Of a stretch of 64,000 nucleotides of DNA, positions 1-64,000 are shown in pieces. The notes under the pieces were generated by a model, which worked only from the letters and a program-made list of their open reading frames with translations, was not told the origin of the DNA and made no database searches. The stretch is from the NCBI GenBank assembly GCA_001803045.1, contig MHAR01000021.1, positions 62,001 through 126,000 of the forward strand, read 5' to 3'. Within the stretch, counting starts at the first letter, position 1, and each line of letters starts with the position of its first letter. Source of the stretch: Ignavibacteria bacterium RIFOXYB12_FULL_35_14. GTDB lineage: Bacteria; Bacteroidota; Ignavibacteria; Ignavibacteriales; Ignavibacteriaceae. A program made the translations under genes and the position numbers.

Positions 1-854
1 TTGGAGGAGCCGCTTCCGTTTGTCACGATGTAAACATGCTGACTGGTGCTAGATTCAGGTTGATAATAATTCACATTGACATAATTATCACCCGGCTTGT
101 TGTAATAAGTATATCTTAATCCATCATCGAGAGGTGAATATATTATTTGCTGAGTATCTGCTGAAAGGATTTTATATCCGAGTTTATATGTTCCATTATT
201 TGAACCTGCAGAACTACCCGTACTGCTTACTTCTTGCACATGCGCAATAATATCTACTTTACTGCCAAGAGCAGTTGGTGATAGTTGTGTATTTGAGTTG
301 TCTAAAAAGAATTTGACGTATCGGATATTTGGTTTCCAACTATCTTCATAAATCGTTAATCCGCCATCGGGCCTTAGAGCATTTAGATGCGAATTTGAAA
401 TTGATCCGCCTAAACGATAATCAATCAGATGAACATGATCAATCGCGACAGTTGAAACTTGCTGCCCCTCGAAAACTTGCTGACCAACAGAAACAATGGG
501 TCTGGTATGATAATAAGTTATATTTTTTGAAAGTCCGCCAAATTGTGATGTTACACGTACATAAGAATCATAACCTGTTCCACCATCATCATAAGCAACT
601 GCTACAGTTCCCGGAAGAACAGCCAAAACTGGTGTGCCTGCAGAACCAGATATATCAGTAGCGTTGTGATAATGACCTGCAGCACTTGTGCTTCTGTACT
701 CTGCGAAAGTACCACCAACCGTTCTTTGAGAGGTCATAGGTGAAAAGGGCCATTTGTATTTAATGGTATCTGTTTGTGCTAGGCAAAAACCATTCAATAC
801 AAATAATAAATAAAGTATAAGTTGAGAATTTATCTTTGAAGAGAAGAACAACAT
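1..854 (-). CDS. Secreted M23-family peptidase-like protein, C-terminus cut by window edge
   Basis: The reading frame is open from the ATG at 854 to the left edge, so about 284 residues are visible and the end is missing. Residues 1-26 look like a signal peptide ending ...CLAQ. The next part matches the LytM/M23 metallopeptidase fold: an HxxxD motif (H63, D67) in GHYHNATD, a glycine- and valine-rich strand region, and an HxH motif (H140, H142) in DHVHL. These are the usual zinc ligands, so a cell-wall or exported-protein hydrolase is likely. The visible C-terminal part (from about residue 170) looks like an extra beta-sandwich domain. It starts 6 bases after the rho stop codon and may be cotranscribed with rho. 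It could be an inactive relative, because a complete catalytic site cannot be proven here. Confidence 0.8.
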   Translation of the reverse strand, partial: MLFFSSKINSQLILYLLFVLNGFCLAQTDTIKYKWPFSPMTSQRTVGGTFAEYRSTSAAGHYHNATDISGSAGTPVLAVLPGTVAVAYDDGGTGYDSYVRVTSQFGGLSKNITYYHTRPIVSVGQQVFEGQQVSTVAIDHVHLIDYRLGGSISNSHLNALRPDGGLTIYEDSWKPNIRYVKFFLDNSNTQLSPTALGSKVDIIAHVQEVSSTGSSAGSNNGTYKLGYKILSADTQQIIYSPLDDGLRYTYYNKPGDNYVNVNYYQPESSTSQHVYIVTNGSGSS

Positions 855-860
855 TATAGA

Positions 861-2114
861 TTAACTATTCATGTTCGTCAAGAAGTCCTTATTGGTCTTG
901 GTTCCTCTCATCTTATCTAAAAGAAATTCCATTGCATCTACAGGAGAGAAATCGCTAAGTATTTTCCTGAGTATCCAAATCTTTGCGAGATCATCTTCCT
1001 TAATAAGTAATTCTTCTCTTCTTGTTCCTGTACGATTAACATCAATAGCGGGGAATATTCTTCTATCACTAAGATCACGATTAAGAAGAAGTTCCATGTT
1101 GCCCGTGCCCTTGAACTCCTCAAAAATAACATCATCCATACGGCTGCCTGTATCGATTAAAGCAGTTGCAATAATAGTTAAGCTGCCGCCATCTTCAGTG
1201 TTTCTGGCAGCACCGAAAAATCTTTTTGGTTTATGAAGAGCATTTGAATCCACACCGCCAGAAAGAATTCTACCACTGTGTGGAACGACAATGTTATGAG
1301 CACGAGCAAGCCGTGTAATACTATCAAGTAAAATTACCACGTCCTCTTGCGCTTCAACCATTCGTTTTGCTTTTTCAATAACCATATCTGCAACTTGGAC
1401 GTGTCTATCAGCAGGTTCATCAAAAGTTGAACTAATAACTTCTGCTTTTACGGAGCGCTCCATATCCGTAACTTCTTCAGGGCGTTCATCAATCAGTAAA
1501 ATAATCATTTTAATTTCAGGATGATTTCTAGTAATGGAGTTTGCAATCTTCTGAAGTAAAATTGTTTTTCCGCTTTTTGGTGGTGATACAATCAAACCTC
1601 TTTGTCCTTTTCCAATTGGAGAGAGCAAGTCCATTATTCTCACTGAGTACTCACCGGGAGCAGACTCAAGAATTAATTTCTTTGTTGGATAAACCGGAGT
1701 AAGGTTATCGAATAGAGTTCTTTCCCGAATTGCTTCAGGATCTAAGTTATTAACCGCTTCAACACGCAGCAAAGCAAAGAATCTTTCACCTTCCTTAGGA
1801 GGCCGAACTTGACCGCTGACAAAATCACCAGTTCTTAAACTGAACTTTTTAATTTGTGATGGTGACACATAAATATCATCGGGCGATGGCAGATAATTAT
1901 AATCCGAAGAGCGAAGGAAGCCATAGCCATCAGGTAAGACTTCAAGCACACCTTTGGAAAAGGTTAATCCATCCTTAGCAGTTTGTGCTTCAAGAATTTT
2001 GAAGATGAGTTCTTGTTTCCTTAAATCGCTGTAGTCGGAGATGTTTAAATCTTTGGCAATTGTGTTCAATTCAACGATTTTTTTTGACTTGAGTTCAGAG
2101 ATGTCCATTGGCAT
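861..2114 (-). CDS. rho: Transcription termination factor Rho
   Basis: Rho is the hexameric RNA-dependent ATPase that ends transcription. At 417 residues it has the usual length. Residues 1-50 form the Rho N-terminal helical domain, and about 52-120 the cold-shock-like RNA-binding domain (GYGFLRS). The ATPase core carries Walker [13 protein letters not shown] (173-184), the catalytic region [11 protein letters not shown] (207-217), Walker [15 protein letters not shown] (259-272) and the conserved stretch [20 protein letters not shown] (286-305). An AGGA ribosome-binding site precedes the ATG at 2114; a second in-frame ATG two codons later is also possible. It lies downstream of folC on the same strand. 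Confidence 0.98.
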
Positions 2115-2296
2115 GGTGCTGTCCTAATAATTATTTGTTGTTAAATGATCTGATATTAAGCTGGTATAACTTAATCAATGGTTTTCTGGAAACTGTTTAT
2201 TTTTTCGAGGTAATACTACTTTTTAATTCACTTATTGATTTATTTTTGAAAGGAATAAGAGGAACACTTGAAACATACTTCAAATTGAAAATAATG

Positions 2297-3562
2297 TCAA
2301 GATATTTTAATCCTTTCCAAATCTGTTTTTATAGCACCCAAAAGATACATGCTTCCTAACACAACAAGGCATTTTGATGGATTCTCTTCCTTAAAAGCTG
2401 CAACATACTTTCCCGGGTTAGTAACTGAATTTACATTTAGGTTAATTTCGGCGGCTATTTTTTCCAATTCGGAGATCTTACAAGCTCTTTCATAATCAAT
2501 GTCTGTGATCAGTATTTTTTCAAATGAATCTCTGAGCAAGGTTAGCATTTCTTTAATAGCTTTGTCCTTCATCACACCAAATAACAAAGTTGAATTAGAA
2601 TACTTTGATTTATCCTGATTGAACTCAGTCAAGAAATTAGTGATTCCTTCAGGATTATGTGCGGAATCAAAAATTATATCCGGTTTGTTGTTGAAGAACT
2701 CATAACGACCTTGAAGTCCTGTATTTTTAACAACATTTTTTATGCCGTGCTCTATCACCCTGAAGTTGTCATTGTCTAATGATTTAGACACAGCTAAGGC
2801 TGCCAGGGCAGCATTATACTTCTGATATTTACCCTTTAAAGGCATTGTCCACTCATCTAATTCCAACTCTTCAGTATATAATTCTAACGAATTATCCTTT
2901 TCTATTATATAATCCTTAAGTTTATAGAGTTCACAGTTCTGTTGAGAGCATTTTTCTTCAATTACAAATTCTGCCTTCTCTGGAATCTTTCCCATAAAAA
3001 CATTTATGCCATCTTTAATAATACCGGCTTTTTCTTCGGCTATTTTTTTAATCGTATCACCAAGAATTTCTGTATGTTCCAAACTGATTGAAGTAATAAT
3101 TGCCGATATGGGATTAATAAGATTTGTCGCATCTAACCTTCCACCTAATCCTGTTTCGATTACAGCGTAATCAACTCTCTCTTCATGGAAATACTGGAAT
3201 GCTAAAGCCGTAGTTGCTTCAAAAAAAGTCAGCTTGAACATATCAATATTTCTCTCGTACTCACGAATAAACTTTGCAATTCTTTCGTCAGTAATGTCCT
3301 TACCATTTATTTTAATGCGTTCATTAAATCGTGAGAAATGAGGTGATGTATAAAGTCCAACTTTGTATTTCATTTCCTGGAGAATGCTTGCAATGAATGC
3401 CGCCGTACTTCCCTTTCCGTTTGAACCAGCAATGTGAATTGTTTTAATTTTATTTTGCGGATTAGCAAGCAGTGTTAGAAAATTTCTGATGTTGTCTAAT
3501 CCTAACTTGATACCAATGGTATGAAGTGAATATAATTTATTGAGAGATTTTTCTAAATCCAT
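2297..3562 (-). CDS. folC: Bifunctional folylpolyglutamate/dihydrofolate synthase
   Basis: FolC adds glutamate to dihydropteroate or tetrahydrofolate in the cytoplasm. The 421-residue protein has the Mur-ligase-like P-loop GSNGKGS at residues 46-52, the ETGLGGRLDATN signature, the SLEHTEILGDT segment and the ...FDSAHNPEG motif of the C-terminal domain. Length is normal for the family. It starts 1 base after the pyrD stop, so pyrK, pyrD and folC look like one operon that joins pyrimidine and folate synthesis. Confidence 0.95.
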   Translation of the reverse strand: MDLEKSLNKLYSLHTIGIKLGLDNIRNFLTLLANPQNKIKTIHIAGSNGKGSTAAFIASILQEMKYKVGLYTSPHFSRFNERIKINGKDITDERIAKFIREYERNIDMFKLTFFEATTALAFQYFHEERVDYAVIETGLGGRLDATNLINPISAIITSISLEHTEILGDTIKKIAEEKAGIIKDGINVFMGKIPEKAEFVIEEKCSQQNCELYKLKDYIIEKDNSLELYTEELELDEWTMPLKGKYQKYNAALAALAVSKSLDNDNFRVIEHGIKNVVKNTGLQGRYEFFNNKPDIIFDSAHNPEGITNFLTEFNQDKSKYSNSTLLFGVMKDKAIKEMLTLLRDSFEKILITDIDYERACKISELEKIAAEINLNVNSVTNPGKYVAAFKEENPSKCLVVLGSMYLLGAIKTDLERIKIS

Positions 3563-3563
3563 C

Positions 3564-4487
3564 TTAGTTATCTAAGCTAAATGAACCGGTTAATTCTGAA
3601 ATTTTCTGAATGTTATTTTCGGTACAATAATTTTCTAAATCGCTTATCATTTTTCCCGAAGCGGTCGGATCAATAAAATTTAATGTTCCAATTTGTACCG
3701 CTGATGCACCGACAATCATAAATTCAACTACATCTTTCCAATTCATTATTCCACCAACTCCAAATATAGGAATGTCAACTTTTTGTTTTATCTCAAGGAC
3801 TTTAGCTAATGCAATTGGTTTTATCGCCGGACCTGACAAGCCACCAAAGACATTAAATATTTTGGGTTTACGTGTATTTATGTTGAATGAAGTTCCGACT
3901 AAAGTATTGATTGCCGATACTGCATCTCCGCCTTCTTCTTTCACAACTCTTGCAAATTCTGAAATGTAAGAAACATTCGGTGATAATTTAACAATTATTG
4001 GTTTGTTAGTGACGGCTTTCACTTTTTGAGTAATCTTTCCAACCGCAATCGGATCATTTCCGAATTGAAGTCCACCCTCTTTTACATTTGGACATGACAC
4101 ATTAATCTCAAATCCTTTTATAAATTCTTCACTCGTCAGTAGTCTTGTACATTCAACATATTCTTCGAGAGTGCTTGCTGCTATATTGCAAATTAAAGGT
4201 ACGTCAAACTTTTTTAAGAAAGGAATTTTTTCTTTTAGGAATTCTTCTACTCCAACATTTTGCAAACCGATAGCATTCAACATTCCCGCTGGGGTTTCAA
4301 CTATTCTTTGAGGTGGATTACCCTTTCTTGGTTTTAAGCTTAATGATTTTGTTACAATACCACCAATTTTGGTTAAGTCAATGAATTCTGAAATTTCATT
4401 TCCATATCCCACAGTTCCAGAAGCTAATAGAATCGGGTTTCGAAATTTTAATGAACCGACTTGAACAGATAAATCAACTTTGCTCAT
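3564..4487 (-). CDS. pyrD: Dihydroorotate dehydrogenase B, catalytic subunit
   Basis: This enzyme oxidises dihydroorotate to orotate in pyrimidine synthesis, using FMN. The 307-residue protein shows NVSCPN at 129-134, where Cys132 is the catalytic base of class 1B enzymes (class 2 uses serine). It also has the LASGTVGYG start of the FMN barrel and the GVGGI phosphate-binding turn near residue 245. The neighbouring pyrK gene, whose stop overlaps this start by 4 bases, supports the NAD-linked class 1B form. Confidence 0.96.
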   Translation of the reverse strand: MSKVDLSVQVGSLKFRNPILLASGTVGYGNEISEFIDLTKIGGIVTKSLSLKPRKGNPPQRIVETPAGMLNAIGLQNVGVEEFLKEKIPFLKKFDVPLICNIAASTLEEYVECTRLLTSEEFIKGFEINVSCPNVKEGGLQFGNDPIAVGKITQKVKAVTNKPIIVKLSPNVSYISEFARVVKEEGGDAVSAINTLVGTSFNINTRKPKIFNVFGGLSGPAIKPIALAKVLEIKQKVDIPIFGVGGIMNWKDVVEFMIVGASAVQIGTLNFIDPTASGKMISDLENYCTENNIQKISELTGSFSLDN

Positions 4488-5245
4488 ATCACCACATCCC
4501 GGATATTAAAAACGGGTCCATCTTTACAAACTAAATAATATCTTTCCGGATGATTAACGGCTTCAATTGGACAACCCTGACAAATACCAAACCCGCATGC
4601 CATTGCACATTCAGTTGATGCTTCGCATTCAATATCATTTTTAACCGTAAACTCTTTTAAAGCACGAAGCATAGCATTTGGTCCACAAGCAAATATTTTT
4701 GGTTTAAATGATATTATTGATTTCAAATTCTCTTTAAGCAAAGCGACAACAGTTCCATTAAATCCAAGTGACCCATCATCAGTTGAGACTAAAATATTTT
4801 TCATCCCATATTGAATTACATCGTGACTTGATCTACCGCCAACAAAGCATTTGATATTTTTACTATCATCAAGTTTTCTAACTAAGTATGGAAATGGTGC
4901 TGCACCTAATCCTCCCGCAACAATAACCGCAGTTTCATAATTTCCACCCAAATTAAAACCAGTTCCAAGCGGGCCAAGAATATCGATAGTGTCCCCAATG
5001 TGTTTTTTTGCAAGCAGCTTAGTACCCTCACCCAAAATATTAAACATTAAGAAGAGTGAATCATCCTCCACATCGCAGATGCTGAATGGTCTGCGGAGCA
5101 ATGGATAATTAGTTTCAGATACTTTAACATTTAAAAATTGTCCGGGTTGAATAACCGATGCTATTTCAGGACAATGAACTTTAGTAAGGAAAATGTTATT
5201 GTCTAAGGCGATTAGTTTTTCTAACGGTGCATTATAGATGAACAC
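4484..5245 (-). CDS. pyrK: Dihydroorotate dehydrogenase B, electron-transfer subunit
   Basis: PyrK passes electrons from PyrD to NAD+ through FAD and a [2Fe-2S] cluster. The 253-residue protein has the FAD-binding RRPFSIC motif at 51-57, the nucleotide-binding GGLGAAPFPYL segment, and four C-terminal cysteines in the order CGFGIC, QGC, then VCKDGPVF, which is the PyrK cluster pattern. It is first in the pyrK-pyrD-folC run and faces a divergent membrane-protein gene across 321 bases. Confidence 0.95.
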   Translation of the reverse strand: MFIYNAPLEKLIALDNNIFLTKVHCPEIASVIQPGQFLNVKVSETNYPLLRRPFSICDVEDDSLFLMFNILGEGTKLLAKKHIGDTIDILGPLGTGFNLGGNYETAVIVAGGLGAAPFPYLVRKLDDSKNIKCFVGGRSSHDVIQYGMKNILVSTDDGSLGFNGTVVALLKENLKSIISFKPKIFACGPNAMLRALKEFTVKNDIECEASTECAMACGFGICQGCPIEAVNHPERYYLVCKDGPVFNIRDVVI

Positions 5246-5566
5246 AATAACTCAACTTTATTGAATAATAAATGAAGATTAACTTCTGTATGGTATAATT
5301 TTGGGCAGGCTAGACTCTGGCCTAAACATTTATTATTAACTTACGATCAAAATTAACAAAAATTTTGCTAACATCTATTCAACATCTTGAATAACCTAAT
5401 ATACTTTCAATAAATGAAAATCCACATCAAAATTAGAAAAACTAAAAGGCATATTAGTATAGATTTCATAATTTTGCAGAGAGTCAAATTTCGTTTATGA
5501 AAATTAACCACATGAATACTTGAACTTAATAATGTTAAATATTTAATAAAGCACGGAGGAATTAAA
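5246..5566. other. Divergent intergenic region between pyrK and the DUF502 gene
   Basis: This AT-rich stretch separates two divergent genes and should hold both promoters. I see no tRNA, no convincing hairpin and no convincing small gene. A 28-codon plus-strand frame at about 5414-5500 lacks a ribosome-binding site and is not called. Confidence 0.6.
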
Positions 5567-6115
5567 ATGAAAAAACTAAGTAAATATTTTTTTGAAGGAT
5601 TGATAGTTGTGATCCCGGTAAGTATCACAATTTATCTGCTGTACATTATTTTTATTCAGATAGATGGATTATTCAAGTTTAAATATCCGGGCATAGGATT
5701 TTTAATCACAATGGTTGGAATTCTAGTAATCGGATTTATTGCATCACACTTTTTAACTAAAGGATTTATCGTTCTGATTCACAATCTTTTTAATCGTGTA
5801 CCACTTGTGAAAATTATTTATATATCAATAAAGGATTTGACAGAAGCATTATTTGGTGAAAGGAAAAAGTTTAATCAACCAGTATCGGTTAGAACGTCGA
5901 ATGATAACGGTGTGGAGCTATTGGGATTTATAACTGAAGAAAATCCTGACTTCCTTGGAGAAAAGGATAAAGTCGCGGTTTATATTCCGCAAGCATATAA
6001 CTTTGCAGGAAACTTAATTTTAGTGCCAATTGAAAATGTGAAGAAGCTAAATGTAAGTGCAAAAGAAATGATGACGTTCATCGTTTCCGGTGGATTAAGC
6101 ACGAGTAATTGGTGA
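5567..6115 (+). CDS. DUF502 family membrane protein
   Basis: The 182-residue protein matches the DUF502 family of conserved inner-membrane proteins of unknown role. It has two hydrophobic segments (about 12-32 and 43-65), the family-typical NRVPLVKIIYISIKDL segment, and a soluble C-terminal part rich in beta structure that includes VAVYIPQAYNFAGN. A strong GGAGGA ribosome-binding site lies just before the ATG. It is transcribed alone, away from pyrK and towards the restriction-modification gene. No function can be assigned from sequence. Confidence 0.9.
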   Translation: MKKLSKYFFEGLIVVIPVSITIYLLYIIFIQIDGLFKFKYPGIGFLITMVGILVIGFIASHFLTKGFIVLIHNLFNRVPLVKIIYISIKDLTEALFGERKKFNQPVSVRTSNDNGVELLGFITEENPDFLGEKDKVAVYIPQAYNFAGNLILVPIENVKKLNVSAKEMMTFIVSGGLSTSNW

Positions 6116-6177
6116 AAGTATTTCTAACTTAAAATATATCGGTTAGTCAGAAAGTATCTCCGTACTGCTACAAAAGG

Positions 6178-9100
6178 TTATAATGGCTTTTCCTCTACCA
6201 TGTCATAAATCTTATCTATCTCTTTTTGCAGTTCAATTGTTTTTGAAAGTGCGGTTACAATTTTACAGTAGGTTTGTACTTCTTCTAAACTAAGCGTTCT
6301 TTCTTTTCTGTCTTTTAACCATTTCTCGCAGACTTGATAACCGCCAATTTGATATTTCCAAACTTCTTCTTTTATGCCATCAAAAAACTGCCCTTTGCTT
6401 ATCCAAACTTTTTCATCTTCATATTTTGGTTTTTCTACTTTATTGGTTCCGCTTTTGGGAAACTTGGAAATAGTTATATCCAAATCTTTTGATTTGAGCA
6501 AATGTAAATCCGCAAGCTGCTTACCGAGTTTGCCAAGTTGAATAAAGAGCTTGTAATTTTTTGTAAACGGAATACGAGGGAAATCTATCTTTAAGAATTG
6601 TGTGTATTTTGTGCGATAAGTAGTGCTGTAAAGAATTGCATAGATGTAATAGAAAATATCCTTAGAACCGAATCCTTTAATTTCTTTATCTCCATCGAAT
6701 GGATTTAAAAATGGTTTTTTATAATTCTTCTCTAAAATATTTCTTACTTCGAGTGAGATATTTGACAATATCGCTTCATATTCTACTTCAGGTTCAAACA
6801 TCAGTAATTGAGTAAGAACTGCTTTTTTCTTTGGCTCTGCCTTTGTTTTCCGATAAATGTAGAGCGGGAAAAGATATCCACTACCATACTTTCCAGCAGT
6901 ACCAGTAAGATTAAACTCAATAATTTTATCAGTAATAAAAATGTGTCTAAATTCTAATCCAGTTTGTCTTGAAGTTACAAGCCCAATATTCTCTTGAAGT
7001 AACTGATCCATTACTTCTCTTCTTGTTCTTTCAATCATCTCATCGTGGTATAAAATCCAGCGTTCATCAAAAGGACGGTAAAGAATTTTTTTTATAGAAT
7101 CTTTCCAGTCCAAATCTTTTTTAAGTTTCTCTCTTTGGTCTTTTATTTTCCAACTTTGGTTTTCTGACAAGCCAAAACTTCTTTTAAGAATTTCATCATC
7201 AATTTTCGGATTTATAAAATCTCTAATTCTTCTTTCAAGGGTCGGTTTGTCGAAATCTATCACGAAATTATCTCTTGCGGTTACAATACCCACGCTATTT
7301 ATAGGAAATATTTCAGTTATTTTATTAAAGGAATAATAGTGATTTGCTAACTTATCATCAGTCGGAATAAAAAGATAAAATTCAGGATGAGGAGCAACCT
7401 TTTTCCATTTTACATTTTTAATATTGTGCTTATCGAGCCAATCGTATTTAGATTCTCTTAATCCGTAAATCTCTTGATGATATACTTGTTTCTTTTTTCC
7501 ATCTTTATACTTAATAAAAAAAGCTATGGCAATGCCTTGCTGAATCTCAAAAACATTTTCGTCTTTACTTCCATCCGGTGCCTTTTCTTTCTTTAAACTA
7601 TTGCCGTGTAAGTCGAGGATATAGATTTCATCAAAACTGTTCATTAGGGATTGGCGCATTCCACGAAAAGTTGGGTTATCGAGATAACTATGGTTTGTAA
7701 TAAAACCGAGAACGCCCTCACCGGCTTGGTCAATTTTCCACTGGGAAAAGCGGATAAATTTAACATAATCATCTTGTAACCATTTGGGATTTTTTTCACC
7801 AAGCGGTTTTCCGTCAACTTGATAATACTCTTTAATCTCTTTGGAAATCCATTCACCAGTATTTGAAGAATGTCCCGAATAAGGCGGATTACCAAGCACA
7901 ACAAGAATTGGAACTTGCTTTTTTACTTTTCCGGCTTCATGGCTTTCTGTAGAAAGTGATGACATTCCGGGAAACTTCGTTTCTTCAAGCTCTTTCATAT
8001 CGAGAGTATTGGTTAGATAGTATTTCACCCGTTCATCATCTTCCATTTTATAGCCGAGTTCTTCAAGAAGGAAAGCTATTTTCATATGCCCGATAGCGTA
8101 AGGAGCCATCATCAGTTCAAAAGCATAAAAGTTTTGTAGTATCTGATCTTTGATAAGATTCTTGACGGCACCTTTACCATATTTGTTCACAAATTCTTCA
8201 ACAGCAACTTCAATGGCTTTAGCCATAAAACTAAGTGTACCGCCGGCTGGATCTAACAACGTTACATCTTTAGAAGAAAGTCCGTCCGGCATATTAAATT
8301 TTTCTTTAAGTATCTGATGAAGCGAATGAACAATAAAAGAAACACCGGGCTCGGGCGTAAAATATACACCACGCTTTTCTCTTGTTGCGGGATCGTATTC
8401 GGCAAGGAAAGTTTCATAAAAATGGAGAACCGGATCGCTTCCTTTTCCTTCGTGATAATAGTGATCGAGTATTTTCTTTGCATCCGATACCGCAAGCACA
8501 TCGGCAATGTCATCTATAATTATTTCCATCTGTTTTGGAATGTCCTCTAAAGAGATGTATTTGAATATATCTCTGAGAATGCCAATAGATTTTGGAATGT
8601 AAGAGTAAGCGGATCTTCTGTTAAATTCATCTCCAGCACGGAGTCGCGCGGCAAACAAGCCGTAAGTAATTGTCTGAGAATATAGATCGGCAAACTCATC
8701 ATCGGAAATTCCCGCAATCAGGAATTCTTTGAACGCATTATAAAACCCATGAATTGAATCGTTGTTATTTTTCAACTCCTCGCTTACAACTTCATCCTTT
8801 AGGAACTTAGTTCTTTTTGCTAATTCTACAGCAAGTGTTTTAGCGGTGTAAGTTCTAGGAATAGAGAAATCTAAAAACCTTTCGATCAGTTCAAAAAGTT
8901 TATCTTCGTTTTCAAGAGGTGGAACTGTAGAAAGTTTTTTAATAACATAAGGCCGAGCAATTAATATATGTTCAATCCGTTGGCCGTTTCTATATAAACG
9001 GAACTCTGTGAAGTTCGTTAAAATAACATTCGGGAAAGTTGATAAATATCTTTGGAGTTGTTCGGAATCCTCAACTCTGTCTAAATCAGCGCCTAAATCT

Positions 9101-9324
9101 TTTGCTTCAATGTAGCCAATGATTTTTTGTTTTCCATCCCAAATTCTGAAATCTGGATTTCCAGCTTCAGTTTTTTTAGGGAGAATAGTAACATCAATTT
9201 TCTTTTTTCTTTCCGTTTGAGAAAATTCTCGAAGAAAGTCGGCAAGATGTTCGTAATAAGATTCTTCTCTTGCGTCGCCTTTTTGGTATGTTCTGAATAG
9301 AGCAGCTAAATATTTCTTAGCCAT
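6178..9324 (-). CDS. Single-chain restriction-modification enzyme (type IIG-like, N6-adenine methylase)
   Basis: This 1048-residue protein appears to combine cleavage and methylation. Near the N-terminus, PDFRIWD (57-63) and YIEAKD (71-76) give the D...ExK pattern of a PD-(D/E)XK nuclease. After a helical region come RGVYFTP (318-324), the S-adenosylmethionine site LLDPAGGTLSF (356-366) and the adenine-methylase motif NPPY (479-482). The remaining half resembles the target-recognition part of type ISP/IIG enzymes. No helicase motifs are present, so it is shorter than true ISP enzymes. It starts 33 bases after lptB on the same strand, in a cell-envelope operon, which suggests an acquired gene. 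No separate specificity subunit or partner is nearby. Whether it cuts DNA is inferred. Confidence 0.88.
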   Translation of the reverse strand: MAKKYLAALFRTYQKGDAREESYYEHLADFLREFSQTERKKKIDVTILPKKTEAGNPDFRIWDGKQKIIGYIEAKDLGADLDRVEDSEQLQRYLSTFPNVILTNFTEFRLYRNGQRIEHILIARPYVIKKLSTVPPLENEDKLFELIERFLDFSIPRTYTAKTLAVELAKRTKFLKDEVVSEELKNNNDSIHGFYNAFKEFLIAGISDDEFADLYSQTITYGLFAARLRAGDEFNRRSAYSYIPKSIGILRDIFKYISLEDIPKQMEIIIDDIADVLAVSDAKKILDHYYHEGKGSDPVLHFYETFLAEYDPATREKRGVYFTPEPGVSFIVHSLHQILKEKFNMPDGLSSKDVTLLDPAGGTLSFMAKAIEVAVEEFVNKYGKGAVKNLIKDQILQNFYAFELMMAPYAIGHMKIAFLLEELGYKMEDDERVKYYLTNTLDMKELEETKFPGMSSLSTESHEAGKVKKQVPILVVLGNPPYSGHSSNTGEWISKEIKEYYQVDGKPLGEKNPKWLQDDYVKFIRFSQWKIDQAGEGVLGFITNHSYLDNPTFRGMRQSLMNSFDEIYILDLHGNSLKKEKAPDGSKDENVFEIQQGIAIAFFIKYKDGKKKQVYHQEIYGLRESKYDWLDKHNIKNVKWKKVAPHPEFYLFIPTDDKLANHYYSFNKITEIFPINSVGIVTARDNFVIDFDKPTLERRIRDFINPKIDDEILKRSFGLSENQSWKIKDQREKLKKDLDWKDSIKKILYRPFDERWILYHDEMIERTRREVMDQLLQENIGLVTSRQTGLEFRHIFITDKIIEFNLTGTAGKYGSGYLFPLYIYRKTKAEPKKKAVLTQLLMFEPEVEYEAILSNISLEVRNILEKNYKKPFLNPFDGDKEIKGFGSKDIFYYIYAILYSTTYRTKYTQFLKIDFPRIPFTKNYKLFIQLGKLGKQLADLHLLKSKDLDITISKFPKSGTNKVEKPKYEDEKVWISKGQFFDGIKEEVWKYQIGGYQVCEKWLKDRKERTLSLEEVQTYCKIVTALSKTIELQKEIDKIYDMVEEKPL

Positions 9325-9357
9325 GATTGGTTTCTAATTTTTCAGTTTTACTCGAAC

Positions 9358-10095
9358 TCAATACCTATCCAGCTTAAACTTCTCGCCGAGATAAAGCTTG
9401 CGCACTTCAGTATCTTCTGCGAGGGTTTTTGCATCGCCGGATTTGAAAATAACACCATTGATTAAAATATAACCTTTATCCACAATGCTTAATGTTTCAT
9501 GAACGTTGTGGTCGGTAATTAAAACTCCAATTCCCCTATTCTTAAGATTTGCCACTATGGTCATAATATCTTCAACGGCAATAGGATCCACTCCCGCAAA
9601 TGGTTCATCAAGTAATATAAAATTTGGATCCGTTGCAAGTGCACGAGCAATCTCAGTTCTTCTTCTTTCGCCGCCGCTAAGTTGAAAACCGATGCTCTTT
9701 CGGATTTGAGCAATTCCTAAATCTTCTAAAAGCTGTTCGCATTTTTCTTTCCGCTTTTTATTAGGAAGACCAATCATTTCAAGTACTGCCAATAAATTAT
9801 CCTCTACGGAAAGTCTTCTGAAGATTGAAGCTTCCTGAGGAAGATATCCAATTCCCATTCTCGCCCTTTTGTACATTGGAACATTGGTTATCTCTTTGTC
9901 ATCGAGAAAAACTTTTCCTTTGTTCGGTCTTATCATCCCAACGATCATATAAAAAGTTGTGGTTTTTCCGGCACCGTTCGGACCAAGCAAACCGACAATC
10001 TCTCCCTTGGAAACTTCAACAGATGCTTTATTAACAACTGCACGCTTTTTATAAATTTTAATTAAGTCTTCGCTTCTAAGTTTTGTTGATGTCAT
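9358..10095 (-). CDS. lptB: LPS export ABC transporter ATP-binding protein LptB
   Basis: LptB is the ATPase that powers LPS extraction from the inner membrane. The 245-residue protein has Walker A GPNGAGKT (38-45), signature LSGGE (140-144), Walker B FILLDEP (160-166) and the H-loop ITDHNVHET that is typical of LptB. Its gene follows the lptA-like gene by 1 base and lies in the kdsA-kdsD-lptC-lptA-lptB run, which fixes its role better than similarity alone. The permeases LptF and LptG are not in the window. Confidence 0.96.
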   Translation of the reverse strand: MTSTKLRSEDLIKIYKKRAVVNKASVEVSKGEIVGLLGPNGAGKTTTFYMIVGMIRPNKGKVFLDDKEITNVPMYKRARMGIGYLPQEASIFRRLSVEDNLLAVLEMIGLPNKKRKEKCEQLLEDLGIAQIRKSIGFQLSGGERRRTEIARALATDPNFILLDEPFAGVDPIAVEDIMTIVANLKNRGIGVLITDHNVHETLSIVDKGYILINGVIFKSGDAKTLAEDTEVRKLYLGEKFKLDRY

Positions 10096-10096
10096 G

Positions 10097-11518
10097 CTAA
10101 TGATTTTCTTTCATATCGTTTTGTATAGATTTCAGAAGTTCTGTTTTTTCCGGTTTGTTAGTAAATATAATATACTGCGGAAGCAAGTAAGTCGGCTCAT
10201 TTCCTTCAACCATATTTTCAGGATAATAATCACTCGTTGGTGAACCGAATAATCTTACTTCACTTACCTGATTATCTGTGAAGCATATATCTGCCGATTG
10301 TGAAGACGATTTAGTCAAACCGTTTGGTGTATCTTCATCATAAAGGTAATAAATGCTGTAAACAGTGCCGAATATTTCGGTTTTATTAATCTTACCTTCA
10401 ATAAAGTCCACGATGATCTTCTCACCTGAGACCTGATCGAATCTATTTTGATAAATATAATGGTGCGAATGGACGAAAGAGTTGTTGTTTATTTCAACCA
10501 GCCGGATTTTACTTTCCCTCAAGTAAATTATAATTGAATCGCCTGTGATCTGTGAATTTTCATACCAGATTATCGGTTGAAAAGATTTCTCTCCCATTTT
10601 CTTAGTGACGATTTTATCTTCATCCTTAAAGTAAATCGTGTAATCATTTTTAGATAAAAATGTGCCACGTACAATTTCAACTGAATCTCTAGCTTCAAAA
10701 ATATTTGATGTATCGCGGTAAGATTCCATTACAAGTGCTTTTATAATCAAAGTATCAATTGCAATTGAAGCTGTGTCCAATTCGGCTGCTGTGTAAAGAG
10801 TATCAAGCTGTTTTGTATAGCTTGTATCAACTTGAATGAAAATTGGGTTTTTATTTATTACGGTATATTTTCTTTGCGCATAATCTTCAAGATGATCACC
10901 GTAAATGACAATATTGTTCATATTATTCGTGATCTTCACCCGATTCGAAGCAAATGTAATTCGTGATCCGCGGTAATGTTCAAGTGTGTCAGCCGTGATT
11001 ATGTTTTCGGAATCAATGATCTTAACATTGCCTATTGCTACTGCACGATTTTGATTTTTGTAATAATTCAGCGCATTGGATGTCAGAGTTGTTGCTGTAT
11101 CATAAAGCTTAACATTATCCTGGAAGTATGCTCGATCTTCATTAAAATAATAGTCTCCTATATCAGCGGTGAGAATCACCTTCTTATCATCAAGCTTAAC
11201 TTTTGATTTTGTTTCTGCCTTTTTGAGATTACCGTAGTAAAATCCACTTTCGGTTGTGATGGTTAAATTCTCCTGAACAACAATAACATTCCCAATCAGC
11301 TCGGCATTATTTTTTAACATAAATTGGATTGCTTTATTACAAGTAATTGTGATGTTACCTTGTTTTAAAACAACATCTCCATAAACTTCTCTTATTGCTT
11401 CACCATTCAAAACTTTACCGACGAGACTATCGCCCGAGACCGTCATATACTCTGTACCAGCATTTTGAGCAAAGATGTAAAGTGAAGCGAAAATTATTAA
11501 GAGAATTATTTTCATCAA
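10097..11518 (-). CDS. OstA/LptA-like LPS transport protein
   Basis: The 473-residue protein has an N-terminal signal sequence (about 1-17, ...LYIFAQN) and repeated beta-strand units of the OstA/LptA type. Examples are REVYGDVVLKQGNITITCNKA and AELIGNVIVVQENLTITTES, followed by AYFQDNVKLYD. Such beta-jellyroll proteins bridge LPS across the periplasm. It is much longer than E. coli LptA (about 185 residues); the long OstA-like form is common in Bacteroidota. The gene sits between lptC and lptB. A second methionine one codon in could be the start. Confidence 0.85.
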   Translation of the reverse strand: MMKIILLIIFASLYIFAQNAGTEYMTVSGDSLVGKVLNGEAIREVYGDVVLKQGNITITCNKAIQFMLKNNAELIGNVIVVQENLTITTESGFYYGNLKKAETKSKVKLDDKKVILTADIGDYYFNEDRAYFQDNVKLYDTATTLTSNALNYYKNQNRAVAIGNVKIIDSENIITADTLEHYRGSRITFASNRVKITNNMNNIVIYGDHLEDYAQRKYTVINKNPIFIQVDTSYTKQLDTLYTAAELDTASIAIDTLIIKALVMESYRDTSNIFEARDSVEIVRGTFLSKNDYTIYFKDEDKIVTKKMGEKSFQPIIWYENSQITGDSIIIYLRESKIRLVEINNNSFVHSHHYIYQNRFDQVSGEKIIVDFIEGKINKTEIFGTVYSIYYLYDEDTPNGLTKSSSQSADICFTDNQVSEVRLFGSPTSDYYPENMVEGNEPTYLLPQYIIFTNKPEKTELLKSIQNDMKENH

Positions 11519-11540
11519 TATTTTCTATCCATGGCAATAA

Positions 11541-12077
11541 TCAAAGAGTATCTCTCTTTGAAACGTAAGTAACATTGTAAATAACATAATTATCCAAACT
11601 CTGATCCGATTCAAATCCATAGCCTTCAATTTTCTCAACCGAAGTAAGAATCGTAACAAACTTATTTGATACTATTTTTCTATCATCATTTCGCCACATT
11701 AATTCTTGAGTTATTAAAGTAATACCGCTGTCATTAACTGCAACCACACTATCAATTGCATAGAGGTTACGAGTAATATCATCAACTTTCCCACGTTTGG
11801 ATGTTAATGTAGTAGCTATGGTTTCAAGATCATTATAAAACTCGACCCTAATGTTGCTATCTAATAAAGTTTCCCGGGCACCTGTAAACATTTTTAAATG
11901 TCCGGCATGCAAAACAGCTTTTGTTTTACCTGAATCCGTAAAGAAAACTTTTGAATTCCAGCTTTCTTGTGCAGGCAGTTCTTCAACTTTTAATGCGGTA
12001 TTTATTGATGGTTTGACCTTTTCATCATCACAACCAATAAAAAATGCAACAAGAATCAGCAGAGCTAATAATTTCAT
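11541..12077 (-). CDS. lptC: LPS export protein LptC (lipoprotein-like)
   Basis: LptC couples the inner-membrane LPS transporter to the periplasmic bridge. The 178-residue protein starts with a hydrophobic segment ending FFIGC, which fits a lipobox, and continues with the LptC beta-jellyroll pattern (KVFFTDSGKTKAVLHAGHL, then LTSKRGKVDDITRNLYAIDSV). Its start overlaps the kdsD stop by 4 bases and the lptA-like gene follows by 22 bases. E. coli LptC has a membrane anchor rather than a lipid, so the lipoprotein form is a family variant. Confidence 0.88.
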   Translation of the reverse strand: MKLLALLILVAFFIGCDDEKVKPSINTALKVEELPAQESWNSKVFFTDSGKTKAVLHAGHLKMFTGARETLLDSNIRVEFYNDLETIATTLTSKRGKVDDITRNLYAIDSVVAVNDSGITLITQELMWRNDDRKIVSNKFVTILTSVEKIEGYGFESDQSLDNYVIYNVTYVSKRDTL

Positions 12078-13051
12078 CTTTGCTGTAAGCCGAGATTAAT
12101 TAAATCGTGTAAGTGAACAATACCGATTGGTTTGCTTTCATCATCGGTAATTATCAGGGAAGTAATTTTGTAGTTTTCCATTTGCTGCAGAGCAAATGAT
12201 GCGAGATAATTTTCTCTCAAAACTTTCGGTTTTCTAGTCATAATATCTTTTGCAGTGAGATCTTTGATGTCTAATGTTTTTTCGAGAAGCCTTCTCAAAT
12301 CTCCATCTGTAATAATTCCTGTAAGAAATCCACGATCATTTATAACACAAGTGGTCCCTAATCTTTTAGAAGTAATTTCGATTATCACATCTTTCAGCGA
12401 TGCATCTTCTTTAACTATCGGAACTTTTTCATCCTTTATCATTATCTCGCTGATTTGCAGCGACAATCTTTTACCCAAACTTCCACCAGGATGCAGGAAA
12501 GCAAAATCTTCAATGGTGAAATTTCTTTTTTGAAGAAGTGAAACAGATAGAGCATCACCCATTGCCAAAGTTGCAGTTGTTGATGCTGTCGGAGCTAAAT
12601 CATGTGGACAAGCTTCCTCTTTAACGCTGATATTTAAGAATATATCGCATTCTTGAGCAAGCCGGGAATTTCCGCTTCCGCACATTGCAATCATCTTAAC
12701 ACCTAATCTCTTAAGCATTGGAAGCAAGTTTGCAACCTCTTCAGTATTACCGCTTTTGGAAATCAGTATTACCACATCCTCTTTTCTAACCATGCCTAAA
12801 TCACCATGAAGTGCATCTGTAGGATGAAGATAAATTGCCGCTGTTCCTGTAGAATTTAATGTTGCTACAATTTTGCGTGCAATCAATCCTGATTTACCCA
12901 TTCCTGTTAAAACAACTCTGCCTTTCGATTCGCTGATGACATTTATTGCCTTAACAAATTGATCATTGATGCTTTCCGATAAATTCGCTACAGCTTCGGC
13001 TTCAATACGAATTACCTCTTTCCCTTTTTTAATTATTTCATCTGATGTCAC
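12074..13051 (-). CDS. kdsD: Arabinose-5-phosphate isomerase KdsD (SIS plus two CBS domains)
   Basis: KdsD converts ribulose 5-phosphate to arabinose 5-phosphate, the first step to Kdo. The 325-residue protein has an SIS domain at about 30-180 with GMGKSGLIARKIVATLNSTG, SKSGNTEEV and the HPGGSLGKRL motif, then two CBS domains (about 205-325). Size and domain order match the family. The neighbouring kdsA supports a role in LPS rather than in sugar catabolism (GutQ). Confidence 0.96.
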   Translation of the reverse strand: MTSDEIIKKGKEVIRIEAEAVANLSESINDQFVKAINVISESKGRVVLTGMGKSGLIARKIVATLNSTGTAAIYLHPTDALHGDLGMVRKEDVVILISKSGNTEEVANLLPMLKRLGVKMIAMCGSGNSRLAQECDIFLNISVKEEACPHDLAPTASTTATLAMGDALSVSLLQKRNFTIEDFAFLHPGGSLGKRLSLQISEIMIKDEKVPIVKEDASLKDVIIEITSKRLGTTCVINDRGFLTGIITDGDLRRLLEKTLDIKDLTAKDIMTRKPKVLRENYLASFALQQMENYKITSLIITDDESKPIGIVHLHDLINLGLQQR

Positions 13052-13140
13052 AGATATTTATCCTTTTAAAAATAATTAGGCTGAAAATTTTTTTATTCTC
13101 TAAAGTAAATTATTTTCATATTTACCAAGCACTATAAAAA

Positions 13141-13953
13141 CTAATAACCTTTAACAACTTTATCAATCTTCTGTAGTTCTTCCAAAATATTTTTAAGCTT
13201 GTTCAACGGAAGCTGGCTATCCGCATCACTCAACGCTTCTTTGGGATTTGGATGAACTTCAAGGAAAAGTGCATCAATTCCAACTGCCACGGCGGCTTTG
13301 GCAAGCGGTAAAATAAATTTTGGCTGACCACCGCTAGTGTTTCCCGCACTGGGTAGTTGAACTGAATGAGTCGCATCCATCACGACTGGATAACCTAATT
13401 CCTTCATTATTACTAATGAGCGCATATCCACAACAAGATTATGATAACCAAAAGTAGTTCCTCTTTCCGTAAGCATAATATTTTTATTACCTGTAGATTT
13501 AACTTTATCGGCAGCAAGCTTAATATCTTCAGGTGCCAGAAATTGACCTTTCTTTATGTTCACAACTTTTTTTGTGATGCCGGCGGCAATAAGCAAATCT
13601 GTTTGTCTGCAAAGAAATGCCGGGATTTGAATTACATCAACGTACTTAGCAGCAATTGCCGCTTCTTCTGCTGTGTGAATATCTGTGAGCAACGGAATGT
13701 TAAACTTCTCTTTTACTTTGAATAAAATTTTCAGAGCTTCATCATCACCAATTCCTGTAAAAGATTTCCCGCTTGTCCTATTAGCCTTTTTATAGCTTGA
13801 TTTGAAAATCAGAGGAATATTTAACTCGTTGCAAATTGATTTTATTTGCTTTGCCGTTTGCATGATCATTTTTTCATTTTCAACGACACATGGACCGGCA
13901 ATCAAAATGAAAGGGTGATTATCTCCAATGATGATGGAATTTAGTTGTATCAT
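13141..13953 (-). CDS. kdsA: 3-deoxy-8-phosphooctulonate synthase KdsA
   Basis: KdsA condenses arabinose 5-phosphate with phosphoenolpyruvate to Kdo 8-phosphate. The 270-residue protein carries IAGPCVVEN, FKSSYKKANRTS, the LTERGTTFGY segment, MDATHSVQLP and a ...FLEVHPNPKEALSDADSQLP end, all typical. It is the first gene of the Kdo/Lpt run. The 184 bases upstream, shared with a divergent plus-strand gene, must hold its promoter. Confidence 0.97.
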   Translation of the reverse strand: MIQLNSIIIGDNHPFILIAGPCVVENEKMIMQTAKQIKSICNELNIPLIFKSSYKKANRTSGKSFTGIGDDEALKILFKVKEKFNIPLLTDIHTAEEAAIAAKYVDVIQIPAFLCRQTDLLIAAGITKKVVNIKKGQFLAPEDIKLAADKVKSTGNKNIMLTERGTTFGYHNLVVDMRSLVIMKELGYPVVMDATHSVQLPSAGNTSGGQPKFILPLAKAAVAVGIDALFLEVHPNPKEALSDADSQLPLNKLKNILEELQKIDKVVKGY

Positions 13954-14137
13954 TTATATAGCAGCAATTCTATTAGTTAAAGTGTTGGTGTAAATATAAT
14001 TATTTCATCGTATTTAATGAACTTAAGCCAAAATGTGTGTTAAAAGTCTCAAGCGCATTTTTTATCTTTTGAATTTTAGAGTGAAAATTGTATAATCGAC
14101 ATCAAATTTCATTCGATTCACTATTTATCATCAATAA

Positions 14138-16648
14138 ATGAAAAGACTATTTGCGGACAAATCTATATTAAGAATTAAATTTATAATTTTCACTCTGACT
14201 TTTCTTTGTTTTCATTCTGCTAATTCTCAGCCGAAAGAAGCCATGAACTCCTCAGAGATTAAGTTAGCACTTAAAAAGCTTAATGTGCTCGGGAGTGTTC
14301 TTTACATCGCAGCTCATCCTGATGATGAGAACACTGCAGTGCTGTCTTATTTTTCATCGGGAAAATTATTAAGAACAGGTTATCTATCATTAACTCGCGG
14401 TGATGGCGGGCAAAATCTAATTGGCAGCGAGCAAGGTGATCTGCTCGGATTAATCAGAACAAACGAATTACTCGAAGCAAGAAAAATAGATGGAGCGGAG
14501 CAATTTTTTACACGAGCGATCGACTTCGGCTACTCAAAATCACCTGAGGAAACATTTACTATCTGGGATAAGCAGAAATTATTATTCGATGTTGTTTGGG
14601 TTATCAGAAAATTTAAACCCGATATAATCATTGCAAGGTTTCCAGCTAACGGAGATGGAGGTCATGGTCATCATACTGCTTCGGCGATTCTTGTTGAGGA
14701 AGCATTTCGACTTGCCAGTGATCCGAATAAATTTCCCGAACATCTTCGATTTGTAGATATCTGGCAGCCAAAAAGACTTTATTGGAATGCTTGGACTCCC
14801 CTTTTAGAAAACCGAAAAGAAGATCTTTCCAAGTTTATCTCAATTGATTTAAGCAGCTTCAACAAGCTATTAGGGAAATCCTATTCCGAAATATCAGCTC
14901 TAGCCCGCACGCTTCATAAGAGTCAAGGTTTTGGTTCATCCGGAAGACGAGGTGAAACATTGAATTATTTCAGTTATGTGCTTGGTTCAAAAGCAGATAA
15001 AGATCTTATCGATAATATTGATTTAACATGGAATCGCGTTCAAGGTTCACAAAAAGTTAAAGAGCTTTTATTGGATGCTGAGAAAAACTTTGATGAAGAA
15101 GATCCTTCGAAAAGTCTGCCTGTCTTAGTTGAAGCTTATAAGGAATTGTCCTCGCTCTCTTCGAGTTATTGGAAGGAAGCTAAACTAAATGATTTGCAAA
15201 ATGTTATTCGTTCTTGTGCTGGAATTTGGATTGAATGTATTTCCTCAGATAAATCTGGAGCATTAGGAGATCAAGTTGATATAACCGCTGGTATTGTCAA
15301 CCGGTCCTCATATCCAATTACTTTAAAGAGCATTAAGTTAAATTTTCTTGATACAGCGTCATCTATCAACAAGGAACTCATGCCTGGAAAGTTTGTCTCT
15401 CAAAACATCAAAGCAAATTTGCCGGGTGACTTAAAGTTTTCCAATCCTTATTGGCTAGACCAATATCACCCAGAAGGGCTTTACGAAATTAAAGATGTTA
15501 CTCTTACAGGAGTTGCCGACTTTAGAAATGAACTCAAATGCCAATTCACTTTGTTATTTAATGACACAGAAATATTTTATGAAACTCCGGTCTACTTCAG
15601 GTGGACTGATCCTGTTGATGGTGAGAAGTATACTTTATTTAATGTTTCACCTCCAGTTTCTGTATGGTTAAAGAATAAGACAATCGTTTTTCCTAATCAA
15701 GAAAGCAAAGAACTGAAGTTTGCTCTAATCAGTCATTCAAATAATGTTAATGGGGATGCTAAATTAATTTTACCAAAGGATTGGAAGGTTGAACCAAGCA
15801 GCATTTCATTCAATCTGAAAAGCAAAAATGAAGAGAAGGAATTATTATTTAGAATTGATCCTCCAGAGCAAAACTCAACAGCCGTTCTATCATTTGAAAT
15901 CAGCACCAATAATGGCACCTCCGACAGGGAAATTATCCAATTAAATTATAAACATATTCTGCCGCAGACTTATTTTCCAAAAGCCGAGATAAAATTAGTT
16001 AAAGTGGATCTTGAGAAAAAAATAAATTCTATTGGATATGTTATGGGCGCCGGAGATGATATTCCAGAGTATCTCAAACAAATAGGTTATAACGTTACTC
16101 TGTTAACTGATGACGATCTGGAGTTATCCTCACTAAACAAATACGATGCAATTGTTTCCGGAATTCGCGCCTACAATACAAGAGAAAAACTCCGATCATT
16201 TAATTCTAACCTGTTGAAATATGTTCAATCCGGTGGAACGTTGATTGTACAATACAACAACAACCGGGAATTAGTCACGGATCAGATTGGTCCATTTCCA
16301 TTTACAATTTCAAGAGATCGGGTCACGGAAGAAAACTCACCTGTTAGTTTCATAAATCCAAATCATCAGTTGCTGAATTTTCCGAATAAGATTATTCCTG
16401 CTGATTTTGATGGATGGATTCAAGAACGAGGACTGTATTTCGCCGATAAATGGGATCCTAAATATAAAACAGTTATTAGCTGCAATGACAAAGGTGAATC
16501 AGAAAAAAGTGGTGGTTTGCTTTATACAAAATATGGCAAAGGCGTTTTTATTTACGCAGGATATTCGTTCTTTAGACAGTTACCTGAAGGTGTTCCCGGT
16601 GCTTACAAATTATTTGTGAACTTAATTTCAGCTAACAAAAGTAAATGA
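14138..16648 (+). CDS. Secreted PIG-L (LmbE-like) family deacetylase, large multidomain form
   Basis: The 836-residue protein begins with a signal peptide (about 1-30, ...SANSQP). The PIG-L zinc deacetylase domain follows, with AHPDDE at 59-64 and a downstream GDGGHGHHTAS histidine cluster near residue 178; together these give the metal site. Later parts look like beta-sandwich domains, and the C-terminal region (about 620-830) resembles a ThuA/glutamine-amidotransferase-like fold (GYNVTLLTDDDL, ...IVSGIRAYN). The family removes acetyl groups from N-acetyl sugars; the substrate here is unknown. It is followed by a tiny membrane ORF and a symporter, perhaps one transcript for a released compound (inference). 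Confidence 0.88.
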   Translation: MKRLFADKSILRIKFIIFTLTFLCFHSANSQPKEAMNSSEIKLALKKLNVLGSVLYIAAHPDDENTAVLSYFSSGKLLRTGYLSLTRGDGGQNLIGSEQGDLLGLIRTNELLEARKIDGAEQFFTRAIDFGYSKSPEETFTIWDKQKLLFDVVWVIRKFKPDIIIARFPANGDGGHGHHTASAILVEEAFRLASDPNKFPEHLRFVDIWQPKRLYWNAWTPLLENRKEDLSKFISIDLSSFNKLLGKSYSEISALARTLHKSQGFGSSGRRGETLNYFSYVLGSKADKDLIDNIDLTWNRVQGSQKVKELLLDAEKNFDEEDPSKSLPVLVEAYKELSSLSSSYWKEAKLNDLQNVIRSCAGIWIECISSDKSGALGDQVDITAGIVNRSSYPITLKSIKLNFLDTASSINKELMPGKFVSQNIKANLPGDLKFSNPYWLDQYHPEGLYEIKDVTLTGVADFRNELKCQFTLLFNDTEIFYETPVYFRWTDPVDGEKYTLFNVSPPVSVWLKNKTIVFPNQESKELKFALISHSNNVNGDAKLILPKDWKVEPSSISFNLKSKNEEKELLFRIDPPEQNSTAVLSFEISTNNGTSDREIIQLNYKHILPQTYFPKAEIKLVKVDLEKKINSIGYVMGAGDDIPEYLKQIGYNVTLLTDDDLELSSLNKYDAIVSGIRAYNTREKLRSFNSNLLKYVQSGGTLIVQYNNNRELVTDQIGPFPFTISRDRVTEENSPVSFINPNHQLLNFPNKIIPADFDGWIQERGLYFADKWDPKYKTVISCNDKGESEKSGGLLYTKYGKGVFIYAGYSFFRQLPEGVPGAYKLFVNLISANKSK

Positions 16649-16667
16649 TAATTTCAGAATTCATTTG

Positions 16668-16817
16668 ATGACATCGACAAAAGAACAGAATAATTCCAAA
16701 AACTCTCAAGAAGATACTCCGCCAATTTTCAAAAGTTGGTTAAGCTGGTATTCAATCGTTCTCGCCATTTTATTCATCGAACTAATTCTATTTTTCATTA
16801 TTGCTAAGGTATTTTAG
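16668..16817 (+). CDS. Tiny single-pass membrane protein upstream of symporter (49 residues)
   Basis: An ATG at 16668 opens a 49-codon frame that ends at 16817, sharing its last base with the GTG start of the symporter. The product has a hydrophilic head rich in Lys, Asn and Ser, then one hydrophobic helix (about 28-47) rich in Ile, Leu and Phe. The translational coupling and the helix suggest a small accessory subunit of the symporter. No sequence family is recognised. The equivalent place before the second symporter (38.9-39.4 kb) also holds tiny membrane genes. Confidence 0.65.
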   Translation: MTSTKEQNNSKNSQEDTPPIFKSWLSWYSIVLAILFIELILFFIIAKVF

Positions 16818-18511
16818 TGAGCACCATTGATTGGATAATAATGTGCGGCTTCCTCACTTTCGTTGTTATTTACGGTGTTTGGAAAACCAGGAAAACTAAA
16901 GATCTGAATGACTATATCCTTACCAGTAAAACAACTCCATGGTACATTGTCGCAATATCAATAATGGCAACTCAAGCGAGCGCAATTACTTTTCTTTCAA
17001 CACCTGGGCAAGCTTATGTAGACGGAATGCGATTCATTCAATTCTACATTGGATTACCGATTGCAATGGTCATATTATCAATTACCGCCGTTCCACTTTA
17101 CCATAAATTAAATGTTTATACAGCTTATGAATATCTCGAGCATCGCTTCGATTTAAAGAATAGAATTCTTGGCAGTGTTTTATTTCTGATTCAAAGAGGA
17201 TTAGCTGCAGGATTTACAATTTTTGCACCATCATTAATTATTTCCTTAATTCTCAACTGGGATATCAACATCACGATTGTGTTGGTTGGCGTTCTTGTAA
17301 TAATTTATACAACGGTCGGTGGAACAATTGCAGTTAACAAGACTCATATTCAGCAGATGGCAATAATTTTTATCGGGATGATTGCCGCATTCATTACGAT
17401 TATTTATATGCTGCCGGAGAATGTTTCGTTTTTTAATGCCGCAGTGATTGCAGGCAAAATGGGCAAACTGAACACTATAGATTTTTCTTTCAACTTTGAT
17501 GATCGTTATACTTTTTGGTCGGGACTGATTGGCGGTACTTTCTTAATGTTATCATATTTTGGAACCGATCAGTCTCAAGTGCAGCGTTATTTGGGAGGAA
17601 GCTCAATCACACAAAGCAGATTAGGTTTGCTTGTGAACGGAATCGTAAAAATCCCGATGCAGGTTTTTATTTTATTCACCGGTGTAATGGTATTTGTTTT
17701 TTATCAGTTCATTACTCCTCCCCTTTTCTTTAACCCGGCAGGCATTAAGCTAGTTGAGAATAGTATTTTTGCCAATGAATATCACTCGATGAATGAGAAG
17801 TACAAGGAACTTAGTTCACAGAAGAGCCAAGAATTGAATTTAATGCTAGATGCCATTAATAAAAATGATGCGGAACAAGAGAAGTTATCGCTCGCTAAAG
17901 TTGAGAATGCACAAAGTTCTATGTCAAATTTGAGGAGTGAATATCAAGATTTAATGAAAAAGGAGAATCAAAAAGCTGATACAAACGATACCAACTATAT
18001 TTTCTTAAGCTTTGTTACAAATTATTTGCCAATCGGGTTGATCGGGCTTGTGCTTGCCGCCATTTTCTCCGCATCAATGTCTTCCACTTCAGCCGAATTG
18101 AATGCGCTTGCTTCGACAACCGTTATAGATATTTATAAAAGAGTCTTCAAAAGAGATGCAACCGATCATCACTATGTATTTGTTTCAAAAATCTCAACGG
18201 TCTTGTGGGGAGTTTATGCAATTGGGTTTGCACTTTTTGCGAATAAGCTTGGTTCTCTAATTGAAGCCGTAAATATTCTCGGTTCAATTTTCTATGGAAC
18301 AATTCTTGGAATTTTTCTTGTAGCATTCTATTTTAAAAAAGTGAAAGGAACTCCGACTTTTATAGCTGCAATAGTCGCCGAGATAACAGTTCTATGCTGC
18401 TTCTTTTTCACCGGAATTCCTTTTCTTTGGTTTAATGTAATTGGATGTGTATTAGTAGTAGTGACTGCAATTTTAATTAATCAAACTAAAGTTGAACGCT
18501 TGTTCCGGTAA
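16817..18511 (+). CDS. Sodium:solute symporter (SSS family)
   Basis: The 564-residue protein has about 12-13 hydrophobic helices and the SSS hallmarks ATQASAITFLSTPGQAY, YTAYEYLEHRF and ASMSSTSAELNALAS, the last being the Na+-site helix. It is expected to bring a sugar, organic anion or similar solute across the inner membrane with sodium; the substrate cannot be told. A charged stretch of about 80 residues (about 310-390, rich in Lys, Glu and Gln) interrupts the transmembrane core and is predicted to be helical. The GTG start overlaps the stop of a 49-residue membrane ORF. Confidence 0.93.
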   Translation: MSTIDWIIMCGFLTFVVIYGVWKTRKTKDLNDYILTSKTTPWYIVAISIMATQASAITFLSTPGQAYVDGMRFIQFYIGLPIAMVILSITAVPLYHKLNVYTAYEYLEHRFDLKNRILGSVLFLIQRGLAAGFTIFAPSLIISLILNWDINITIVLVGVLVIIYTTVGGTIAVNKTHIQQMAIIFIGMIAAFITIIYMLPENVSFFNAAVIAGKMGKLNTIDFSFNFDDRYTFWSGLIGGTFLMLSYFGTDQSQVQRYLGGSSITQSRLGLLVNGIVKIPMQVFILFTGVMVFVFYQFITPPLFFNPAGIKLVENSIFANEYHSMNEKYKELSSQKSQELNLMLDAINKNDAEQEKLSLAKVENAQSSMSNLRSEYQDLMKKENQKADTNDTNYIFLSFVTNYLPIGLIGLVLAAIFSASMSSTSAELNALASTTVIDIYKRVFKRDATDHHYVFVSKISTVLWGVYAIGFALFANKLGSLIEAVNILGSIFYGTILGIFLVAFYFKKVKGTPTFIAAIVAEITVLCCFFFTGIPFLWFNVIGCVLVVVTAILINQTKVERLFR

Positions 18512-18953
18512 AATATTCATACAAGCTAAACTAAAAATATTAAAAACCTTCCGATAGAGTGATAAGGTTTTGATGCTTTACGTTAAGTGGTTACTAAGGT
18601 TAGATAAAATAGAGATAAGGTTTTGCATTCTGTCTAAAAAAATGGATCACCAGTAACATAAATTACTTTGAATACTCAAAGACAAAAATTGCAGAAACTT
18701 AATCGAAACTATAAACCTTAGTAAGTTTATCCAGCGAATAGTTTTTTAACCTTATCAGCTTATTATAAATCAATAAATGGTTCTACTCAGAAGGTGGTTT
18801 TTATATTTAAGTGTACAGTATTATCAATTAAATAAATTTCTCAGAACTTTTGAATTTTTTCAGCCAAAGGCTGATCCGCATTTGGTGGAAATTTTTCATT
18901 TTTAATTGCACCTTGTTGCACTATGTTTAATAAAAAACTATGAGGAACTTTAA
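18512..18953. other. Intergenic region with nested inverted repeats
   Basis: No gene is seen in this 442-base stretch. GATAAGGTT (18561-18569) pairs with AACCTTATC (18748-18756), enclosing TTACTAAGGTT (18591-18601), which pairs with AACCTTAGTAA (18714-18724). GATAAGGTT occurs again at 18614-18622. This could be a structured RNA or decayed repeat DNA; I cannot tell which. A GAGG ribosome-binding site for the rhomboid gene lies at its right end. Confidence 0.4.
18543..18571 (+). terminator. Weak hairpin after the symporter gene
   Basis: AAAACCTT (18543-18550) pairs with AAGGTTTT (18564-18571) about 30 bases after the symporter stop, and the right arm ends in a short T run. The stem is A/T-rich, so termination is only plausible. 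Confidence 0.4.
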
Positions 18954-19688
18954 ATGTTAATGCCAATTGGTGACGATAACAGCGATCGCAGATTAAAACC
19001 ATTGATCAATTATCTGCTGATTGCTGCAAATATTTTTGTTTTTATTTTTTTCCAAGGACTCGGTACAAATGAGAAGTTCACCTATGCTTTTTCGACTGTA
19101 CCTGAAGAAATTGTTTCCGGGAAAGATGTTGTAACTGAAGATCAAATGTACGAGGACCCTGTAACTGGTGAAAGATTTAGAGTATCAGGATTGCAGCCCA
19201 CTCCAATATCAGTTTACATTACACTCATCACCTCAATGTTTATGCATGGAGGATTTACTCATATCTTCGGTAATATGCTTTTCTTGATGATATTTGGCGA
19301 TAATATTGAAAACCGGCTCGGGCACTTACGATATTTAATTTTTTATTTATTAGTTGGAATAATCGCTTCATTAGCTCATGTATTCGTTAGCGTATCGCTT
19401 GGAAGCAGCACACTAATTCCTTCATTAGGAGCTTCTGGTGCCATCTCAGGAGTATTAGGCGGCTATCTACTGCTATTCCCTAAAAGAAGAGTCCGTGTTG
19501 TAATGTTTTATCAAATCATGGTTGTTCCCGCAATCGTTGCAATTGGAATTTGGTTCGCCTTCCAATTGATAAATGGAATTGGAATTTTAGGCAGTTCGCA
19601 AGGCGGCGGTGTTGCTTATGGTGCTCACATTGGTGGTTTTATTGCCGGCTTATTCTTAATTAAATTTTTTGCGATTGGAAGAAGGTGA
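18954..19688 (+). CDS. Rhomboid-family intramembrane serine protease
   Basis: Rhomboids cut transmembrane segments of other proteins inside the membrane. The 244-residue protein has the helix 2 motif MFMHGGFTHIFGNML (96-110), the catalytic serine in GASGA (Ser161) and the catalytic histidine in AYGAHIGGF (His225), with six hydrophobic helices. A hydrophilic insert (about 45-80) separates helix 1 from helix 2, which is common in bacterial homologues. It stands alone on the plus strand at the edge of the accessory region. Confidence 0.95.
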   Translation: MLMPIGDDNSDRRLKPLINYLLIAANIFVFIFFQGLGTNEKFTYAFSTVPEEIVSGKDVVTEDQMYEDPVTGERFRVSGLQPTPISVYITLITSMFMHGGFTHIFGNMLFLMIFGDNIENRLGHLRYLIFYLLVGIIASLAHVFVSVSLGSSTLIPSLGASGAISGVLGGYLLLFPKRRVRVVMFYQIMVVPAIVAIGIWFAFQLINGIGILGSSQGGGVAYGAHIGGFIAGLFLIKFFAIGRR

Positions 19689-19737
19689 ATGAAAGGAACT
19701 AAAGTTATATTTAAAGAGGAACACCGATAAATTATCG

Positions 19738-19784
19738 TATCTCTTTGGGGAGTTTCTTAGAAAATATTTGCTCGATGTGAAGAC
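19738..19784. repeat. Left copy of direct repeat flanking the cassette array
   Basis: Bases from 19738 share GGGGAGTTTCTTAGAA and further matched positions (TTGCT, GATG, GAA, AC) with 23671-23715, in the same orientation. The two copies bracket the cassette-like block. The repeat runs directly into the half attC site at 19774-19811. Confidence 0.7.
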
Positions 19785-19811
19785 ACTTTCAGTTTGAGGT
19801 ACGGGTTATAC
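19774..19811 (-). repeat. Half attC-like site after the SieB-like gene
   Basis: On the minus strand, GTATAAC lies 7 to 13 bases after the stop of the SieB-like gene and is followed by CCGTACCTCAAACTG. This closely resembles the left half (R'' and L'') of the full site at 21378-21564 (ATAACCCGAGCCTCAAGATG), including the extra C that gives the extrahelical base. The matching right half is not found, so the site seems cut off where the flanking repeat begins. Confidence 0.5.
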
Positions 19812-19818
19812 CAGATTT

Positions 19819-20361
19819 TTATTTTAAATATTTTGGATTCTTTATAAGCATTTCCCAAGCCCAAGGTTGAATATTAAATGGAAACTTTAATTTAGGTCCC
19901 CGACTTATATTTGAAGATATATACAGAACATTATTAGATTTAAGACCCATTGCAATACCATTTCGATAACTAAAATTTCTTGTCTTTGTATCGTTGAAAA
20001 TATATTCTCGCAATAATTCCTTTTCGTCTTTTGAAAGATTCTCAAGTATATACTTGTAAGTTTCCTCATTTTTTAGGGGGTCAAGTTCTTCATCTTCATT
20101 CGGCATAGTCGGCTCAGTAAATCCTTTTTGATTATTTAATATCTCCTCCATCTGTCTCTTTGAAGAATTCCGAAAATGATAAATGATCAATATTAAGCTA
20201 AGGAGAAGAACAAGTATTAAGTTGATTAACCATTTAAATGTGATAAACTTCCCAACTGATGAATACATATCATTTGTGATATCAGCAAGTAAACTAGAGA
20301 TAATCAAAAAGATTAGTCCAAGGATAATACTGATGACGATAGTTCTCTTTTCATTTTTCAT
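19819..20361 (-). CDS. SieB-like superinfection-exclusion family membrane protein
   Basis: The 180-residue protein has two N-terminal membrane helices (about 6-28 and 42-62), a charged linker, and a C-terminal domain with the pattern LSKDEKELLREYI...FPFNIQPWAWEMLIKNPKYL. That combination matches my memory of the SieB (superinfection exclusion B) family, in which phage-encoded members block infection by related phages. It is an AT-rich stand-alone gene on the minus strand, preceded by a degenerate attC and followed by a half attC, so it looks like an integron cassette. An anti-phage role is inferred from family and context. If the family call is wrong it is simply a small membrane protein. Confidence 0.65.
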   Translation of the reverse strand: MKNEKRTIVISIILGLIFLIISSLLADITNDMYSSVGKFITFKWLINLILVLLLSLILIIYHFRNSSKRQMEEILNNQKGFTEPTMPNEDEELDPLKNEETYKYILENLSKDEKELLREYIFNDTKTRNFSYRNGIAMGLKSNNVLYISSNISRGPKLKFPFNIQPWAWEMLIKNPKYLK

Positions 20362-20371
20362 ATGACCAAAG

Positions 20372-20461
20372 GTATAATGGCGTGTTATGTTAAAATAAAA
20401 CAGCCATAATTAAGATACTATTTTATCTGGTTGACTTTTTACTTATTAAAGAGGTTATATT
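20372..20461 (-). repeat. Degenerate attC-like site between cassette genes
   Basis: Read on the minus strand, ATATAAC (20455-20461) begins 9 bases after the stop at 20471, and ATTATAC (20372-20378) ends just before the SieB-like gene. The right end has the AACACGCC-ATTATAC layout of the intact sites (AACGCC-GTTATGT), but the inner arms pair poorly and the cleavage G is changed to A. It is called mainly by position and end sequences. Confidence 0.4.
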
Positions 20462-20470
20462 GCGCAATCT

Positions 20471-21351
20471 TTAACTAGATAAAACCTTAATTTCTTCTGT
20501 ATGAAATTCTTCTAATGGCTCTATATCTAAATTCAAATAATTCAAACTATTAGAAAATACTTCTTCCTTTTCATTAATCTGTTCCCCATTTTCAATTTTA
20601 TCAATAATGTATTTATTTGCTATTGTAAAAAAAGCTGGATCAAGTTCATAGTTACTATATGTTCCACGTAAACTAGCATCTTCTCTACCAGTTATTCTAA
20701 TCGAAATAGTTTTTACAGTCAAATTCAATATTTTGTTAGATTCTTCAAGAGAATCTTTTAACACATAAGTAAAATTCATTTGGAAGTAATCTCCAAAAGG
20801 ATTTGTTCTTTTTTTAGTTAAGAATTGCAAATACATCACAGTAACCTCATCTTTATAAATTAGATTTAAACGTGAATAAACTTTTTCCCAATATTTTGAA
20901 TCATTATGAACAAATTCAATACAAAAGTCCAAGAAAGAATCAACAGTTTCCGTTTTCTTAGAAAAAAAAATTCTCATTTCCTTTGGCATTTCATTATCAT
21001 AAAGTAATTCAAATTCCTTATCCCGATACTCAGAACTTCCATAAGGAAATTTTATAAGTTCACGAAATGCGTTATTTGGAATAAATGACCTAAAAAAAAT
21101 AAAGATTGCTCCACCATCTTCAGAAGCATACTTTTAAATTCTGCTAGTTTATTTTCGGTGAGATTTTCGGTTTTATAAACTCTGTGCGCGGTTAATAGTT
21201 TTAATGAATTTTCAATATCAAAAATATCATAACCTTTTAATGCTGAATATGGATAATAATGTATGTTTACTTTCTCTCGTTTTATTAAGAGGTCTGAATA
21301 AATTTTAATTATTTCGTCAGCTAATTCAATTGATATACTTTTCAGACTCAT
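20471..21351 (-). pseudogene. Cassette gene broken by a one-base frameshift (about 293 residues if restored)
   Basis: Two frames join into one protein if a single A is added to the AAAA run whose complement is 21132-21135. The first frame (from the ATG at 21351, with an AGAGGTG ribosome-binding site) reads to ...ENKLAEFK. The second continues KYASEDGGAIFIFFRSFIP and RELIKFPYGSSEY, and runs to 20471. The joined protein has no signal peptide or membrane helix, and I recognise no family. The frameshift could be real decay, a sequencing error in a homopolymer, or programmed slippage. Its stop is followed after 9 bases by an attC-like end, and an intact attC lies upstream. Confidence 0.75.
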
Positions 21352-21377
21352 CTAAAGTTCACCTCTAAATACAAGCA

Positions 21378-21564
21378 ATATAACGACTTTGTGCCTAAGC
21401 TGCTGCCAAGCACAACAATGATTTATAAAAGTAATTAAATAAAAATTTTAAGAACATTTAATTAAGAGGACACAGTGAACAAAAAACAAAACATGGAACG
21501 ACCAAACCAAAAAACCAAAAATGCCGAATGCGAAAAGGCAGTCATCTTGAGGCTCGGGTTATGT
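21378..21564 (-). repeat. Integron attC recombination site
   Basis: Read on the minus strand: R'' ACATAAC (21558-21564), 5 bases after the stop of the upstream gene; spacer; L'' GCCTCAAGATGACTGCC; a long middle; L' GGCAGCAGCTTAGGC; spacer; R' GTTATAT (21378-21384). L'' and L' pair imperfectly with one extra C in L'', the extrahelical base typical of attC. The middle shares AAATGCCGAATGCGAAAA (plus strand) with the site at 22167-22355. The site is long (187 bases) but within the range known for chromosomal integrons. Confidence 0.75.
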
Positions 21565-21570
21565 AGCTTT

Positions 21571-22131
21571 TTATTTAAAGCCTCTACCGTATCCATAATG
21601 TTTTGCTTCTGCTTTTCTTACGATTATCTCATAAGAATCTTCGAAAAATTTTTTATTTACCTTTTGTGTGTATTTATTCCCACAAACCGGGCAAAGATAT
21701 ATTATCATCGTCTCTTTAAACAAATCATTATAAATTTCTTTCATTTCTATTTCAACACGATGCTCTTTACAAAATGGGAAATTTTTAACTTCCCCAGTAT
21801 TTTTATCAACACGCCAAGCAAATCCATATTGTTCTATAAAAGTAAAAGGATTACGCCTAATCCTTCTTTCATAAGCTTTATATCCAAGAGAGAAACATAA
21901 TGGAATTAATAAGAACCCTAACAAAAGATGCCATAGGAGCAGGTTTGACGGTGGTTCTCCTATGGTTGTTCGTAATAAATTTGTGGCTGAGTTCCAAATA
22001 TTATCCTTCAGAGATAAGAATAACAATAAAAGACTTGCGGTTGAGAACATAGCTTGATATATATTTTGCAAAAGACATGCTAAAAAAGATTTGGCGACAA
22101 ACTTTAGCGATTCTATTATTTTCTTTTTCAC
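21571..22131 (-). CDS. Membrane protein with C-terminal zinc-ribbon-like motif (cassette gene)
   Basis: The 186-residue product starts at a GTG. It has two hydrophobic segments (about 20-45 and 62-85), a basic KAYERRIRRNP stretch, a part with an FCKEH motif, and CPVCGNKY near residue 150. The two cysteine groups could bind zinc. No known family is recognised. The gene is bounded on both sides by full attC sites in the same orientation, so it is the clearest single-gene cassette in the window. No ribosome-binding site is obvious. Confidence 0.75.
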   Translation of the reverse strand: MKKKIIESLKFVAKSFLACLLQNIYQAMFSTASLLLLFLSLKDNIWNSATNLLRTTIGEPPSNLLLWHLLLGFLLIPLCFSLGYKAYERRIRRNPFTFIEQYGFAWRVDKNTGEVKNFPFCKEHRVEIEMKEIYNDLFKETMIIYLCPVCGNKYTQKVNKKFFEDSYEIIVRKAEAKHYGYGRGFK

Positions 22132-22166
22132 TTTATATTATTGTAGTAACTTATATTTGGAGAGCT

Positions 22167-22355
22167 ACATAACGGCGTTGTGCTTAACCCGCAGCCCAGA
22201 ACAAGACTGCCGAATAGTAGCACAAACATTAATGTTTTAAATAATTTTGTTAAGTAAAACAAAGCCAAACAAGTTAGCCGAAACGGAACGACTAACATTA
22301 AAATTATAAAAATGCCGAATGCGAAAACGCTGTCGGGTTGAAGCACTTGTTATGT
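22167..22355 (-). repeat. Integron attC recombination site
   Basis: Minus-strand reading: R'' ACATAAC (22349-22355), starting 7 bases after the stop of the HEPN-like gene; L'' TGCTTCAACCCG; a long middle; L' CGGGTTAAGCAC; then AACGCC and R' GTTATGT (22167-22173). L'' and L' are complementary apart from one extra C in L'', exactly the asymmetry seen in well-known sites such as that of aadA cassettes. Pairing extends inward (AACCCG-CAGC with GCTGCGGGTT). This is the best attC in the window. Confidence 0.82.
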
Positions 22356-22362
22356 GGTTTTA

Positions 22363-22875
22363 TTAATTATTTATGTATTTAATTTGATTATCTATTTCTG
22401 TTCTAATTTTTGAAACCATTTTCTGTAGCATTAATAATTCATTTTTTTCTAGTAACTGGCGAACTGTTTTTCTACTGTGTGAAAAAAACTCTCTGTAATA
22501 AATTTGAATATCATTTGCTGAAGCATCTGAATGAGCAAATTCCTTATCTCTTTCGGTAATTATTCTTTTATGTAATTTATTTTCTTCATCGGTAAAATCT
22601 TTTCTCAATTGTGTGTTTATTTCTTCAATATTATTAAATCCATAACTTCGTTTAAAATTTCGTGCATAAGAAATTACAACTGCTATATTAAGAGCATTAT
22701 GAGTTGGAGTTGCTTCTCTAACATCAAGTTTAAATGGTTCATAGTTTTTTAATTCGTTTATGAGAACGTTTACTTCTTGAAATTCGCTTTTTAAAAGATA
22801 TAAGTATGATAGTAGGTTTTCTTTAAATTTTTTAAATAAATTATTTATACCTAGTTTATTTTCACTCAAATTCAT
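22363..22875 (-). CDS. HEPN-like protein (cassette gene, partner of membrane gene)
   Basis: The 170-residue, mostly helical protein contains R109-D-K-E-F-A-H115 (R-x5-H), which resembles the RxxxxH catalytic motif of HEPN RNases such as AbiU2-type and toxin proteins, in a setting (LHKRIITERDKEFAHSD) typical of that group. HEPN proteins often cut RNA in abortive infection or toxin-antitoxin systems. The start overlaps the stop of the upstream membrane-protein gene by 4 bases, so the two are translated together. An attC follows its stop. The HEPN call rests on one motif and the predicted helical fold. Confidence 0.6.
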   Translation of the reverse strand: MNLSENKLGINNLFKKFKENLLSYLYLLKSEFQEVNVLINELKNYEPFKLDVREATPTHNALNIAVVISYARNFKRSYGFNNIEEINTQLRKDFTDEENKLHKRIITERDKEFAHSDASANDIQIYYREFFSHSRKTVRQLLEKNELLMLQKMVSKIRTEIDNQIKYINN

Positions 22876-23300
22876 AATCCTAATTTTATTGATTGTGTTA
22901 CTCTATCTTGTAAAATATCATTTGATTTTTTTAATTCCATTAGGTATTCAGATTTTTGTTTTTCGTCTTCTTCGTGTTCAGCAAGATCCTTTAAAATTTC
23001 TCTATATTTATCAAATGCTTTGTTTCTTCCAATTTTCCCACTCAATACCCAAATAATTGCAATAATGAATAAACAGATAATCCAAGGAATGATAGTAGTA
23101 TAGAAGGTTAATATTAAACAAGTTATGAATAATGTTATTCTTATAACATCATATATTTTTTGATTCTTTAAAAACAATATAGGCGTTTCGGTTCTAAAGC
23201 CAAGATGATAAATTGTAATCCAATTATCAACTTTAATTGAAAACCAAAAGTAAATTAATACAAAAATTATAAAGAGTATATCAAACACAATTTTAACCAC
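22872..23300 (-). CDS. Small multi-pass membrane protein with C-terminal coiled-coil-like tail
   Basis: The 142-residue protein starts at a GTG and has hydrophobic segments at about 3-22, 52-70 and 72-88, then a charged helical tail (100-135; Glu, Lys, Asp). I do not recognise a family. The 4-base overlap with the HEPN-like gene suggests a two-part system: a membrane-bound sensor or anchor and an RNase-like effector (inference). The sequence ACATAAC, complement of an attC R' box, covers the start codon (23299-23305), as expected at the upstream border of a cassette. Confidence 0.65.
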   Translation of the reverse strand: MVKIVFDILFIIFVLIYFWFSIKVDNWITIYHLGFRTETPILFLKNQKIYDVIRITLFITCLILTFYTTIIPWIICLFIIAIIWVLSGKIGRNKAFDKYREILKDLAEHEEDEKQKSEYLMELKKSNDILQDRVTQSIKLGL

Positions 23301-23337
23301 ATAACTTATACTTATGCTGCATTCACTTGGTTAATTA

Positions 23338-23375
23338 GGAATGTATATATGCATGCAGCCGCATATATACGTTCC
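23338..23375. repeat. Near-perfect 15-bp hairpin upstream of the cassette array
   Basis: GGAATGTATATATGC (23338-23352) and GCATATATACGTTCC (23361-23375) pair at 14 of 15 positions with an 8-base loop. It lies 38 bases upstream of the first cassette gene on its strand. It could be a promoter-proximal structure or a palindromic repeat; no T run follows on either strand. Confidence 0.6.
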
Positions 23376-23460
23376 AATATCTTTGAATTTGCTCGATATC
23401 CCTAATATTTAAAAATATCCTCTGCATATATATATTCCAGCTTAGTAACAGTCTATCTGA

Positions 23461-23619
23461 TTTTCTTTAACAAAATTCATTCTAAGAAGTTTTCTAAACC
23501 AATTTGTTTATCCCACCACAGATCCTCGACCAGATGTTAAAAATTGGAGCGTTGCCTTAACACCACTTGAAACTTACATTTTGGGAAATCAAAAATCACA
23601 GGTGGGCTTACGGTTGTAA
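23461..23619 (+). pseudogene. C-terminal remnant of an outer-membrane-like protein (repeat copy 1)
   Basis: A 52-codon open stretch with no start (an in-frame TGA precedes it at 23458) reads like the end of a beta-barrel protein. It includes FVYPTTDPRPDVKNWSVALT and closes with LGNQKSQVGLRL before a TAA. Two more decayed copies of the same DNA lie at 24545-24680 and 25467-25512. The family is not recognised. Confidence 0.55.
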
Positions 23620-23670
23620 TTCTGCTAAGGGCTATTCTTCTTCGAAAAAGGAGCACCCCTTTAGTTTCGC

Positions 23671-23715
23671 ATCTCGCTGGGGAGTTTCTTAGAATCAATT
23701 GCTGGATGCGAAAAC
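23671..23715. repeat. Right copy of direct repeat flanking the cassette array
   Basis: Matches 19738-19784 in the same orientation (GGGGAGTTTCTTAGAA core, then ATTGCTGGATGCGAAAAC against ATTTGCTCGATGTGAAGAC). Together the copies bracket about 3.9 kb containing the attC-bearing genes. The stretch 23620-23767 otherwise holds no gene. Confidence 0.7.
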
Positions 23716-23767
23716 GGCTTCCCAGAACCTGATTCGGGGGCGTCCGTTTAATTGGCTATTAGGTAGC

Positions 23768-24088
23768 TTATTCTGCAAACATTTCCTTTAAAACATTTAG
23801 GACTTTAGTTTGTGTTATTTTATTTAGCGTATCTATTTTTTTCATCAGTCTTGATTTATCAACTGTTCTGATTTGATCTAATACAACTTGACCTTGCTTA
23901 CCATCTACTTTACAAGGAACACGTGTTGGATAATTTCGTAGCTTTGATGTGAGTGGAGCAATAATTACTGTAGCGATATTGTAATTCATTTCATTGGGAG
24001 AGATAATTATACATGGACGGGTCTTTTTAATTTCACCCCCTATTGTTGGATCTAAATTAACATAATAAACATCAAAACGAGAAAACAT
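23768..24088 (-). CDS. mazF: MazF/PemK-family mRNA interferase toxin
   Basis: MazF-type toxins cut mRNA at short sequences. The 106-residue protein shows the family start FDVYYVNLDPTIGGEIKKTR, the PCIIISP segment with the conserved arginine before it, VIIAPLTSK and the QVVLDQIRTVD block. The ATG follows directly on the stop codon of the antitoxin gene, the usual antitoxin-first order. It stands next to the cassette array; small toxin-antitoxin pairs are often found with integron arrays and may stabilise them. Confidence 0.93.
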   Translation of the reverse strand: MFSRFDVYYVNLDPTIGGEIKKTRPCIIISPNEMNYNIATVIIAPLTSKLRNYPTRVPCKVDGKQGQVVLDQIRTVDKSRLMKKIDTLNKITQTKVLNVLKEMFAE

Positions 24089-24346
24089 TTACCACTCCCA
24101 TTCTTCTTTGTCCCACTTTGACTGTTCAACTAATATTTCAGAATCTAATAAAATATCATCTTTATTTTTTGCCATCTTTCTAAATTCTGTTTCCCAGGAT
24201 TCCCGGTTTTTAGAAATTGGTTTTATTATTATTTGTCCATCATTAACTTCAATTTCGACTTCACTTTTAAGCCCGCTTTCGTCTATTAACGACTTAGGGA
24301 TTCTTATACCTCGTGAATTGCCGATTTTTATAACTTTAGTTTTCAT
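24089..24346 (-). CDS. mazE: MazE/AbrB-family antitoxin
   Basis: The 85-residue protein has an N-terminal AbrB/MazE swapped-hairpin DNA-binding fold (VIKIGNSRGIRIPKSLIDE, then VEIEVNDGQIIIKPI) and an acidic, Trp-rich tail (EQSKWDKEEWEW) that would fit into the MazF groove. It precedes mazF with no gap. Such antitoxins usually repress their own promoter, which should lie in the 24347-24420 region. Confidence 0.92.
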   Translation of the reverse strand: MKTKVIKIGNSRGIRIPKSLIDESGLKSEVEIEVNDGQIIIKPISKNRESWETEFRKMAKNKDDILLDSEILVEQSKWDKEEWEW

Positions 24347-24544
24347 GTTCTACCTTTTAATAATGTGTCTACAATGTAATTACATTTAGTGGAACAATCA
24401 AGCTTAATATTTAGAAGATTTTTTTTCAGGGATAGCCTACCCATGACTTACGCCACCTATGATTGTTGATTAAAGAACATAAATATACATATCGTCAGGC
24501 AAGTATGTAAGTAGTTGCACTCACAAGGGATGGACATGTAGATA

Positions 24545-24680
24545 ATTTCTAAATCAAATATATCCATGGATAACACATCCAAAGATCCCCGTCCAGATGT
24601 AAAAATAGAAGCGTAGCATTAACACCTTATGAAACTTACATTTTGGAGAATCAAAAATCAAAGCTGGGCTTAATGTTGTG
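24545..24680 (+). repeat. Decayed repeat copy 2 (outer-membrane protein remnant)
   Basis: This stretch matches 23486-23612 over more than 100 bases (shared GAAACTTACATTTTGG and AATCAAAAATCA blocks), but with internal frameshifts that destroy the reading frame. It sits between mazE and the lipoprotein gene. The rest of 24347-24885 holds no gene; a small AGGCGC-CGAA-GCGCCT hairpin is at 24739-24754. Confidence 0.65.
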
Positions 24681-24885
24681 AAGACAAATTGAGAGATAGT
24701 ATTTAGGTAAGTGGAGAAAGTATAACTGGTAAAATAATAGGCGCCGAAGCGCCTCCGTGTAATTGATCTAACCAAATTTTGGGTGGTTATTCACTGCGAT
24801 GTCCCATCGTTTCAAATCATCCATAATCTGGATTCCAGATACTACTGGTAATTATCTGAAATATGTTACAAAGTCAGAGTGACTT

Positions 24886-25335
24886 TCACCTTCCCGTTTT
24901 ACCTTTCACCAAGATTATAGCTACTTTACCAGCGGGTGCAAATATAGTGGTTATAGTAGCGGCTTGGAAAATACCGTCATCGGTCTCTTTACTCCAGAGC
25001 GCCTGAGATCCTTTTTCTTGGTGATCTACATCGAATTCTCCAAGTTCCTTGCTGTACCATGCAACTACCTCTTCGAAAGAGTCGCTGGTCAATAGCTTGA
25101 TATTCTTCATGTGAGGCGTGTTTATTGGCGGTTGATCCGGATCCTGCTCGGTGCCGGGATATATTGGGAATCCTATATCCAAGTTGTCCGCTGTGGTGGT
25201 CTCAATTGACAACTGCTTTGATAAATCTTCAGCATTCTTTTCCTCGGTTGTTTTTTCACTGCACCCAATCATCATGAATAAACTCAGCATAAGAATTGCT
25301 GCAATGCTCCCGATCCATATTTTTCCTGATACCAT
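24886..25335 (-). CDS. Putative lipoprotein of unknown function
   Basis: The 149-residue protein has a signal sequence whose hydrophobic part ends LFMMIGC (Cys25), a fitting lipobox, followed by an acidic linker (EKTTEEKNAEDL). The mature part holds GFPIYPGTEQ and SFEEVVAWYSKELGEF, a pattern seen in small exported proteins of unknown role. A strong GGGAGG ribosome-binding site precedes the ATG. The gene looks richer in G and C than the cassette genes beside it, and it is enclosed by two copies of the decayed repeat (24545 and 25467), so it may have been acquired. Confidence 0.7.
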   Translation of the reverse strand: MVSGKIWIGSIAAILMLSLFMMIGCSEKTTEEKNAEDLSKQLSIETTTADNLDIGFPIYPGTEQDPDQPPINTPHMKNIKLLTSDSFEEVVAWYSKELGEFDVDHQEKGSQALWSKETDDGIFQAATITTIFAPAGKVAIILVKGKTGR

Positions 25336-25466
25336 ATTCCCTCCCTTTTTGTTCTCTTTAGATTCTCTGTGATTTAACTATTCGGAACTTGTGCAAATCA
25401 ATTGCCCAATAAGTAATTATTAAACTGCACAAAAATCCCGATGATTAATATTTATTTGTTTGGCTA

Positions 25467-25512
25467 TTGAAAACTTACATTTTGGGATATTAAAAATCAA
25501 AGATGGGATTAG
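25467..25512 (+). repeat. Decayed repeat copy 3 (short)
   Basis: GAAAACTTACATTTTGGGATATTAAAAATCAAAGATGGG-like DNA matches the end of copies 1 and 2. Only about 45 bases are preserved. It lies between the lipoprotein gene and phoU. The surrounding stretch 25336-25802 has no gene but holds two palindromes. Confidence 0.55.
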
Positions 25513-25619
25513 TAAAGTAAGACACATTATTATGCATCATGGATTAAAAATAGTGGTTAGGAAGGAGCCGGGAAAGATTCGGAATATTCTTTTACCTTGA
25601 AGAAGTGAGTACACTTTTT

Positions 25620-25670
25620 AGATATGCCAGATTCAACTTACTCAATCGCAGACGAAAATCTGGCATATCT
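25620..25670. repeat. Perfect 14-bp inverted repeat with 23-base loop
   Basis: AGATATGCCAGATT (25620-25633) is the exact reverse complement of AATCTGGCATATCT (25657-25670). No T run follows the stem on either strand, so it is not a typical terminator. It lies downstream of phoU. Confidence 0.75.
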
Positions 25671-25734
25671 ATGTGGTTCTGTTTTAATAATCTTTAATTA
25701 ACTGGGTTCTTTATCATTATCTCAGTCTTACCTG

Positions 25735-25769
25735 TCCGCCTAGCACTGATTGAATGATTGGCTGGCGGA
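25735..25769. repeat. GC-rich palindromic repeat downstream of phoU
   Basis: TCCGCC-T-AGC (25735-25744) pairs with GCTGGCGGA (25761-25769) with one bulged base. The GC-rich CCGCC/GGCGG arms stand out from the AT-rich surroundings and resemble the arms of the intragenic palindrome at 63418-63443 and the repeat near 41700. Confidence 0.5.
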
Positions 25770-25802
25770 ATCTTTATCCCTGGCACTCGTGCTGTCCAGA
25801 GG

Positions 25803-26504
25803 TCAGGCTTCCTCTTTATCTTCATCCCCAGTCTCTCCAAAAAGGTACTTAACATACTTATGCTTGATCATTTGAGCTTCCACAATGAAGTAAACATCTT
25901 CCGCTATATTTGTTGCATGATCGCCTAATCGCTCAAGCTGTCTGCAAATTACAAGTAGTGCAACGGCAGCTTCAATATTATCTTTATTTTCTTTCATTAT
26001 GCTGATGAGAATTTGATGATTATCTGCATTGTATTTATCCAGCATGTCATCAGCTTCAATAACTTTTTGTGCAAGTTTCGGATCATTGTTAATGAATGAA
26101 TCCATTGAATTACGAATCATTTCTTTAACGAGGCTAGCCATCGGAGTAAAATTACTTTTTTCGAAAAAAGCGGGTTTCTTTTTAAGCAGTAAAAAATTTT
26201 CCGCAATATTAACTGCAATATCCCCTATTCGTTCGAGGTTGCTGTTTATTGTCATGGCAGACATGATGAATCGTAAATCTGTTGCAACCGGCTGCCGAAG
26301 TGCCAAGAGCTTTTGACATGCCTTATCTATCTTTACATCGTACTTATCTACTTTATCATCGCGTTCAATTACCTGTTTTGCAATATCAAAATTTTCTTCA
26401 TTGATTGCCTTGATAGCTGATTCAAATTGCTCATCAACAAGACTGCACATTTTCAGGATTCGAGTTTTTAGCTTTTCTAATTCTGCTTCAAAATGTCTTT
26501 CCAT
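25803..26504 (-). CDS. phoU: Phosphate-specific transport regulator PhoU
   Basis: PhoU links the Pst transporter to the phosphate sensor kinase and keeps the Pho regulon off when phosphate is plentiful. The 233-residue all-helical protein shows two PhoU repeats with the metal-binding patterns RDDKVDKYDVKIDKAC and EADDMLDKYN, and two NLERIGDIAVNIAE / QLERLGDHATNIAE motifs. It is the last gene of the pst operon, 24 bases after pstB. Confidence 0.96.
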   Translation of the reverse strand: MERHFEAELEKLKTRILKMCSLVDEQFESAIKAINEENFDIAKQVIERDDKVDKYDVKIDKACQKLLALRQPVATDLRFIMSAMTINSNLERIGDIAVNIAENFLLLKKKPAFFEKSNFTPMASLVKEMIRNSMDSFINNDPKLAQKVIEADDMLDKYNADNHQILISIMKENKDNIEAAVALLVICRQLERLGDHATNIAEDVYFIVEAQMIKHKYVKYLFGETGDEDKEEA

Positions 26505-26528
26505 TTTGTATTCTCCTATTTTGTTTTA

Positions 26529-27287
26529 CTAACCGAATCTGCCGGTTACATAATCTTCAGTTTGCTTATTGGAAGGATTTGTAAAAATCTTTGTTGTTTT
26601 ATCGTACTCAATTAATCTTCCGAGATAGAAGAATGCTGTATAATCGCTTACACGGGCAGCTTGCTGCATGTTGTGCGTAACAATTACAATCGTGTATTTA
26701 GTTTTAAGATCATCAATAAGCTCTTCAATTTTTGCTGTTGAAATCGGATCGAGTGCACTTGCCGGTTCATCCATAAGAATTATTTGCGGCTCAACTGCCA
26801 ATGCTCGCGCAATGCACAATCTTTGCTGCTGACCGCCGGACAAGCTTAACGCAGGTTCATGAAGGCGATCTTTAACTTCATCCCACAATGCCGCTTGATT
26901 CAAGGTTCTCTCAACAATTTCATCTAGTACTTTGCGGTCATTTATCCCATTAATTCTGGGTCCAAAAACCAGGTTTTCATATGTCGTTTTAGGGAACAAA
27001 TTTGATTTCTGGAAAACCATTCCGATTCTTTTTCGGAGATTAACAACATCCAGGTTCTTATCATAAATATTTATTCCATCAATCAATACATCACCAGTAA
27101 TTTTAACGTTATCAATCAAATCATTCATTCTATTTATTACTCTCAAGAATGTTGATTTGCCGCATCCGGAAGGTCCGATAAAAGCTGTAACCCGCCGAGA
27201 AAAAATATCTAGTGTTATATCACTCAATGCTTGCTTTTCAGAATAAAACAAGCTCAGGTCGTTAATTTGTATTTTAGTTTCTTTCAT
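26529..27287 (-). CDS. pstB: Phosphate ABC transporter ATP-binding protein PstB
   Basis: PstB is the ATPase of the high-affinity phosphate importer. The 252-residue protein has Walker [10 protein letters not shown] (38-46), the [19 protein letters not shown] signature and Walker [13 protein letters not shown]. The PstB-specific [16 protein letters not shown]-like segment after Walker A and its place after pstA settle the assignment. Confidence 0.97.
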
Positions 27288-27310
27288 TAATTATCTTCAT
27301 AAAAATTAAA

Positions 27311-28261
27311 TTACAATCTTCCTAAAATTTTTCTGAAGCGATATCGGAAAATTATCGCTGTAATGTTTAACAAAAAAGTTAAAGTGATCAAAACCAATGT
27401 TGAGCCATATTGTATCGGCATTGTCTTTGTCGGATTGGATGATTGCGTTGCAAGAATAAAAATATGATAAGCGAGATACATGAACTGTTCGCCAGGATTT
27501 ATCATTGGGATGCAATAGTCTCCGATACAAAGATCAACTATCGGCAAACTAGGCAAAAAGAATGCAGCTCCAAGAAATAACACCGGTGCTGTTTCACCCG
27601 CACCACGGCTAATAGCCAGGATTGTACCTGTCAGAATTCCCGGTCTTGCTTGAGGAAGAACTACGTTCTTAATTGTCTGCCATTTAGTTGCTCCTAATCC
27701 ATATGAAGCATCCCGATGCGATTTGGGAACTGAATTCAATGCCTCGAGAGTTGACACGATGATAATCGGTAGAACTAAAACCGCCAATGTTGCCGACGCC
27801 CAAATTATTGCAGGCTGCCCAAAGAGTAATCCTGTTTGTAAAACTTCATCTATATTTTTGCCGACAAATAGAATGAAAAATCCTAAACCAAATAGCCCGA
27901 ATACGATTGAAGGAACCCCTGCGAGATTGTTGACTGAGGTTCTAATTATCCTTGTAAAAATTGTGTCCTTCGCATATTCGTTCAAGTAAATAGCTGAGAA
28001 AACTCCTAAAGGTAAAGACATAAGAACCATAATTAGTGTAACCGCTATAGTTCCAAAAATTGCCGGGAATATTCCGCCTTCGGTCATGTTGTTTTTTGGT
28101 TCCGAGGAAATAAATTCCCAACTTATAACGCCAATGCCTTCATAAATAATTTTTACAAGAATGAAAGCAAGCATTAGCAGTAAAAATAAAAACAGCAGCC
28201 TTGATATGTTGATGAATACAAATCCGGCAAAATCCTTATGCTTGTGTTGAAGTTCTGACAT
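27311..28261 (-). CDS. pstA: Phosphate ABC transporter permease PstA
   Basis: The 316-residue protein has six membrane helices and the permease motif SLPLGVFSAIYLNEYA plus the EAL-like loop EALNSVPKSHRDASYGLGATKWQTI that contacts PstB. It pairs with PstC to form the inner-membrane channel. It starts 4 bases after the pstC stop, so the two are probably translated together. Confidence 0.96.
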   Translation of the reverse strand: MSELQHKHKDFAGFVFINISRLLFLFLLLMLAFILVKIIYEGIGVISWEFISSEPKNNMTEGGIFPAIFGTIAVTLIMVLMSLPLGVFSAIYLNEYAKDTIFTRIIRTSVNNLAGVPSIVFGLFGLGFFILFVGKNIDEVLQTGLLFGQPAIIWASATLAVLVLPIIIVSTLEALNSVPKSHRDASYGLGATKWQTIKNVVLPQARPGILTGTILAISRGAGETAPVLFLGAAFFLPSLPIVDLCIGDYCIPMINPGEQFMYLAYHIFILATQSSNPTKTMPIQYGSTLVLITLTFLLNITAIIFRYRFRKILGRL

Positions 28262-28265
28262 AATG

Positions 28266-29282
28266 TTAAAAAGTGTTTTTCTTCCTCATTTTGTTAATAA
28301 TGATCTCGGCAATGAAATTCAGAACAAAAGTAATTGAAAACAAAACTATACCTATTAAGAATAATGAATAGTAATGATCTGAACCTTGAGAAACCTCTCC
28401 CATCTCTGCGGCGATAGTTGCAGTCATAGTCCTAACACTCTCAAAAATATTAGTTGTAATATTAGCTGCATTTCCCGCTGCCATGAGGACAATCATTGTC
28501 TCACCAACGGCACGTCCAAAACCCAAGAGTATGCTCGCAGAGACGCCGCTAAAAGCTGCAGGAATTATCACCCTGCTGATTGTCTGCCATTTTGTTGCTC
28601 CAATTCCATATGAAGCCATTCTAAGATCATTAGGAATTGAATGTAAAGCATCTTCAGTTAAAGAAGCAATGATGGGGATCACCACGAAGGATAGTCCTAT
28701 AGCAGCGATAAAAGCATTTAAGCGGTTTGTTGGGTTAAAGAGATCATTAAAAAAACTTGCTCCCACAACTAACATTAAAAATCCTAACACTACTGTGGGT
28801 ATTCCGGCAAATAGTTCTATTATCGGTTTAAGAATTTCCTTTGCTTTAGGATTTGCAATCTCGGATAAATAGATACCCGCTCCCACACCAAAGAAAGTAG
28901 ATATAATGGTTGCAGGGATCGCAGTTAGTAAAGTACCAAGAATTAAAGGAACAAGTGAATAACGTGGATCCTCAGAGGTCGGGTACCATTCGAACACTTT
29001 CATTATAACATTCGCATCAAGCAATCTATTATGATAGATAAAATCGGCTAAGCCTATGTGTTCAAATGCTCTAAATCCCTCCTTAAAAAGAAAAATGAAG
29101 ATTAGAATTATAAAAACTAAGGCAGCAACTCCATTAAAAGCGAAGAAATACTTTATGATTGCTTCCTTAATTCTTGTGGACTTCCTTATCTTCTTGTTAA
29201 ATGGTGAAACATCTTCTTTCAAAGGAAGTGAAGCTTCTAGTTGTTCCAATACTTTATTTTGATTTTTTATTTCGTATCCCAA
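28266..29282 (-). CDS. pstC: Phosphate ABC transporter permease PstC
   Basis: The 338-residue protein has an extended cytoplasmic N-terminus (about 45 residues), six helices, and the coupling loop EDALHSIPNDLRMASYGIGATKWQTI near residue 215, similar to the loop in PstA. It follows the porin gene by 19 bases. The permease half-site GRAVGETMIVLMAAGN is the PstC signature. Confidence 0.96.
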   Translation of the reverse strand: MGYEIKNQNKVLEQLEASLPLKEDVSPFNKKIRKSTRIKEAIIKYFFAFNGVAALVFIILIFIFLFKEGFRAFEHIGLADFIYHNRLLDANVIMKVFEWYPTSEDPRYSLVPLILGTLLTAIPATIISTFFGVGAGIYLSEIANPKAKEILKPIIELFAGIPTVVLGFLMLVVGASFFNDLFNPTNRLNAFIAAIGLSFVVIPIIASLTEDALHSIPNDLRMASYGIGATKWQTISRVIIPAAFSGVSASILLGFGRAVGETMIVLMAAGNAANITTNIFESVRTMTATIAAEMGEVSQGSDHYYSLFLIGIVLFSITFVLNFIAEIIINKMRKKNTF

Positions 29283-29301
29283 CTGATTTTTTTTCTAAAT
29301 T

Positions 29302-30387
29302 TTAGTAAACAAAATGAACTGTTAATCTTCCAGTTATTGAAGATTCAAAAGCAGTAGTGCTATTATTCTGGTAAGTTTCCAACAGAACATTGGGAATGAT
29401 CCGAATATTTTTTTCTGCCAGGAAGCTTAAACCTAAAACGATGAAATTTCTTGAATCAAAATCCACTTTAGAATTGGGATCATAATAATCAAATCTGCCC
29501 AGTAAGTTAATGTTTTCTATAATTTGATAATTACCAAAGACTGAAAGCCCAAATCCGTTGAGGGTACTGTAACTTGTTTGATTTGCATTTGATATCGAGT
29601 AACCATTCCTGCTCATTTGCAGAATTCCTTCGATGCCGCAGCTGAAATCCTCATCTCTAATTCCAATGAACGCAACAGAAGTGATAACATCATTATTAAG
29701 TGACACAACACTTTGATTTGATGAGTTTAACTGGGAAATCTTCGTCCGGAATTTATAATCGCTGTATAGTGTGATGTTCATATCCTTCATTGGAGTTATA
29801 TTCAAGTGTAAGTATACACGTTTATATTTATCTATCTCGGGACCAAGATTGCTATTATTCGCAAATGTAACCCAATAACTCAGAAATCCCTCATTATCTA
29901 ATTTTCCTTTTAATGCGAGGCCCATATCTCTTGATGATGCTATGTTTCTCAAGTCCATTATCGTTTTTTCAAGGGATCTAAATTGCCAGTAACTTTCGCT
30001 CACTTCAAATGATGGCGGCGGCTGAATTCCAAAAATCAAATCGCTCCCATCAAAAATATTCTTCCATTTCAAGAATAAATCTTTGATATACGGAGTTACA
30101 CTATTTCCGGTTGAAGATGATTGGTTTGCTTCAAAGCGAACACGTGATTGAAATATTGAAGAGAAATCATAATCGTAAGTGAAAGTTACTCGCCTGAACT
30201 CAAAGGCATTAAAATCTTGAACTTCCTTTAGAGCAGTATTTGGCAGCTTTGAATGAACAGTATCCCTCGAAATATTATAGAAATAATCTATAAATGCTTC
30301 CCCAGAAATTTTGCCTTTATCTCCATTTTGGGAATATAAACTCGAAAAAAAGAATACAAAGAAGCACAGCCTTCCTATCAGTTTCAT
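29302..30387 (-). CDS. Outer-membrane porin within the pst operon (phosphate porin-like)
   Basis: The 361-residue protein has a signal peptide (...FFSSLYSQN, about 1-20) and alternating beta strands ending in the aromatic TGRLTVHFVY, the outer-membrane barrel pattern. Motifs such as FRRVTFTYDYDF and a GIQPPPSFE-type strand resemble phosphate-selective porins of the OprP/OprO type. The place between pstS and pstC strongly suggests it lets phosphate cross the outer membrane. Specificity for phosphate is inferred from the operon, not from residues. Confidence 0.8.
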   Translation of the reverse strand: MKLIGRLCFFVFFFSSLYSQNGDKGKISGEAFIDYFYNISRDTVHSKLPNTALKEVQDFNAFEFRRVTFTYDYDFSSIFQSRVRFEANQSSSTGNSVTPYIKDLFLKWKNIFDGSDLIFGIQPPPSFEVSESYWQFRSLEKTIMDLRNIASSRDMGLALKGKLDNEGFLSYWVTFANNSNLGPEIDKYKRVYLHLNITPMKDMNITLYSDYKFRTKISQLNSSNQSVVSLNNDVITSVAFIGIRDEDFSCGIEGILQMSRNGYSISNANQTSYSTLNGFGLSVFGNYQIIENINLLGRFDYYDPNSKVDFDSRNFIVLGLSFLAEKNIRIIPNVLLETYQNNSTTAFESSITGRLTVHFVY

Positions 30388-30454
30388 TTATCTCTCCAAT
30401 TTTTCCTGAATCAATCTTTGACCAGAAGATTAATTATTTTGTTTGAAAACAAAA

Positions 30455-31363
30455 TTAATTTTTCGGTGGAAGCGGGATATATTCCATCTGCCTTACAACA
30501 TCTTGCCCTTCATTCGAGACAATATAATCCAAATATGCTTTTACTTCCGGTTTTACTTTCTGATCAGTATAGCAGTACAAGTATCTTGAAATGGAATATT
30601 TCTTACTCCAAATAACTTCATAGTTAACTGTGCCATTTTCAACAGGTGAAACGGCTTCCGAATTTACATCAGCTTTAACATGTAAAATCTTTACATCCTT
30701 TCTTTCTGCAAAATATCCGACCCCTCCATAACCAATTCCTTTGACATCTCTTGCAACCGATTCACCTAAAGAAGCGGTTCCTTGGAGAACTTGAGTTGAT
30801 GTGGCGTAATCTTTCTGTTTGCCTTTCTCATCCTTGCCTAAAACATGTTCCTTAAAGAATTCATAAGTTCCGCTGCTGTTCTCTCTGCCGTAAAGAGTTA
30901 TTGGTAAGTTTTCTCCCCCAACCTGTTTCCAGTTGGTAATTTTACCGCTAAAAATGTCACTCACTTGTTGAATAGTAAGATTATCAACCTTGTTGGATGG
31001 ATGTACTATAACGGCAATACCATCTAATGCTACTTCATATTGAACCGGCTCAACTCCTTTTTGTTTTGCATTTTCAAGTTCAGCTTTCTTAATTTCACGG
31101 CTGGAATTTGCAAGGTCGGTTGTTTTATTAAAAAGTGCTGCTATTCCGGTTCCTGAACCTCCGCCGGTAACTTGAATAGAAATGTTGGGATTTTTACTCA
31201 TGTAAACCTCAGCCCATTTCTGTGCGAGATTTACCATCGTATCGGATCCCTTCACTGTAATTACAGTTTTATCAACACTATCTTTTCTTTTACAGCTGGA
31301 AAAAATAAGTACTGCACCAATTAAAATTGTAAATAACACGATTGAAAAATTTTTATAGTTCAT
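30455..31363 (-). CDS. pstS: Phosphate-binding protein PstS (lipoprotein)
   Basis: PstS captures phosphate in the periplasm for PstCAB. The 302-residue protein has a lipobox (IFSSC, Cys24), then KGSDTMVNLAQKWAE and TGGGSGTGIAALFNKTTDLANSS, which give the serine and glycine phosphate cradle, and GRENSSGTYEFFKEHVLG. It is the first gene of pstS-porin-pstC-pstA-pstB-phoU. A PHO-box-like site lies 71-88 bases upstream of its start. Confidence 0.95.
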   Translation of the reverse strand: MNYKNFSIVLFTILIGAVLIFSSCKRKDSVDKTVITVKGSDTMVNLAQKWAEVYMSKNPNISIQVTGGGSGTGIAALFNKTTDLANSSREIKKAELENAKQKGVEPVQYEVALDGIAVIVHPSNKVDNLTIQQVSDIFSGKITNWKQVGGENLPITLYGRENSSGTYEFFKEHVLGKDEKGKQKDYATSTQVLQGTASLGESVARDVKGIGYGGVGYFAERKDVKILHVKADVNSEAVSPVENGTVNYEVIWSKKYSISRYLYCYTDQKVKPEVKAYLDYIVSNEGQDVVRQMEYIPLPPKN

Positions 31364-31433
31364 ATTACCCTCAAAGATTTTTTTATTTGACTATTAAATA
31401 TATGTGATAGAATGATTAAGATGGGAAGTCTAA

Positions 31434-31451
31434 TGTTAAATTATTGTTAAG
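31434..31451 (-). promoter_or_regulatory. PHO-box-like direct repeat upstream of pstS
   Basis: On the minus strand CTTAACA (31445-31451) is followed exactly 11 bases later by TTTAACA (31434-31440). An 11-bp period of heptamers is the layout of PhoB-type binding sites, and CTTAAC-type units match the known cyanobacterial version. The same unit is found at 36050 and 38788. Confidence 0.65.
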
Positions 31452-31522
31452 AATTATGATCAAATGTCAGGTAAAAATATAACAATTCCATTTAAAATCT
31501 TTAATTAGCTAGAATTTCTAAA

Positions 31523-31548
31523 AAAAGGGTGTCCGGGGACACCCTTTT
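31523..31548 (-). terminator. Rho-independent terminator of the T9SS protein gene
   Basis: AAAAGGGTGTCC (31523-31534) and GGACACCCTTTT (31537-31548) form a perfect 12-bp stem with a 2-base loop or a slightly shorter stem with a larger loop. On the minus strand it is followed by a T run and lies 23 bases after the stop at 31571. Confidence 0.85.
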
Positions 31549-31570
31549 GGTCGAAGGAGAGAGAACAGAA

Positions 31571-33205
31571 CTATCTGAGCAAATTCATTTTCTTTGTTGA
31601 GGTAAATGAGCCGGAAATTAAGCGGTAAAAATATACTCCTGAGCTTAAGGCACTTGCATTAAAACTGATAACATATTTACCAGCGCTTTGATAATCGTTA
31701 ACTAATTCAGCTACTTCCCTTCCAATCACATCATAAATTTTTATACTGACGTTTCCGCTGTTAGGCAGACTGTATGTAATCAGTGTTGAGGGATTGAATG
31801 GGTTAGGATAGTTTTGTTCCAGTTTAAATTCGGTAGGAGTTAAACCTGCATTTGTTTCGACTCCTGTCACATAATCCGTTGAATCGGGATTATAGTTTGT
31901 CCATGTTGCATCCCAACGTGTTCCGGTTGGTGAAAAAGCTCCTACATAAGTTGTTGTCGTAAAAAATATATCTTGCAATCTAGCGTTTGTAAAGCTTGCA
32001 CCGCTGACCGCAGGGGAGTATGGAGTTGGCACAGGATTCGGATTTGTCAAATTAAACGGATCTGTTAGTCCAACTTCTGAGGATTGAACATAAGTTTTAT
32101 TTCCATAGGCAGCGTTATTGAACCATGTGTTAACATCAAACCCGGAAGCATTTGTTGTTAAACCGTTTCCTACTCTTAAACCTGCCCAAATAGAATTTCT
32201 AATTTGCAGCGTATCGCCCGAAGCTGAATTAGCAGAGTTTGCACCGTCAATTAATAATCCAACAGGATAGCCCATAACAATAGAATTATAAATTGAAGTC
32301 TGAGTTGCTCTTCTTAAATGCGCTCCTCTTCTATAATTAGGATTTACAACTGACGAAGTATCGCTCATAGGTCCTACTACTGTAATATTACTGAACCATG
32401 GTTGAGTTCTTGGAGAATTAAAAGTTCCTGTCCCGTCATTATCCGATTCGAATCCGTTGCTTCCACTAATATCGGCAATGTTAAGATTTCGAGAAACAAA
32501 ACCAAATTGAATTTTTCCTCTAAAGCCGAAATCGGTGTCAAAATCATCATCCACTGCATTACATGCAATAAGATATTTTGCATTAACAGTCCCGCCGAAA
32601 AATTCATACGAATCATCGCCGCTATAATTTACTTGTATATATTCAATTGTAGTTCCTCTGCCAACACCTCCCATAGTTAAACCATTTATTTCATTATCGG
32701 GTAGAAAAGCAATACCAGGGTATTCTATTCTAACATATCTTAAGATTCCGCTATTGTCGTCATCATTATGTGTTGCTCCACCTCCGTAAACAGTTCCTGT
32801 ACCACCTTCAATAACAGCAGTTCCGCCAGGTACATTAATTGTTGCAAAACCAGCTATAATAATTCCACCCCAATCACCGGGACTGCGTAGATTTTGTGCC
32901 TGCTGACTTGTGAAAGTAATCGGCTGATTTTGCGTTCCATCAGCAATCAGCTTTGCTCCGCGATTAACAATCAAAGTTCCTTTTGAAGATTTCTCTCCAT
33001 AAATGATTGTTCCGGCTTGAATAGTTAAAACTGCCGGAGAGTTTATATTTACAAATCCTCGGAGAAGATATCTCTTAGAATTTGTAAGGAAAGCATTAGA
33101 TGTAATGTTCCCTTCTATCACGCTGTCCGCGGGGGACAATTGCCCGAAAGCCATAGAGCCAAAAAGTAACAGTAACAACAAGATTGTTTTAATAGACGCT
33201 CTCAT
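31571..33205 (-). CDS. T9SS-secreted right-handed beta-helix-like protein
   Basis: The 544-residue protein has a signal peptide (...LFGSMAFGQ), a long middle of repeated beta-helix-like turns (PAVLTIQAGTIIYG, AKLIADGTQNQPITFTSQQ, DWGGIIIAG) and a C-terminal type A sorting domain of about 90 residues (EQNYPNPFNPSTLITYSLP, IKIYDVIGREVAELV, SSGVYFYRL, MNLLR end). Proteins with this tail are exported by T9SS and anchored or released. It starts 38 bases after the TonB receptor gene, so both are likely expressed under phosphate starvation. Its binding target is unknown. Confidence 0.88.
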   Translation of the reverse strand: MRASIKTILLLLLLFGSMAFGQLSPADSVIEGNITSNAFLTNSKRYLLRGFVNINSPAVLTIQAGTIIYGEKSSKGTLIVNRGAKLIADGTQNQPITFTSQQAQNLRSPGDWGGIIIAGFATINVPGGTAVIEGGTGTVYGGGATHNDDDNSGILRYVRIEYPGIAFLPDNEINGLTMGGVGRGTTIEYIQVNYSGDDSYEFFGGTVNAKYLIACNAVDDDFDTDFGFRGKIQFGFVSRNLNIADISGSNGFESDNDGTGTFNSPRTQPWFSNITVVGPMSDTSSVVNPNYRRGAHLRRATQTSIYNSIVMGYPVGLLIDGANSANSASGDTLQIRNSIWAGLRVGNGLTTNASGFDVNTWFNNAAYGNKTYVQSSEVGLTDPFNLTNPNPVPTPYSPAVSGASFTNARLQDIFFTTTTYVGAFSPTGTRWDATWTNYNPDSTDYVTGVETNAGLTPTEFKLEQNYPNPFNPSTLITYSLPNSGNVSIKIYDVIGREVAELVNDYQSAGKYVISFNASALSSGVYFYRLISGSFTSTKKMNLLR

Positions 33206-33243
33206 ATTTGATCCTTTTATTTAGTTGTAGATTATTTAATTAT

Positions 33244-36000
33244 CTAAAATTTTAATGAAACACCAAGTGAGATAACCGAATTCTTGCTATTTAGTCTAGC
33301 AATTTTATCCCCTTGGCGGAATACCTGATTATTATTTAATAAATCTTTAACCGAGAATTTTATTTCAATATTTTCAGTGATTGGTTGGTTTACAACGATA
33401 TCAATTAAATCTCGACTTTCTTCAATGACATCTTCTTCATAAGCAGTTGCGACTTCAGAAATGCGTTCACCAATTTTATTATAAAGCACACTTATTAAGG
33501 TTTCGAATGTTGGATTTGTATATGTAAGTCCAAGATTCAGCATAAAAGGTGATTGACCTTGTAACGGACGACTTGTTCTGGCAATAGTAGTTTCTGTTCC
33601 CTTAACGGTCACTTCAGAATTTATCCATGAATAATTTCCGTTGACTGCGAAGTCAGATAGAAACTCTGCTAAATGTACTAATGAAAATCTTGCTTCCAGC
33701 TCAAATCCATAATTAATCGCTTTGTTAGAATTCACGAATGTTCTTTCTGAGCCGAGGGCGCTTCCGGTTACAACAACCTGCTCGATAGCATCACTTAAGG
33801 ATTTATAAAAAAAGCTCGCAGATACTAATTCGCCGATTGACGGATAAATTTCATAACGGAAATCATAATTTCTAATTAGCGCTCGATTGAGATTTTCATT
33901 TCCTCTTACCGAAGTTTGAGTTGAGAAATCAAAGTAAGCAAATGGAGCCAATTCTCTCAGTTCCGGTCGATTTACTGTTTGGCTGTAAGCGAAACGAATA
34001 TTCGTTGCTTCGTTGAGTTTGCAAATTAAATTAAGCGAAGGAAGAAGATCCGATTTGTCTAAGTTTATATTTATTTCCTTTTGTCCGGAGAGGTCAAGAG
34101 AATTAACAGTTTGACTTGAATTTTCTAAACGTGCTCCACCAACTACAGTCAATTCGTTGTTTAGAAAATCAAAGGGCATTTCAACCATTAGATATCCTGC
34201 GGACACAACTTGACCTGCTAAATAATTGTTGGTTCCATTTACATATTCGCTAAGAGAAAAACCTTTCTGACGGAAATTTTCAGGACTAAAAATTTTATCA
34301 AGCGGTTGATACAAAAGATCAAAATCAGTAAAACCATTACCTGAAGCATTTACAATTACACCAATTAATCTTGAGTTGAAATCACGGTTTTTATTTTCAT
34401 ACAAACCGCCGGTTTTAATTTTTACAAATGATAATGGAAGAGTAAGATCTATCTTGCCGGTGCGAGTTTTTTCATACATATCGGAAAAGAACCTTCCGCC
34501 ATTTTTTAAGTTTGCCTGGAATCCCAGTAATGCAGCATAAGGATCGGACGATCCAAGTTCACGTGAATATAACACTCTTCTGTAATCAGGTTCATCTCTT
34601 TTGACTTCGGCAAAAGATGCATGCCATTCTACCTTCAGTCCGTTAATTTCCGGAAAATAGTGATCGCCCATCAACTGACTTGAGAAAACAGATCGAGAGA
34701 CATATCTCAATGCTGATTGTTGAACTTCGGAAATGGCATCAGAATATTGTGCACCATTAAGCTCTGCAACTTCATCATCACTTGTTTGTGAGTATGTATT
34801 TTTCAAACTGACCTTGTGCATTTCAGCTATCTTATAACTTAAATTAAATAACCCTCCCCAAAGAACGGAGTAAGTTGATTGTGTGCCTTTATAGCTGAAT
34901 CTTCTTTCACCATTTGCTTCATATTCATTTCTTTCAATTTCAGATGTATTGAAATTATTTTTATAAGAAAGTGAAGTGATAAAACCGAAGTTTTGTCCGA
35001 GCAAAGTAGTTCCATCACCAATAGAGATGGAAAAGTTATTGTTGATTGGAGCTTTGGAAGTTTTAGGTGCCCAATTGTTATTTAAAGTTTTAGCATAATT
35101 ATTTATTTCTTGTGAAGTAAAACCATTTGCAATGCTTGATGGAAATTCTGAAGGCAGATTACGAGTTCCATCATCAATTCCTAACCAATCTGTCTTTCCT
35201 CCGTTGTAAGTCTTAAAACTTTTCAACGTTGTATTATTATTGTACGAGGTCGAATAACTTGCTCTTATGGTAAACTTGTTTGGAAAATCGACAGTGTTAA
35301 GTTTAATCAATCCTCCTGAAAAATCACCAGAAACATCGGGAGTGAATGATTTTACTATCACTGTATTTTCTAAAAGATTTGTTGGAATTAAATCAAATGC
35401 AAAGGATTTTTTATCCGGTTCTGTTCCAGGAAGATTTGAGTTATTGAGTAAAGCATTACTGTATCTCTCTGAGGTTCCTCTTACATAGATGTATTTATTA
35501 TCAACCAATGAAATTCCTGTAACTCTTCTTAAAGCATCACTTGAGGTTGCATCGGTAGATCTTTTAATTTGTTCGGCACTTATTCCATCACTAATTGATG
35601 TGGATTTTTTCTGCTGATTCAACAGTGCAGATTCGTAAGAATCATCTCTTTTATCCGTAATAACAATCTCATCAACTGAAATTGCTTCGGGAACTAATGC
35701 CGAATTAACCAAAATAGTTTTCCCTGAAATAATTTCTACATCTTTAATCTGTGTTTTAGAGTAAGAGAGATAAGATATATTGAGGTTATAACTTCCTGCG
35801 GGAATATTATTTATACTATATTTACCCTCAATGTCGGTAGCTGCACCGTAATTAGTTCCTTCAAGAAATACGTTCGCACCAATAATTTCTTCACCGGTTT
35901 TTGAATCAATCACTTTTCCAGTGACATTCCCTTTTTCGTGAGCAAAGAGAATCGAGCTGAAGATCAGAACAGTAACCATGAACCAAATTGTGTGTTTCAT
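33244..36000 (-). CDS. TonB-dependent outer-membrane receptor
   Basis: The 918-residue protein has a signal peptide, a carboxypeptidase-regulatory-like domain (about 23-105, with TGKVIDSKTGEEIIGANVFL), a plug domain (about 120-235, ALRRVTGISLVDNKYIYVRG) and a 22-strand barrel ending VISLGVSLKF. It takes up a large or scarce substrate with TonB energy. A fourfold PHO-box-like array lies 50-90 bases upstream, and the gene is placed between two PstS genes, so a phosphorus-containing substrate is likely (inference). The secreted beta-helix protein downstream may capture or process it. Confidence 0.9.
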   Translation of the reverse strand: MKHTIWFMVTVLIFSSILFAHEKGNVTGKVIDSKTGEEIIGANVFLEGTNYGAATDIEGKYSINNIPAGSYNLNISYLSYSKTQIKDVEIISGKTILVNSALVPEAISVDEIVITDKRDDSYESALLNQQKKSTSISDGISAEQIKRSTDATSSDALRRVTGISLVDNKYIYVRGTSERYSNALLNNSNLPGTEPDKKSFAFDLIPTNLLENTVIVKSFTPDVSGDFSGGLIKLNTVDFPNKFTIRASYSTSYNNNTTLKSFKTYNGGKTDWLGIDDGTRNLPSEFPSSIANGFTSQEINNYAKTLNNNWAPKTSKAPINNNFSISIGDGTTLLGQNFGFITSLSYKNNFNTSEIERNEYEANGERRFSYKGTQSTYSVLWGGLFNLSYKIAEMHKVSLKNTYSQTSDDEVAELNGAQYSDAISEVQQSALRYVSRSVFSSQLMGDHYFPEINGLKVEWHASFAEVKRDEPDYRRVLYSRELGSSDPYAALLGFQANLKNGGRFFSDMYEKTRTGKIDLTLPLSFVKIKTGGLYENKNRDFNSRLIGVIVNASGNGFTDFDLLYQPLDKIFSPENFRQKGFSLSEYVNGTNNYLAGQVVSAGYLMVEMPFDFLNNELTVVGGARLENSSQTVNSLDLSGQKEININLDKSDLLPSLNLICKLNEATNIRFAYSQTVNRPELRELAPFAYFDFSTQTSVRGNENLNRALIRNYDFRYEIYPSIGELVSASFFYKSLSDAIEQVVVTGSALGSERTFVNSNKAINYGFELEARFSLVHLAEFLSDFAVNGNYSWINSEVTVKGTETTIARTSRPLQGQSPFMLNLGLTYTNPTFETLISVLYNKIGERISEVATAYEEDVIEESRDLIDIVVNQPITENIEIKFSVKDLLNNNQVFRQGDKIARLNSKNSVISLGVSLKF

Positions 36001-36049
36001 TTTAATTCCTTTAAATTATTCCTTCAACAAGTCAAACATACATCTCCAA

Positions 36050-36089
36050 TGTTAAGAGAATATTAAGGGAATGTTAAGAAATTGTTAAG
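36050..36089 (-). promoter_or_regulatory. Fourfold PHO-box-like array upstream of the TonB receptor gene
   Basis: Minus-strand units CTTAACA, CTTAACA, CTTAATA and CTTAACA lie at 36083, 36072, 36061 and 36050 (plus-strand starts), each exactly 11 bases apart. This is the clearest of three such sites and the only one with four units. It ends 50 bases before the receptor start. Confidence 0.75.
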
Positions 36090-36196
36090 TCTTTTAGGGA
36101 ATGTTTAGATTTAGAATGGAAAACGAAAAGTAATAGGGTTAAATTTTAATATCTCTTGTCCCAAAGAGAAATGAAGCCTGCTTTTTTTACGATATG

Positions 36197-37012
36197 CTAA
36201 CCATCATTGGATAAAACCCAATCTATAAACTTTTTGGATAAACCATCAGGCACGTTGAGTGTAACAAAAAATAAATATCTTCTTATAGGATAGGATTCGT
36301 CTCGAACATTTTCTTCCGAAGGTTTAACACCATTAATTAATGAGTGAAAAACATTCTCGCCATAGCCAATTCCTCCATATCCAATTGCATTCTTATCCTT
36401 TGAAACAATCTCAACGATTTCATCTGTTGAAGCTTTTATTTCAACAGCTTCAAAGTAGTCATCGTTTAATAATACATGTTCCTTAAAATGCAAATATGTA
36501 CCACTATTGGGTGATCTTGTAATTACGCGAATTGTTTTATCTTCCCCTCCAACCTCTTTCCAATTGGTGATATTGCCGGAGAATATATTCTTAACTTCAC
36601 TTAAAGATAGATTCTTTACCCGATTTTGAGGATTTAAATACACACTCAGAGCATCTTTTGCAACTAGGGTTGACATTCCAATGCTTCCAAATTCATCTGC
36701 TATAACTTTAATTTCATCCGATTTTAGTAACCTTGATGCCATGCAGATATCAATAATTCCTTTCCCAAGTGCATCTATGCCGGTTTTAGTACCACCACCT
36801 TCAACATAAACTGAAATACCCGGATTATCCTTCATGAATTCGTTTGCAAGCATTGAAGTAAGTTTATACATAGTATCCGATCCTTTAAGTTTTAATACCA
36901 TTGACTCACTCCCTTTGTAGTAACATCCAAACGGGATACTGATTAAAAATAGATACAACAATAAAAATACTTTTCTTAATCCGATTATTAATTTAACATT
37001 CATACCCATCAT
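36197..37012 (-). CDS. Second PstS-like phosphate-binding protein
   Basis: The 271-residue protein has a signal sequence with a possible lipobox (ISIPFGC) and the PstS features LKGSDTMYKLTSMLANE, GGGTKTGIDALGKG and RSPNSGTYLHFKEHVLL. It is a paralogue of the protein at 30455-31363. No permease genes are beside it, so it may feed the PstCAB complex or act in sensing. The start overlaps the stop of the M28 peptidase gene by 4 bases; three close methionines make the exact start uncertain. Confidence 0.85.
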   Translation of the reverse strand: MMGMNVKLIIGLRKVFLLLYLFLISIPFGCYYKGSESMVLKLKGSDTMYKLTSMLANEFMKDNPGISVYVEGGGTKTGIDALGKGIIDICMASRLLKSDEIKVIADEFGSIGMSTLVAKDALSVYLNPQNRVKNLSLSEVKNIFSGNITNWKEVGGEDKTIRVITRSPNSGTYLHFKEHVLLNDDYFEAVEIKASTDEIVEIVSKDKNAIGYGGIGYGENVFHSLINGVKPSEENVRDESYPIRRYLFFVTLNVPDGLSKKFIDWVLSNDG

Positions 37013-38664
37013 CTTTTCTCCGCAATGCTTCTTAATCTTGCCTTTAAGAATGGTGAATCTTCATTCCACTCTGGTACTTTGTCAGAGTCGGCAAGTGTTG
37101 AAATAAAACTATAAAGTAAAATTAAATGCTGAAAGGTAGCATTTAAATTTATTGATTGATTCAAATCATCGAAAGGTGAATGATAAATATTCTGGCTATA
37201 ATTAAAGAACCAGCTTAAGGCATCTTCTATGGACTGGTATTTGGGATCGATCCCCTCATAAACCAAAATCGAAGGTATTCCAGCCTGTGCAAAAGATGCT
37301 TGATCTGATTTATAATACGATAACCAATTTTCAAATTGAGTCGGAATATCGGTTAATAACAATCCCTGTTTAATTGAAACTTCATTTAAAACTTCGAGAA
37401 GTGAAGAATATTGGGAACCTATGCCAACAACTGAGTTGAACACATCATATACAGCTAAGCCGTCAATGTTTACATTACCTATGCACTTGTATAGTGGAAC
37501 AACCGGTGAAGATACATAGTAATGAGAGCCCAACAGTCCCTTTTCTTCAGCAGTTAAGCATAAAAAAATTATTGATCTGTCTAATTTCGGTCTGACTTGA
37601 CTAAATGCTCGAGCAAGTTCTAGTAGTCCGCTAACACCTAAAGCATTATCAAGAACACCATTGTGAATTGAATCTCCATTTATAGTTGGTCCAATACCTA
37701 AATGAACATAATGTGCTGATATGATTATGTAGTTTTCTTTTTTTGCTGCATCATTTCCCTCTAGCATACCGATAATGTTTGGTGAAAGAAAATCTCTTTC
37801 CTTGAATATTCCTTTAAATGATAATTCACAATTAAGATGAAAACTGCGCATGTTATTATCATCATGCATTTTGTAAATATGGCTTAAGCTAAAAAGCGAA
37901 TTCCTAAATAAATTTTTTGCAGCTTCGGGATTCATCAAAATGCTTAAGTTTTTGTTCGCTGAGGAAGCAAGAGTTACAGTCTCAAAGGAAAATTCGTTAC
38001 TTGTTTTTATCCATTTATCATTCAAGTAATTTTCATCCGATAAGATAAGAATACTTCCTAAAGCACCGCAAGCAAGAGCAATCCGCTGTTTGGCTTCCGG
38101 CAAGCTGTAAATTGTAGGTGTTTCACCGTTAAAATAATAATCAGCACCTGAATGAGGTTCTCCCTCAAGAAAAACTACAATTTTGCCCTGCACATCAATT
38201 TGCTGGTAATCAGTGTAATCGAATTCCGGTGCTATTATACCGTAACCAACAAACACTAGGGGAGAAGTAGATGGTATAAAGGTTTGCTCACCGGATGTAT
38301 AAAGCAGATAATCTTTATTCAACTTTAGAGAATAAGATTCATCTTGATAAATAATTTTTAATTCGGATTCAGGTTGCGGTATACTCCCATGCATCGGAAT
38401 ATATTGAAAATAAGAGTTGTCAGCCCTGAGGGATTTAAGCCCTAATTCAGAAAATTTATCTGCAATAAATTTTGCTGAAATTTCTTCACCTAGTGATCCC
38501 GTGCCTCTTCCTTGGAGCGAATCACTTCCCAAAAAATTTAAATAATCTCTTAAATTATTTTTAGAAAACAAATGAACTGGTTTATGGTTTTTATCGGATT
38601 GAATTTGGCACTTTAAGGGTTGAACTGAGAGTAAAATTAACAGTATAAAAGAAATGATCGTCAT
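37009..38664 (-). CDS. Secreted M28-family zinc aminopeptidase
   Basis: The 551-residue protein has a signal peptide, a protease-associated-like insert (GKIVVFLEGEPHSGADYYFNG) and an M28 catalytic domain. Zinc-binding pieces are ISAHYVHLG, NGVLDNALGVSGLLELAR and CLTAEEKGLLGSHYYVS. M28 enzymes release N-terminal amino acids from peptides outside the cytoplasm. A PHO-box-like site lies about 125-140 bases upstream, and the second pstS-like gene follows with a 4-base overlap. The link of a peptidase to phosphate is unusual. Confidence 0.88.
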   Translation of the reverse strand: MTIISFILLILLSVQPLKCQIQSDKNHKPVHLFSKNNLRDYLNFLGSDSLQGRGTGSLGEEISAKFIADKFSELGLKSLRADNSYFQYIPMHGSIPQPESELKIIYQDESYSLKLNKDYLLYTSGEQTFIPSTSPLVFVGYGIIAPEFDYTDYQQIDVQGKIVVFLEGEPHSGADYYFNGETPTIYSLPEAKQRIALACGALGSILILSDENYLNDKWIKTSNEFSFETVTLASSANKNLSILMNPEAAKNLFRNSLFSLSHIYKMHDDNNMRSFHLNCELSFKGIFKERDFLSPNIIGMLEGNDAAKKENYIIISAHYVHLGIGPTINGDSIHNGVLDNALGVSGLLELARAFSQVRPKLDRSIIFLCLTAEEKGLLGSHYYVSSPVVPLYKCIGNVNIDGLAVYDVFNSVVGIGSQYSSLLEVLNEVSIKQGLLLTDIPTQFENWLSYYKSDQASFAQAGIPSILVYEGIDPKYQSIEDALSWFFNYSQNIYHSPFDDLNQSINLNATFQHLILLYSFISTLADSDKVPEWNEDSPFLKARLRSIAEKR

Positions 38665-38776
38665 ATATTAAGTAAATTTTACAAATATTTTCTTAATAAT
38701 TTTAACATAAAAATAATCAATAAACAAAAATAGCTGATGGGAGACCAAATCATAAAGTAAAAATAATTTCCGTAAG

Positions 38777-38805
38777 CATGAAGTTTATGTTAAGAAATTG
38801 TTAAA
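38777..38805 (-). promoter_or_regulatory. PHO-box-like direct repeat upstream of the M28 peptidase gene
   Basis: Minus-strand TTTAACA (38799-38805) and CTTAACA (38788-38794) are 11 bases apart, and a weaker third unit (38777-38783, 4 of 7 matches) keeps the phase. The site lies between the minus-strand peptidase gene and the plus-strand tiny membrane genes, so it could serve either direction. Confidence 0.6.
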
Positions 38806-38931
38806 TCTTTTTATTGGCTTAATTTTCAGCAGATTTTTAATGATTCAAAATCTTTCTTTCTTGATCATAATTGCTCATTTAATTCCCTTTCTATATTTTT
38901 GACGGGCACTTTTACCAGCTAAATAATTCAA

Positions 38932-39150
38932 ATGATTTTACAATCAATTATTCAAACATGGCTGCCATTCATTTATTTATATGTCGTTGGTGGATTGTTT
39001 TTCTTTGTCGGCATATATATAATTATAAAAAGCGATTCTCTTAACTTGAAGAAGAAGCAACATCGTTTTTGGCTAAGAGTATTAATCGGAGGATTTTTCT
39101 TTTTTATGTTTTTACACGCATTTTTAATCATCTCCGCTTTATATCTTTAG
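38932..39150 (+). CDS. Small two-helix membrane protein, first of a tandem pair
   Basis: The 72-residue protein has two hydrophobic segments (about 9-32 and 47-70) around a basic loop. It shares TWLPFIYLY-VGG-FF, HRFW, the GFFFFM-like stretch and a -HA---I--ALYL end with the 70-residue protein encoded next to it. Both precede an SSS symporter gene on the same strand, suggesting tiny accessory subunits of that transporter. No clear ribosome-binding site is visible. The family has no name I recognise. Confidence 0.75.
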   Translation: MILQSIIQTWLPFIYLYVVGGLFFFVGIYIIIKSDSLNLKKKQHRFWLRVLIGGFFFFMFLHAFLIISALYL

Positions 39151-39216
39151 ATAACTCGATATGATTCTCTCAATTGAAACAATTACAACATTCACATAAA
39201 CAAGTTTGAACTTTTA

Positions 39217-39429
39217 ATGCCTTCATTTTTTAATACCTGGCTGCCTTTTATTTACCTTTATGGTGTTGGAGGAATTTTCTTTGTAAGCGGTTTAGTGATT
39301 GTAAAAAAATCCGGTGGTTACAATTCTTCAAATAAACGACATAGGTTCTGGTGGAAAATTTCAATCTTCGGCTTTTTTTATTTTATGCTCATACACGCTG
39401 CACAAATCCTTGCAGCACTTTATTTCTAA
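39217..39429 (+). CDS. Small two-helix membrane protein, second of a tandem pair
   Basis: The 70-residue protein is a paralogue of the one at 38932-39150, sharing TWLPFIYLY, VGG, KS in the loop, HRFW and the HAAQILAALYF-type end. It begins 66 bases after its neighbour and ends 24 bases before the symporter start. Duplication followed by divergence suggests each copy may have its own partner or role. Confidence 0.75.
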   Translation: MPSFFNTWLPFIYLYGVGGIFFVSGLVIVKKSGGYNSSNKRHRFWWKISIFGFFYFMLIHAAQILAALYF

Positions 39430-39453
39430 TATAAAACAAAATCAAATCGTATT

Positions 39454-41550
39454 ATGGAAGTACATCATAGCTTAGGCACCGCAACCGATTGGATAGTCAT
39501 GATAGTTTACTTTGTAGCGATTATGCTATTCGGTTCATACTTTTCTAAATATAATCGAACCACAACCGATTTCTTTTTTGGCGGAAGAAGATTTGCCTGG
39601 TGGCTAATAGCAATGAGCATTGTTGCCACAGGAGTTGGAAGTCACAGTTTTATCAAGTACTCTGCAAAAGGATTTGAAGCAGGGTTTTCATCTACAATGA
39701 CATACATGAATGATTGGTTCTTTGTTCCTTTTTTCATATTCGGTTGGCTTCCAATAATCGTGTACACAAAGATCAGATCAATCCCCGAATATTTTGAAAA
39801 AAGATTTTCGGTATTAACAAGATTCCTGACAACCCTTCTCCTTTTATTTTATATGATCGGTTATGTTGGAATCGGTTTCCTTACAATGGGTAAAGCTATA
39901 CTACCTTTGCTTCCACCTGAGTTTACACTTTTGGGAATTCACTTTGATGTTACACTGATGGGATTAATAATTGTTATTGCATTGATTGTCGGTGTTTACA
40001 TTACATACGGCGGACAAACCGCAGTCATCTTCACTGATCTTGCCCAAGGATTAATATTAATCTTTGCCGGTATGTTAGTTTTCGTTTTGGGATTGGACTA
40101 CTTAGGCGGATTTGGTGTTTTTTGGAATTTACTTCCAACCGAATGGAAATTACCTCTGGCTCATTTTAACGAACCGCCCGGTTTTAACTTTGTCGGAATC
40201 TTCTGGCAGGATGGCGTTGCCGGATCAGTTGGTTTTTTATTTATGAATATGGGACTTGTAATGCGATTTATGGCCTGTAAAAGTGTTGATGAAGGACGTA
40301 AAGCTGCTACATTCAATATACTGTTTATGTTACCCATTTCAGCTGTTGTTGTAGGAAATGCGGGATGGATCGGTAAAGCAATCTCAATTGCTAATCCATC
40401 AGTTGTTCCGCCAGATACGATTCCCGATAATATATTTGTCGTTGTGGCAAACGTTATTTCATATCCGGGAGTTTTTGGATTCATAATGGCTACACTCACC
40501 GCAGCATTGATGTCGACAGTCGATACTTTATTAAATGCAACTGCAGCAATTTATATAAATGATATTCATCGTCCGGTTAAAAAATGGTTAACCAAGAAAG
40601 TTCAAAGCTGGAAAGAAGAAGATAAACAGGAACTTTTATCAGCAAGAATTGCGACTGTAATCTTTACGTTCTTCGGTGTACTGAGTGTAATTCCATTTAG
40701 CAAATTCCCAACTGTTTATGAAGCACACGGGTATTTTCACTCAACACTTACCCCACCTTTGGTTACTGCTATATTTCTCGGAGTGTTCTGGAAAAAATTT
40801 ACAAATGCGGCGGTAATCGGAACATTGGTTGGTGGGGTTTCTCTGATGGTGCTCGGAATGTATTATCCCCAGCCGTTGATCCAAATATTCGATCACGGAA
40901 CGGCTTTCGATCCAAAGCATCCTTACACTTATATTGGAGCATTATACAATTTGTTTGTTTGTGCATTATTTGCTGTTTTATCCACATTAACAACGAAGCA
41001 GCAGTTGAAGCTTGTTCAAATCATTAAGAAGAACGCTCACCATAATTTTATAATGACTTCGTCTGTTATTATCTCCATTTTAATTTACCTGGTTATTGGT
41101 TTTAATCTTGCTCCTCTGCCAATATTGCTTGCACTGACCTTTATAATGGTTGCAATGGTTGTTATAGCTTCAAATTATTTCATTGAGTATAAGCACGAAG
41201 AAAAAACAGATGGGCTTACGGTATGGTCGCTAAATAAAGCAAAAGAGTATTTTAAAGGCAGTAAGATTAATGATCGTGAAGGTGAGAAAATACGAATACA
41301 ATGGAAATTAAAAGATGGTGAGGACGATACAGTACATTTTTCTAAAAATGATATGAAACGAATGGCTGCAGAAATCGGGGATCTCGTTTATATATCAGAT
41401 GTAAGAAAATATTTCGGTGGACTTAAATCCGTTCATTCTGTTTATGGTGAACCGCATAATGAGGATGGATTAGTTTATATCTTCAAAGATCATGCTGCAC
41501 AAGGACAATTTGTTGAAGGAAGGACACTACTTGCTGAAAAAGAGATGTGA
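39454..41550 (+). CDS. Sodium:solute symporter (SSS family) with long cytoplasmic tail
   Basis: The 698-residue protein has about 13 membrane helices with SSS features: DFFFGGRRFAWWLIAMSIVA, a SHSFIKYSAKGFE segment, GVYITYGGQTAVIFTDLAQG and TAALMSTVDTLLNATAA (sodium-site helix). After the last helices, a soluble tail of about 120 residues (from about 580) looks like a regulatory domain. The substrate is unknown. Two tiny membrane proteins are encoded directly upstream. Confidence 0.92.
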   Translation: MEVHHSLGTATDWIVMIVYFVAIMLFGSYFSKYNRTTTDFFFGGRRFAWWLIAMSIVATGVGSHSFIKYSAKGFEAGFSSTMTYMNDWFFVPFFIFGWLPIIVYTKIRSIPEYFEKRFSVLTRFLTTLLLLFYMIGYVGIGFLTMGKAILPLLPPEFTLLGIHFDVTLMGLIIVIALIVGVYITYGGQTAVIFTDLAQGLILIFAGMLVFVLGLDYLGGFGVFWNLLPTEWKLPLAHFNEPPGFNFVGIFWQDGVAGSVGFLFMNMGLVMRFMACKSVDEGRKAATFNILFMLPISAVVVGNAGWIGKAISIANPSVVPPDTIPDNIFVVVANVISYPGVFGFIMATLTAALMSTVDTLLNATAAIYINDIHRPVKKWLTKKVQSWKEEDKQELLSARIATVIFTFFGVLSVIPFSKFPTVYEAHGYFHSTLTPPLVTAIFLGVFWKKFTNAAVIGTLVGGVSLMVLGMYYPQPLIQIFDHGTAFDPKHPYTYIGALYNLFVCALFAVLSTLTTKQQLKLVQIIKKNAHHNFIMTSSVIISILIYLVIGFNLAPLPILLALTFIMVAMVVIASNYFIEYKHEEKTDGLTVWSLNKAKEYFKGSKINDREGEKIRIQWKLKDGEDDTVHFSKNDMKRMAAEIGDLVYISDVRKYFGGLKSVHSVYGEPHNEDGLVYIFKDHAAQGQFVEGRTLLAEKEM

Positions 41551-41783
41551 GTTACTAAGAAAAGAAAATTTTCATACAGACAAACAGAATCGCTTTGTAA
41601 TAAATAGCGCGATCATTCTTAAACTATCTTGAGTGAAGCTAAGTATACTTCCTTTCTTGAGTTTATCCGCCTCTGAAGGATAGGGATGAAAAGTTCGCAC
41701 GCCTCTGGCGGGGACGTGTAGATATCTATTGCGTTACTTAAGTCAACCGCTCTCACCATCGTGATGAGTAAATAAATATTTAA
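41551..41783. other. Convergent intergenic region with GC-rich palindromic repeat
   Basis: No gene is present between the symporter and the M1 peptidase, which converge. Bases 41666-41713 hold CCGCCTCTGAAGG and, further on, CGCCTCTGGCGGGGACG, GC-rich arms similar to the intragenic palindrome at 63418-63443. It may be a dispersed palindromic repeat. Confidence 0.45.
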
Positions 41784-43661
41784 TTATCTTTTTATTACTA
41801 ACTCATTATCCTGTTTATTAACATCAGGAATTTTAACATGACCTAAAACAATTTGATCAAACTCACCTAACACATCTATTCTTATTTTAAATGTTTGATT
41901 ACCACTCTTCCAAACTTCGGCCGTGCGATAAACTTCCTTCACAATCAATCCATCTATCACTAAGGAAATTTTAATTGGCACGGGAATATTACCTTTCTTC
42001 TCAATTTCAACTTCAAGTGAATTATTTTTTAAAATATAAGATTTAATTCCTAGATCCGGATATCCTTTTTCAAAAAACCATGGCTTCCAATACCATGATA
42101 AATCTTTTTCCAAATAATTGTTAAAACTGTTAAAAAAATCATATGGTATCGGATGCTTGCCATTCCATCGATGTATATATTCCTGAAGTGCTTCACGAAA
42201 AATATCTCTGCCTAAAAAATCTTGAAGATAATGATAAGCAATTCCGGGTCTTTGATATGAAGCCACTCTATATGATGGACCTCTCAGTAAATTAGAAGGA
42301 ATAATTGGCGGCATATCCATCTCTTCACCGGCAAAAGCAGCGTAGCTTTTTACATTTCTTCCAAGAGGATCATTCCCTTCTACCCGAGATTGAAATTTAA
42401 TTGGAAGCATTACGGCTAAACCCTCGTCCATCCATGCGTATTTCTTTTCGTTTATTCCCATGTAAAACGGAAAATATGTATGAGCGGCTTCGTGTGAAGT
42501 TAAACCAACTGTTCCAGCTAATGTTGTATTTGATTCATCGTTAATTATCATTGGAAATTCCATTCCGCCTCCGCCATTGAATACTGTAAAAGAAGGATAT
42601 GGAAATGGGATTCCAGGAAGATCAGTTGAGAAATATTGCAACGCATCTTTTGCAATTTGGGCAACATCATAAAAATCTTTAGAAACGGGATTATAAGCTG
42701 CCGAAATAAAAGCTCTACTATCTGAATTTTTATCCGGAACTAAACTCACAACATCCCATAAATAGTGATCACTGATCCCGAAAGCAAAATCTGTAACATC
42801 ATCTGCTTTGAAGTGCCAAACATTAGTTTTTCTGCCGGATAAAAAATTATTTGCACTAATGTAATCATCGTTTGTAATTATGTTTATCACGGTATCTGAA
42901 GCATGAGCCATTTCAAATTTCTTAAATGTCGATTCACTTAAAACTTCTTTTGCATTCTGCAGAACACCGGTTGACCAAACAACGAATTTATCAGGAACCT
43001 CAATCTTTACATTGTAATTGTTGAAGTCATTATACATTTCTTGCTCACCATAAAAATCAATTTTATCCCAGCCATCTATATCGTCATAAACTGCAACTTG
43101 AGGATACCAGTAAGCAATAAAAAATGTTGTTGAATCGTAAATACCCATTCGTATTGGCGATCCACCAGGAATTCTAAACTTCCAGTCTATAGCCAGATCA
43201 ACTGATGAGTCGGGCTTTATTTTCTCATTAAGCTTAATTATCAGGTTTGTGTTAGTGAAAGTGAGAGTTGAATAATCATCAAGAATAATTGAAGTATTAT
43301 TTATCAATATTCGCTCAAGTTCAACACCATTGGTTATTGACTGTGATGAAATCAGAAAGTTTCTTGCACTATTACTTTTATAAAAGTTCTGATAAAGTCT
43401 GATAACTAATTCATCGAGAGTATCCGGGCTGTTATTATAATACCGAATTGTTTCACTCCCCTCTATAAATTCTTCATAAGGATTAAAACTTATTTTGATT
43501 TTATAATCAGCGGAATTCTGCCAGTAATTTTCTCCTGGTTTACCATCGTAGGAGCGTGTTCCTTTATCATATGCTGATTTAATATTTAATGGAAGAACAT
43601 AATTCTGTGCGATGATAAAACTTGGTAGAACAAAAATCGTAATAATGATAAGTCTTTTCAT
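41784..43661 (-). CDS. Secreted M1-family metallopeptidase
   Basis: The 625-residue protein has a signal peptide (...PSFIIAQN) and an M1 aminopeptidase-like layout. An N-terminal beta domain is followed by GGGGMEFP (363-370), in place of the usual GAMEN-type substrate loop, then HEAAH (390-394) with the third zinc ligand Glu413 in the MDEGLA segment. It probably removes N-terminal residues from peptides in the periplasm or outside the cell. It stands alone after ruvB on the minus strand. Confidence 0.9.
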   Translation of the reverse strand: MKRLIIITIFVLPSFIIAQNYVLPLNIKSAYDKGTRSYDGKPGENYWQNSADYKIKISFNPYEEFIEGSETIRYYNNSPDTLDELVIRLYQNFYKSNSARNFLISSQSITNGVELERILINNTSIILDDYSTLTFTNTNLIIKLNEKIKPDSSVDLAIDWKFRIPGGSPIRMGIYDSTTFFIAYWYPQVAVYDDIDGWDKIDFYGEQEMYNDFNNYNVKIEVPDKFVVWSTGVLQNAKEVLSESTFKKFEMAHASDTVINIITNDDYISANNFLSGRKTNVWHFKADDVTDFAFGISDHYLWDVVSLVPDKNSDSRAFISAAYNPVSKDFYDVAQIAKDALQYFSTDLPGIPFPYPSFTVFNGGGGMEFPMIINDESNTTLAGTVGLTSHEAAHTYFPFYMGINEKKYAWMDEGLAVMLPIKFQSRVEGNDPLGRNVKSYAAFAGEEMDMPPIIPSNLLRGPSYRVASYQRPGIAYHYLQDFLGRDIFREALQEYIHRWNGKHPIPYDFFNSFNNYLEKDLSWYWKPWFFEKGYPDLGIKSYILKNNSLEVEIEKKGNIPVPIKISLVIDGLIVKEVYRTAEVWKSGNQTFKIRIDVLGEFDQIVLGHVKIPDVNKQDNELVIKR

Positions 43662-43726
43662 GATAATGACTATTTTTATTGAATGCAGGTTAACACAGGT
43701 TAATTATTTATAGCATTTTTTATATG

Positions 43727-44758
43727 CTATTCATCAAACAGAGATTTATTTGAATCTAAATTTATTTTCGATTTACCAAACCTCTCATAAGCAAGATGGG
43801 TTACTTCCCTTCCCCTTGGTGTTCGCTGAATATATCCCTGCTGAATTAAAAATGGTTCATAAACTTCTTCAATCGTTCCCGGATCCTCATTTACAGATAC
43901 TGCCAGAGTATTTAATCCGACAGGACCGCCTCGATATTTTTCTATAATTGCTAAGATGATATCCTTATCCATTTGATCTAAACCAAATTCATCGACTTCC
44001 AAAGCTTTTAATGCTTTCTTTGAAATTTCAAGATCAATTAATTTCTTATCTTCAAAATCTGCAAAGTCACGAGTTCGTCTTAAGAGTCTATTTGCAATTC
44101 TTGGAGTTCCCCTCGAACGCTTTGCAATTTCAAAAGAGGCGTCCTTATTTATTTTTAGCTTTAGAATTGAAGAAGAACGAAACACAATTTTTTCCAAAGT
44201 TTCAGCATCGTAATAATCCAATCGAAATTTTATTCCGAATCTATCACGTAAAGGAGATGATAGCATTCCAGCTCTTGTAGTAGCACCAACCAAAGTGTAC
44301 TTAGGTAAACTTATTTGAACGGATCTTGCATTAGGTCCACTGTCAATCATTATATCGAGCTTATAGTCTTCCATTGCAGAATAGAGATATTCTTCTATCA
44401 CTGGGCTCAGGCGATGAATTTCATCAATGAATAAAACAGATTTTTCCTCAAGGTTAGTTAAGATTCCCGCTAAATCACCGGGCTTTTCTAAAACAGGTCC
44501 GGAGGTGATTTTTAATTTAACTCCCATTTCATTTGCAACAATATGTGCAAGCGTTGTTTTACCAAGTCCGGGAGGTCCTGTTAACAAAACATGGTCAAGC
44601 GCTTCGTCCCGTTTTTTGGCTGCTGAAATGAACACATTAAGATTATCAGTAACGCTTCTTTGACCATCGAATTCAGAAATAAACTTTGGACGGAGTGTTT
44701 GGTCAATTATTTTATCTTCTTCAGTCAATTCCGGGTTTGTGCTTGGGGATTTTCTCAT
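43727..44758 (-). CDS. ruvB: Holliday junction branch-migration ATPase RuvB
   Basis: RuvB is the hexameric motor that moves Holliday junctions with RuvA. The 343-residue protein has Walker [10 protein letters not shown] (61-69), Walker [11 protein letters not shown], the sensor segment [21 protein letters not shown] and a C-terminal winged helix ([14 protein letters not shown]). All are typical. ruvA and ruvC are not in the window. Confidence 0.98.
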
Positions 44759-44771
44759 ATTCTAAAATTCA

Positions 44772-45869
44772 TCATGTAACTAATTGTTTATTCTTAATCT
44801 TTAAACGATGAATTACAATAACCATAATCGTCATTGTAACAATCATCAGTAAAGCAGTTCCGATTGTGTTCCAGACATTTAAACTTTTATCGAATAATAT
44901 TATCAAACCGGGGCTCCAAGCACTTCCATAAAGTATTATTAAATGAGCAACGTAAATTAGCAAAGTATTTCTTCCTATCAGTACTAGTAATTTAGGTATG
45001 CTGTTCATTTTCAATGATATAAATGAAATAATTGAATTTAGAATTAAAACAAATCCTACACGGAGTGAAATCAGACCATAAGAATATGCCAAGTATTTAA
45101 TGGTTGCGTTCTCTGTACTGTCTTCAATCGATCTAATTACTGCGAACATTATAATTAGTAATGCACCAATGATTGCCAGTTTCAGACTAAACTGAGTTGT
45201 TCTAAATATTAAAGGTTTTTTAGCAAGATAACTGCCAAGCATTGCCCCGCAAAGTAAATATCCAACCCAGGGGAAAATAGGAAATAACGATCCGGTTTCC
45301 TCATAAAAATATGCGGCAATTGGTACTGGAAAATAATTAGTCCAATTTATCTGGGCAGCTAATGGCCAAAGTCCGAAAAAGAAAAGCGCACCTAATAAAA
45401 ATATAAAGCTATCTCTATTCCCTACTTTTTCTGAAATAAAAGAAAGTATTAGGATAAAGAGTATTCCAAAACCTATTAATTGCAGAACATCTACGGACAA
45501 AAAAATTGTCCACTGTGCTGGGGTAACTTCTGAAAAATCGATGATGCTGAAAGTGGGATAACGGATTAGATAGCCCAAACCGACAAGCAGTAAAAACCTG
45601 TATAATCCTTTTTTAACACGGTGATTCTCAAGAAATGGTTCTTTTGCTAATCTTAATAAATAAGTAAAAACAGTTCCCGAAGTAAAAAGAAAAATTGGAG
45701 CGGTCATTCCCCGCATAAAAAACCAAATAGAAAAAACGGTGGAATCAAAATTTCGATAATCATTGGAGAGAAGGACATCCACAGTATGTCCCTGAACCAT
45801 TTGAAGTACAGCAAATGTTCTGAGGAGATCGATAAATATTATTCTGTTCTTCTTAGAATTTAATGTCAT
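44772..45869 (-). CDS. Multi-pass membrane protein, acyltransferase-like (DUF1624-type)
   Basis: The 365-residue protein begins RIIFIDLLRTFAVLQMVQGH, the pattern shared by DUF1624/heparan-alpha-glucosaminide acetyltransferase-like and acyltransferase-3 membrane proteins. It has about ten hydrophobic helices and no soluble domain. Such proteins transfer acyl groups to sugars across the membrane. The substrate is unknown and the catalytic residues cannot be confirmed. It starts 14 bases or more from ruvB and shares its strand. Confidence 0.7.
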   Translation of the reverse strand: MTLNSKKNRIIFIDLLRTFAVLQMVQGHTVDVLLSNDYRNFDSTVFSIWFFMRGMTAPIFLFTSGTVFTYLLRLAKEPFLENHRVKKGLYRFLLLVGLGYLIRYPTFSIIDFSEVTPAQWTIFLSVDVLQLIGFGILFILILSFISEKVGNRDSFIFLLGALFFFGLWPLAAQINWTNYFPVPIAAYFYEETGSLFPIFPWVGYLLCGAMLGSYLAKKPLIFRTTQFSLKLAIIGALLIIMFAVIRSIEDSTENATIKYLAYSYGLISLRVGFVLILNSIISFISLKMNSIPKLLVLIGRNTLLIYVAHLIILYGSAWSPGLIILFDKSLNVWNTIGTALLMIVTMTIMVIVIHRLKIKNKQLVT

Positions 45870-45966
45870 TTGGAAATTAGTAGCCCGATTAACTTGATGA
45901 AAAATAAGAATTCAGTTTAATAAAGAGAAATGAATTTATTGATGCTGTTTCGTTTATAGATATAAA

Positions 45967-45993
45967 AAAAGCCCACCGAGATGATGGGCTTTT
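45967..45993 (-). terminator. Rho-independent terminator of the hsp20-dnaK-hsp20 run
   Basis: AAAAGCCCA (45967-45975) pairs with TGGGCTTTT (45985-45993). On the minus strand the stem is followed by a run of T. It lies about 20 bases after the stop of the hsp20 gene at 46014. Confidence 0.85.
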
Positions 45994-46013
45994 GATTCAC
46001 TTTCACACTAATC

Positions 46014-46424
46014 TTATCTTACACTAATCGTTCTTGGTTTTACTCTATCATGTTTCGGCAGCTTTACAACAAGCTGACCATTCTCAAACTTGGCTTCGAT
46101 TCTTGTTTCATCAATGCTGTTTGAGATGTTAAACTTTCTGTAGTAGTTGCCAATATCGCTTTCGTTAAGAATATAATTTCTTTTGATTGCTTCTGAAAAA
46201 TTTATTCTACCGAAAATAGCGAGAGAAGTATCTTCCAGCTTAAGCTGAATGTTCTCTCTTGGAACTCCAGGCATATTTGCTGTTAAAATAAATTCGTCTT
46301 CTGTTTCATAAATGTCAGTCAACGGTGCTAAGAAAGTTTCCTTCTCAAGAATTTCATCAATCGAAGAATGTTCAGTTTCCTTTATTGACACAAGATCTTT
46401 ATTATTATTTTTTTCGTTGTTCAT
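46014..46424 (-). CDS. Small heat-shock protein (Hsp20 family)
   Basis: Hsp20 chaperones hold unfolding proteins until DnaK can refold them. The 136-residue protein has an alpha-crystallin domain from ETEDEFILTANMPGVPRENI to the GQLVVKLPKHDRVK region, ending with the I-x-V motif TISVR. The N-terminal arm (about 40 residues) is polar. It follows dnaK by 43 bases and is the second hsp20 gene of this cluster. Confidence 0.92.
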   Translation of the reverse strand: MNNEKNNNKDLVSIKETEHSSIDEILEKETFLAPLTDIYETEDEFILTANMPGVPRENIQLKLEDTSLAIFGRINFSEAIKRNYILNESDIGNYYRKFNISNSIDETRIEAKFENGQLVVKLPKHDRVKPRTISVR

Positions 46425-46467
46425 ATTAACCTCTTTTTATTTTTATAATTATCAATTAATAAATTCG

Positions 46468-48414
46468 TTATTGCTTTTTCTTATTCTTTTCGTTTTCATC
46501 GTCTACAACTTCGTATGAAGCATCCTGAACTTCCTTCTCATCCTTCTTAGCTTGATCACCTGTTTCCTGCTGACCGCCTTGAGGACCTTGCTGAGCGCCT
46601 TGTCCGGCAGCACCGGCTTGTGCATAAAGTTCGGAAGCTACTTCACTCCATACTTTGTTCAGTGATTCTGTTGCAGATTTAATCTGACCGGTATTGTTTG
46701 TTGAAATTGCATCTTCAACTTTTTTAATTTCTGTTTCGAGTTTAGCTTTTGAAGCTGCAGACATTTTATCACCCATTTCAGTTATTTGCTTCTTAGTCTG
46801 GAACACTAAACTATCGGCTTGATTTTTTATCTCGACAGCTTCTTTTTTCGTTTTATCTTCAGCAGCATGTTCAGCCGCATCTCTTCTCATCTTCTCAACT
46901 TCCTCTTTTGATAATCCGCTCGAAGAAGTAATTCTTATACTTTGTTCTTTATTGGTCGCTTTATCTTTCGCATTTACATGAAGAATACCATTCGAATCAA
47001 TATCAAAAGTAACTTCAATTTGAGGTACACCTCTTGGAGCCGGCGGAATTCCATCTAAATGGAATCTGCCAAGTGTTCTGTTGTCTGCTGCCATTGGTCT
47101 TTCACCTTGCAGAACATGAATCTCCACAGACGGCTGACTATCGGAAGCGGTTGAAAATATCTCGCTCTTTTTAGTTGGAATGGTTGTATTTGCTTCTATC
47201 AATCTTGTCATCACGCCGCCAAGAGTTTCAATGCCGAGCGCAAGCGGAGTAACATCAAGTAGAAGCACATCTTTAACATCACCGGTTAATACGCCGCCTT
47301 GAATTGCAGCGCCGATTGCAACAACTTCATCCGGATTAACACCCTTATGAGGTTCTTTGCCAAAAATGGTTTTAACTAATTCTTGCACCATGGGAATTCT
47401 TGTGGATCCTCCAACGAGAATTACTTCGTCAATATCTTTAGCCGAGTAACCTGAGTCTCTAAGAGCCGTTTCGCACGGTATTTTTGTTCGGTTCACTAAG
47501 TCATCAATTAGCTGTTCGAGCTTAGAACGAGAAAGCGAGAGATTTAAATGCTTAGGACCATCCTGTGTTGCTGTGATAAATGGAAGATTAACATCAGTAG
47601 AGACTGATGAAGATAATTCTATTTTTGCTTTTTCTGCAGCTTCTTTCAATCTCTGTAAAGCCATCGGATCTTTGCGTAAATCTATTCCTTCATTTTTCTT
47701 GAATTCATCTGCAAGAAAATCTACTATTCTTTGATCGAAATCGTCGCCGCCTAAATGTCCATCACCGTTTGTAGACTTAACTTCAAAAACACCATCGCCA
47801 AGCTCAAGAATTGAAATGTCAAAAGTTCCACCTCCAAGATCGTAAATGGCAACTTTATGATATTTTTCTTTTTTATCTAATCCATAAGCTAAAGCTGCAG
47901 CAGTGGGTTCGTTTATAATTCTCCGAACATTTAATCCGGCAATCTCGCCAGCGTCTTTTGTTGCTTGTCTCTGCGAATCATTAAAATAAGCCGGAACCGT
48001 AATTACAGCTTCAGTAACTGGTTGACCTAAATAATCTTCAGCAGTTTTTTTCATTTTCTGAAGGATCATTGCACTGATTTCTGGTGGTGAGTATACCCGG
48101 TCGCTTATTTTAACTCTTGCCGAGTTGCTATCACCTGGTATAACCTCGTATGGAACTTTAGTTTTTTCCTCGCGCACTTCATCCATAACTCTTCCCATAA
48201 ATCTTTTTATTGAGAAGACTGTGTTCTTAGGATTTGTTATTGCCTGCCTTTTCGCGGGCTGACCAACTAACCGCTCACCAGTTTTAGTGAACCCAACAAC
48301 AGATGGAGTTGTCCTTCCACCTTCAGAATTCGGTATAACAACCGGATCATTACCTTCCATCACCGAAACACAAGAGTTTGTAGTTCCCAAGTCTATTCCG
48401 ATAATTTTTCCCAT
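46468..48414 (-). CDS. dnaK: Chaperone protein DnaK (Hsp70)
   Basis: DnaK is the ATP-driven Hsp70 chaperone. The 648-residue protein has [54 protein letters not shown] and [12 protein letters not shown] of the ATPase domain, then the substrate-binding domain. Its C-terminus has the usual Gly/Gln-rich stretch ([13 protein letters not shown]) but ends NEKNKKKQ instead of the common EEVKDDKK. It lies between two hsp20 genes. dnaJ and grpE are not in the window. Confidence 0.98.
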
Positions 48415-48468
48415 TATAATTTTCTCCTTTTAATTAAGTACGATGATTAAATAAACTTCTGTTTTTTA

Positions 48469-48900
48469 TTACTTGATTTGGATCTGTCGCTCTTTAACAG
48501 CTTTATGAATTGCTTTTTCAAGAACTATTTTAAGTATTCCATTTTCAAACTCTGCATTGGCGGTATCAGGATTTATTTCTTCGTGCAAAGTGAATGATCT
48601 CGTGAAGGAACCATAAATTCTCTCATTTCGAATTAATGTCTTCTCATTTTTGTCTTCATTCAATTTTTTCTCACCTTTGATAGTAAGAATATTATCTTCG
48701 AGCGAAATATGGACATCCTCTTTTTTGATGCCGGGAATTTCAGCTTCGAAATAAATATTTTTTTCATCTTCGGAAATATCTATCTTTGGTAAGAATGTAT
48801 TGTTGTAATTGAAGCTTGAAGGGAATTCTCCAAAAAATCTATGGACCTTGTGTCCAAGATTTTCGAAATCTCTCAAGGGTTCAAATTTAATTAGCGTCAT
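48469..48900 (-). CDS. Small heat-shock protein (Hsp20 family)
   Basis: The 143-residue protein has an alpha-crystallin domain (KNIYFEAEIPGIKKEDVHIS, IYGSFTRSFTLHEEI, NGILKIVLEKA) and ends with the I-x-I motif RQIQIK. It is first in hsp20-dnaK-hsp20 and 54 bases before dnaK. No CIRCE inverted repeat is seen in the 215 bases upstream, so regulation must be by another heat-shock mechanism. Confidence 0.92.
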   Translation of the reverse strand: MTLIKFEPLRDFENLGHKVHRFFGEFPSSFNYNNTFLPKIDISEDEKNIYFEAEIPGIKKEDVHISLEDNILTIKGEKKLNEDKNEKTLIRNERIYGSFTRSFTLHEEINPDTANAEFENGILKIVLEKAIHKAVKERQIQIK

Positions 48901-49127
48901 TTTCGTATCTCCATTTTTTTGTAATTAATTGTTTAATTGGTAAATACTACCAAACTTTTGTGCCAGAATGGGAAAATATGAATTTTAGTAAAAAGTGAAC
49001 TTTCTGGTTAAAGATATTTTAGTGAATTCTTTCAACTTGGCTTAACATGCGTCTAAAAGGCAGAGACAAGCAACTTATGGCTGTATGTCAGACACAATAT
49101 CAATGAACGACAATTTTGAAAATACAT

Positions 49128-49910
49128 ATGGACAACTTATTTAGGATCGATGATTTTGATATAAAATTAGACACGGAAATAATCGGCCGTAACTTTATTT
49201 ATTGCGAAGAGATTGATTCTACAAATTCTTATCTCAGCAAAAATGAATCGAGTAAGCTGCCGAATGGAACTGTTTTTTTGGCTGAGTATCAATCAAAAGG
49301 AAAAGGCAGAAAGGATCGAGCCTGGCAAAGTCAAAAAGGACAAAACTTAACATTTTCAATTCTTCTAAATGATAAAAAGTTTCTGCCTGAAAATTTGAAC
49401 ATTCTTAATTTTACAACTGCGCTTGCTATCGCGACAACTCTGGATTATCATTACCAGGTGAAGTCAAGCTTGAAATGGCCGAATGATGTTCTTATTGATT
49501 CTAAAAAAACAGCCGGTATTTTATTGGAGTCTGTGTTTGAAGGATCAAAGGTAAAACGGCTTGTAATCGGGATTGGAATAAATATCAATCAAACTATTTT
49601 CCCGACAAAATTTCTCTATCCTCCAACCTCTTTAAAGAATGAATTAGGCAGAAATGTCAAAAGAGAAATTTTTCTTGCTGAGTTTCTCAATTCTTTTGAG
49701 GAAATGCTTCAGAAAACCCTGCAGGATAAAAACGCCATTTTGAATGATTGGAGATCAAGATGTGAAATGATTGGTAAACGAATTACAATTGTGGAAGGCG
49801 AAAAAGCAAGAGATGGAATATTTGAAGACATTGACGATAATGGCTTTATGCTTTTAAGAGTGAAAGGCAAAACTGAGACAATCCATTTTGGCGATGTGAG
49901 CGTAAGATAA
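49128..49910 (+). CDS. birA: Biotin-[acetyl-CoA-carboxylase] ligase BirA (short form)
   Basis: The ligase attaches biotin to the carrier protein of acetyl-CoA carboxylase. The protein has [41 protein letters not shown] and IGIGININQ, all conserved. There is no N-terminal DNA-binding domain, so it is the non-regulatory form. I chose the ATG at 49128; a TTG four codons upstream is also in frame but has no supporting signal. The stop shares a base with the coaX start. Confidence 0.95.
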
Positions 49911-50674
49911 TGATATTAGTCTGCGATATCGGAAATACATTCATCAAGTCGGCAATATTTAAAAATAAAACGTTAACCAATTACAATGTAAAAAAAGATT
50001 TCTCATCGATTCGAAAGTCTATTAAAGAAAAAGAAATCAGCACAGTTGTTATTTCCTCGGTAGTACCATTAAAATTAAAATTACTTCTAAAAGAACTATC
50101 ATCATTCAGGTCAACCAAATCTTTTGTCATTCATAAGAATTTACAGTTCAATCTCTCAATAAAATATACTACACCGAATACTCTAGGAGTGGATAGAATT
50201 TGCTCTGCCGAAGGAACTTTCTACTTAATTAAATCCTCAGGCGATGCTAACATTTTTAAGAAAGGCGATTACCTTTTATCTATCGATTGCGGAACTGCAA
50301 CTACAATAAATGTTATCAAGTTTCCAAACAGTTTTTTAGGAGGGCTAATTGCTCCCGGATTAGATATGATGTTCTCCTCTCTTTACACTCAAACAGCGCA
50401 ATTACCGAAATTGACAGTGGAGAGTTACAAATCCTTGATTGGTAACTCCACCAAAGCAGCAATAGCAAGCGGAGTAATTAATTCAACAGTGGGAATGATT
50501 CATCAAACAATTGGTTTACTAACGAAACAGCCGAAATGTGTATTCATCACTGGGGGAAATGCGAAATACATCATACCACATTTAAAGTTTGATGTAAGAT
50601 TTGAAAAGGCTTTAGTGCTTTATGGTATTAAAGCGATCTTTGATAGGAATATAAAATTATTTAATGTGTACTAG
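49910..50674 (+). CDS. coaX: Type III pantothenate kinase CoaX
   Basis: CoaX phosphorylates pantothenate, the first step to coenzyme A. The 254-residue protein has DIGNTFIKSAIF (phosphate loop), NTLGVDRICSAE, LSIDCGTATTIN and GGLIAPGLDMM, characteristic of type III enzymes. It overlaps birA by 1 base and converges on panC, with an 18-base overlap of their 3' ends. Together coaX and panC cover two steps of coenzyme A synthesis. Confidence 0.95.
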   Translation: MILVCDIGNTFIKSAIFKNKTLTNYNVKKDFSSIRKSIKEKEISTVVISSVVPLKLKLLLKELSSFRSTKSFVIHKNLQFNLSIKYTTPNTLGVDRICSAEGTFYLIKSSGDANIFKKGDYLLSIDCGTATTINVIKFPNSFLGGLIAPGLDMMFSSLYTQTAQLPKLTVESYKSLIGNSTKAAIASGVINSTVGMIHQTIGLLTKQPKCVFITGGNAKYIIPHLKFDVRFEKALVLYGIKAIFDRNIKLFNVY

Positions 50675-51484
50675 AACATTATCTATCAGCCTGGTCTTCC
50701 CCACTTTTGCTGCGATCAGAATAAAATAGGATTTGCCTGCTTCCAAAATATCAGCCTCGGAAAATGAATCGACTTCGACTACAGAAATATAGTTCAAGTG
50801 AATAGATTTTTCAGGGATGAAATTGTTATTCATCTTTTTGACTATGATTAATGCATTTCTTTCACCGGCATCTATCAGCTTTTTTGCCTCGTCCAATGAT
50901 TGAGATAATAGAAGAGCTTTTTGCCTGTCATCATTAGTCAAATAAGCATTTCTTGAACTCATCGCCAATCCATCAGGTTCTCTTACTGTGGGGCAAATGA
51001 CCAAGTCAAAATCAAATTGTAAATCCTTGATCATTTTTTTAATAACACAAGCTTGCTGAGCATCTTTCTGTCCAAAATAGGTCTTATGAGGTTTAACTAT
51101 ATTGCATAAAATTGCGACAATTGTAGTTACACCTTTAAAATGAGTGGGGCGAAATTCACCTTCAAATTTGTTTGTTAATCCGAAGACTTCCACGTAAGTA
51201 TTAAAGTTTGGAGGATATATTTCTTCCGCAGAAGGAAGGAAAAGAAAATCAACATTATTTTTTCTTAGGAGAAGCTTATCACTTTCAATATCTCTAGGAT
51301 AACTTTCTAAATCTTCATTAGGAGCAAATTGTGTGGGATTAACAAATATCGAAACAACAGTAACATCACACTGTTCTTTGGATTTTCTGATTAACGAGGC
51401 ATGACCATCATGTAAAAAACCCATGGTAGGAACAAAGCCGATGATTTTTCTGCCGGATCTTAATTGATCGGAAATTATTTGCAT
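50657..51484 (-). CDS. panC: Pantoate--beta-alanine ligase PanC
   Basis: PanC joins pantoate and beta-alanine to pantothenate using ATP. The 275-residue protein has FVPTMGFLHDGHASLI (HIGH-type nucleotide motif), VSIFVNPTQFAPNEDLESYP, YFGQKDAQQA and AMSSRNAYL (KMSKS-like position). It is the last gene of the long minus-strand run from sprA and starts 35 bases after accD. Its 3' end overlaps coaX. Confidence 0.97.
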   Translation of the reverse strand: MQIISDQLRSGRKIIGFVPTMGFLHDGHASLIRKSKEQCDVTVVSIFVNPTQFAPNEDLESYPRDIESDKLLLRKNNVDFLFLPSAEEIYPPNFNTYVEVFGLTNKFEGEFRPTHFKGVTTIVAILCNIVKPHKTYFGQKDAQQACVIKKMIKDLQFDFDLVICPTVREPDGLAMSSRNAYLTNDDRQKALLLSQSLDEAKKLIDAGERNALIIVKKMNNNFIPEKSIHLNYISVVEVDSFSEADILEAGKSYFILIAAKVGKTRLIDNVLVHIK

Positions 51485-51518
51485 CTCCGAACAAGAAGTG
51501 ACTACTTTGATATCTACC

Positions 51519-52358
51519 TCAGTCGAGGATTGTTATCAGGTTGGAAATGGTTTCCTTCATATCTTTTCTAGGAACTATAACATCAATGAAACCATGTTCA
51601 AGAAGAAATTCGGATTTCTGAAATCCTTCAGGTAAGTCTTTTCCAATAGTTTGACGAATTACTCTTGGTCCGGCAAAACCGATAAGTGCTTGTGGTTCGG
51701 CAATATTTATGTCGCCAAGCATTGCATAGCTTGCTGTTGTACCGCCTGTAGTTGGATCTGTAACAATTGAGATATATGGAATTTTTGCTTCGGACAAACG
51801 GGCTAACCGTGAGCTTGTTTTTGCCATTTGCATAAGGGAAAACGCGCCTTCCATCATTCTTGCTCCGCCGCTTGCTGAAATGACGATAAGTGGAATTTTA
51901 TTTTTAAAAGCTGTATCTGTAAGTCTTGCTATCTTTTCACCAACGACTGAACCCATGCTTCCGCCAATGAACCTGAAATCCATACAACCAAATGCCACAT
52001 CCTTCTTGTTGAGCTTACCGGTTCCGGTTCTGATAGCATCATACAACCCTAATTTATTGATTGTATCATTTATTCGGCTGGAATATTTTTTAGTATCGAT
52101 AAACTCAAGAGGATCAGCGGAACGCATTTTCCTATTTACCTCCTTGAATGATCCTTCGTCCAAAAGTATTTTTATATATTCGTCGCTTCCAATTCTGAAG
52201 TGATAACTACATTTCTGGCAAGTCCAAAGATTTGTTTCCAACTGCTTTTTATGAATAATTTCGTTGCAGCTTGGACATTTCTCCCACAACCCATCCGGCA
52301 ATTCCTTTTTTAAGGTATTTGGAGAAATATTTTCTTTAGACCTTTTAAACCAAGCCAT
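51519..52358 (-). CDS. accD: Acetyl-CoA carboxylase carboxyltransferase subunit beta
   Basis: AccD makes malonyl-CoA for fatty acid synthesis, together with AccA. The 279-residue protein has a zinc ribbon with Cys28, Cys31, Cys47 and Cys50, then the crotonase-like core ([38 protein letters not shown]). It shares the neighbourhood with birA, which biotinylates the partner carrier subunit. Its start touches the stop of the DUF1573 gene. Confidence 0.97.
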
Positions 52359-53083
52359 TAGTTGCTCACTTTGTTTACATCAGCATAAATTGTAATAACC
52401 TTATTTGGTTCTTTCGGATCATTTGTTTCAACTGTGATAGTTCGACTCATTCTTCCTTGTCTATTTTTAGTGTCGAGGTCGACTTTTATAGTTCCGTTTT
52501 TACCGGGCGCAATTTGTTTATTGCTTACTAATGCTGCTGTACAACCGCAGGATGTCTTAATATCATTAATATTTAAAGTTGCTTTTCCGTTATTAATAAA
52601 CTTGAATGTGTGGCTAACTACTTCGCCCTCTTTTACATTTCCAAAATCATGCTGAGTTTCGGGAAAATAAATTTTGGGATGATTACTTGAAAGTGTAGAA
52701 GCTTCAGGAGATACTACATTTCCAGTAATTTTTAATCTTATTTCATTATTAGCCGGATCATTAGTACTTATATATATAAACTTCGTTTGTGGGCCTAATC
52801 TGCCGCTTGAATTAAATGAAACTTTAATTGTGGTTGATTCACCGGGTTTCAGCTCGGATTTATCGGGATTAGCAGCCGTACAGCCACAAGTAGCTCGAAC
52901 AGCTATTATTTTTAATAGATCTCCCCCCGTATTTGTTATAGTAAAATCATGATCTACAATCTTTCCTTCCGTAATATTCTTAAAATCATATTCCGTTTGC
53001 TTTATAGCAGCTTTAGGTCCCATTATTTGAGCAAATGAAATTGATGTCATTACAATAAGAAATACTAGAACACTTTTAGTCAT
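52358..53083 (-). CDS. DUF1573 domain protein, two repeats, secreted
   Basis: The 241-residue protein has a signal peptide (...MTSISFAQI) and two copies of the DUF1573 immunoglobulin-like unit, each with a CGCTAA motif ([20 protein letters not shown] and [19 protein letters not shown]). The role of DUF1573 proteins is not known; many sit in the periplasm of Bacteroidota. The gene overlaps tsaB by 4 bases and accD by 1 base, so it is part of the same transcript. Confidence 0.9.
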
Positions 53084-53748
53084 ATTGCTTTATCCTTCAC
53101 AATAAAATTCTTTAAATAATTTGGTTCGAGAAAATCAAAATCCTTACTTGGTTTAGTATTACCGATTATTTTAGCCCACTTTGCAACATATTCTACTTTA
53201 GGATAGCTGATATTAATCATTCTCTCAGCAGAAATATATTTAAAATTTGCATTACCAAAGATTAAACAGTCATCATTAATTTGAATTTTCTCTGTTTTTC
53301 TCAGGATTTGTAAATCCCGTGTAAATATATAATTATTAGATTTAACTTGAAACTTTGCGAAATATATCTCTTCGGAATTCACATTATTTGCAATAACGAA
53401 TTCTGTACCATCTTTTAATGTATTCGAAAGCTGATATGCGAGCGCTTCAAAAGTTGGTACGGCAATTATCGGAAGCGATGCTCCAAATCCGATACCTTTT
53501 GCAGCTGACATTCCGATGCGCAATCCAGTAAAGGAACCTGGACCAGATGATACGGCTATTGCTCCTAAATCTTTAAGTGTTATGCCCGAGGATTTAATAA
53601 CAGAATCAATTATCTCAAATATTTTTTCAGCATGTACATTTTTATGGTTTACACTCATCTCAAAGAATTTATTCTCGTCAAAATACACACAAGCCCCGCA
53701 GCAACTTTGCGATGTTTCAATAGACAATATTGGAAGATTATCAAGCAT
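53080..53748 (-). CDS. tsaB: tRNA threonylcarbamoyladenosine synthesis protein TsaB
   Basis: TsaB is a scaffold partner of TsaD in making the t6A modification of tRNA. The 222-residue protein has ILSIETSQSCCGACV, the AVSSGPGSFTGLRIGMSAAKG signature and a C-terminal region with NYLKNF. It overlaps tsaE by 8 bases and so is cotranslated with its partner. Confidence 0.94.
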   Translation of the reverse strand: MLDNLPILSIETSQSCCGACVYFDENKFFEMSVNHKNVHAEKIFEIIDSVIKSSGITLKDLGAIAVSSGPGSFTGLRIGMSAAKGIGFGASLPIIAVPTFEALAYQLSNTLKDGTEFVIANNVNSEEIYFAKFQVKSNNYIFTRDLQILRKTEKIQINDDCLIFGNANFKYISAERMINISYPKVEYVAKWAKIIGNTKPSKDFDFLEPNYLKNFIVKDKAI

Positions 53749-54169
53749 GTTTTGTAATTAGTATTTCTCTGCCGTTTTCAGATTTCATTTTGAAGTTTAT
53801 TTCGATTCTTTTATGTGGTAAAACTTCAGGAAATAAATTTCCCCACTCAATAAACACAATGGCTTCTGTATCATTTAAATAATCGTTAAAACCGATGTCG
53901 AAAAGTTCTTTAATAGATTTTAATCTATAAAAATCAATATGATAGAATTTAAAGGAATTTTTGTATTCATTTACAATTGCGAAGGAGGGGCTGTTAACCC
54001 AGGTGATTCCAAAACTCGTTAATGCTTTTTTAACAAAAAATGTTTTTCCTGCACCAAGTTCACCAGACAAAACAACAACTTCACCACCGACCAAACCAGC
54101 AGCAAAAGATTTTGCTATTGTTTCAGTTTCATTCTCGGAAGCAACAATAGCCTGAAACGGGAATTTCAT
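53741..54169 (-). CDS. tsaE: tRNA threonylcarbamoyladenosine synthesis ATPase TsaE
   Basis: TsaE is the small P-loop ATPase of the t6A complex. The 142-residue protein has Walker A GELGAGKT (36-43), the NSPSFAIVNEY segment and the FYHIDFYRLKSIKELFDIGF region that includes the conserved HxDxYR pattern. Length is normal. It follows porX by 1 base and precedes tsaB. Confidence 0.96.
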   Translation of the reverse strand: MKFPFQAIVASENETETIAKSFAAGLVGGEVVVLSGELGAGKTFFVKKALTSFGITWVNSPSFAIVNEYKNSFKFYHIDFYRLKSIKELFDIGFNDYLNDTEAIVFIEWGNLFPEVLPHKRIEINFKMKSENGREILITKHA

Positions 54170-54170
54170 T

Positions 54171-55739
54171 TTACTTAGGTTCCATTGTGATCACAGGAAG
54201 TAATATTTCATCAAGCGATATTCCGCCATGTTGAAATGTATCTTTATAATGAGTTAAGTATTTGTGATACTCGGTTGGATAAACAAAATAATAATCTTCC
54301 TTTGCTATGATGTAGTTGATCGTGACACCGCGTTTAGGAAGCTTATAATCATCAGCGTTTTTAATATATACAGCATGTTTGTCGTCAACTTTTAGATTTC
54401 TTCCGTACTTAAAACGTAAGTTTGATGATGCTTCCCTATCACCTAAAACTTTTGCACCACGTAATGCCCTGATACTTCCATGATCTGTTGTGATGACTAT
54501 TTTTGATTTCTTCAGCGAAGAAATAGATTTAAAAGTTGATAGCAGAGATGAATGTGTAAACCAGCTATTTGTTAATGAACGGTAAGCAGATTCATCCGGG
54601 GCAATTTCTTTTAGAATATCTGAGTCTGATCTTCCATGAGCAATCATATCCAAAAAATTAACAACAATTGCCGTGAGATGGGTGTTTTGATATGACAAAA
54701 TATTCTGCTCAAAATTTCTTCCCACCTCAGGATCAATTATCTTTATGTACTTCAGATCATTTTTAAGCTTAATCCTTTTTCTATCTAAGAATAATTGCAG
54801 CAATTCCTTTTCATATTTATTCATGCTATTTTCATCATCGTCGCCGCTTTGCCATAACTGGGGGTAATATTTTTCAATTTCCGATGGATACAATCCGCCG
54901 AAAAGAGAATTACGTGCATAAGGTGTCGATGTCGGTAAAATAGAATAGTAATAGCTTTTATCGATCTTGAAATAATCTGTTAAGTGCTTTTCCATAACCA
55001 GCCATTGATCTAACCGCAAACAATCTAAAACGAAGAAAAACACATTATCATGATTTTTAATTTGGTCAACTAGATACTTATTTAAAATATCGACAGTCAA
55101 TGTTGGCTTATCATAATCCGAGGTTGAATTTATCCAATTACGATAATTATTCTCAACAAATTTCGAAAATTCCTTATTTGCTTCTCGCTTCTGATCCGTA
55201 AATGTTTGTCTTAATCCCATTCCCGAGTGAATGTCGAGCTCGAGATCCCAATTGACAAGTTTCAAATAAATTTCAATCCACTCATCCGAATTTAGATTTT
55301 GCAGCATAGCTTGCGAAATTTGGTTGAAGTCCTGAAGGTAATCCTTAGCTGCGAATTCGCCTGTAATTTTTTTCCCTTCAAGAATTTTTTTACATACTAA
55401 TAAGACTTGACTCGGGTTAACAGGTTTTGTTAGATAATCTGAAATCTTAAAACCAATAGCTTCGTTCATCAAGCTCTCTTCTTCATTTTTGGTTACCATG
55501 ACAACGGGAATGTTAGCATCAACATCTTTAATTTGGGCGAGAGTTTCCAATCCGCCCATTCCAGCCATCATTTCATCAAGAAAAATTAGATCATAATCTT
55601 TTTCTTTCACAGAAGAAATAGCGTCCTCACCGTTCGTAACTGTATCAACTATAAATCCTTTTTCTGATAAAAAAATAACATGAGAACGTAGAAGTTCAAT
55701 CTCGTCATCCACCCACAATATTCTATTCTGCTTTATCAT
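54171..55739 (-). CDS. porX: PorX-like T9SS regulator (receiver plus PglZ domain)
   Basis: PorX regulates or energises type IX secretion in Bacteroidota. The 522-residue protein has a response-regulator receiver domain (acidic pair 11-12, phospho-Asp55, Thr83, Lys105) and then a PglZ/alkaline-phosphatase-superfamily domain with metal-binding positions Asp239 (VLDCLRLDQWLVM), Asp364 and His368 (DMIAHGR), and Asp419-His420 (TTDHGS). The adjacent sprA gene 82 bases upstream on the same strand supports the T9SS role. The kinase partner PorY is not in the window. Confidence 0.93.
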   Translation of the reverse strand: MIKQNRILWVDDEIELLRSHVIFLSEKGFIVDTVTNGEDAISSVKEKDYDLIFLDEMMAGMGGLETLAQIKDVDANIPVVMVTKNEEESLMNEAIGFKISDYLTKPVNPSQVLLVCKKILEGKKITGEFAAKDYLQDFNQISQAMLQNLNSDEWIEIYLKLVNWDLELDIHSGMGLRQTFTDQKREANKEFSKFVENNYRNWINSTSDYDKPTLTVDILNKYLVDQIKNHDNVFFFVLDCLRLDQWLVMEKHLTDYFKIDKSYYYSILPTSTPYARNSLFGGLYPSEIEKYYPQLWQSGDDDENSMNKYEKELLQLFLDRKRIKLKNDLKYIKIIDPEVGRNFEQNILSYQNTHLTAIVVNFLDMIAHGRSDSDILKEIAPDESAYRSLTNSWFTHSSLLSTFKSISSLKKSKIVITTDHGSIRALRGAKVLGDREASSNLRFKYGRNLKVDDKHAVYIKNADDYKLPKRGVTINYIIAKEDYYFVYPTEYHKYLTHYKDTFQHGGISLDEILLPVITMEPK

Positions 55740-55821
55740 TAGACCTTTTAATAATTATTGAATAAAAAATAATACCAAAAACTTAAACCTCAAATCCAAA
55801 GAATAATATAAAATTAAATAT

Positions 55822-58800
55822 TTATTGGATAGAGATATGAACATCTAAACCGGCTTCGTTTGTTGTAGTTGGAGGAATTCTTGCTGCTCCTTCAGGTTCG
55901 ACCGAAGACCGTCGATAGAAAATAGACAATGTAACTTTAGAACTAATGGTGTATTTAATTCTTGGTTCAAAAGTAGTTCGAATCGTACCATCTCTTGGAG
56001 TTCCATCTTCAATGAAATCCGTCATATCATAAATCACGGTCGAATTTTTCGTGCTATTGTAAGAAAAGCTAAATTCAATATCATTCTTTAAATAAACACC
56101 GAACAATGGTAATTCAAAACCGCTTTTACTATAACCAGCCGTAATTCCAATATCTCTTGAAAAAGTTTCTGTTATATTTCTCGTTGAACTTCCTAAATCA
56201 AAACTTGTTCTGGTGGAGTATTTAACGCTGCTTAGTAAGTTTCCACCCCAGAGGTCAGCAAAAGTAAAATTGAACCCGGCTAATGGCGCAAATGCATAAT
56301 CAATCCTTTGAGTTAAAATTTCTTTATTACCATCGGGAGTTAACTTCCAACCCTCTGTATACCCAGAACGATATTCATGCGTTAAGCTAACCCTCTTGGC
56401 AAATGATTTGAAAAGGAAGAACGTCTCCAACCCATCCCATGATATTCTCCAATTTGGACGTGGAACATATTTTATAAAATCATTTAAGAATCCGAGCTTT
56501 GCAAAAATTGGAAAGCTTTCAAACCCTTCAACAAAAGCTGCAGATAAATTTTCTCTTGGATTCGGAGAATCAGGATCATACAACTCATTTACTTGTTTTA
56601 TTCCGCTTTTGAAGACACTTAAAAACAGAGAAGGTGGAAAAGACAAGAATGATCTATCAATTGTGCCTGATGAAGTAATATTTGTAATTGTCGTTCTCCC
56701 TGTTGCATCAGACTGTAAATTTGTGCTCTTGCTTGTCGACCAGCCTACTTTCCAATTCAGATCAATCTTTGCCCCTTCCCAAAGCGGACGTGATGTCTTA
56801 AAATCAAAACTGTTTCTTTGTGAAAAAACATCCTGTAGATTGCCATTTGCAGCACGAGGTCCAACCTCATCACTTAATCCAAGCATAAATCCGCGCGAAG
56901 GACCATTGTCTGCATTAAATAATATTCCCCAGAAGTTGTAGAAACCAGTTCCCTTTCCGGCAATTCCGCTTTTCGATAAATTGTTATCGCTTGAAAAACT
57001 AAAATTGATTGTTTCGTAATCAAACAGAACAACTTTTGCAAATGATTTTAAGAAGTTAAGAGCATTTGTAAGAACTGATTTTTTAGGTATTCCTTCTCTC
57101 AGTGAATCTTCGACCATTGATGAATCGGATAGAACTGTTTGAAGTGAATCCGATATGGTATTACTTGAATCTTTGAGCAGTAAATTATTTTTAGCTTCCT
57201 CGTCAACAACCCGTTCTCTTCCTCTTGTTCGAGTTTGCGTTGTTGTAGTTGGCGGTGGTAGAACTTTCTCATCCGGTGCTTCTTGAAAAAGCGGCTGCAT
57301 GAGAGATTTGAGCTTTAAAGTGAGTGTTGCACTCACTTTGCTCCCAAATCCTGCCCCTCTTCCTAAAACTTCTTGCCTAAAATCATTACTCCACTGATAG
57401 CTTGCAGAATATCCGGTACTAACAGTGAAGAACTTATTTATATCCCATAATGATGGTAATCTTGGCGAAGTTCTAAAATCAACTGATTGCTGGTACTGAT
57501 AATCTTTACCGAAGAATTTTCCAGAAAAAATTTCTCTCCAAATTGAACCTTCAGATCTTTGTCTTCCGAATTCATCGATTTCTAAAAACGCTAAAGAGGA
57601 ACTAACGTTAACGTTATAATTAGTGCTGAGATTAAGTAATCCACCTTCTGTAATTTTCCATGAAAGATTAAAACCTCTGGCAGTTGTAAAGTCACGTGAA
57701 ATTATTTCCTGAGAATTAATATTATTTTGAGGACGCGATACATTTACATTCCTATTTCTTTTCGCTGTAAGATTTAGTGAAAAGTTTTGCGGTGTGAAGT
57801 ATACCTTTGCATTTCTATAGTCAACAAGCAATGATAATATTGAACCAATAACCGGAATATTTGCCGGATAAAAGAAATAATCCGGACTCAGGTTTAATCC
57901 ATAACTCAGGTTTGCATTCCAAATCCAGCTTTTGTTGCTTAAAACAGTTGGGCTCCTGCTAAACGTCTTGTTATAATTAAAGCCCATAGTAATTGAATTA
58001 AAAGAATCCCGGATGAACCATAGCTTAGTTGGTATTTTAAGCTTAATGTTTGAGAGAGACCAGGAATCGGACACATTTACCGTCTGGGATTCAGAAATTA
58101 ATTGTTCGGGAGTTTTAACTGTTGTTTTCGCTGAATCGTCTCTGATATTTCTAAGCTGCTGCGCTGCCTCATCAACTTTCACATCGGTGCCTGGAAGATA
58201 AAGCGGCTTACCAATAGACTCTGAATGTGAATAATTTAGCCTGAGATTACTCTCCGGCAAATTTATTGGCAGCAATTTTAAAACATCGAGATCTGCTGAT
58301 GTTGCCCAATTTCTTGATTCAACGCGTGAACCGAACCTATCTGCAAGCCGATGAAAATAAGGATCAGTGCGGCTCATATTAAAATTTACAGAGAGAAGAT
58401 CTGCCATTTTAATTGAAGTGGACATGCTATAAGCCCAACCTGGTGTATCTTCTGCTCCAATTACACGAAGTTCATTTACCCATACTTCTCCCGATATGCT
58501 TCCGATTGAATTAGGATTTGTTGTGTTGAAAATTCCCACCGTTAAAAATTTAACTTGAGTTAATGTTGGGGTTCCTTTTACTAAGTAGAAATGGCCTGGT
58601 AATCCCGAAACTGGAACTTTTATTGTCTGGTTAATTGAATCTCTTGCTTGCTTAATTGAAGTTAATTCAGAAAATATGATTCTTATTTCATTCCATCCCG
58701 GTCTAACCGGTTGCCGATATTCGTAATAATTATTTGAATCGGTACCAAACCTAAAGTAAACTTCTGCATTATAATCTGCATCTAAAGATGAAACCCTGGT

Positions 58801-61800
58801 TGGTCCATGATCATTATCGCCATGAATAAATAATTTCATTTCCTTGTAATTAAATACATCAAGAGGACGGTATAAATATCTTACTGCTTCACGAGATACT
58901 CCATCAGGAAGATCCTGGAGAATAAGATTTAATGACTGTTCATTTCGAAATACTTGTTCATCCGGCTTAGTTCTGTCTCTTTCTTGATTAACTCCAGGAG
59001 GAATTTCATAGTTAGGGTTATCTTCGTAACTGATTACCGAGACGGATAATATGGTATCCTGCGGTAATACTTTTTGCCATTGACTTCCAACCAGATTGAA
59101 CTCAGCAAAACGAAGATGAACTGCTTGATCAACACCGGTAATAAAAAACCTGATTGCTTCAACGGTAGTAAAACTTGGTTCGCCAACTTTTGTAAGAGTG
59201 TCTTTCAAAGGAATGCGATATAAATACCAGCCCTCATTGTCACCGCCACCAGCAATAAATTTATTTGTCTGTGCGCTTGTATCTAATGGAATTTCATATC
59301 GGAAAAAGCTATTGATTAAATTAATATTCCCATTTCTATTTAAGTCTTCAGTATCCGGCAATCTACCAATATCGCTTAAGATTGCATTACCTTGTGTACC
59401 ATTAATGTTATAATAATCAAAAATAGATGTAACACCACCGGCTTTTGTGAAAGAAAAATTATCGCCGCTCGGATCAGATGCTGTGCTACTATAAAACGCT
59501 CTTTCTTCTTCATCAGTCATACCATCAATACCTGTATCTTCCTTTCCGTCAACATCAATTGCATCATTTCCATCTATGTCTTCCGTGTCAAGCCTTCTAT
59601 TTGGAATTACATCTTCGCTAATTCTTCCAATATCAATATAAACTTTTGAATTTAATGGAGCGTCTTCAACCTTCAACCAAAATTCTAGAAACTCAATATT
59701 CTCTTCAACAAGATTGCTGGCCGTTGATGAAAGCAGCTTCATAATTCCGCCCCAATTTTTTTTTCGATCTTGTAAAGACGGTGTGTAGTTATAAGTCCCT
59801 TGTGTGTCTGGAAGAAAGATGTAATCCATTACAGTAACATTATCTTCCTGTTTAGCAACGCGCTTCCGGGAGCCCCAGATATCCTGTACACGAACATCTG
59901 AAGGAGTTACGGTGTACCAAAAACTTTTCGCTTTGTTATTCATCAATGACGTATCCGGTAAAGCAGGTGATGTGGGAAGCTTTTCTGGCGGGCTTAGATC
60001 CTTCCATGCTGTATATGAAACTCCAACAGGGATAATCCGTTTTGCCCCTTCAAAATCATCGATGTAAGCAATGCTGTTTCCTTGATCGGAGGATATAGTG
60101 CTTTTTTTAGTGTTGGGATCGGGATCAATGTATGCGAACTCCCCCTGCAATGTAAAACTAGACATTTGTTTAGTTGATATGACTTTATCTAAAAGTTTAG
60201 TGAGAAATGGAAGTTCACCGCTTGTACTAAAATCAACTCCATAAATTGTATTACTTAAAGGTTCTTCACCAATTCTAACTTTATCACTTAAAGTCTGTTG
60301 ATTAAGGTTTAATACAGAAAAGCCTAGCTTTGTCTTTGGAGAAATATCAAGAATTCCTCTTGCCCCAAGTAAAGTTTTGGATGCAAGCTGGAAAAGATCA
60401 TTCTGCTCGTAGGTTATCCTTAAATCAGCCCCGGGAACTAGAGCAGCATCATTTCTGATTGTTAACTGTCCGATATTATAATCAACAATGTAATCAATTC
60501 CAGGAGTTAATTCTCTTCCGCTTAATCTTACACGAACTGAGTTTTCGACAACATTAAAACCTAACTGATAAACTGAGCTTGCTTCACCGGAGTATTTTCC
60601 AGTAAGAATCCACTTGTCTTTAACTTTCTGCTGCTGTGCAAAAGTTTTTGTAGTGTCATAAACTAACTGATACTTTAATGAGTCGCTATTCTGCAATTCG
60701 GTTGGAATATTTCTGCCAAAAGGTTCCAACACAGGAAAAATTATTTCACCAGTTTGAGGAATAATAGTAAGATTAGTACGCCAGTCAAAAACATTATCAG
60801 GATTAGCTTGATCTGCCGCGTCGTAATTATCGAAACCAAAAGCATTCAACAATCGAACAGTTCCTTGCCCGCCTGGTAATTCTACAACAGGATCCTGGCC
60901 AGCAACTTCATATTTAATTTGAAATTCAAATCCTTCTTTTTTGATATTTCGTCCACCAACTGGGTAAATATTTTTTAACTGAAGTTTCCAAGCTTGGGCA
61001 TAGTTACTGCCTGGTTGAAGGAACTTGGGTTTAATCATTTTTAATACAAGTCTTTGGGAATCAGTTTGTGCCGAACTTATGAACTCACCAAAAAAACTAT
61101 CATCAGCAGCACCTGGCATATTCTCAACTCTATAAGCAACCGCAATAATATCATTATCATTGATTTGAGTATTAAAAGTTAGAAACCCAGTATATTCATT
61201 CAATAAATAATCATCACCTCTGGTTAGTAATTTAAACCTAGAAAAGTCTTTTTGCCCCGAAATTGGATTTATTGTTTCACTTCTAAGGCTCGAGTCATAT
61301 CTGCCTCCAGCATTTAATGGGTCCAAGTTTATATAAACATTAGCTTGTCTTTCTTTTGCAGGATCTTTACCAATTGTTTCTATTGATTTCCAAACTTCGA
61401 TGTCTTTTATTAAATATTGAGATTCAATCTGCGGTGTAGCATTATCATAATATTTCTGAAATAAATTTAGATTAGGATTTTGACTCGCATAAACAGTATC
61501 AACAAAATAATGATTGGTCGAGTAGTCGTAACCTCTTTTTTCAAAGGTTTGAGATGTTGTACCACCAGAAACTGAAACTTCTTTCACTTCACCTTTTTTC
61601 TGGCTTGCTATAGTTGTAAGTGATAATGGACCAATTTTAAAGTTAGCTTTAACACCAAACAATGCTTCACTTCCGCCAACTAAAGGAGAAGTCTGCAATG
61701 AAACGTTTCCAGCTTCCACACTCTGAACGATTTCATCCTCATAACCCGTATACTTTATTTTAAGCTGGTTCTCATACTCAAATGTTCTTTCGGTATTCCA

Positions 61801-62685
61801 ATCGGCTACAATGTTAAGCTTGTCCCCAATTGTTCCGCTTACGTTTATTTGTACTTGCTGCTTAAAGTCAGGTTCATTTCTCGTATTGCCAAGACGTGAA
61901 GCAGTTACACCTTCAGTGGTTTCGCTGCGCCAAGCGCCGTGAATATCGACAGCACCGCCAATTCTTAAGCTGATCTTGGGTTCACCGAAAATGCTTAACA
62001 CTCCAACGCTTGGTAAAGGAATTTCCAGATTAGTTATATCTTTAATTAATTGTCCTAACTCCTTTTTAGTTTCCTTCAACTCATATGCATAACCGATGCT
62101 TTCCCAAATTTCACGTTCACGTAATCCAAGCCGCATCTGGATGTAATCATCAATTGTCATCCTTAAAATTATTTTTATCTGCTTACCGGCAATTTTCTCA
62201 ACCACTTCAACGAATTGTCCGGTTGAATCAATTTGGATGGTTCGAGTTAGGTATCTTTGATCAGGATATGCAAAAAACTTTGATGGTTTTTTCTTTTTTA
62301 ATTCAACATAAGGTTTGTCTTCACGCTGATATTTGAAATATTTCATTCGGGCAGTTGAATCAATTGCTGCAGAATCTACTTTCACAGTATCCACAAGTGC
62401 TAAAAGTGAATCTTCCATAATTCTACTTGTGTCAGAAAGGTTAATTTTTTCTTCCAATTTTTCCGTAACATTGCTGGTATCATCGAGAGAAACGGCAAAA
62501 TCAATTGACTTACCTTTGACTGAAATTTCAGATAAACCACTGCTTGACTTATTTAGCGGCGAAGGTAAATTATTCTTCTGGGAAGTGCTTAATTGCAGAA
62601 GTGCATCAACCCAAAGTTTTTTGTTAACCTGGGATTGGTATTGAGAGAAAAATCCAAAATTTGTTGCGACATAAAACAGAAACAC
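55822..62685 (-). CDS. sprA: T9SS outer-membrane translocon protein SprA (Sov-like)
   Basis: SprA forms the giant outer-membrane pore through which T9SS substrates leave. The 2287-residue size is close to known SprA/Sov proteins. Typical parts are an N-terminal soluble region, many beta strands, GTNNYLAGQ-unrelated but SprA-like segments such as IYGVDFSTSGELPFLTKLLD and ...AYIDDFEGAKRIIPVGVS, and a barrel end with LTLSIFYRRSS. The annotated GTG at 62685 is uncertain. The frame stays open for about 23 codons upstream, and the positively charged RRKK part of a signal peptide lies in that upstream stretch, without an ATG, GTG or TTG start. Confidence 0.95.
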   Translation of the reverse strand: MFLFYVATNFGFFSQYQSQVNKKLWVDALLQLSTSQKNNLPSPLNKSSSGLSEISVKGKSIDFAVSLDDTSNVTEKLEEKINLSDTSRIMEDSLLALVDTVKVDSAAIDSTARMKYFKYQREDKPYVELKKKKPSKFFAYPDQRYLTRTIQIDSTGQFVEVVEKIAGKQIKIILRMTIDDYIQMRLGLREREIWESIGYAYELKETKKELGQLIKDITNLEIPLPSVGVLSIFGEPKISLRIGGAVDIHGAWRSETTEGVTASRLGNTRNEPDFKQQVQINVSGTIGDKLNIVADWNTERTFEYENQLKIKYTGYEDEIVQSVEAGNVSLQTSPLVGGSEALFGVKANFKIGPLSLTTIASQKKGEVKEVSVSGGTTSQTFEKRGYDYSTNHYFVDTVYASQNPNLNLFQKYYDNATPQIESQYLIKDIEVWKSIETIGKDPAKERQANVYINLDPLNAGGRYDSSLRSETINPISGQKDFSRFKLLTRGDDYLLNEYTGFLTFNTQINDNDIIAVAYRVENMPGAADDSFFGEFISSAQTDSQRLVLKMIKPKFLQPGSNYAQAWKLQLKNIYPVGGRNIKKEGFEFQIKYEVAGQDPVVELPGGQGTVRLLNAFGFDNYDAADQANPDNVFDWRTNLTIIPQTGEIIFPVLEPFGRNIPTELQNSDSLKYQLVYDTTKTFAQQQKVKDKWILTGKYSGEASSVYQLGFNVVENSVRVRLSGRELTPGIDYIVDYNIGQLTIRNDAALVPGADLRITYEQNDLFQLASKTLLGARGILDISPKTKLGFSVLNLNQQTLSDKVRIGEEPLSNTIYGVDFSTSGELPFLTKLLDKVISTKQMSSFTLQGEFAYIDPDPNTKKSTISSDQGNSIAYIDDFEGAKRIIPVGVSYTAWKDLSPPEKLPTSPALPDTSLMNNKAKSFWYTVTPSDVRVQDIWGSRKRVAKQEDNVTVMDYIFLPDTQGTYNYTPSLQDRKKNWGGIMKLLSSTASNLVEENIEFLEFWLKVEDAPLNSKVYIDIGRISEDVIPNRRLDTEDIDGNDAIDVDGKEDTGIDGMTDEEERAFYSSTASDPSGDNFSFTKAGGVTSIFDYYNINGTQGNAILSDIGRLPDTEDLNRNGNINLINSFFRYEIPLDTSAQTNKFIAGGGDNEGWYLYRIPLKDTLTKVGEPSFTTVEAIRFFITGVDQAVHLRFAEFNLVGSQWQKVLPQDTILSVSVISYEDNPNYEIPPGVNQERDRTKPDEQVFRNEQSLNLILQDLPDGVSREAVRYLYRPLDVFNYKEMKLFIHGDNDHGPTRVSSLDADYNAEVYFRFGTDSNNYYEYRQPVRPGWNEIRIIFSELTSIKQARDSINQTIKVPVSGLPGHFYLVKGTPTLTQVKFLTVGIFNTTNPNSIGSISGEVWVNELRVIGAEDTPGWAYSMSTSIKMADLLSVNFNMSRTDPYFHRLADRFGSRVESRNWATSADLDVLKLLPINLPESNLRLNYSHSESIGKPLYLPGTDVKVDEAAQQLRNIRDDSAKTTVKTPEQLISESQTVNVSDSWSLSNIKLKIPTKLWFIRDSFNSITMGFNYNKTFSRSPTVLSNKSWIWNANLSYGLNLSPDYFFYPANIPVIGSILSLLVDYRNAKVYFTPQNFSLNLTAKRNRNVNVSRPQNNINSQEIISRDFTTARGFNLSWKITEGGLLNLSTNYNVNVSSSLAFLEIDEFGRQRSEGSIWREIFSGKFFGKDYQYQQSVDFRTSPRLPSLWDINKFFTVSTGYSASYQWSNDFRQEVLGRGAGFGSKVSATLTLKLKSLMQPLFQEAPDEKVLPPPTTTTQTRTRGRERVVDEEAKNNLLLKDSSNTISDSLQTVLSDSSMVEDSLREGIPKKSVLTNALNFLKSFAKVVLFDYETINFSFSSDNNLSKSGIAGKGTGFYNFWGILFNADNGPSRGFMLGLSDEVGPRAANGNLQDVFSQRNSFDFKTSRPLWEGAKIDLNWKVGWSTSKSTNLQSDATGRTTITNITSSGTIDRSFLSFPPSLFLSVFKSGIKQVNELYDPDSPNPRENLSAAFVEGFESFPIFAKLGFLNDFIKYVPRPNWRISWDGLETFFLFKSFAKRVSLTHEYRSGYTEGWKLTPDGNKEILTQRIDYAFAPLAGFNFTFADLWGGNLLSSVKYSTRTSFDLGSSTRNITETFSRDIGITAGYSKSGFELPLFGVYLKNDIEFSFSYNSTKNSTVIYDMTDFIEDGTPRDGTIRTTFEPRIKYTISSKVTLSIFYRRSSVEPEGAARIPPTTTNEAGLDVHISIQ

Positions 62686-62948
62686 CGATGCCGAAAAGAT
62701 TTGGAGGAATTCCCTAAATAGATTTATTTTTTTACGTCTGATGATAATCCTAATTACAAAAAATGAAACTGTTCAAACTGTAAAAAATTCTATAAAGATC
62801 CTCCAAATGTTTATTATTTCGCTGAAAAAATTAGAGAAATAATGATTTAATATCAAGAAAATTATAAAAACAATATTCGCGCCAAAAATTTATAAATTTG
62901 TGTATAATGAAATAAGGTAATTTTTTACGGCTTGGGTTGATTTTGTAG

Positions 62949-63004
62949 GGATCGAGCTCCTGCTCGATCCGCAGTAAGAAAGTCGAAACAACCAAGAGGT
63001 TGTT
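62949..63004. repeat. Double hairpin repeat element
   Basis: GGATCGAGC (62949-62957) pairs with GCTCGATCC (62962-62970) around a TCCT loop. Then AACAACC (62987-62993) pairs with GGTTGTT (62998-63004) around AAGA. Two GC-richer hairpins this close in AT-rich DNA look like a dispersed palindromic element. It lies next to the decayed end of the cupin gene, and the stretch 62686-63031 holds no other gene. Confidence 0.7.
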
Positions 63005-63031
63005 CCCAACAAGGTAAATTTTATATCTAAC

Positions 63032-63340
63032 ACCTAAAATAATTATGTTCAACTCCCCTGTTAAATTCAGAATTTAAATTTTAACTGCACATCCATCATA
63101 ATAATGCCGCCGTTCATCGGATTTCAGTCAATGAAATTTTGATGTCTGTTCGCCTTCAAGTAAAAAATAAATTGAAGTTGAGAAGTTACGATCACCGTCA
63201 TAATGTTCTGGAAGAAATTCTTTCTTCAGTGTTTTATCTGAGCGATAAACTTCGCTAAAATATCCTCCTTGGGGATGAGGTTGAAGGTTAATACGATTTA
63301 TGTATAATTGGGCTTTTTCGTTCATTGAATCTATAATCAA
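63032..63340 (-). pseudogene. Cupin (DUF985-like) pseudogene
   Basis: The first 70 codons (MIIDSMNEKAQLYINRINLQ, then PHPQGGYFSEVYRS and FLLEGEQTSKFH) match the start of the DUF985/YML079-type cupin family. An in-frame TGA at 63128-63130 replaces the residue expected after KFH. The same frame then continues with family-like LKSDERRHYYDGCAVKI, a TAA at 63074, and ILNLTGELNIIILG. The normal protein has about 160 residues. Beyond about 63032 homology stops near the double hairpin. The gene starts 2 bases before the stop of the T9SS protein gene. Confidence 0.8.
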
Positions 63341-63342
63341 TT

Positions 63343-64000
63343 CTACCGCAATAATATCATCTTTTTCGTTTTACTATACTGCTCTGCTTGCAACCTATAA
63401 AAATATACGCCAGAGGCGTATCTGCCTTTGGCGGAAACTCCGCTTGCCATTTGATATTTCTGCGTGTTGAACGAAACATTGTAATTTCCCGGCCTCAACT
63501 CTTCATTTACAAGTACTGCTATTTCTTTGCCGAGGATGTCATAGATTTTTAAGGTTGTTAACACACCCCTTTTGTCCCCTCTCAAGAGGGGAATAGCGTA
63601 CCCGATTGTAGTAATTGGATTAAATGGATTCGGGTAATTCTGAAATAACTCGAATTTCTCTGGTAAGATATTTTCATTTACTATATCCGAAATTACGTAA
63701 GCCCTATTTGTTGTAAAGTAAAATGTATCAGCCGGAGTGATAGGTCGCTTCGTTAATACAAAATTTGTGTCCCCAATATTTGGCCAGATAATATTTCCTG
63801 CTGAAGTATTAGAGTTTATTTGTGCATGTGTGTTAAATGGATTGACTTGATACGGCGGCGGAGTTATGAATACAATTTCTTCCTTAGGATTCCACTTAAA
63901 ATTTTTTGTTGCTGCTAACTCTTTCACTAAAATTGTAAGTCGGGAATTATTGTTCATATTTATTGCTAAAAAAGGAATAATTACATTTTTAGCTCCAGTT
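63343..64000 (-). CDS. C-terminal part of a T9SS-secreted protein (start beyond window)
   Basis: The frame is open to the right edge (reads TGAKNVIIPFLAINM before the first methionine), so at least 218 codons are visible and the N-terminus is missing. The last 90 residues are a T9SS type A sorting domain: FQNYPNPFNPITTIGYAIP, LKIYDILGKEIAVLVN, SGVYFYRL and KKMILLR. Compared with the same domain at 31571-33205 it carries two in-frame extra segments, LLRGDKRGVLT and GVSAKGRYAS, each encoded by a GC-rich palindrome. The passenger part is too short to identify. Confidence 0.85.
   Translation of the reverse strand, partial: TGAKNVIIPFLAINMNNNSRLTILVKELAATKNFKWNPKEEIVFITPPPYQVNPFNTHAQINSNTSAGNIIWPNIGDTNFVLTKRPITPADTFYFTTNRAYVISDIVNENILPEKFELFQNYPNPFNPITTIGYAIPLLRGDKRGVLTTLKIYDILGKEIAVLVNEELRPGNYNVSFNTQKYQMASGVSAKGRYASGVYFYRLQAEQYSKTKKMILLR
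63418..63443. repeat. Palindromic insertion inside the sorting domain, element 2
   Basis: CGCCAGAGGC (63418-63427) and GCCTTTGGCG (63434-63443) pair with one mismatch. The DNA encodes the SAKGRYAS segment, absent from the paralogous domain, so an element seems to have entered in frame. Confidence 0.65.
63576..63591. repeat. Palindromic insertion inside the sorting domain, element 1
   Basis: CCCCTCT-CA-AGAGGGG forms a perfect 7-bp stem within the codons for LLRGDKRGV, a segment lacking in the other sorting domain in this window. Confidence 0.65.

What the first reader, a model, noticed from the sequence alone, without database searches (positions are those of the whole stretch)
19819..20361. 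SieB-like protein carried as an integron cassette
A two-helix membrane protein with the C-terminal pattern INIQPWAWE-like ...NP-YL resembles superinfection exclusion B proteins, usually found in prophages. There is no prophage here; an attC-like half site follows the stop. A phage-exclusion function captured by an integron would fit recent views of cassettes as defence stores.
Basis: partly seen in the sequence, partly recalled or inferred. Interest (0 to 1): 0.65.

Follow-up and report, generated by a model that had tools for sequence, protein, structure and literature searches.

The report
Phage-exclusion gene in an integron array
A small membrane protein of the SieB family, known for stopping infection by competing phages, sits here as a gene cassette in a short integron-type array on a bacterial chromosome rather than in a prophage, fitting the recent picture of integrons as stores of anti-phage genes.

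Summary
The finding holds up. Lambda SieB, P22 SieB and SPbeta YopH hit the same model. The predicted architecture is two membrane helices plus a confident C-terminal winged-helix-like domain (95-180).

The gene is the last of four cassettes on the minus strand. Two complete attC sites (22355-22167, 21564-21378) separate earlier cassettes. Each cassette's start is complementary to its own attC R'' box (10, 10, 9 and 7 nt; the true pairing is the best of 24). After sieB only the 5' half of an attC remains; the site before it is degenerate. Integron integrase genes lie elsewhere in the genome, all fragmentary, so this is a cluster of attC sites without an adjacent integrase. No phage genes flank it.

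SieB is rare nearby: 3 of 97 genomes (own included). No attC was seen beside other copies examined, but one lies by a restriction system. Phage exclusion is inferred from the family, not shown. Verdict: a sound new member of a known kind.

The parts
19819..20361 (-). sieB-like CDS, 180 aa: two N-terminal membrane helices and a C-terminal winged-helix-like domain (residues 95-180)
   Evidence: ORF; Pfam PF14163 E 1.3e-10, 41.5 bits, residues 10-175; model
19805..20377 (-). SieB cassette, from TTATACC (20377-20371) to its own attC R'' box GGTATAAC (19812-19805)
   Evidence: 7-nt exact complement between cassette start and R''
19713..19812 (-). 5' half (R''-L'' and part of the loop) of the SieB cassette's attC; the L'-R' half is missing
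   Evidence: TAACCCGTACCTCAA half site; aligns with 5' halves of other attC sites of this genome; no GTTA partner before the rhomboid gene
20371..20462 (-). degenerate attC between cassette 3 and the SieB cassette; R' reads ATTATAC instead of GTTATAC
   Evidence: boundary complementarity on both sides; weak fold
20465..21384 (-). cassette 3; its gene looks frameshifted (ORFs 21052-21351 and 20471-20989 in two frames)
   Evidence: 9-nt start/R'' complement; frames
21378..21564 (-). complete attC of cassette 2
   Evidence: rank 4 of 540 candidates in the window; 80% identical to the attC of cassette 1 over 54 nt
21571..22131 (-). cassette 2 ORF, 186 aa, unknown, hydrophobic N-terminus
   Evidence: 10-nt start/R'' complement
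22167..22355 (-). complete attC of cassette 1, VCR-like, with an unpaired C in the L'' arm
   Evidence: best of 540 candidates in the blind scan, -25.1 against -18.0 best in the reversed window
22363..23300 (-). cassette 1, two overlapping ORFs (22872-23300 and 22363-22875)
   Evidence: 10-nt start/R'' complement
23768..24349 (-). mazEF toxin-antitoxin pair next to the array, followed by an attC-loop-like remnant (about 23645-23770)
   Evidence: Pfam PemK 2.3e-30 and MazE 1.5e-10; 78% over 50 nt to the SieB 3' flank

Best explanation
The gene encodes a SieB-family inner-membrane protein that was captured as an integron cassette and now lies at the end of a four-cassette array without an adjacent integrase. 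The array's last attC has lost its 3' half where it abuts the chromosomal rhomboid gene. Shown: SieB profile membership over the whole length, the predicted two-helix plus winged-helix-like architecture, the cassette boundaries, and the absence of phage genes around it. Inferred: the hairpin of two helices anchors the protein with both ends in the cytoplasm (charges at KNEKR and RNSSKRQ fit), the winged-helix domain senses a product or nucleic acid of an infecting phage, and the protein then stops macromolecular synthesis, ending the phage cycle together with the cell, as P22 SieB does.
For: PF14163 at 41.5 bits over residues 10-175; lambda SieB, P22 SieB, SPbeta YopH and Shewanella SieB hit the same model at 98-151 bits; tblastn to YopH 44% over 74 residues, E 3e-7, and to Shewanella plasmid SieB 41%, E 7e-8. 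Model: helices 2-26 and 30-79, then domain 95-180 with block pLDDT mostly near 92; the structural second look places residues about 90-180 on winged helices, mostly ArsR, MarR and CodY, at Z 6-7. Cassette: attC at 22355-22167 is the top candidate in a blind scan; start/R'' complement runs of 10, 10, 9 and 7, true pairing 36 against 30 for the next permutation; the attC 5' half after the sieB stop aligns with other attC sites of the genome. Integrase genes in the same genome and in 27 of 59 genomes searched, own included. The rhomboid neighbour in a congener (84% identical) is followed by other DNA. SieB copies elsewhere lie beside defence genes: a type III restriction enzyme and toxin-antitoxin genes in G081 (by eye), an Abi gene on the Shewanella plasmid. 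P22 SieB stops macromolecular synthesis midway in superinfection (PMC10883804). About a tenth of V. cholerae integron cassettes are anti-phage (review PMC12409362).
Against: The SieB score is modest, and direct BLASTP with P22 SieB finds nothing; membership rests on the profile. The attC before sieB is degenerate and the one after is half lost. The fold of attC sites 2 and 3 alone is not clearly better than shuffled DNA. No promoter, expression or phage test. No other attC-flanked SieB was found in nine loci. PADLOC has no convincing match.
Confidence: 0.6

Rival explanations
1. The sieB gene is an ordinary chromosomal or island gene that happens to border an attC array and is not itself a cassette.
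For: Flanking attC sites are degenerate (20462-20371) or half (19812-19713). SieB in G014 is a solo chromosomal gene without attC.
Against: 7-nt complement between its start and its own R'' box, the fourth in a row of four matching cassettes; attC 5' half directly after the stop in the right orientation; the congener has no such gene.
Confidence: 0.1
2. It is a remnant of a prophage, the usual home of sieB.
For: Best annotated relatives include phage SPbeta YopH and an Akkermansia phage.
Against: None of the other cassette ORFs has a PHROGs match; flanks are core genes; no IMG/VR contig encodes a close relative.
Confidence: 0.04
3. The protein belongs to the SieB family by sequence and fold but is not an exclusion protein; it is a membrane-anchored winged-helix regulator with a cellular role.
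For: The C-terminal domain resembles ArsR, MarR and CodY DNA-binding domains; the experimental evidence I know of concerns lambda and P22 members (P22: PMC10883804), and this one is distant from them.
Against: Family members outside prophages lie beside restriction, Abi and toxin-antitoxin genes; it is patchy in distribution, which fits defence better than a cellular regulator.
Confidence: 0.2
4. It is a decaying, silent cassette with no present function (compatible with an anti-phage past).
For: Neighbour cassette 3 looks frameshifted; all integrase copies are partial or interrupted; the cassette is last in the array and no integrase promoter is near.
Against: The sieB frame is intact over the full family length.
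Confidence: 0.25

Closest known systems
SieB of phages lambda and P22 (Pfam PF14163)
   Same: Full-length profile match, similar length (180 against 184 and 192 aa), two N-terminal helices, same C-terminal domain region
   Different: No significant pairwise identity with P22 SieB; carried in an attC array and not between ral and N; no esc start annotated
YopH of Bacillus phage SPbeta
   Same: 44% identity over 74 C-terminal residues, same NIQPWA end
   Different: Prophage gene; function of YopH itself untested to my knowledge
Anti-phage cassettes of Vibrio and mobile integrons (Darracq 2025, Kieffer 2025, as reviewed in PMC12409362)
   Same: Small single-gene cassette with a likely anti-phage role in an attC array
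   Different: Host outside Vibrio and outside the mobile resistance integrons; attC sites partly decayed; SieB is not named in the review; activity not tested
CALIN (cluster of attC sites lacking an integrase)
   Same: Four cassettes, no integrase over the cut-off on the same 157-kb contig
   Different: Terminal attC truncated, one internal attC degenerate

Membership tests
SieB (PF14163) | Profile score over the curated cut-off, spanning the domain | tested here: met
   41.5 bits against 26, profile 4-146 of 147
SieB (PF14163) | Experimentally known members hit the same model | tested here: met
   lambda 103.5, P22 101.4 bits
SieB (PF14163) | N-terminal membrane hairpin and soluble C-terminal domain | tested here: met
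   hydropathy and model, both predictions
SieB (PF14163) | Excludes superinfecting phages by stopping macromolecular synthesis | not testable with these tools
   needs phage assays
SieB (PF14163) | Companion Esc product from an internal start (P22) | not tested
   P22 esc starts at codon 25; an in-frame Met32 exists here but no start signal was examined
Integron cassette | attC with paired R''/R' and L''/L' arms after the gene | tested here: inconclusive
   only the R''-L'' half after sieB; complete sites after cassettes 1 and 2
Integron cassette | Cassette start complementary to its own attC R'' box | tested here: met
   7 nt for sieB; 10, 10, 9 nt for the others
Integron | Adjacent integron integrase gene | tested here: not met
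   integrase hits over the cut-off only on contigs C11 and C51; filed as a CALIN, not a complete integron

The most novel reading that the evidence does not exclude
SieB-type membrane proteins are a mobile class of membrane-anchored winged-helix phage sensors that travel in integron cassettes and defence islands well outside lambdoid phages, so lambda SieB would be one captured member of a bacterial defence family.
Probability: 0.25. Interest if true: 0.6.

Novelty: new member of a known kind. Interest (0 to 1): 0.42.

Why it matters
Anti-phage cassettes are documented in Vibrio and mobile integrons. This case extends the idea to an integron-rich lineage, tentatively near Ignavibacteria, and to a classical phage-borne exclusion family whose mechanism is still poorly understood. 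The predicted winged-helix-like domain gives a concrete handle for testing how SieB detects infection.

Tried and rejected
Close relatives of the SieB protein in genome contigs and viral contigs: none. The SieB alignment had no stretch conserved enough for pattern search. The repeat CTAAGAAACTCCCC was first suspected as a mobile element end; it occurs only twice in the genome, both times in attC-like flanks here. Fold z-scores of whole attC sites are uninformative (-1.41, 0.15, -1.28), perhaps because of their long loops. The reversed-window null reaches -18.0, so the cassette 2 attC at -17.8 is not significant by stem energy alone and rests on similarity and boundary complementarity. No sequence relative in the PDB: the hits to acetylcholine receptor helices cover only the membrane helices. 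Weak PADLOC CARF-TM hits centre on the helices and were rejected. Foldseek gave no match at E 0.001 or below in PDB or BFVD. Literature: no held paper combines integron, attC and superinfection exclusion in a relevant way; the search for SieB with integron was swamped by words beginning with 'sieb'; most subscription papers are not held.

Full report
Observation. The ORF at 19819-20361 lies on the minus strand and encodes 180 aa. Pfam gives SieB, PF14163, E 1.3e-10 and 41.5 bits against a cut-off of 26, aligned over residues 10-175 and profile positions 4-146 of 147. As a control, lambda SieB, P22 SieB, SPbeta YopH and Shewanella SieB all hit the model. Pairwise, the protein is 44% identical to YopH over 74 C-terminal residues, but BLASTP with P22 SieB finds nothing. 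Profile comparison of six relatives with P22 SieB gives 90% probability and with lambda SieB only 17%.

Structure. AlphaFold with a six-sequence alignment gives two long helices (2-26, 30-79) and a confident domain 95-180 in the order helix, helix, strand, helix, strand, strand, helix. In the structural second look, residues about 90-180 align with ArsR, MarR and CodY winged helices at Z 6-7, rmsd about 2.5-5 over 65-85 residues. Such Z values are middling and Foldseek found nothing at E 0.001, so 'winged-helix-like' is the claim, not DNA binding.

Cassette array. Scanning the window without prior positions for paired R''/R' boxes and paired inner arms ranks the site at 22355-22167 first of 540 (-25.1), and 21564-21378 fourth. 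The reversed window gives at best -18.0, so the first is clear by itself and the second is supported by similarity to the first and by its boundaries. Both have an unpaired C in the L'' arm, the extrahelical base expected of attC (my knowledge of attC; structures). In integrons the R'' box of a cassette is complementary to the first bases of the same cassette. That holds for all four: runs of 10, 10, 9 and 7 nt, sum 36; the best wrong assignment gives 30. The R'' boxes differ between cassettes, so this is not one repeated motif. A caveat: I placed the boundaries by eye before scoring.

The SieB cassette runs from 20377 to the R'' box at 19812-19805. After it comes TAACCCGTACCTCAA and about 90 further bases that align with the 5' half of attC sites from contigs C12, C42, C52 and C56 of the same genome. 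The 3' half is absent; the rhomboid gene ends at 19688. The site between cassette 3 and sieB has ATTATAC in place of GTTATAC and folds poorly. So sieB was most likely a cassette, and is probably no longer freely mobile.

Genome context. The window is part of a 157-kb contig of a 4.1-Mb genome. Integron integrase matches over the cut-off lie on contigs C11 and C51, with further partial copies on C52 and C68; all lie near contig ends and are partial or interrupted. 27 of 59 genomes searched, the window's own among them, have an integrase over the cut-off. The lineage is tentatively near Ignavibacteria: the rhomboid's named relatives at 65-68% include Ignavibacteria but also Acidobacteria bins. 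In the congener G001 the rhomboid gene (84% identical) is followed by unrelated DNA.

SieB elsewhere. Three of 97 genomes (own included) pass the cut-off, and 8 of 395 across the phylum. G081 has sieB near genes that read as a type III restriction enzyme and a toxin-antitoxin pair (named by eye). The Shewanella plasmid copy is beside an Abi gene. No attC of the kind found here was seen beside nine other copies, though that scan is strict and missed some attC sites of this genome.

Function. [quoted passage not shown] By family, the most likely role here is abortive exclusion of phages. That step is inferred. A review reports about 10% of V. cholerae integron cassettes as anti-phage (PMC12409362), so the setting is compatible and no longer very surprising.

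Verdict. Observation confirmed, interpretation supported for family and cassette origin, function open. New member of a known kind; interest 0.42.

Noticed in passing
window 20471-21351 (-): Cassette 3 carries two ORFs in different frames with coding character on both sides of the junction, which looks like one frameshifted gene or an assembly error.
   Followed up: partly
window 22363-23300 (-): Cassette 1 holds two overlapping ORFs: a hydrophobic 142-aa protein and a 170-aa protein with RDKEFAHSD, which resembles an R-x(4-6)-H HEPN motif by eye; no Pfam match over the cut-off. A possible two-gene defence cassette.
   Followed up: partly
window 23645-24349 (-): A mazEF pair sits beside the array and is followed by sequence 78% alike, over 50 nt, to the flank after sieB, suggesting another decayed cassette.
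   Followed up: partly
window 23538-23617 and 24600-24679: An 80-nt direct repeat, 84% identical, flanks mazEF; its nature is unknown.
   Followed up: no
G000 contigs C11, C51, C52, C68: Several partial integron integrase copies at contig ends, two with stops in their 5' part; the assembly seems broken at repeated integrase genes.
   Followed up: partly
G000 contigs C12, C42, C52, C56: Further attC-like sites scattered over the genome, some with perfect ACAACGYCGTTATG ends.
   Followed up: partly
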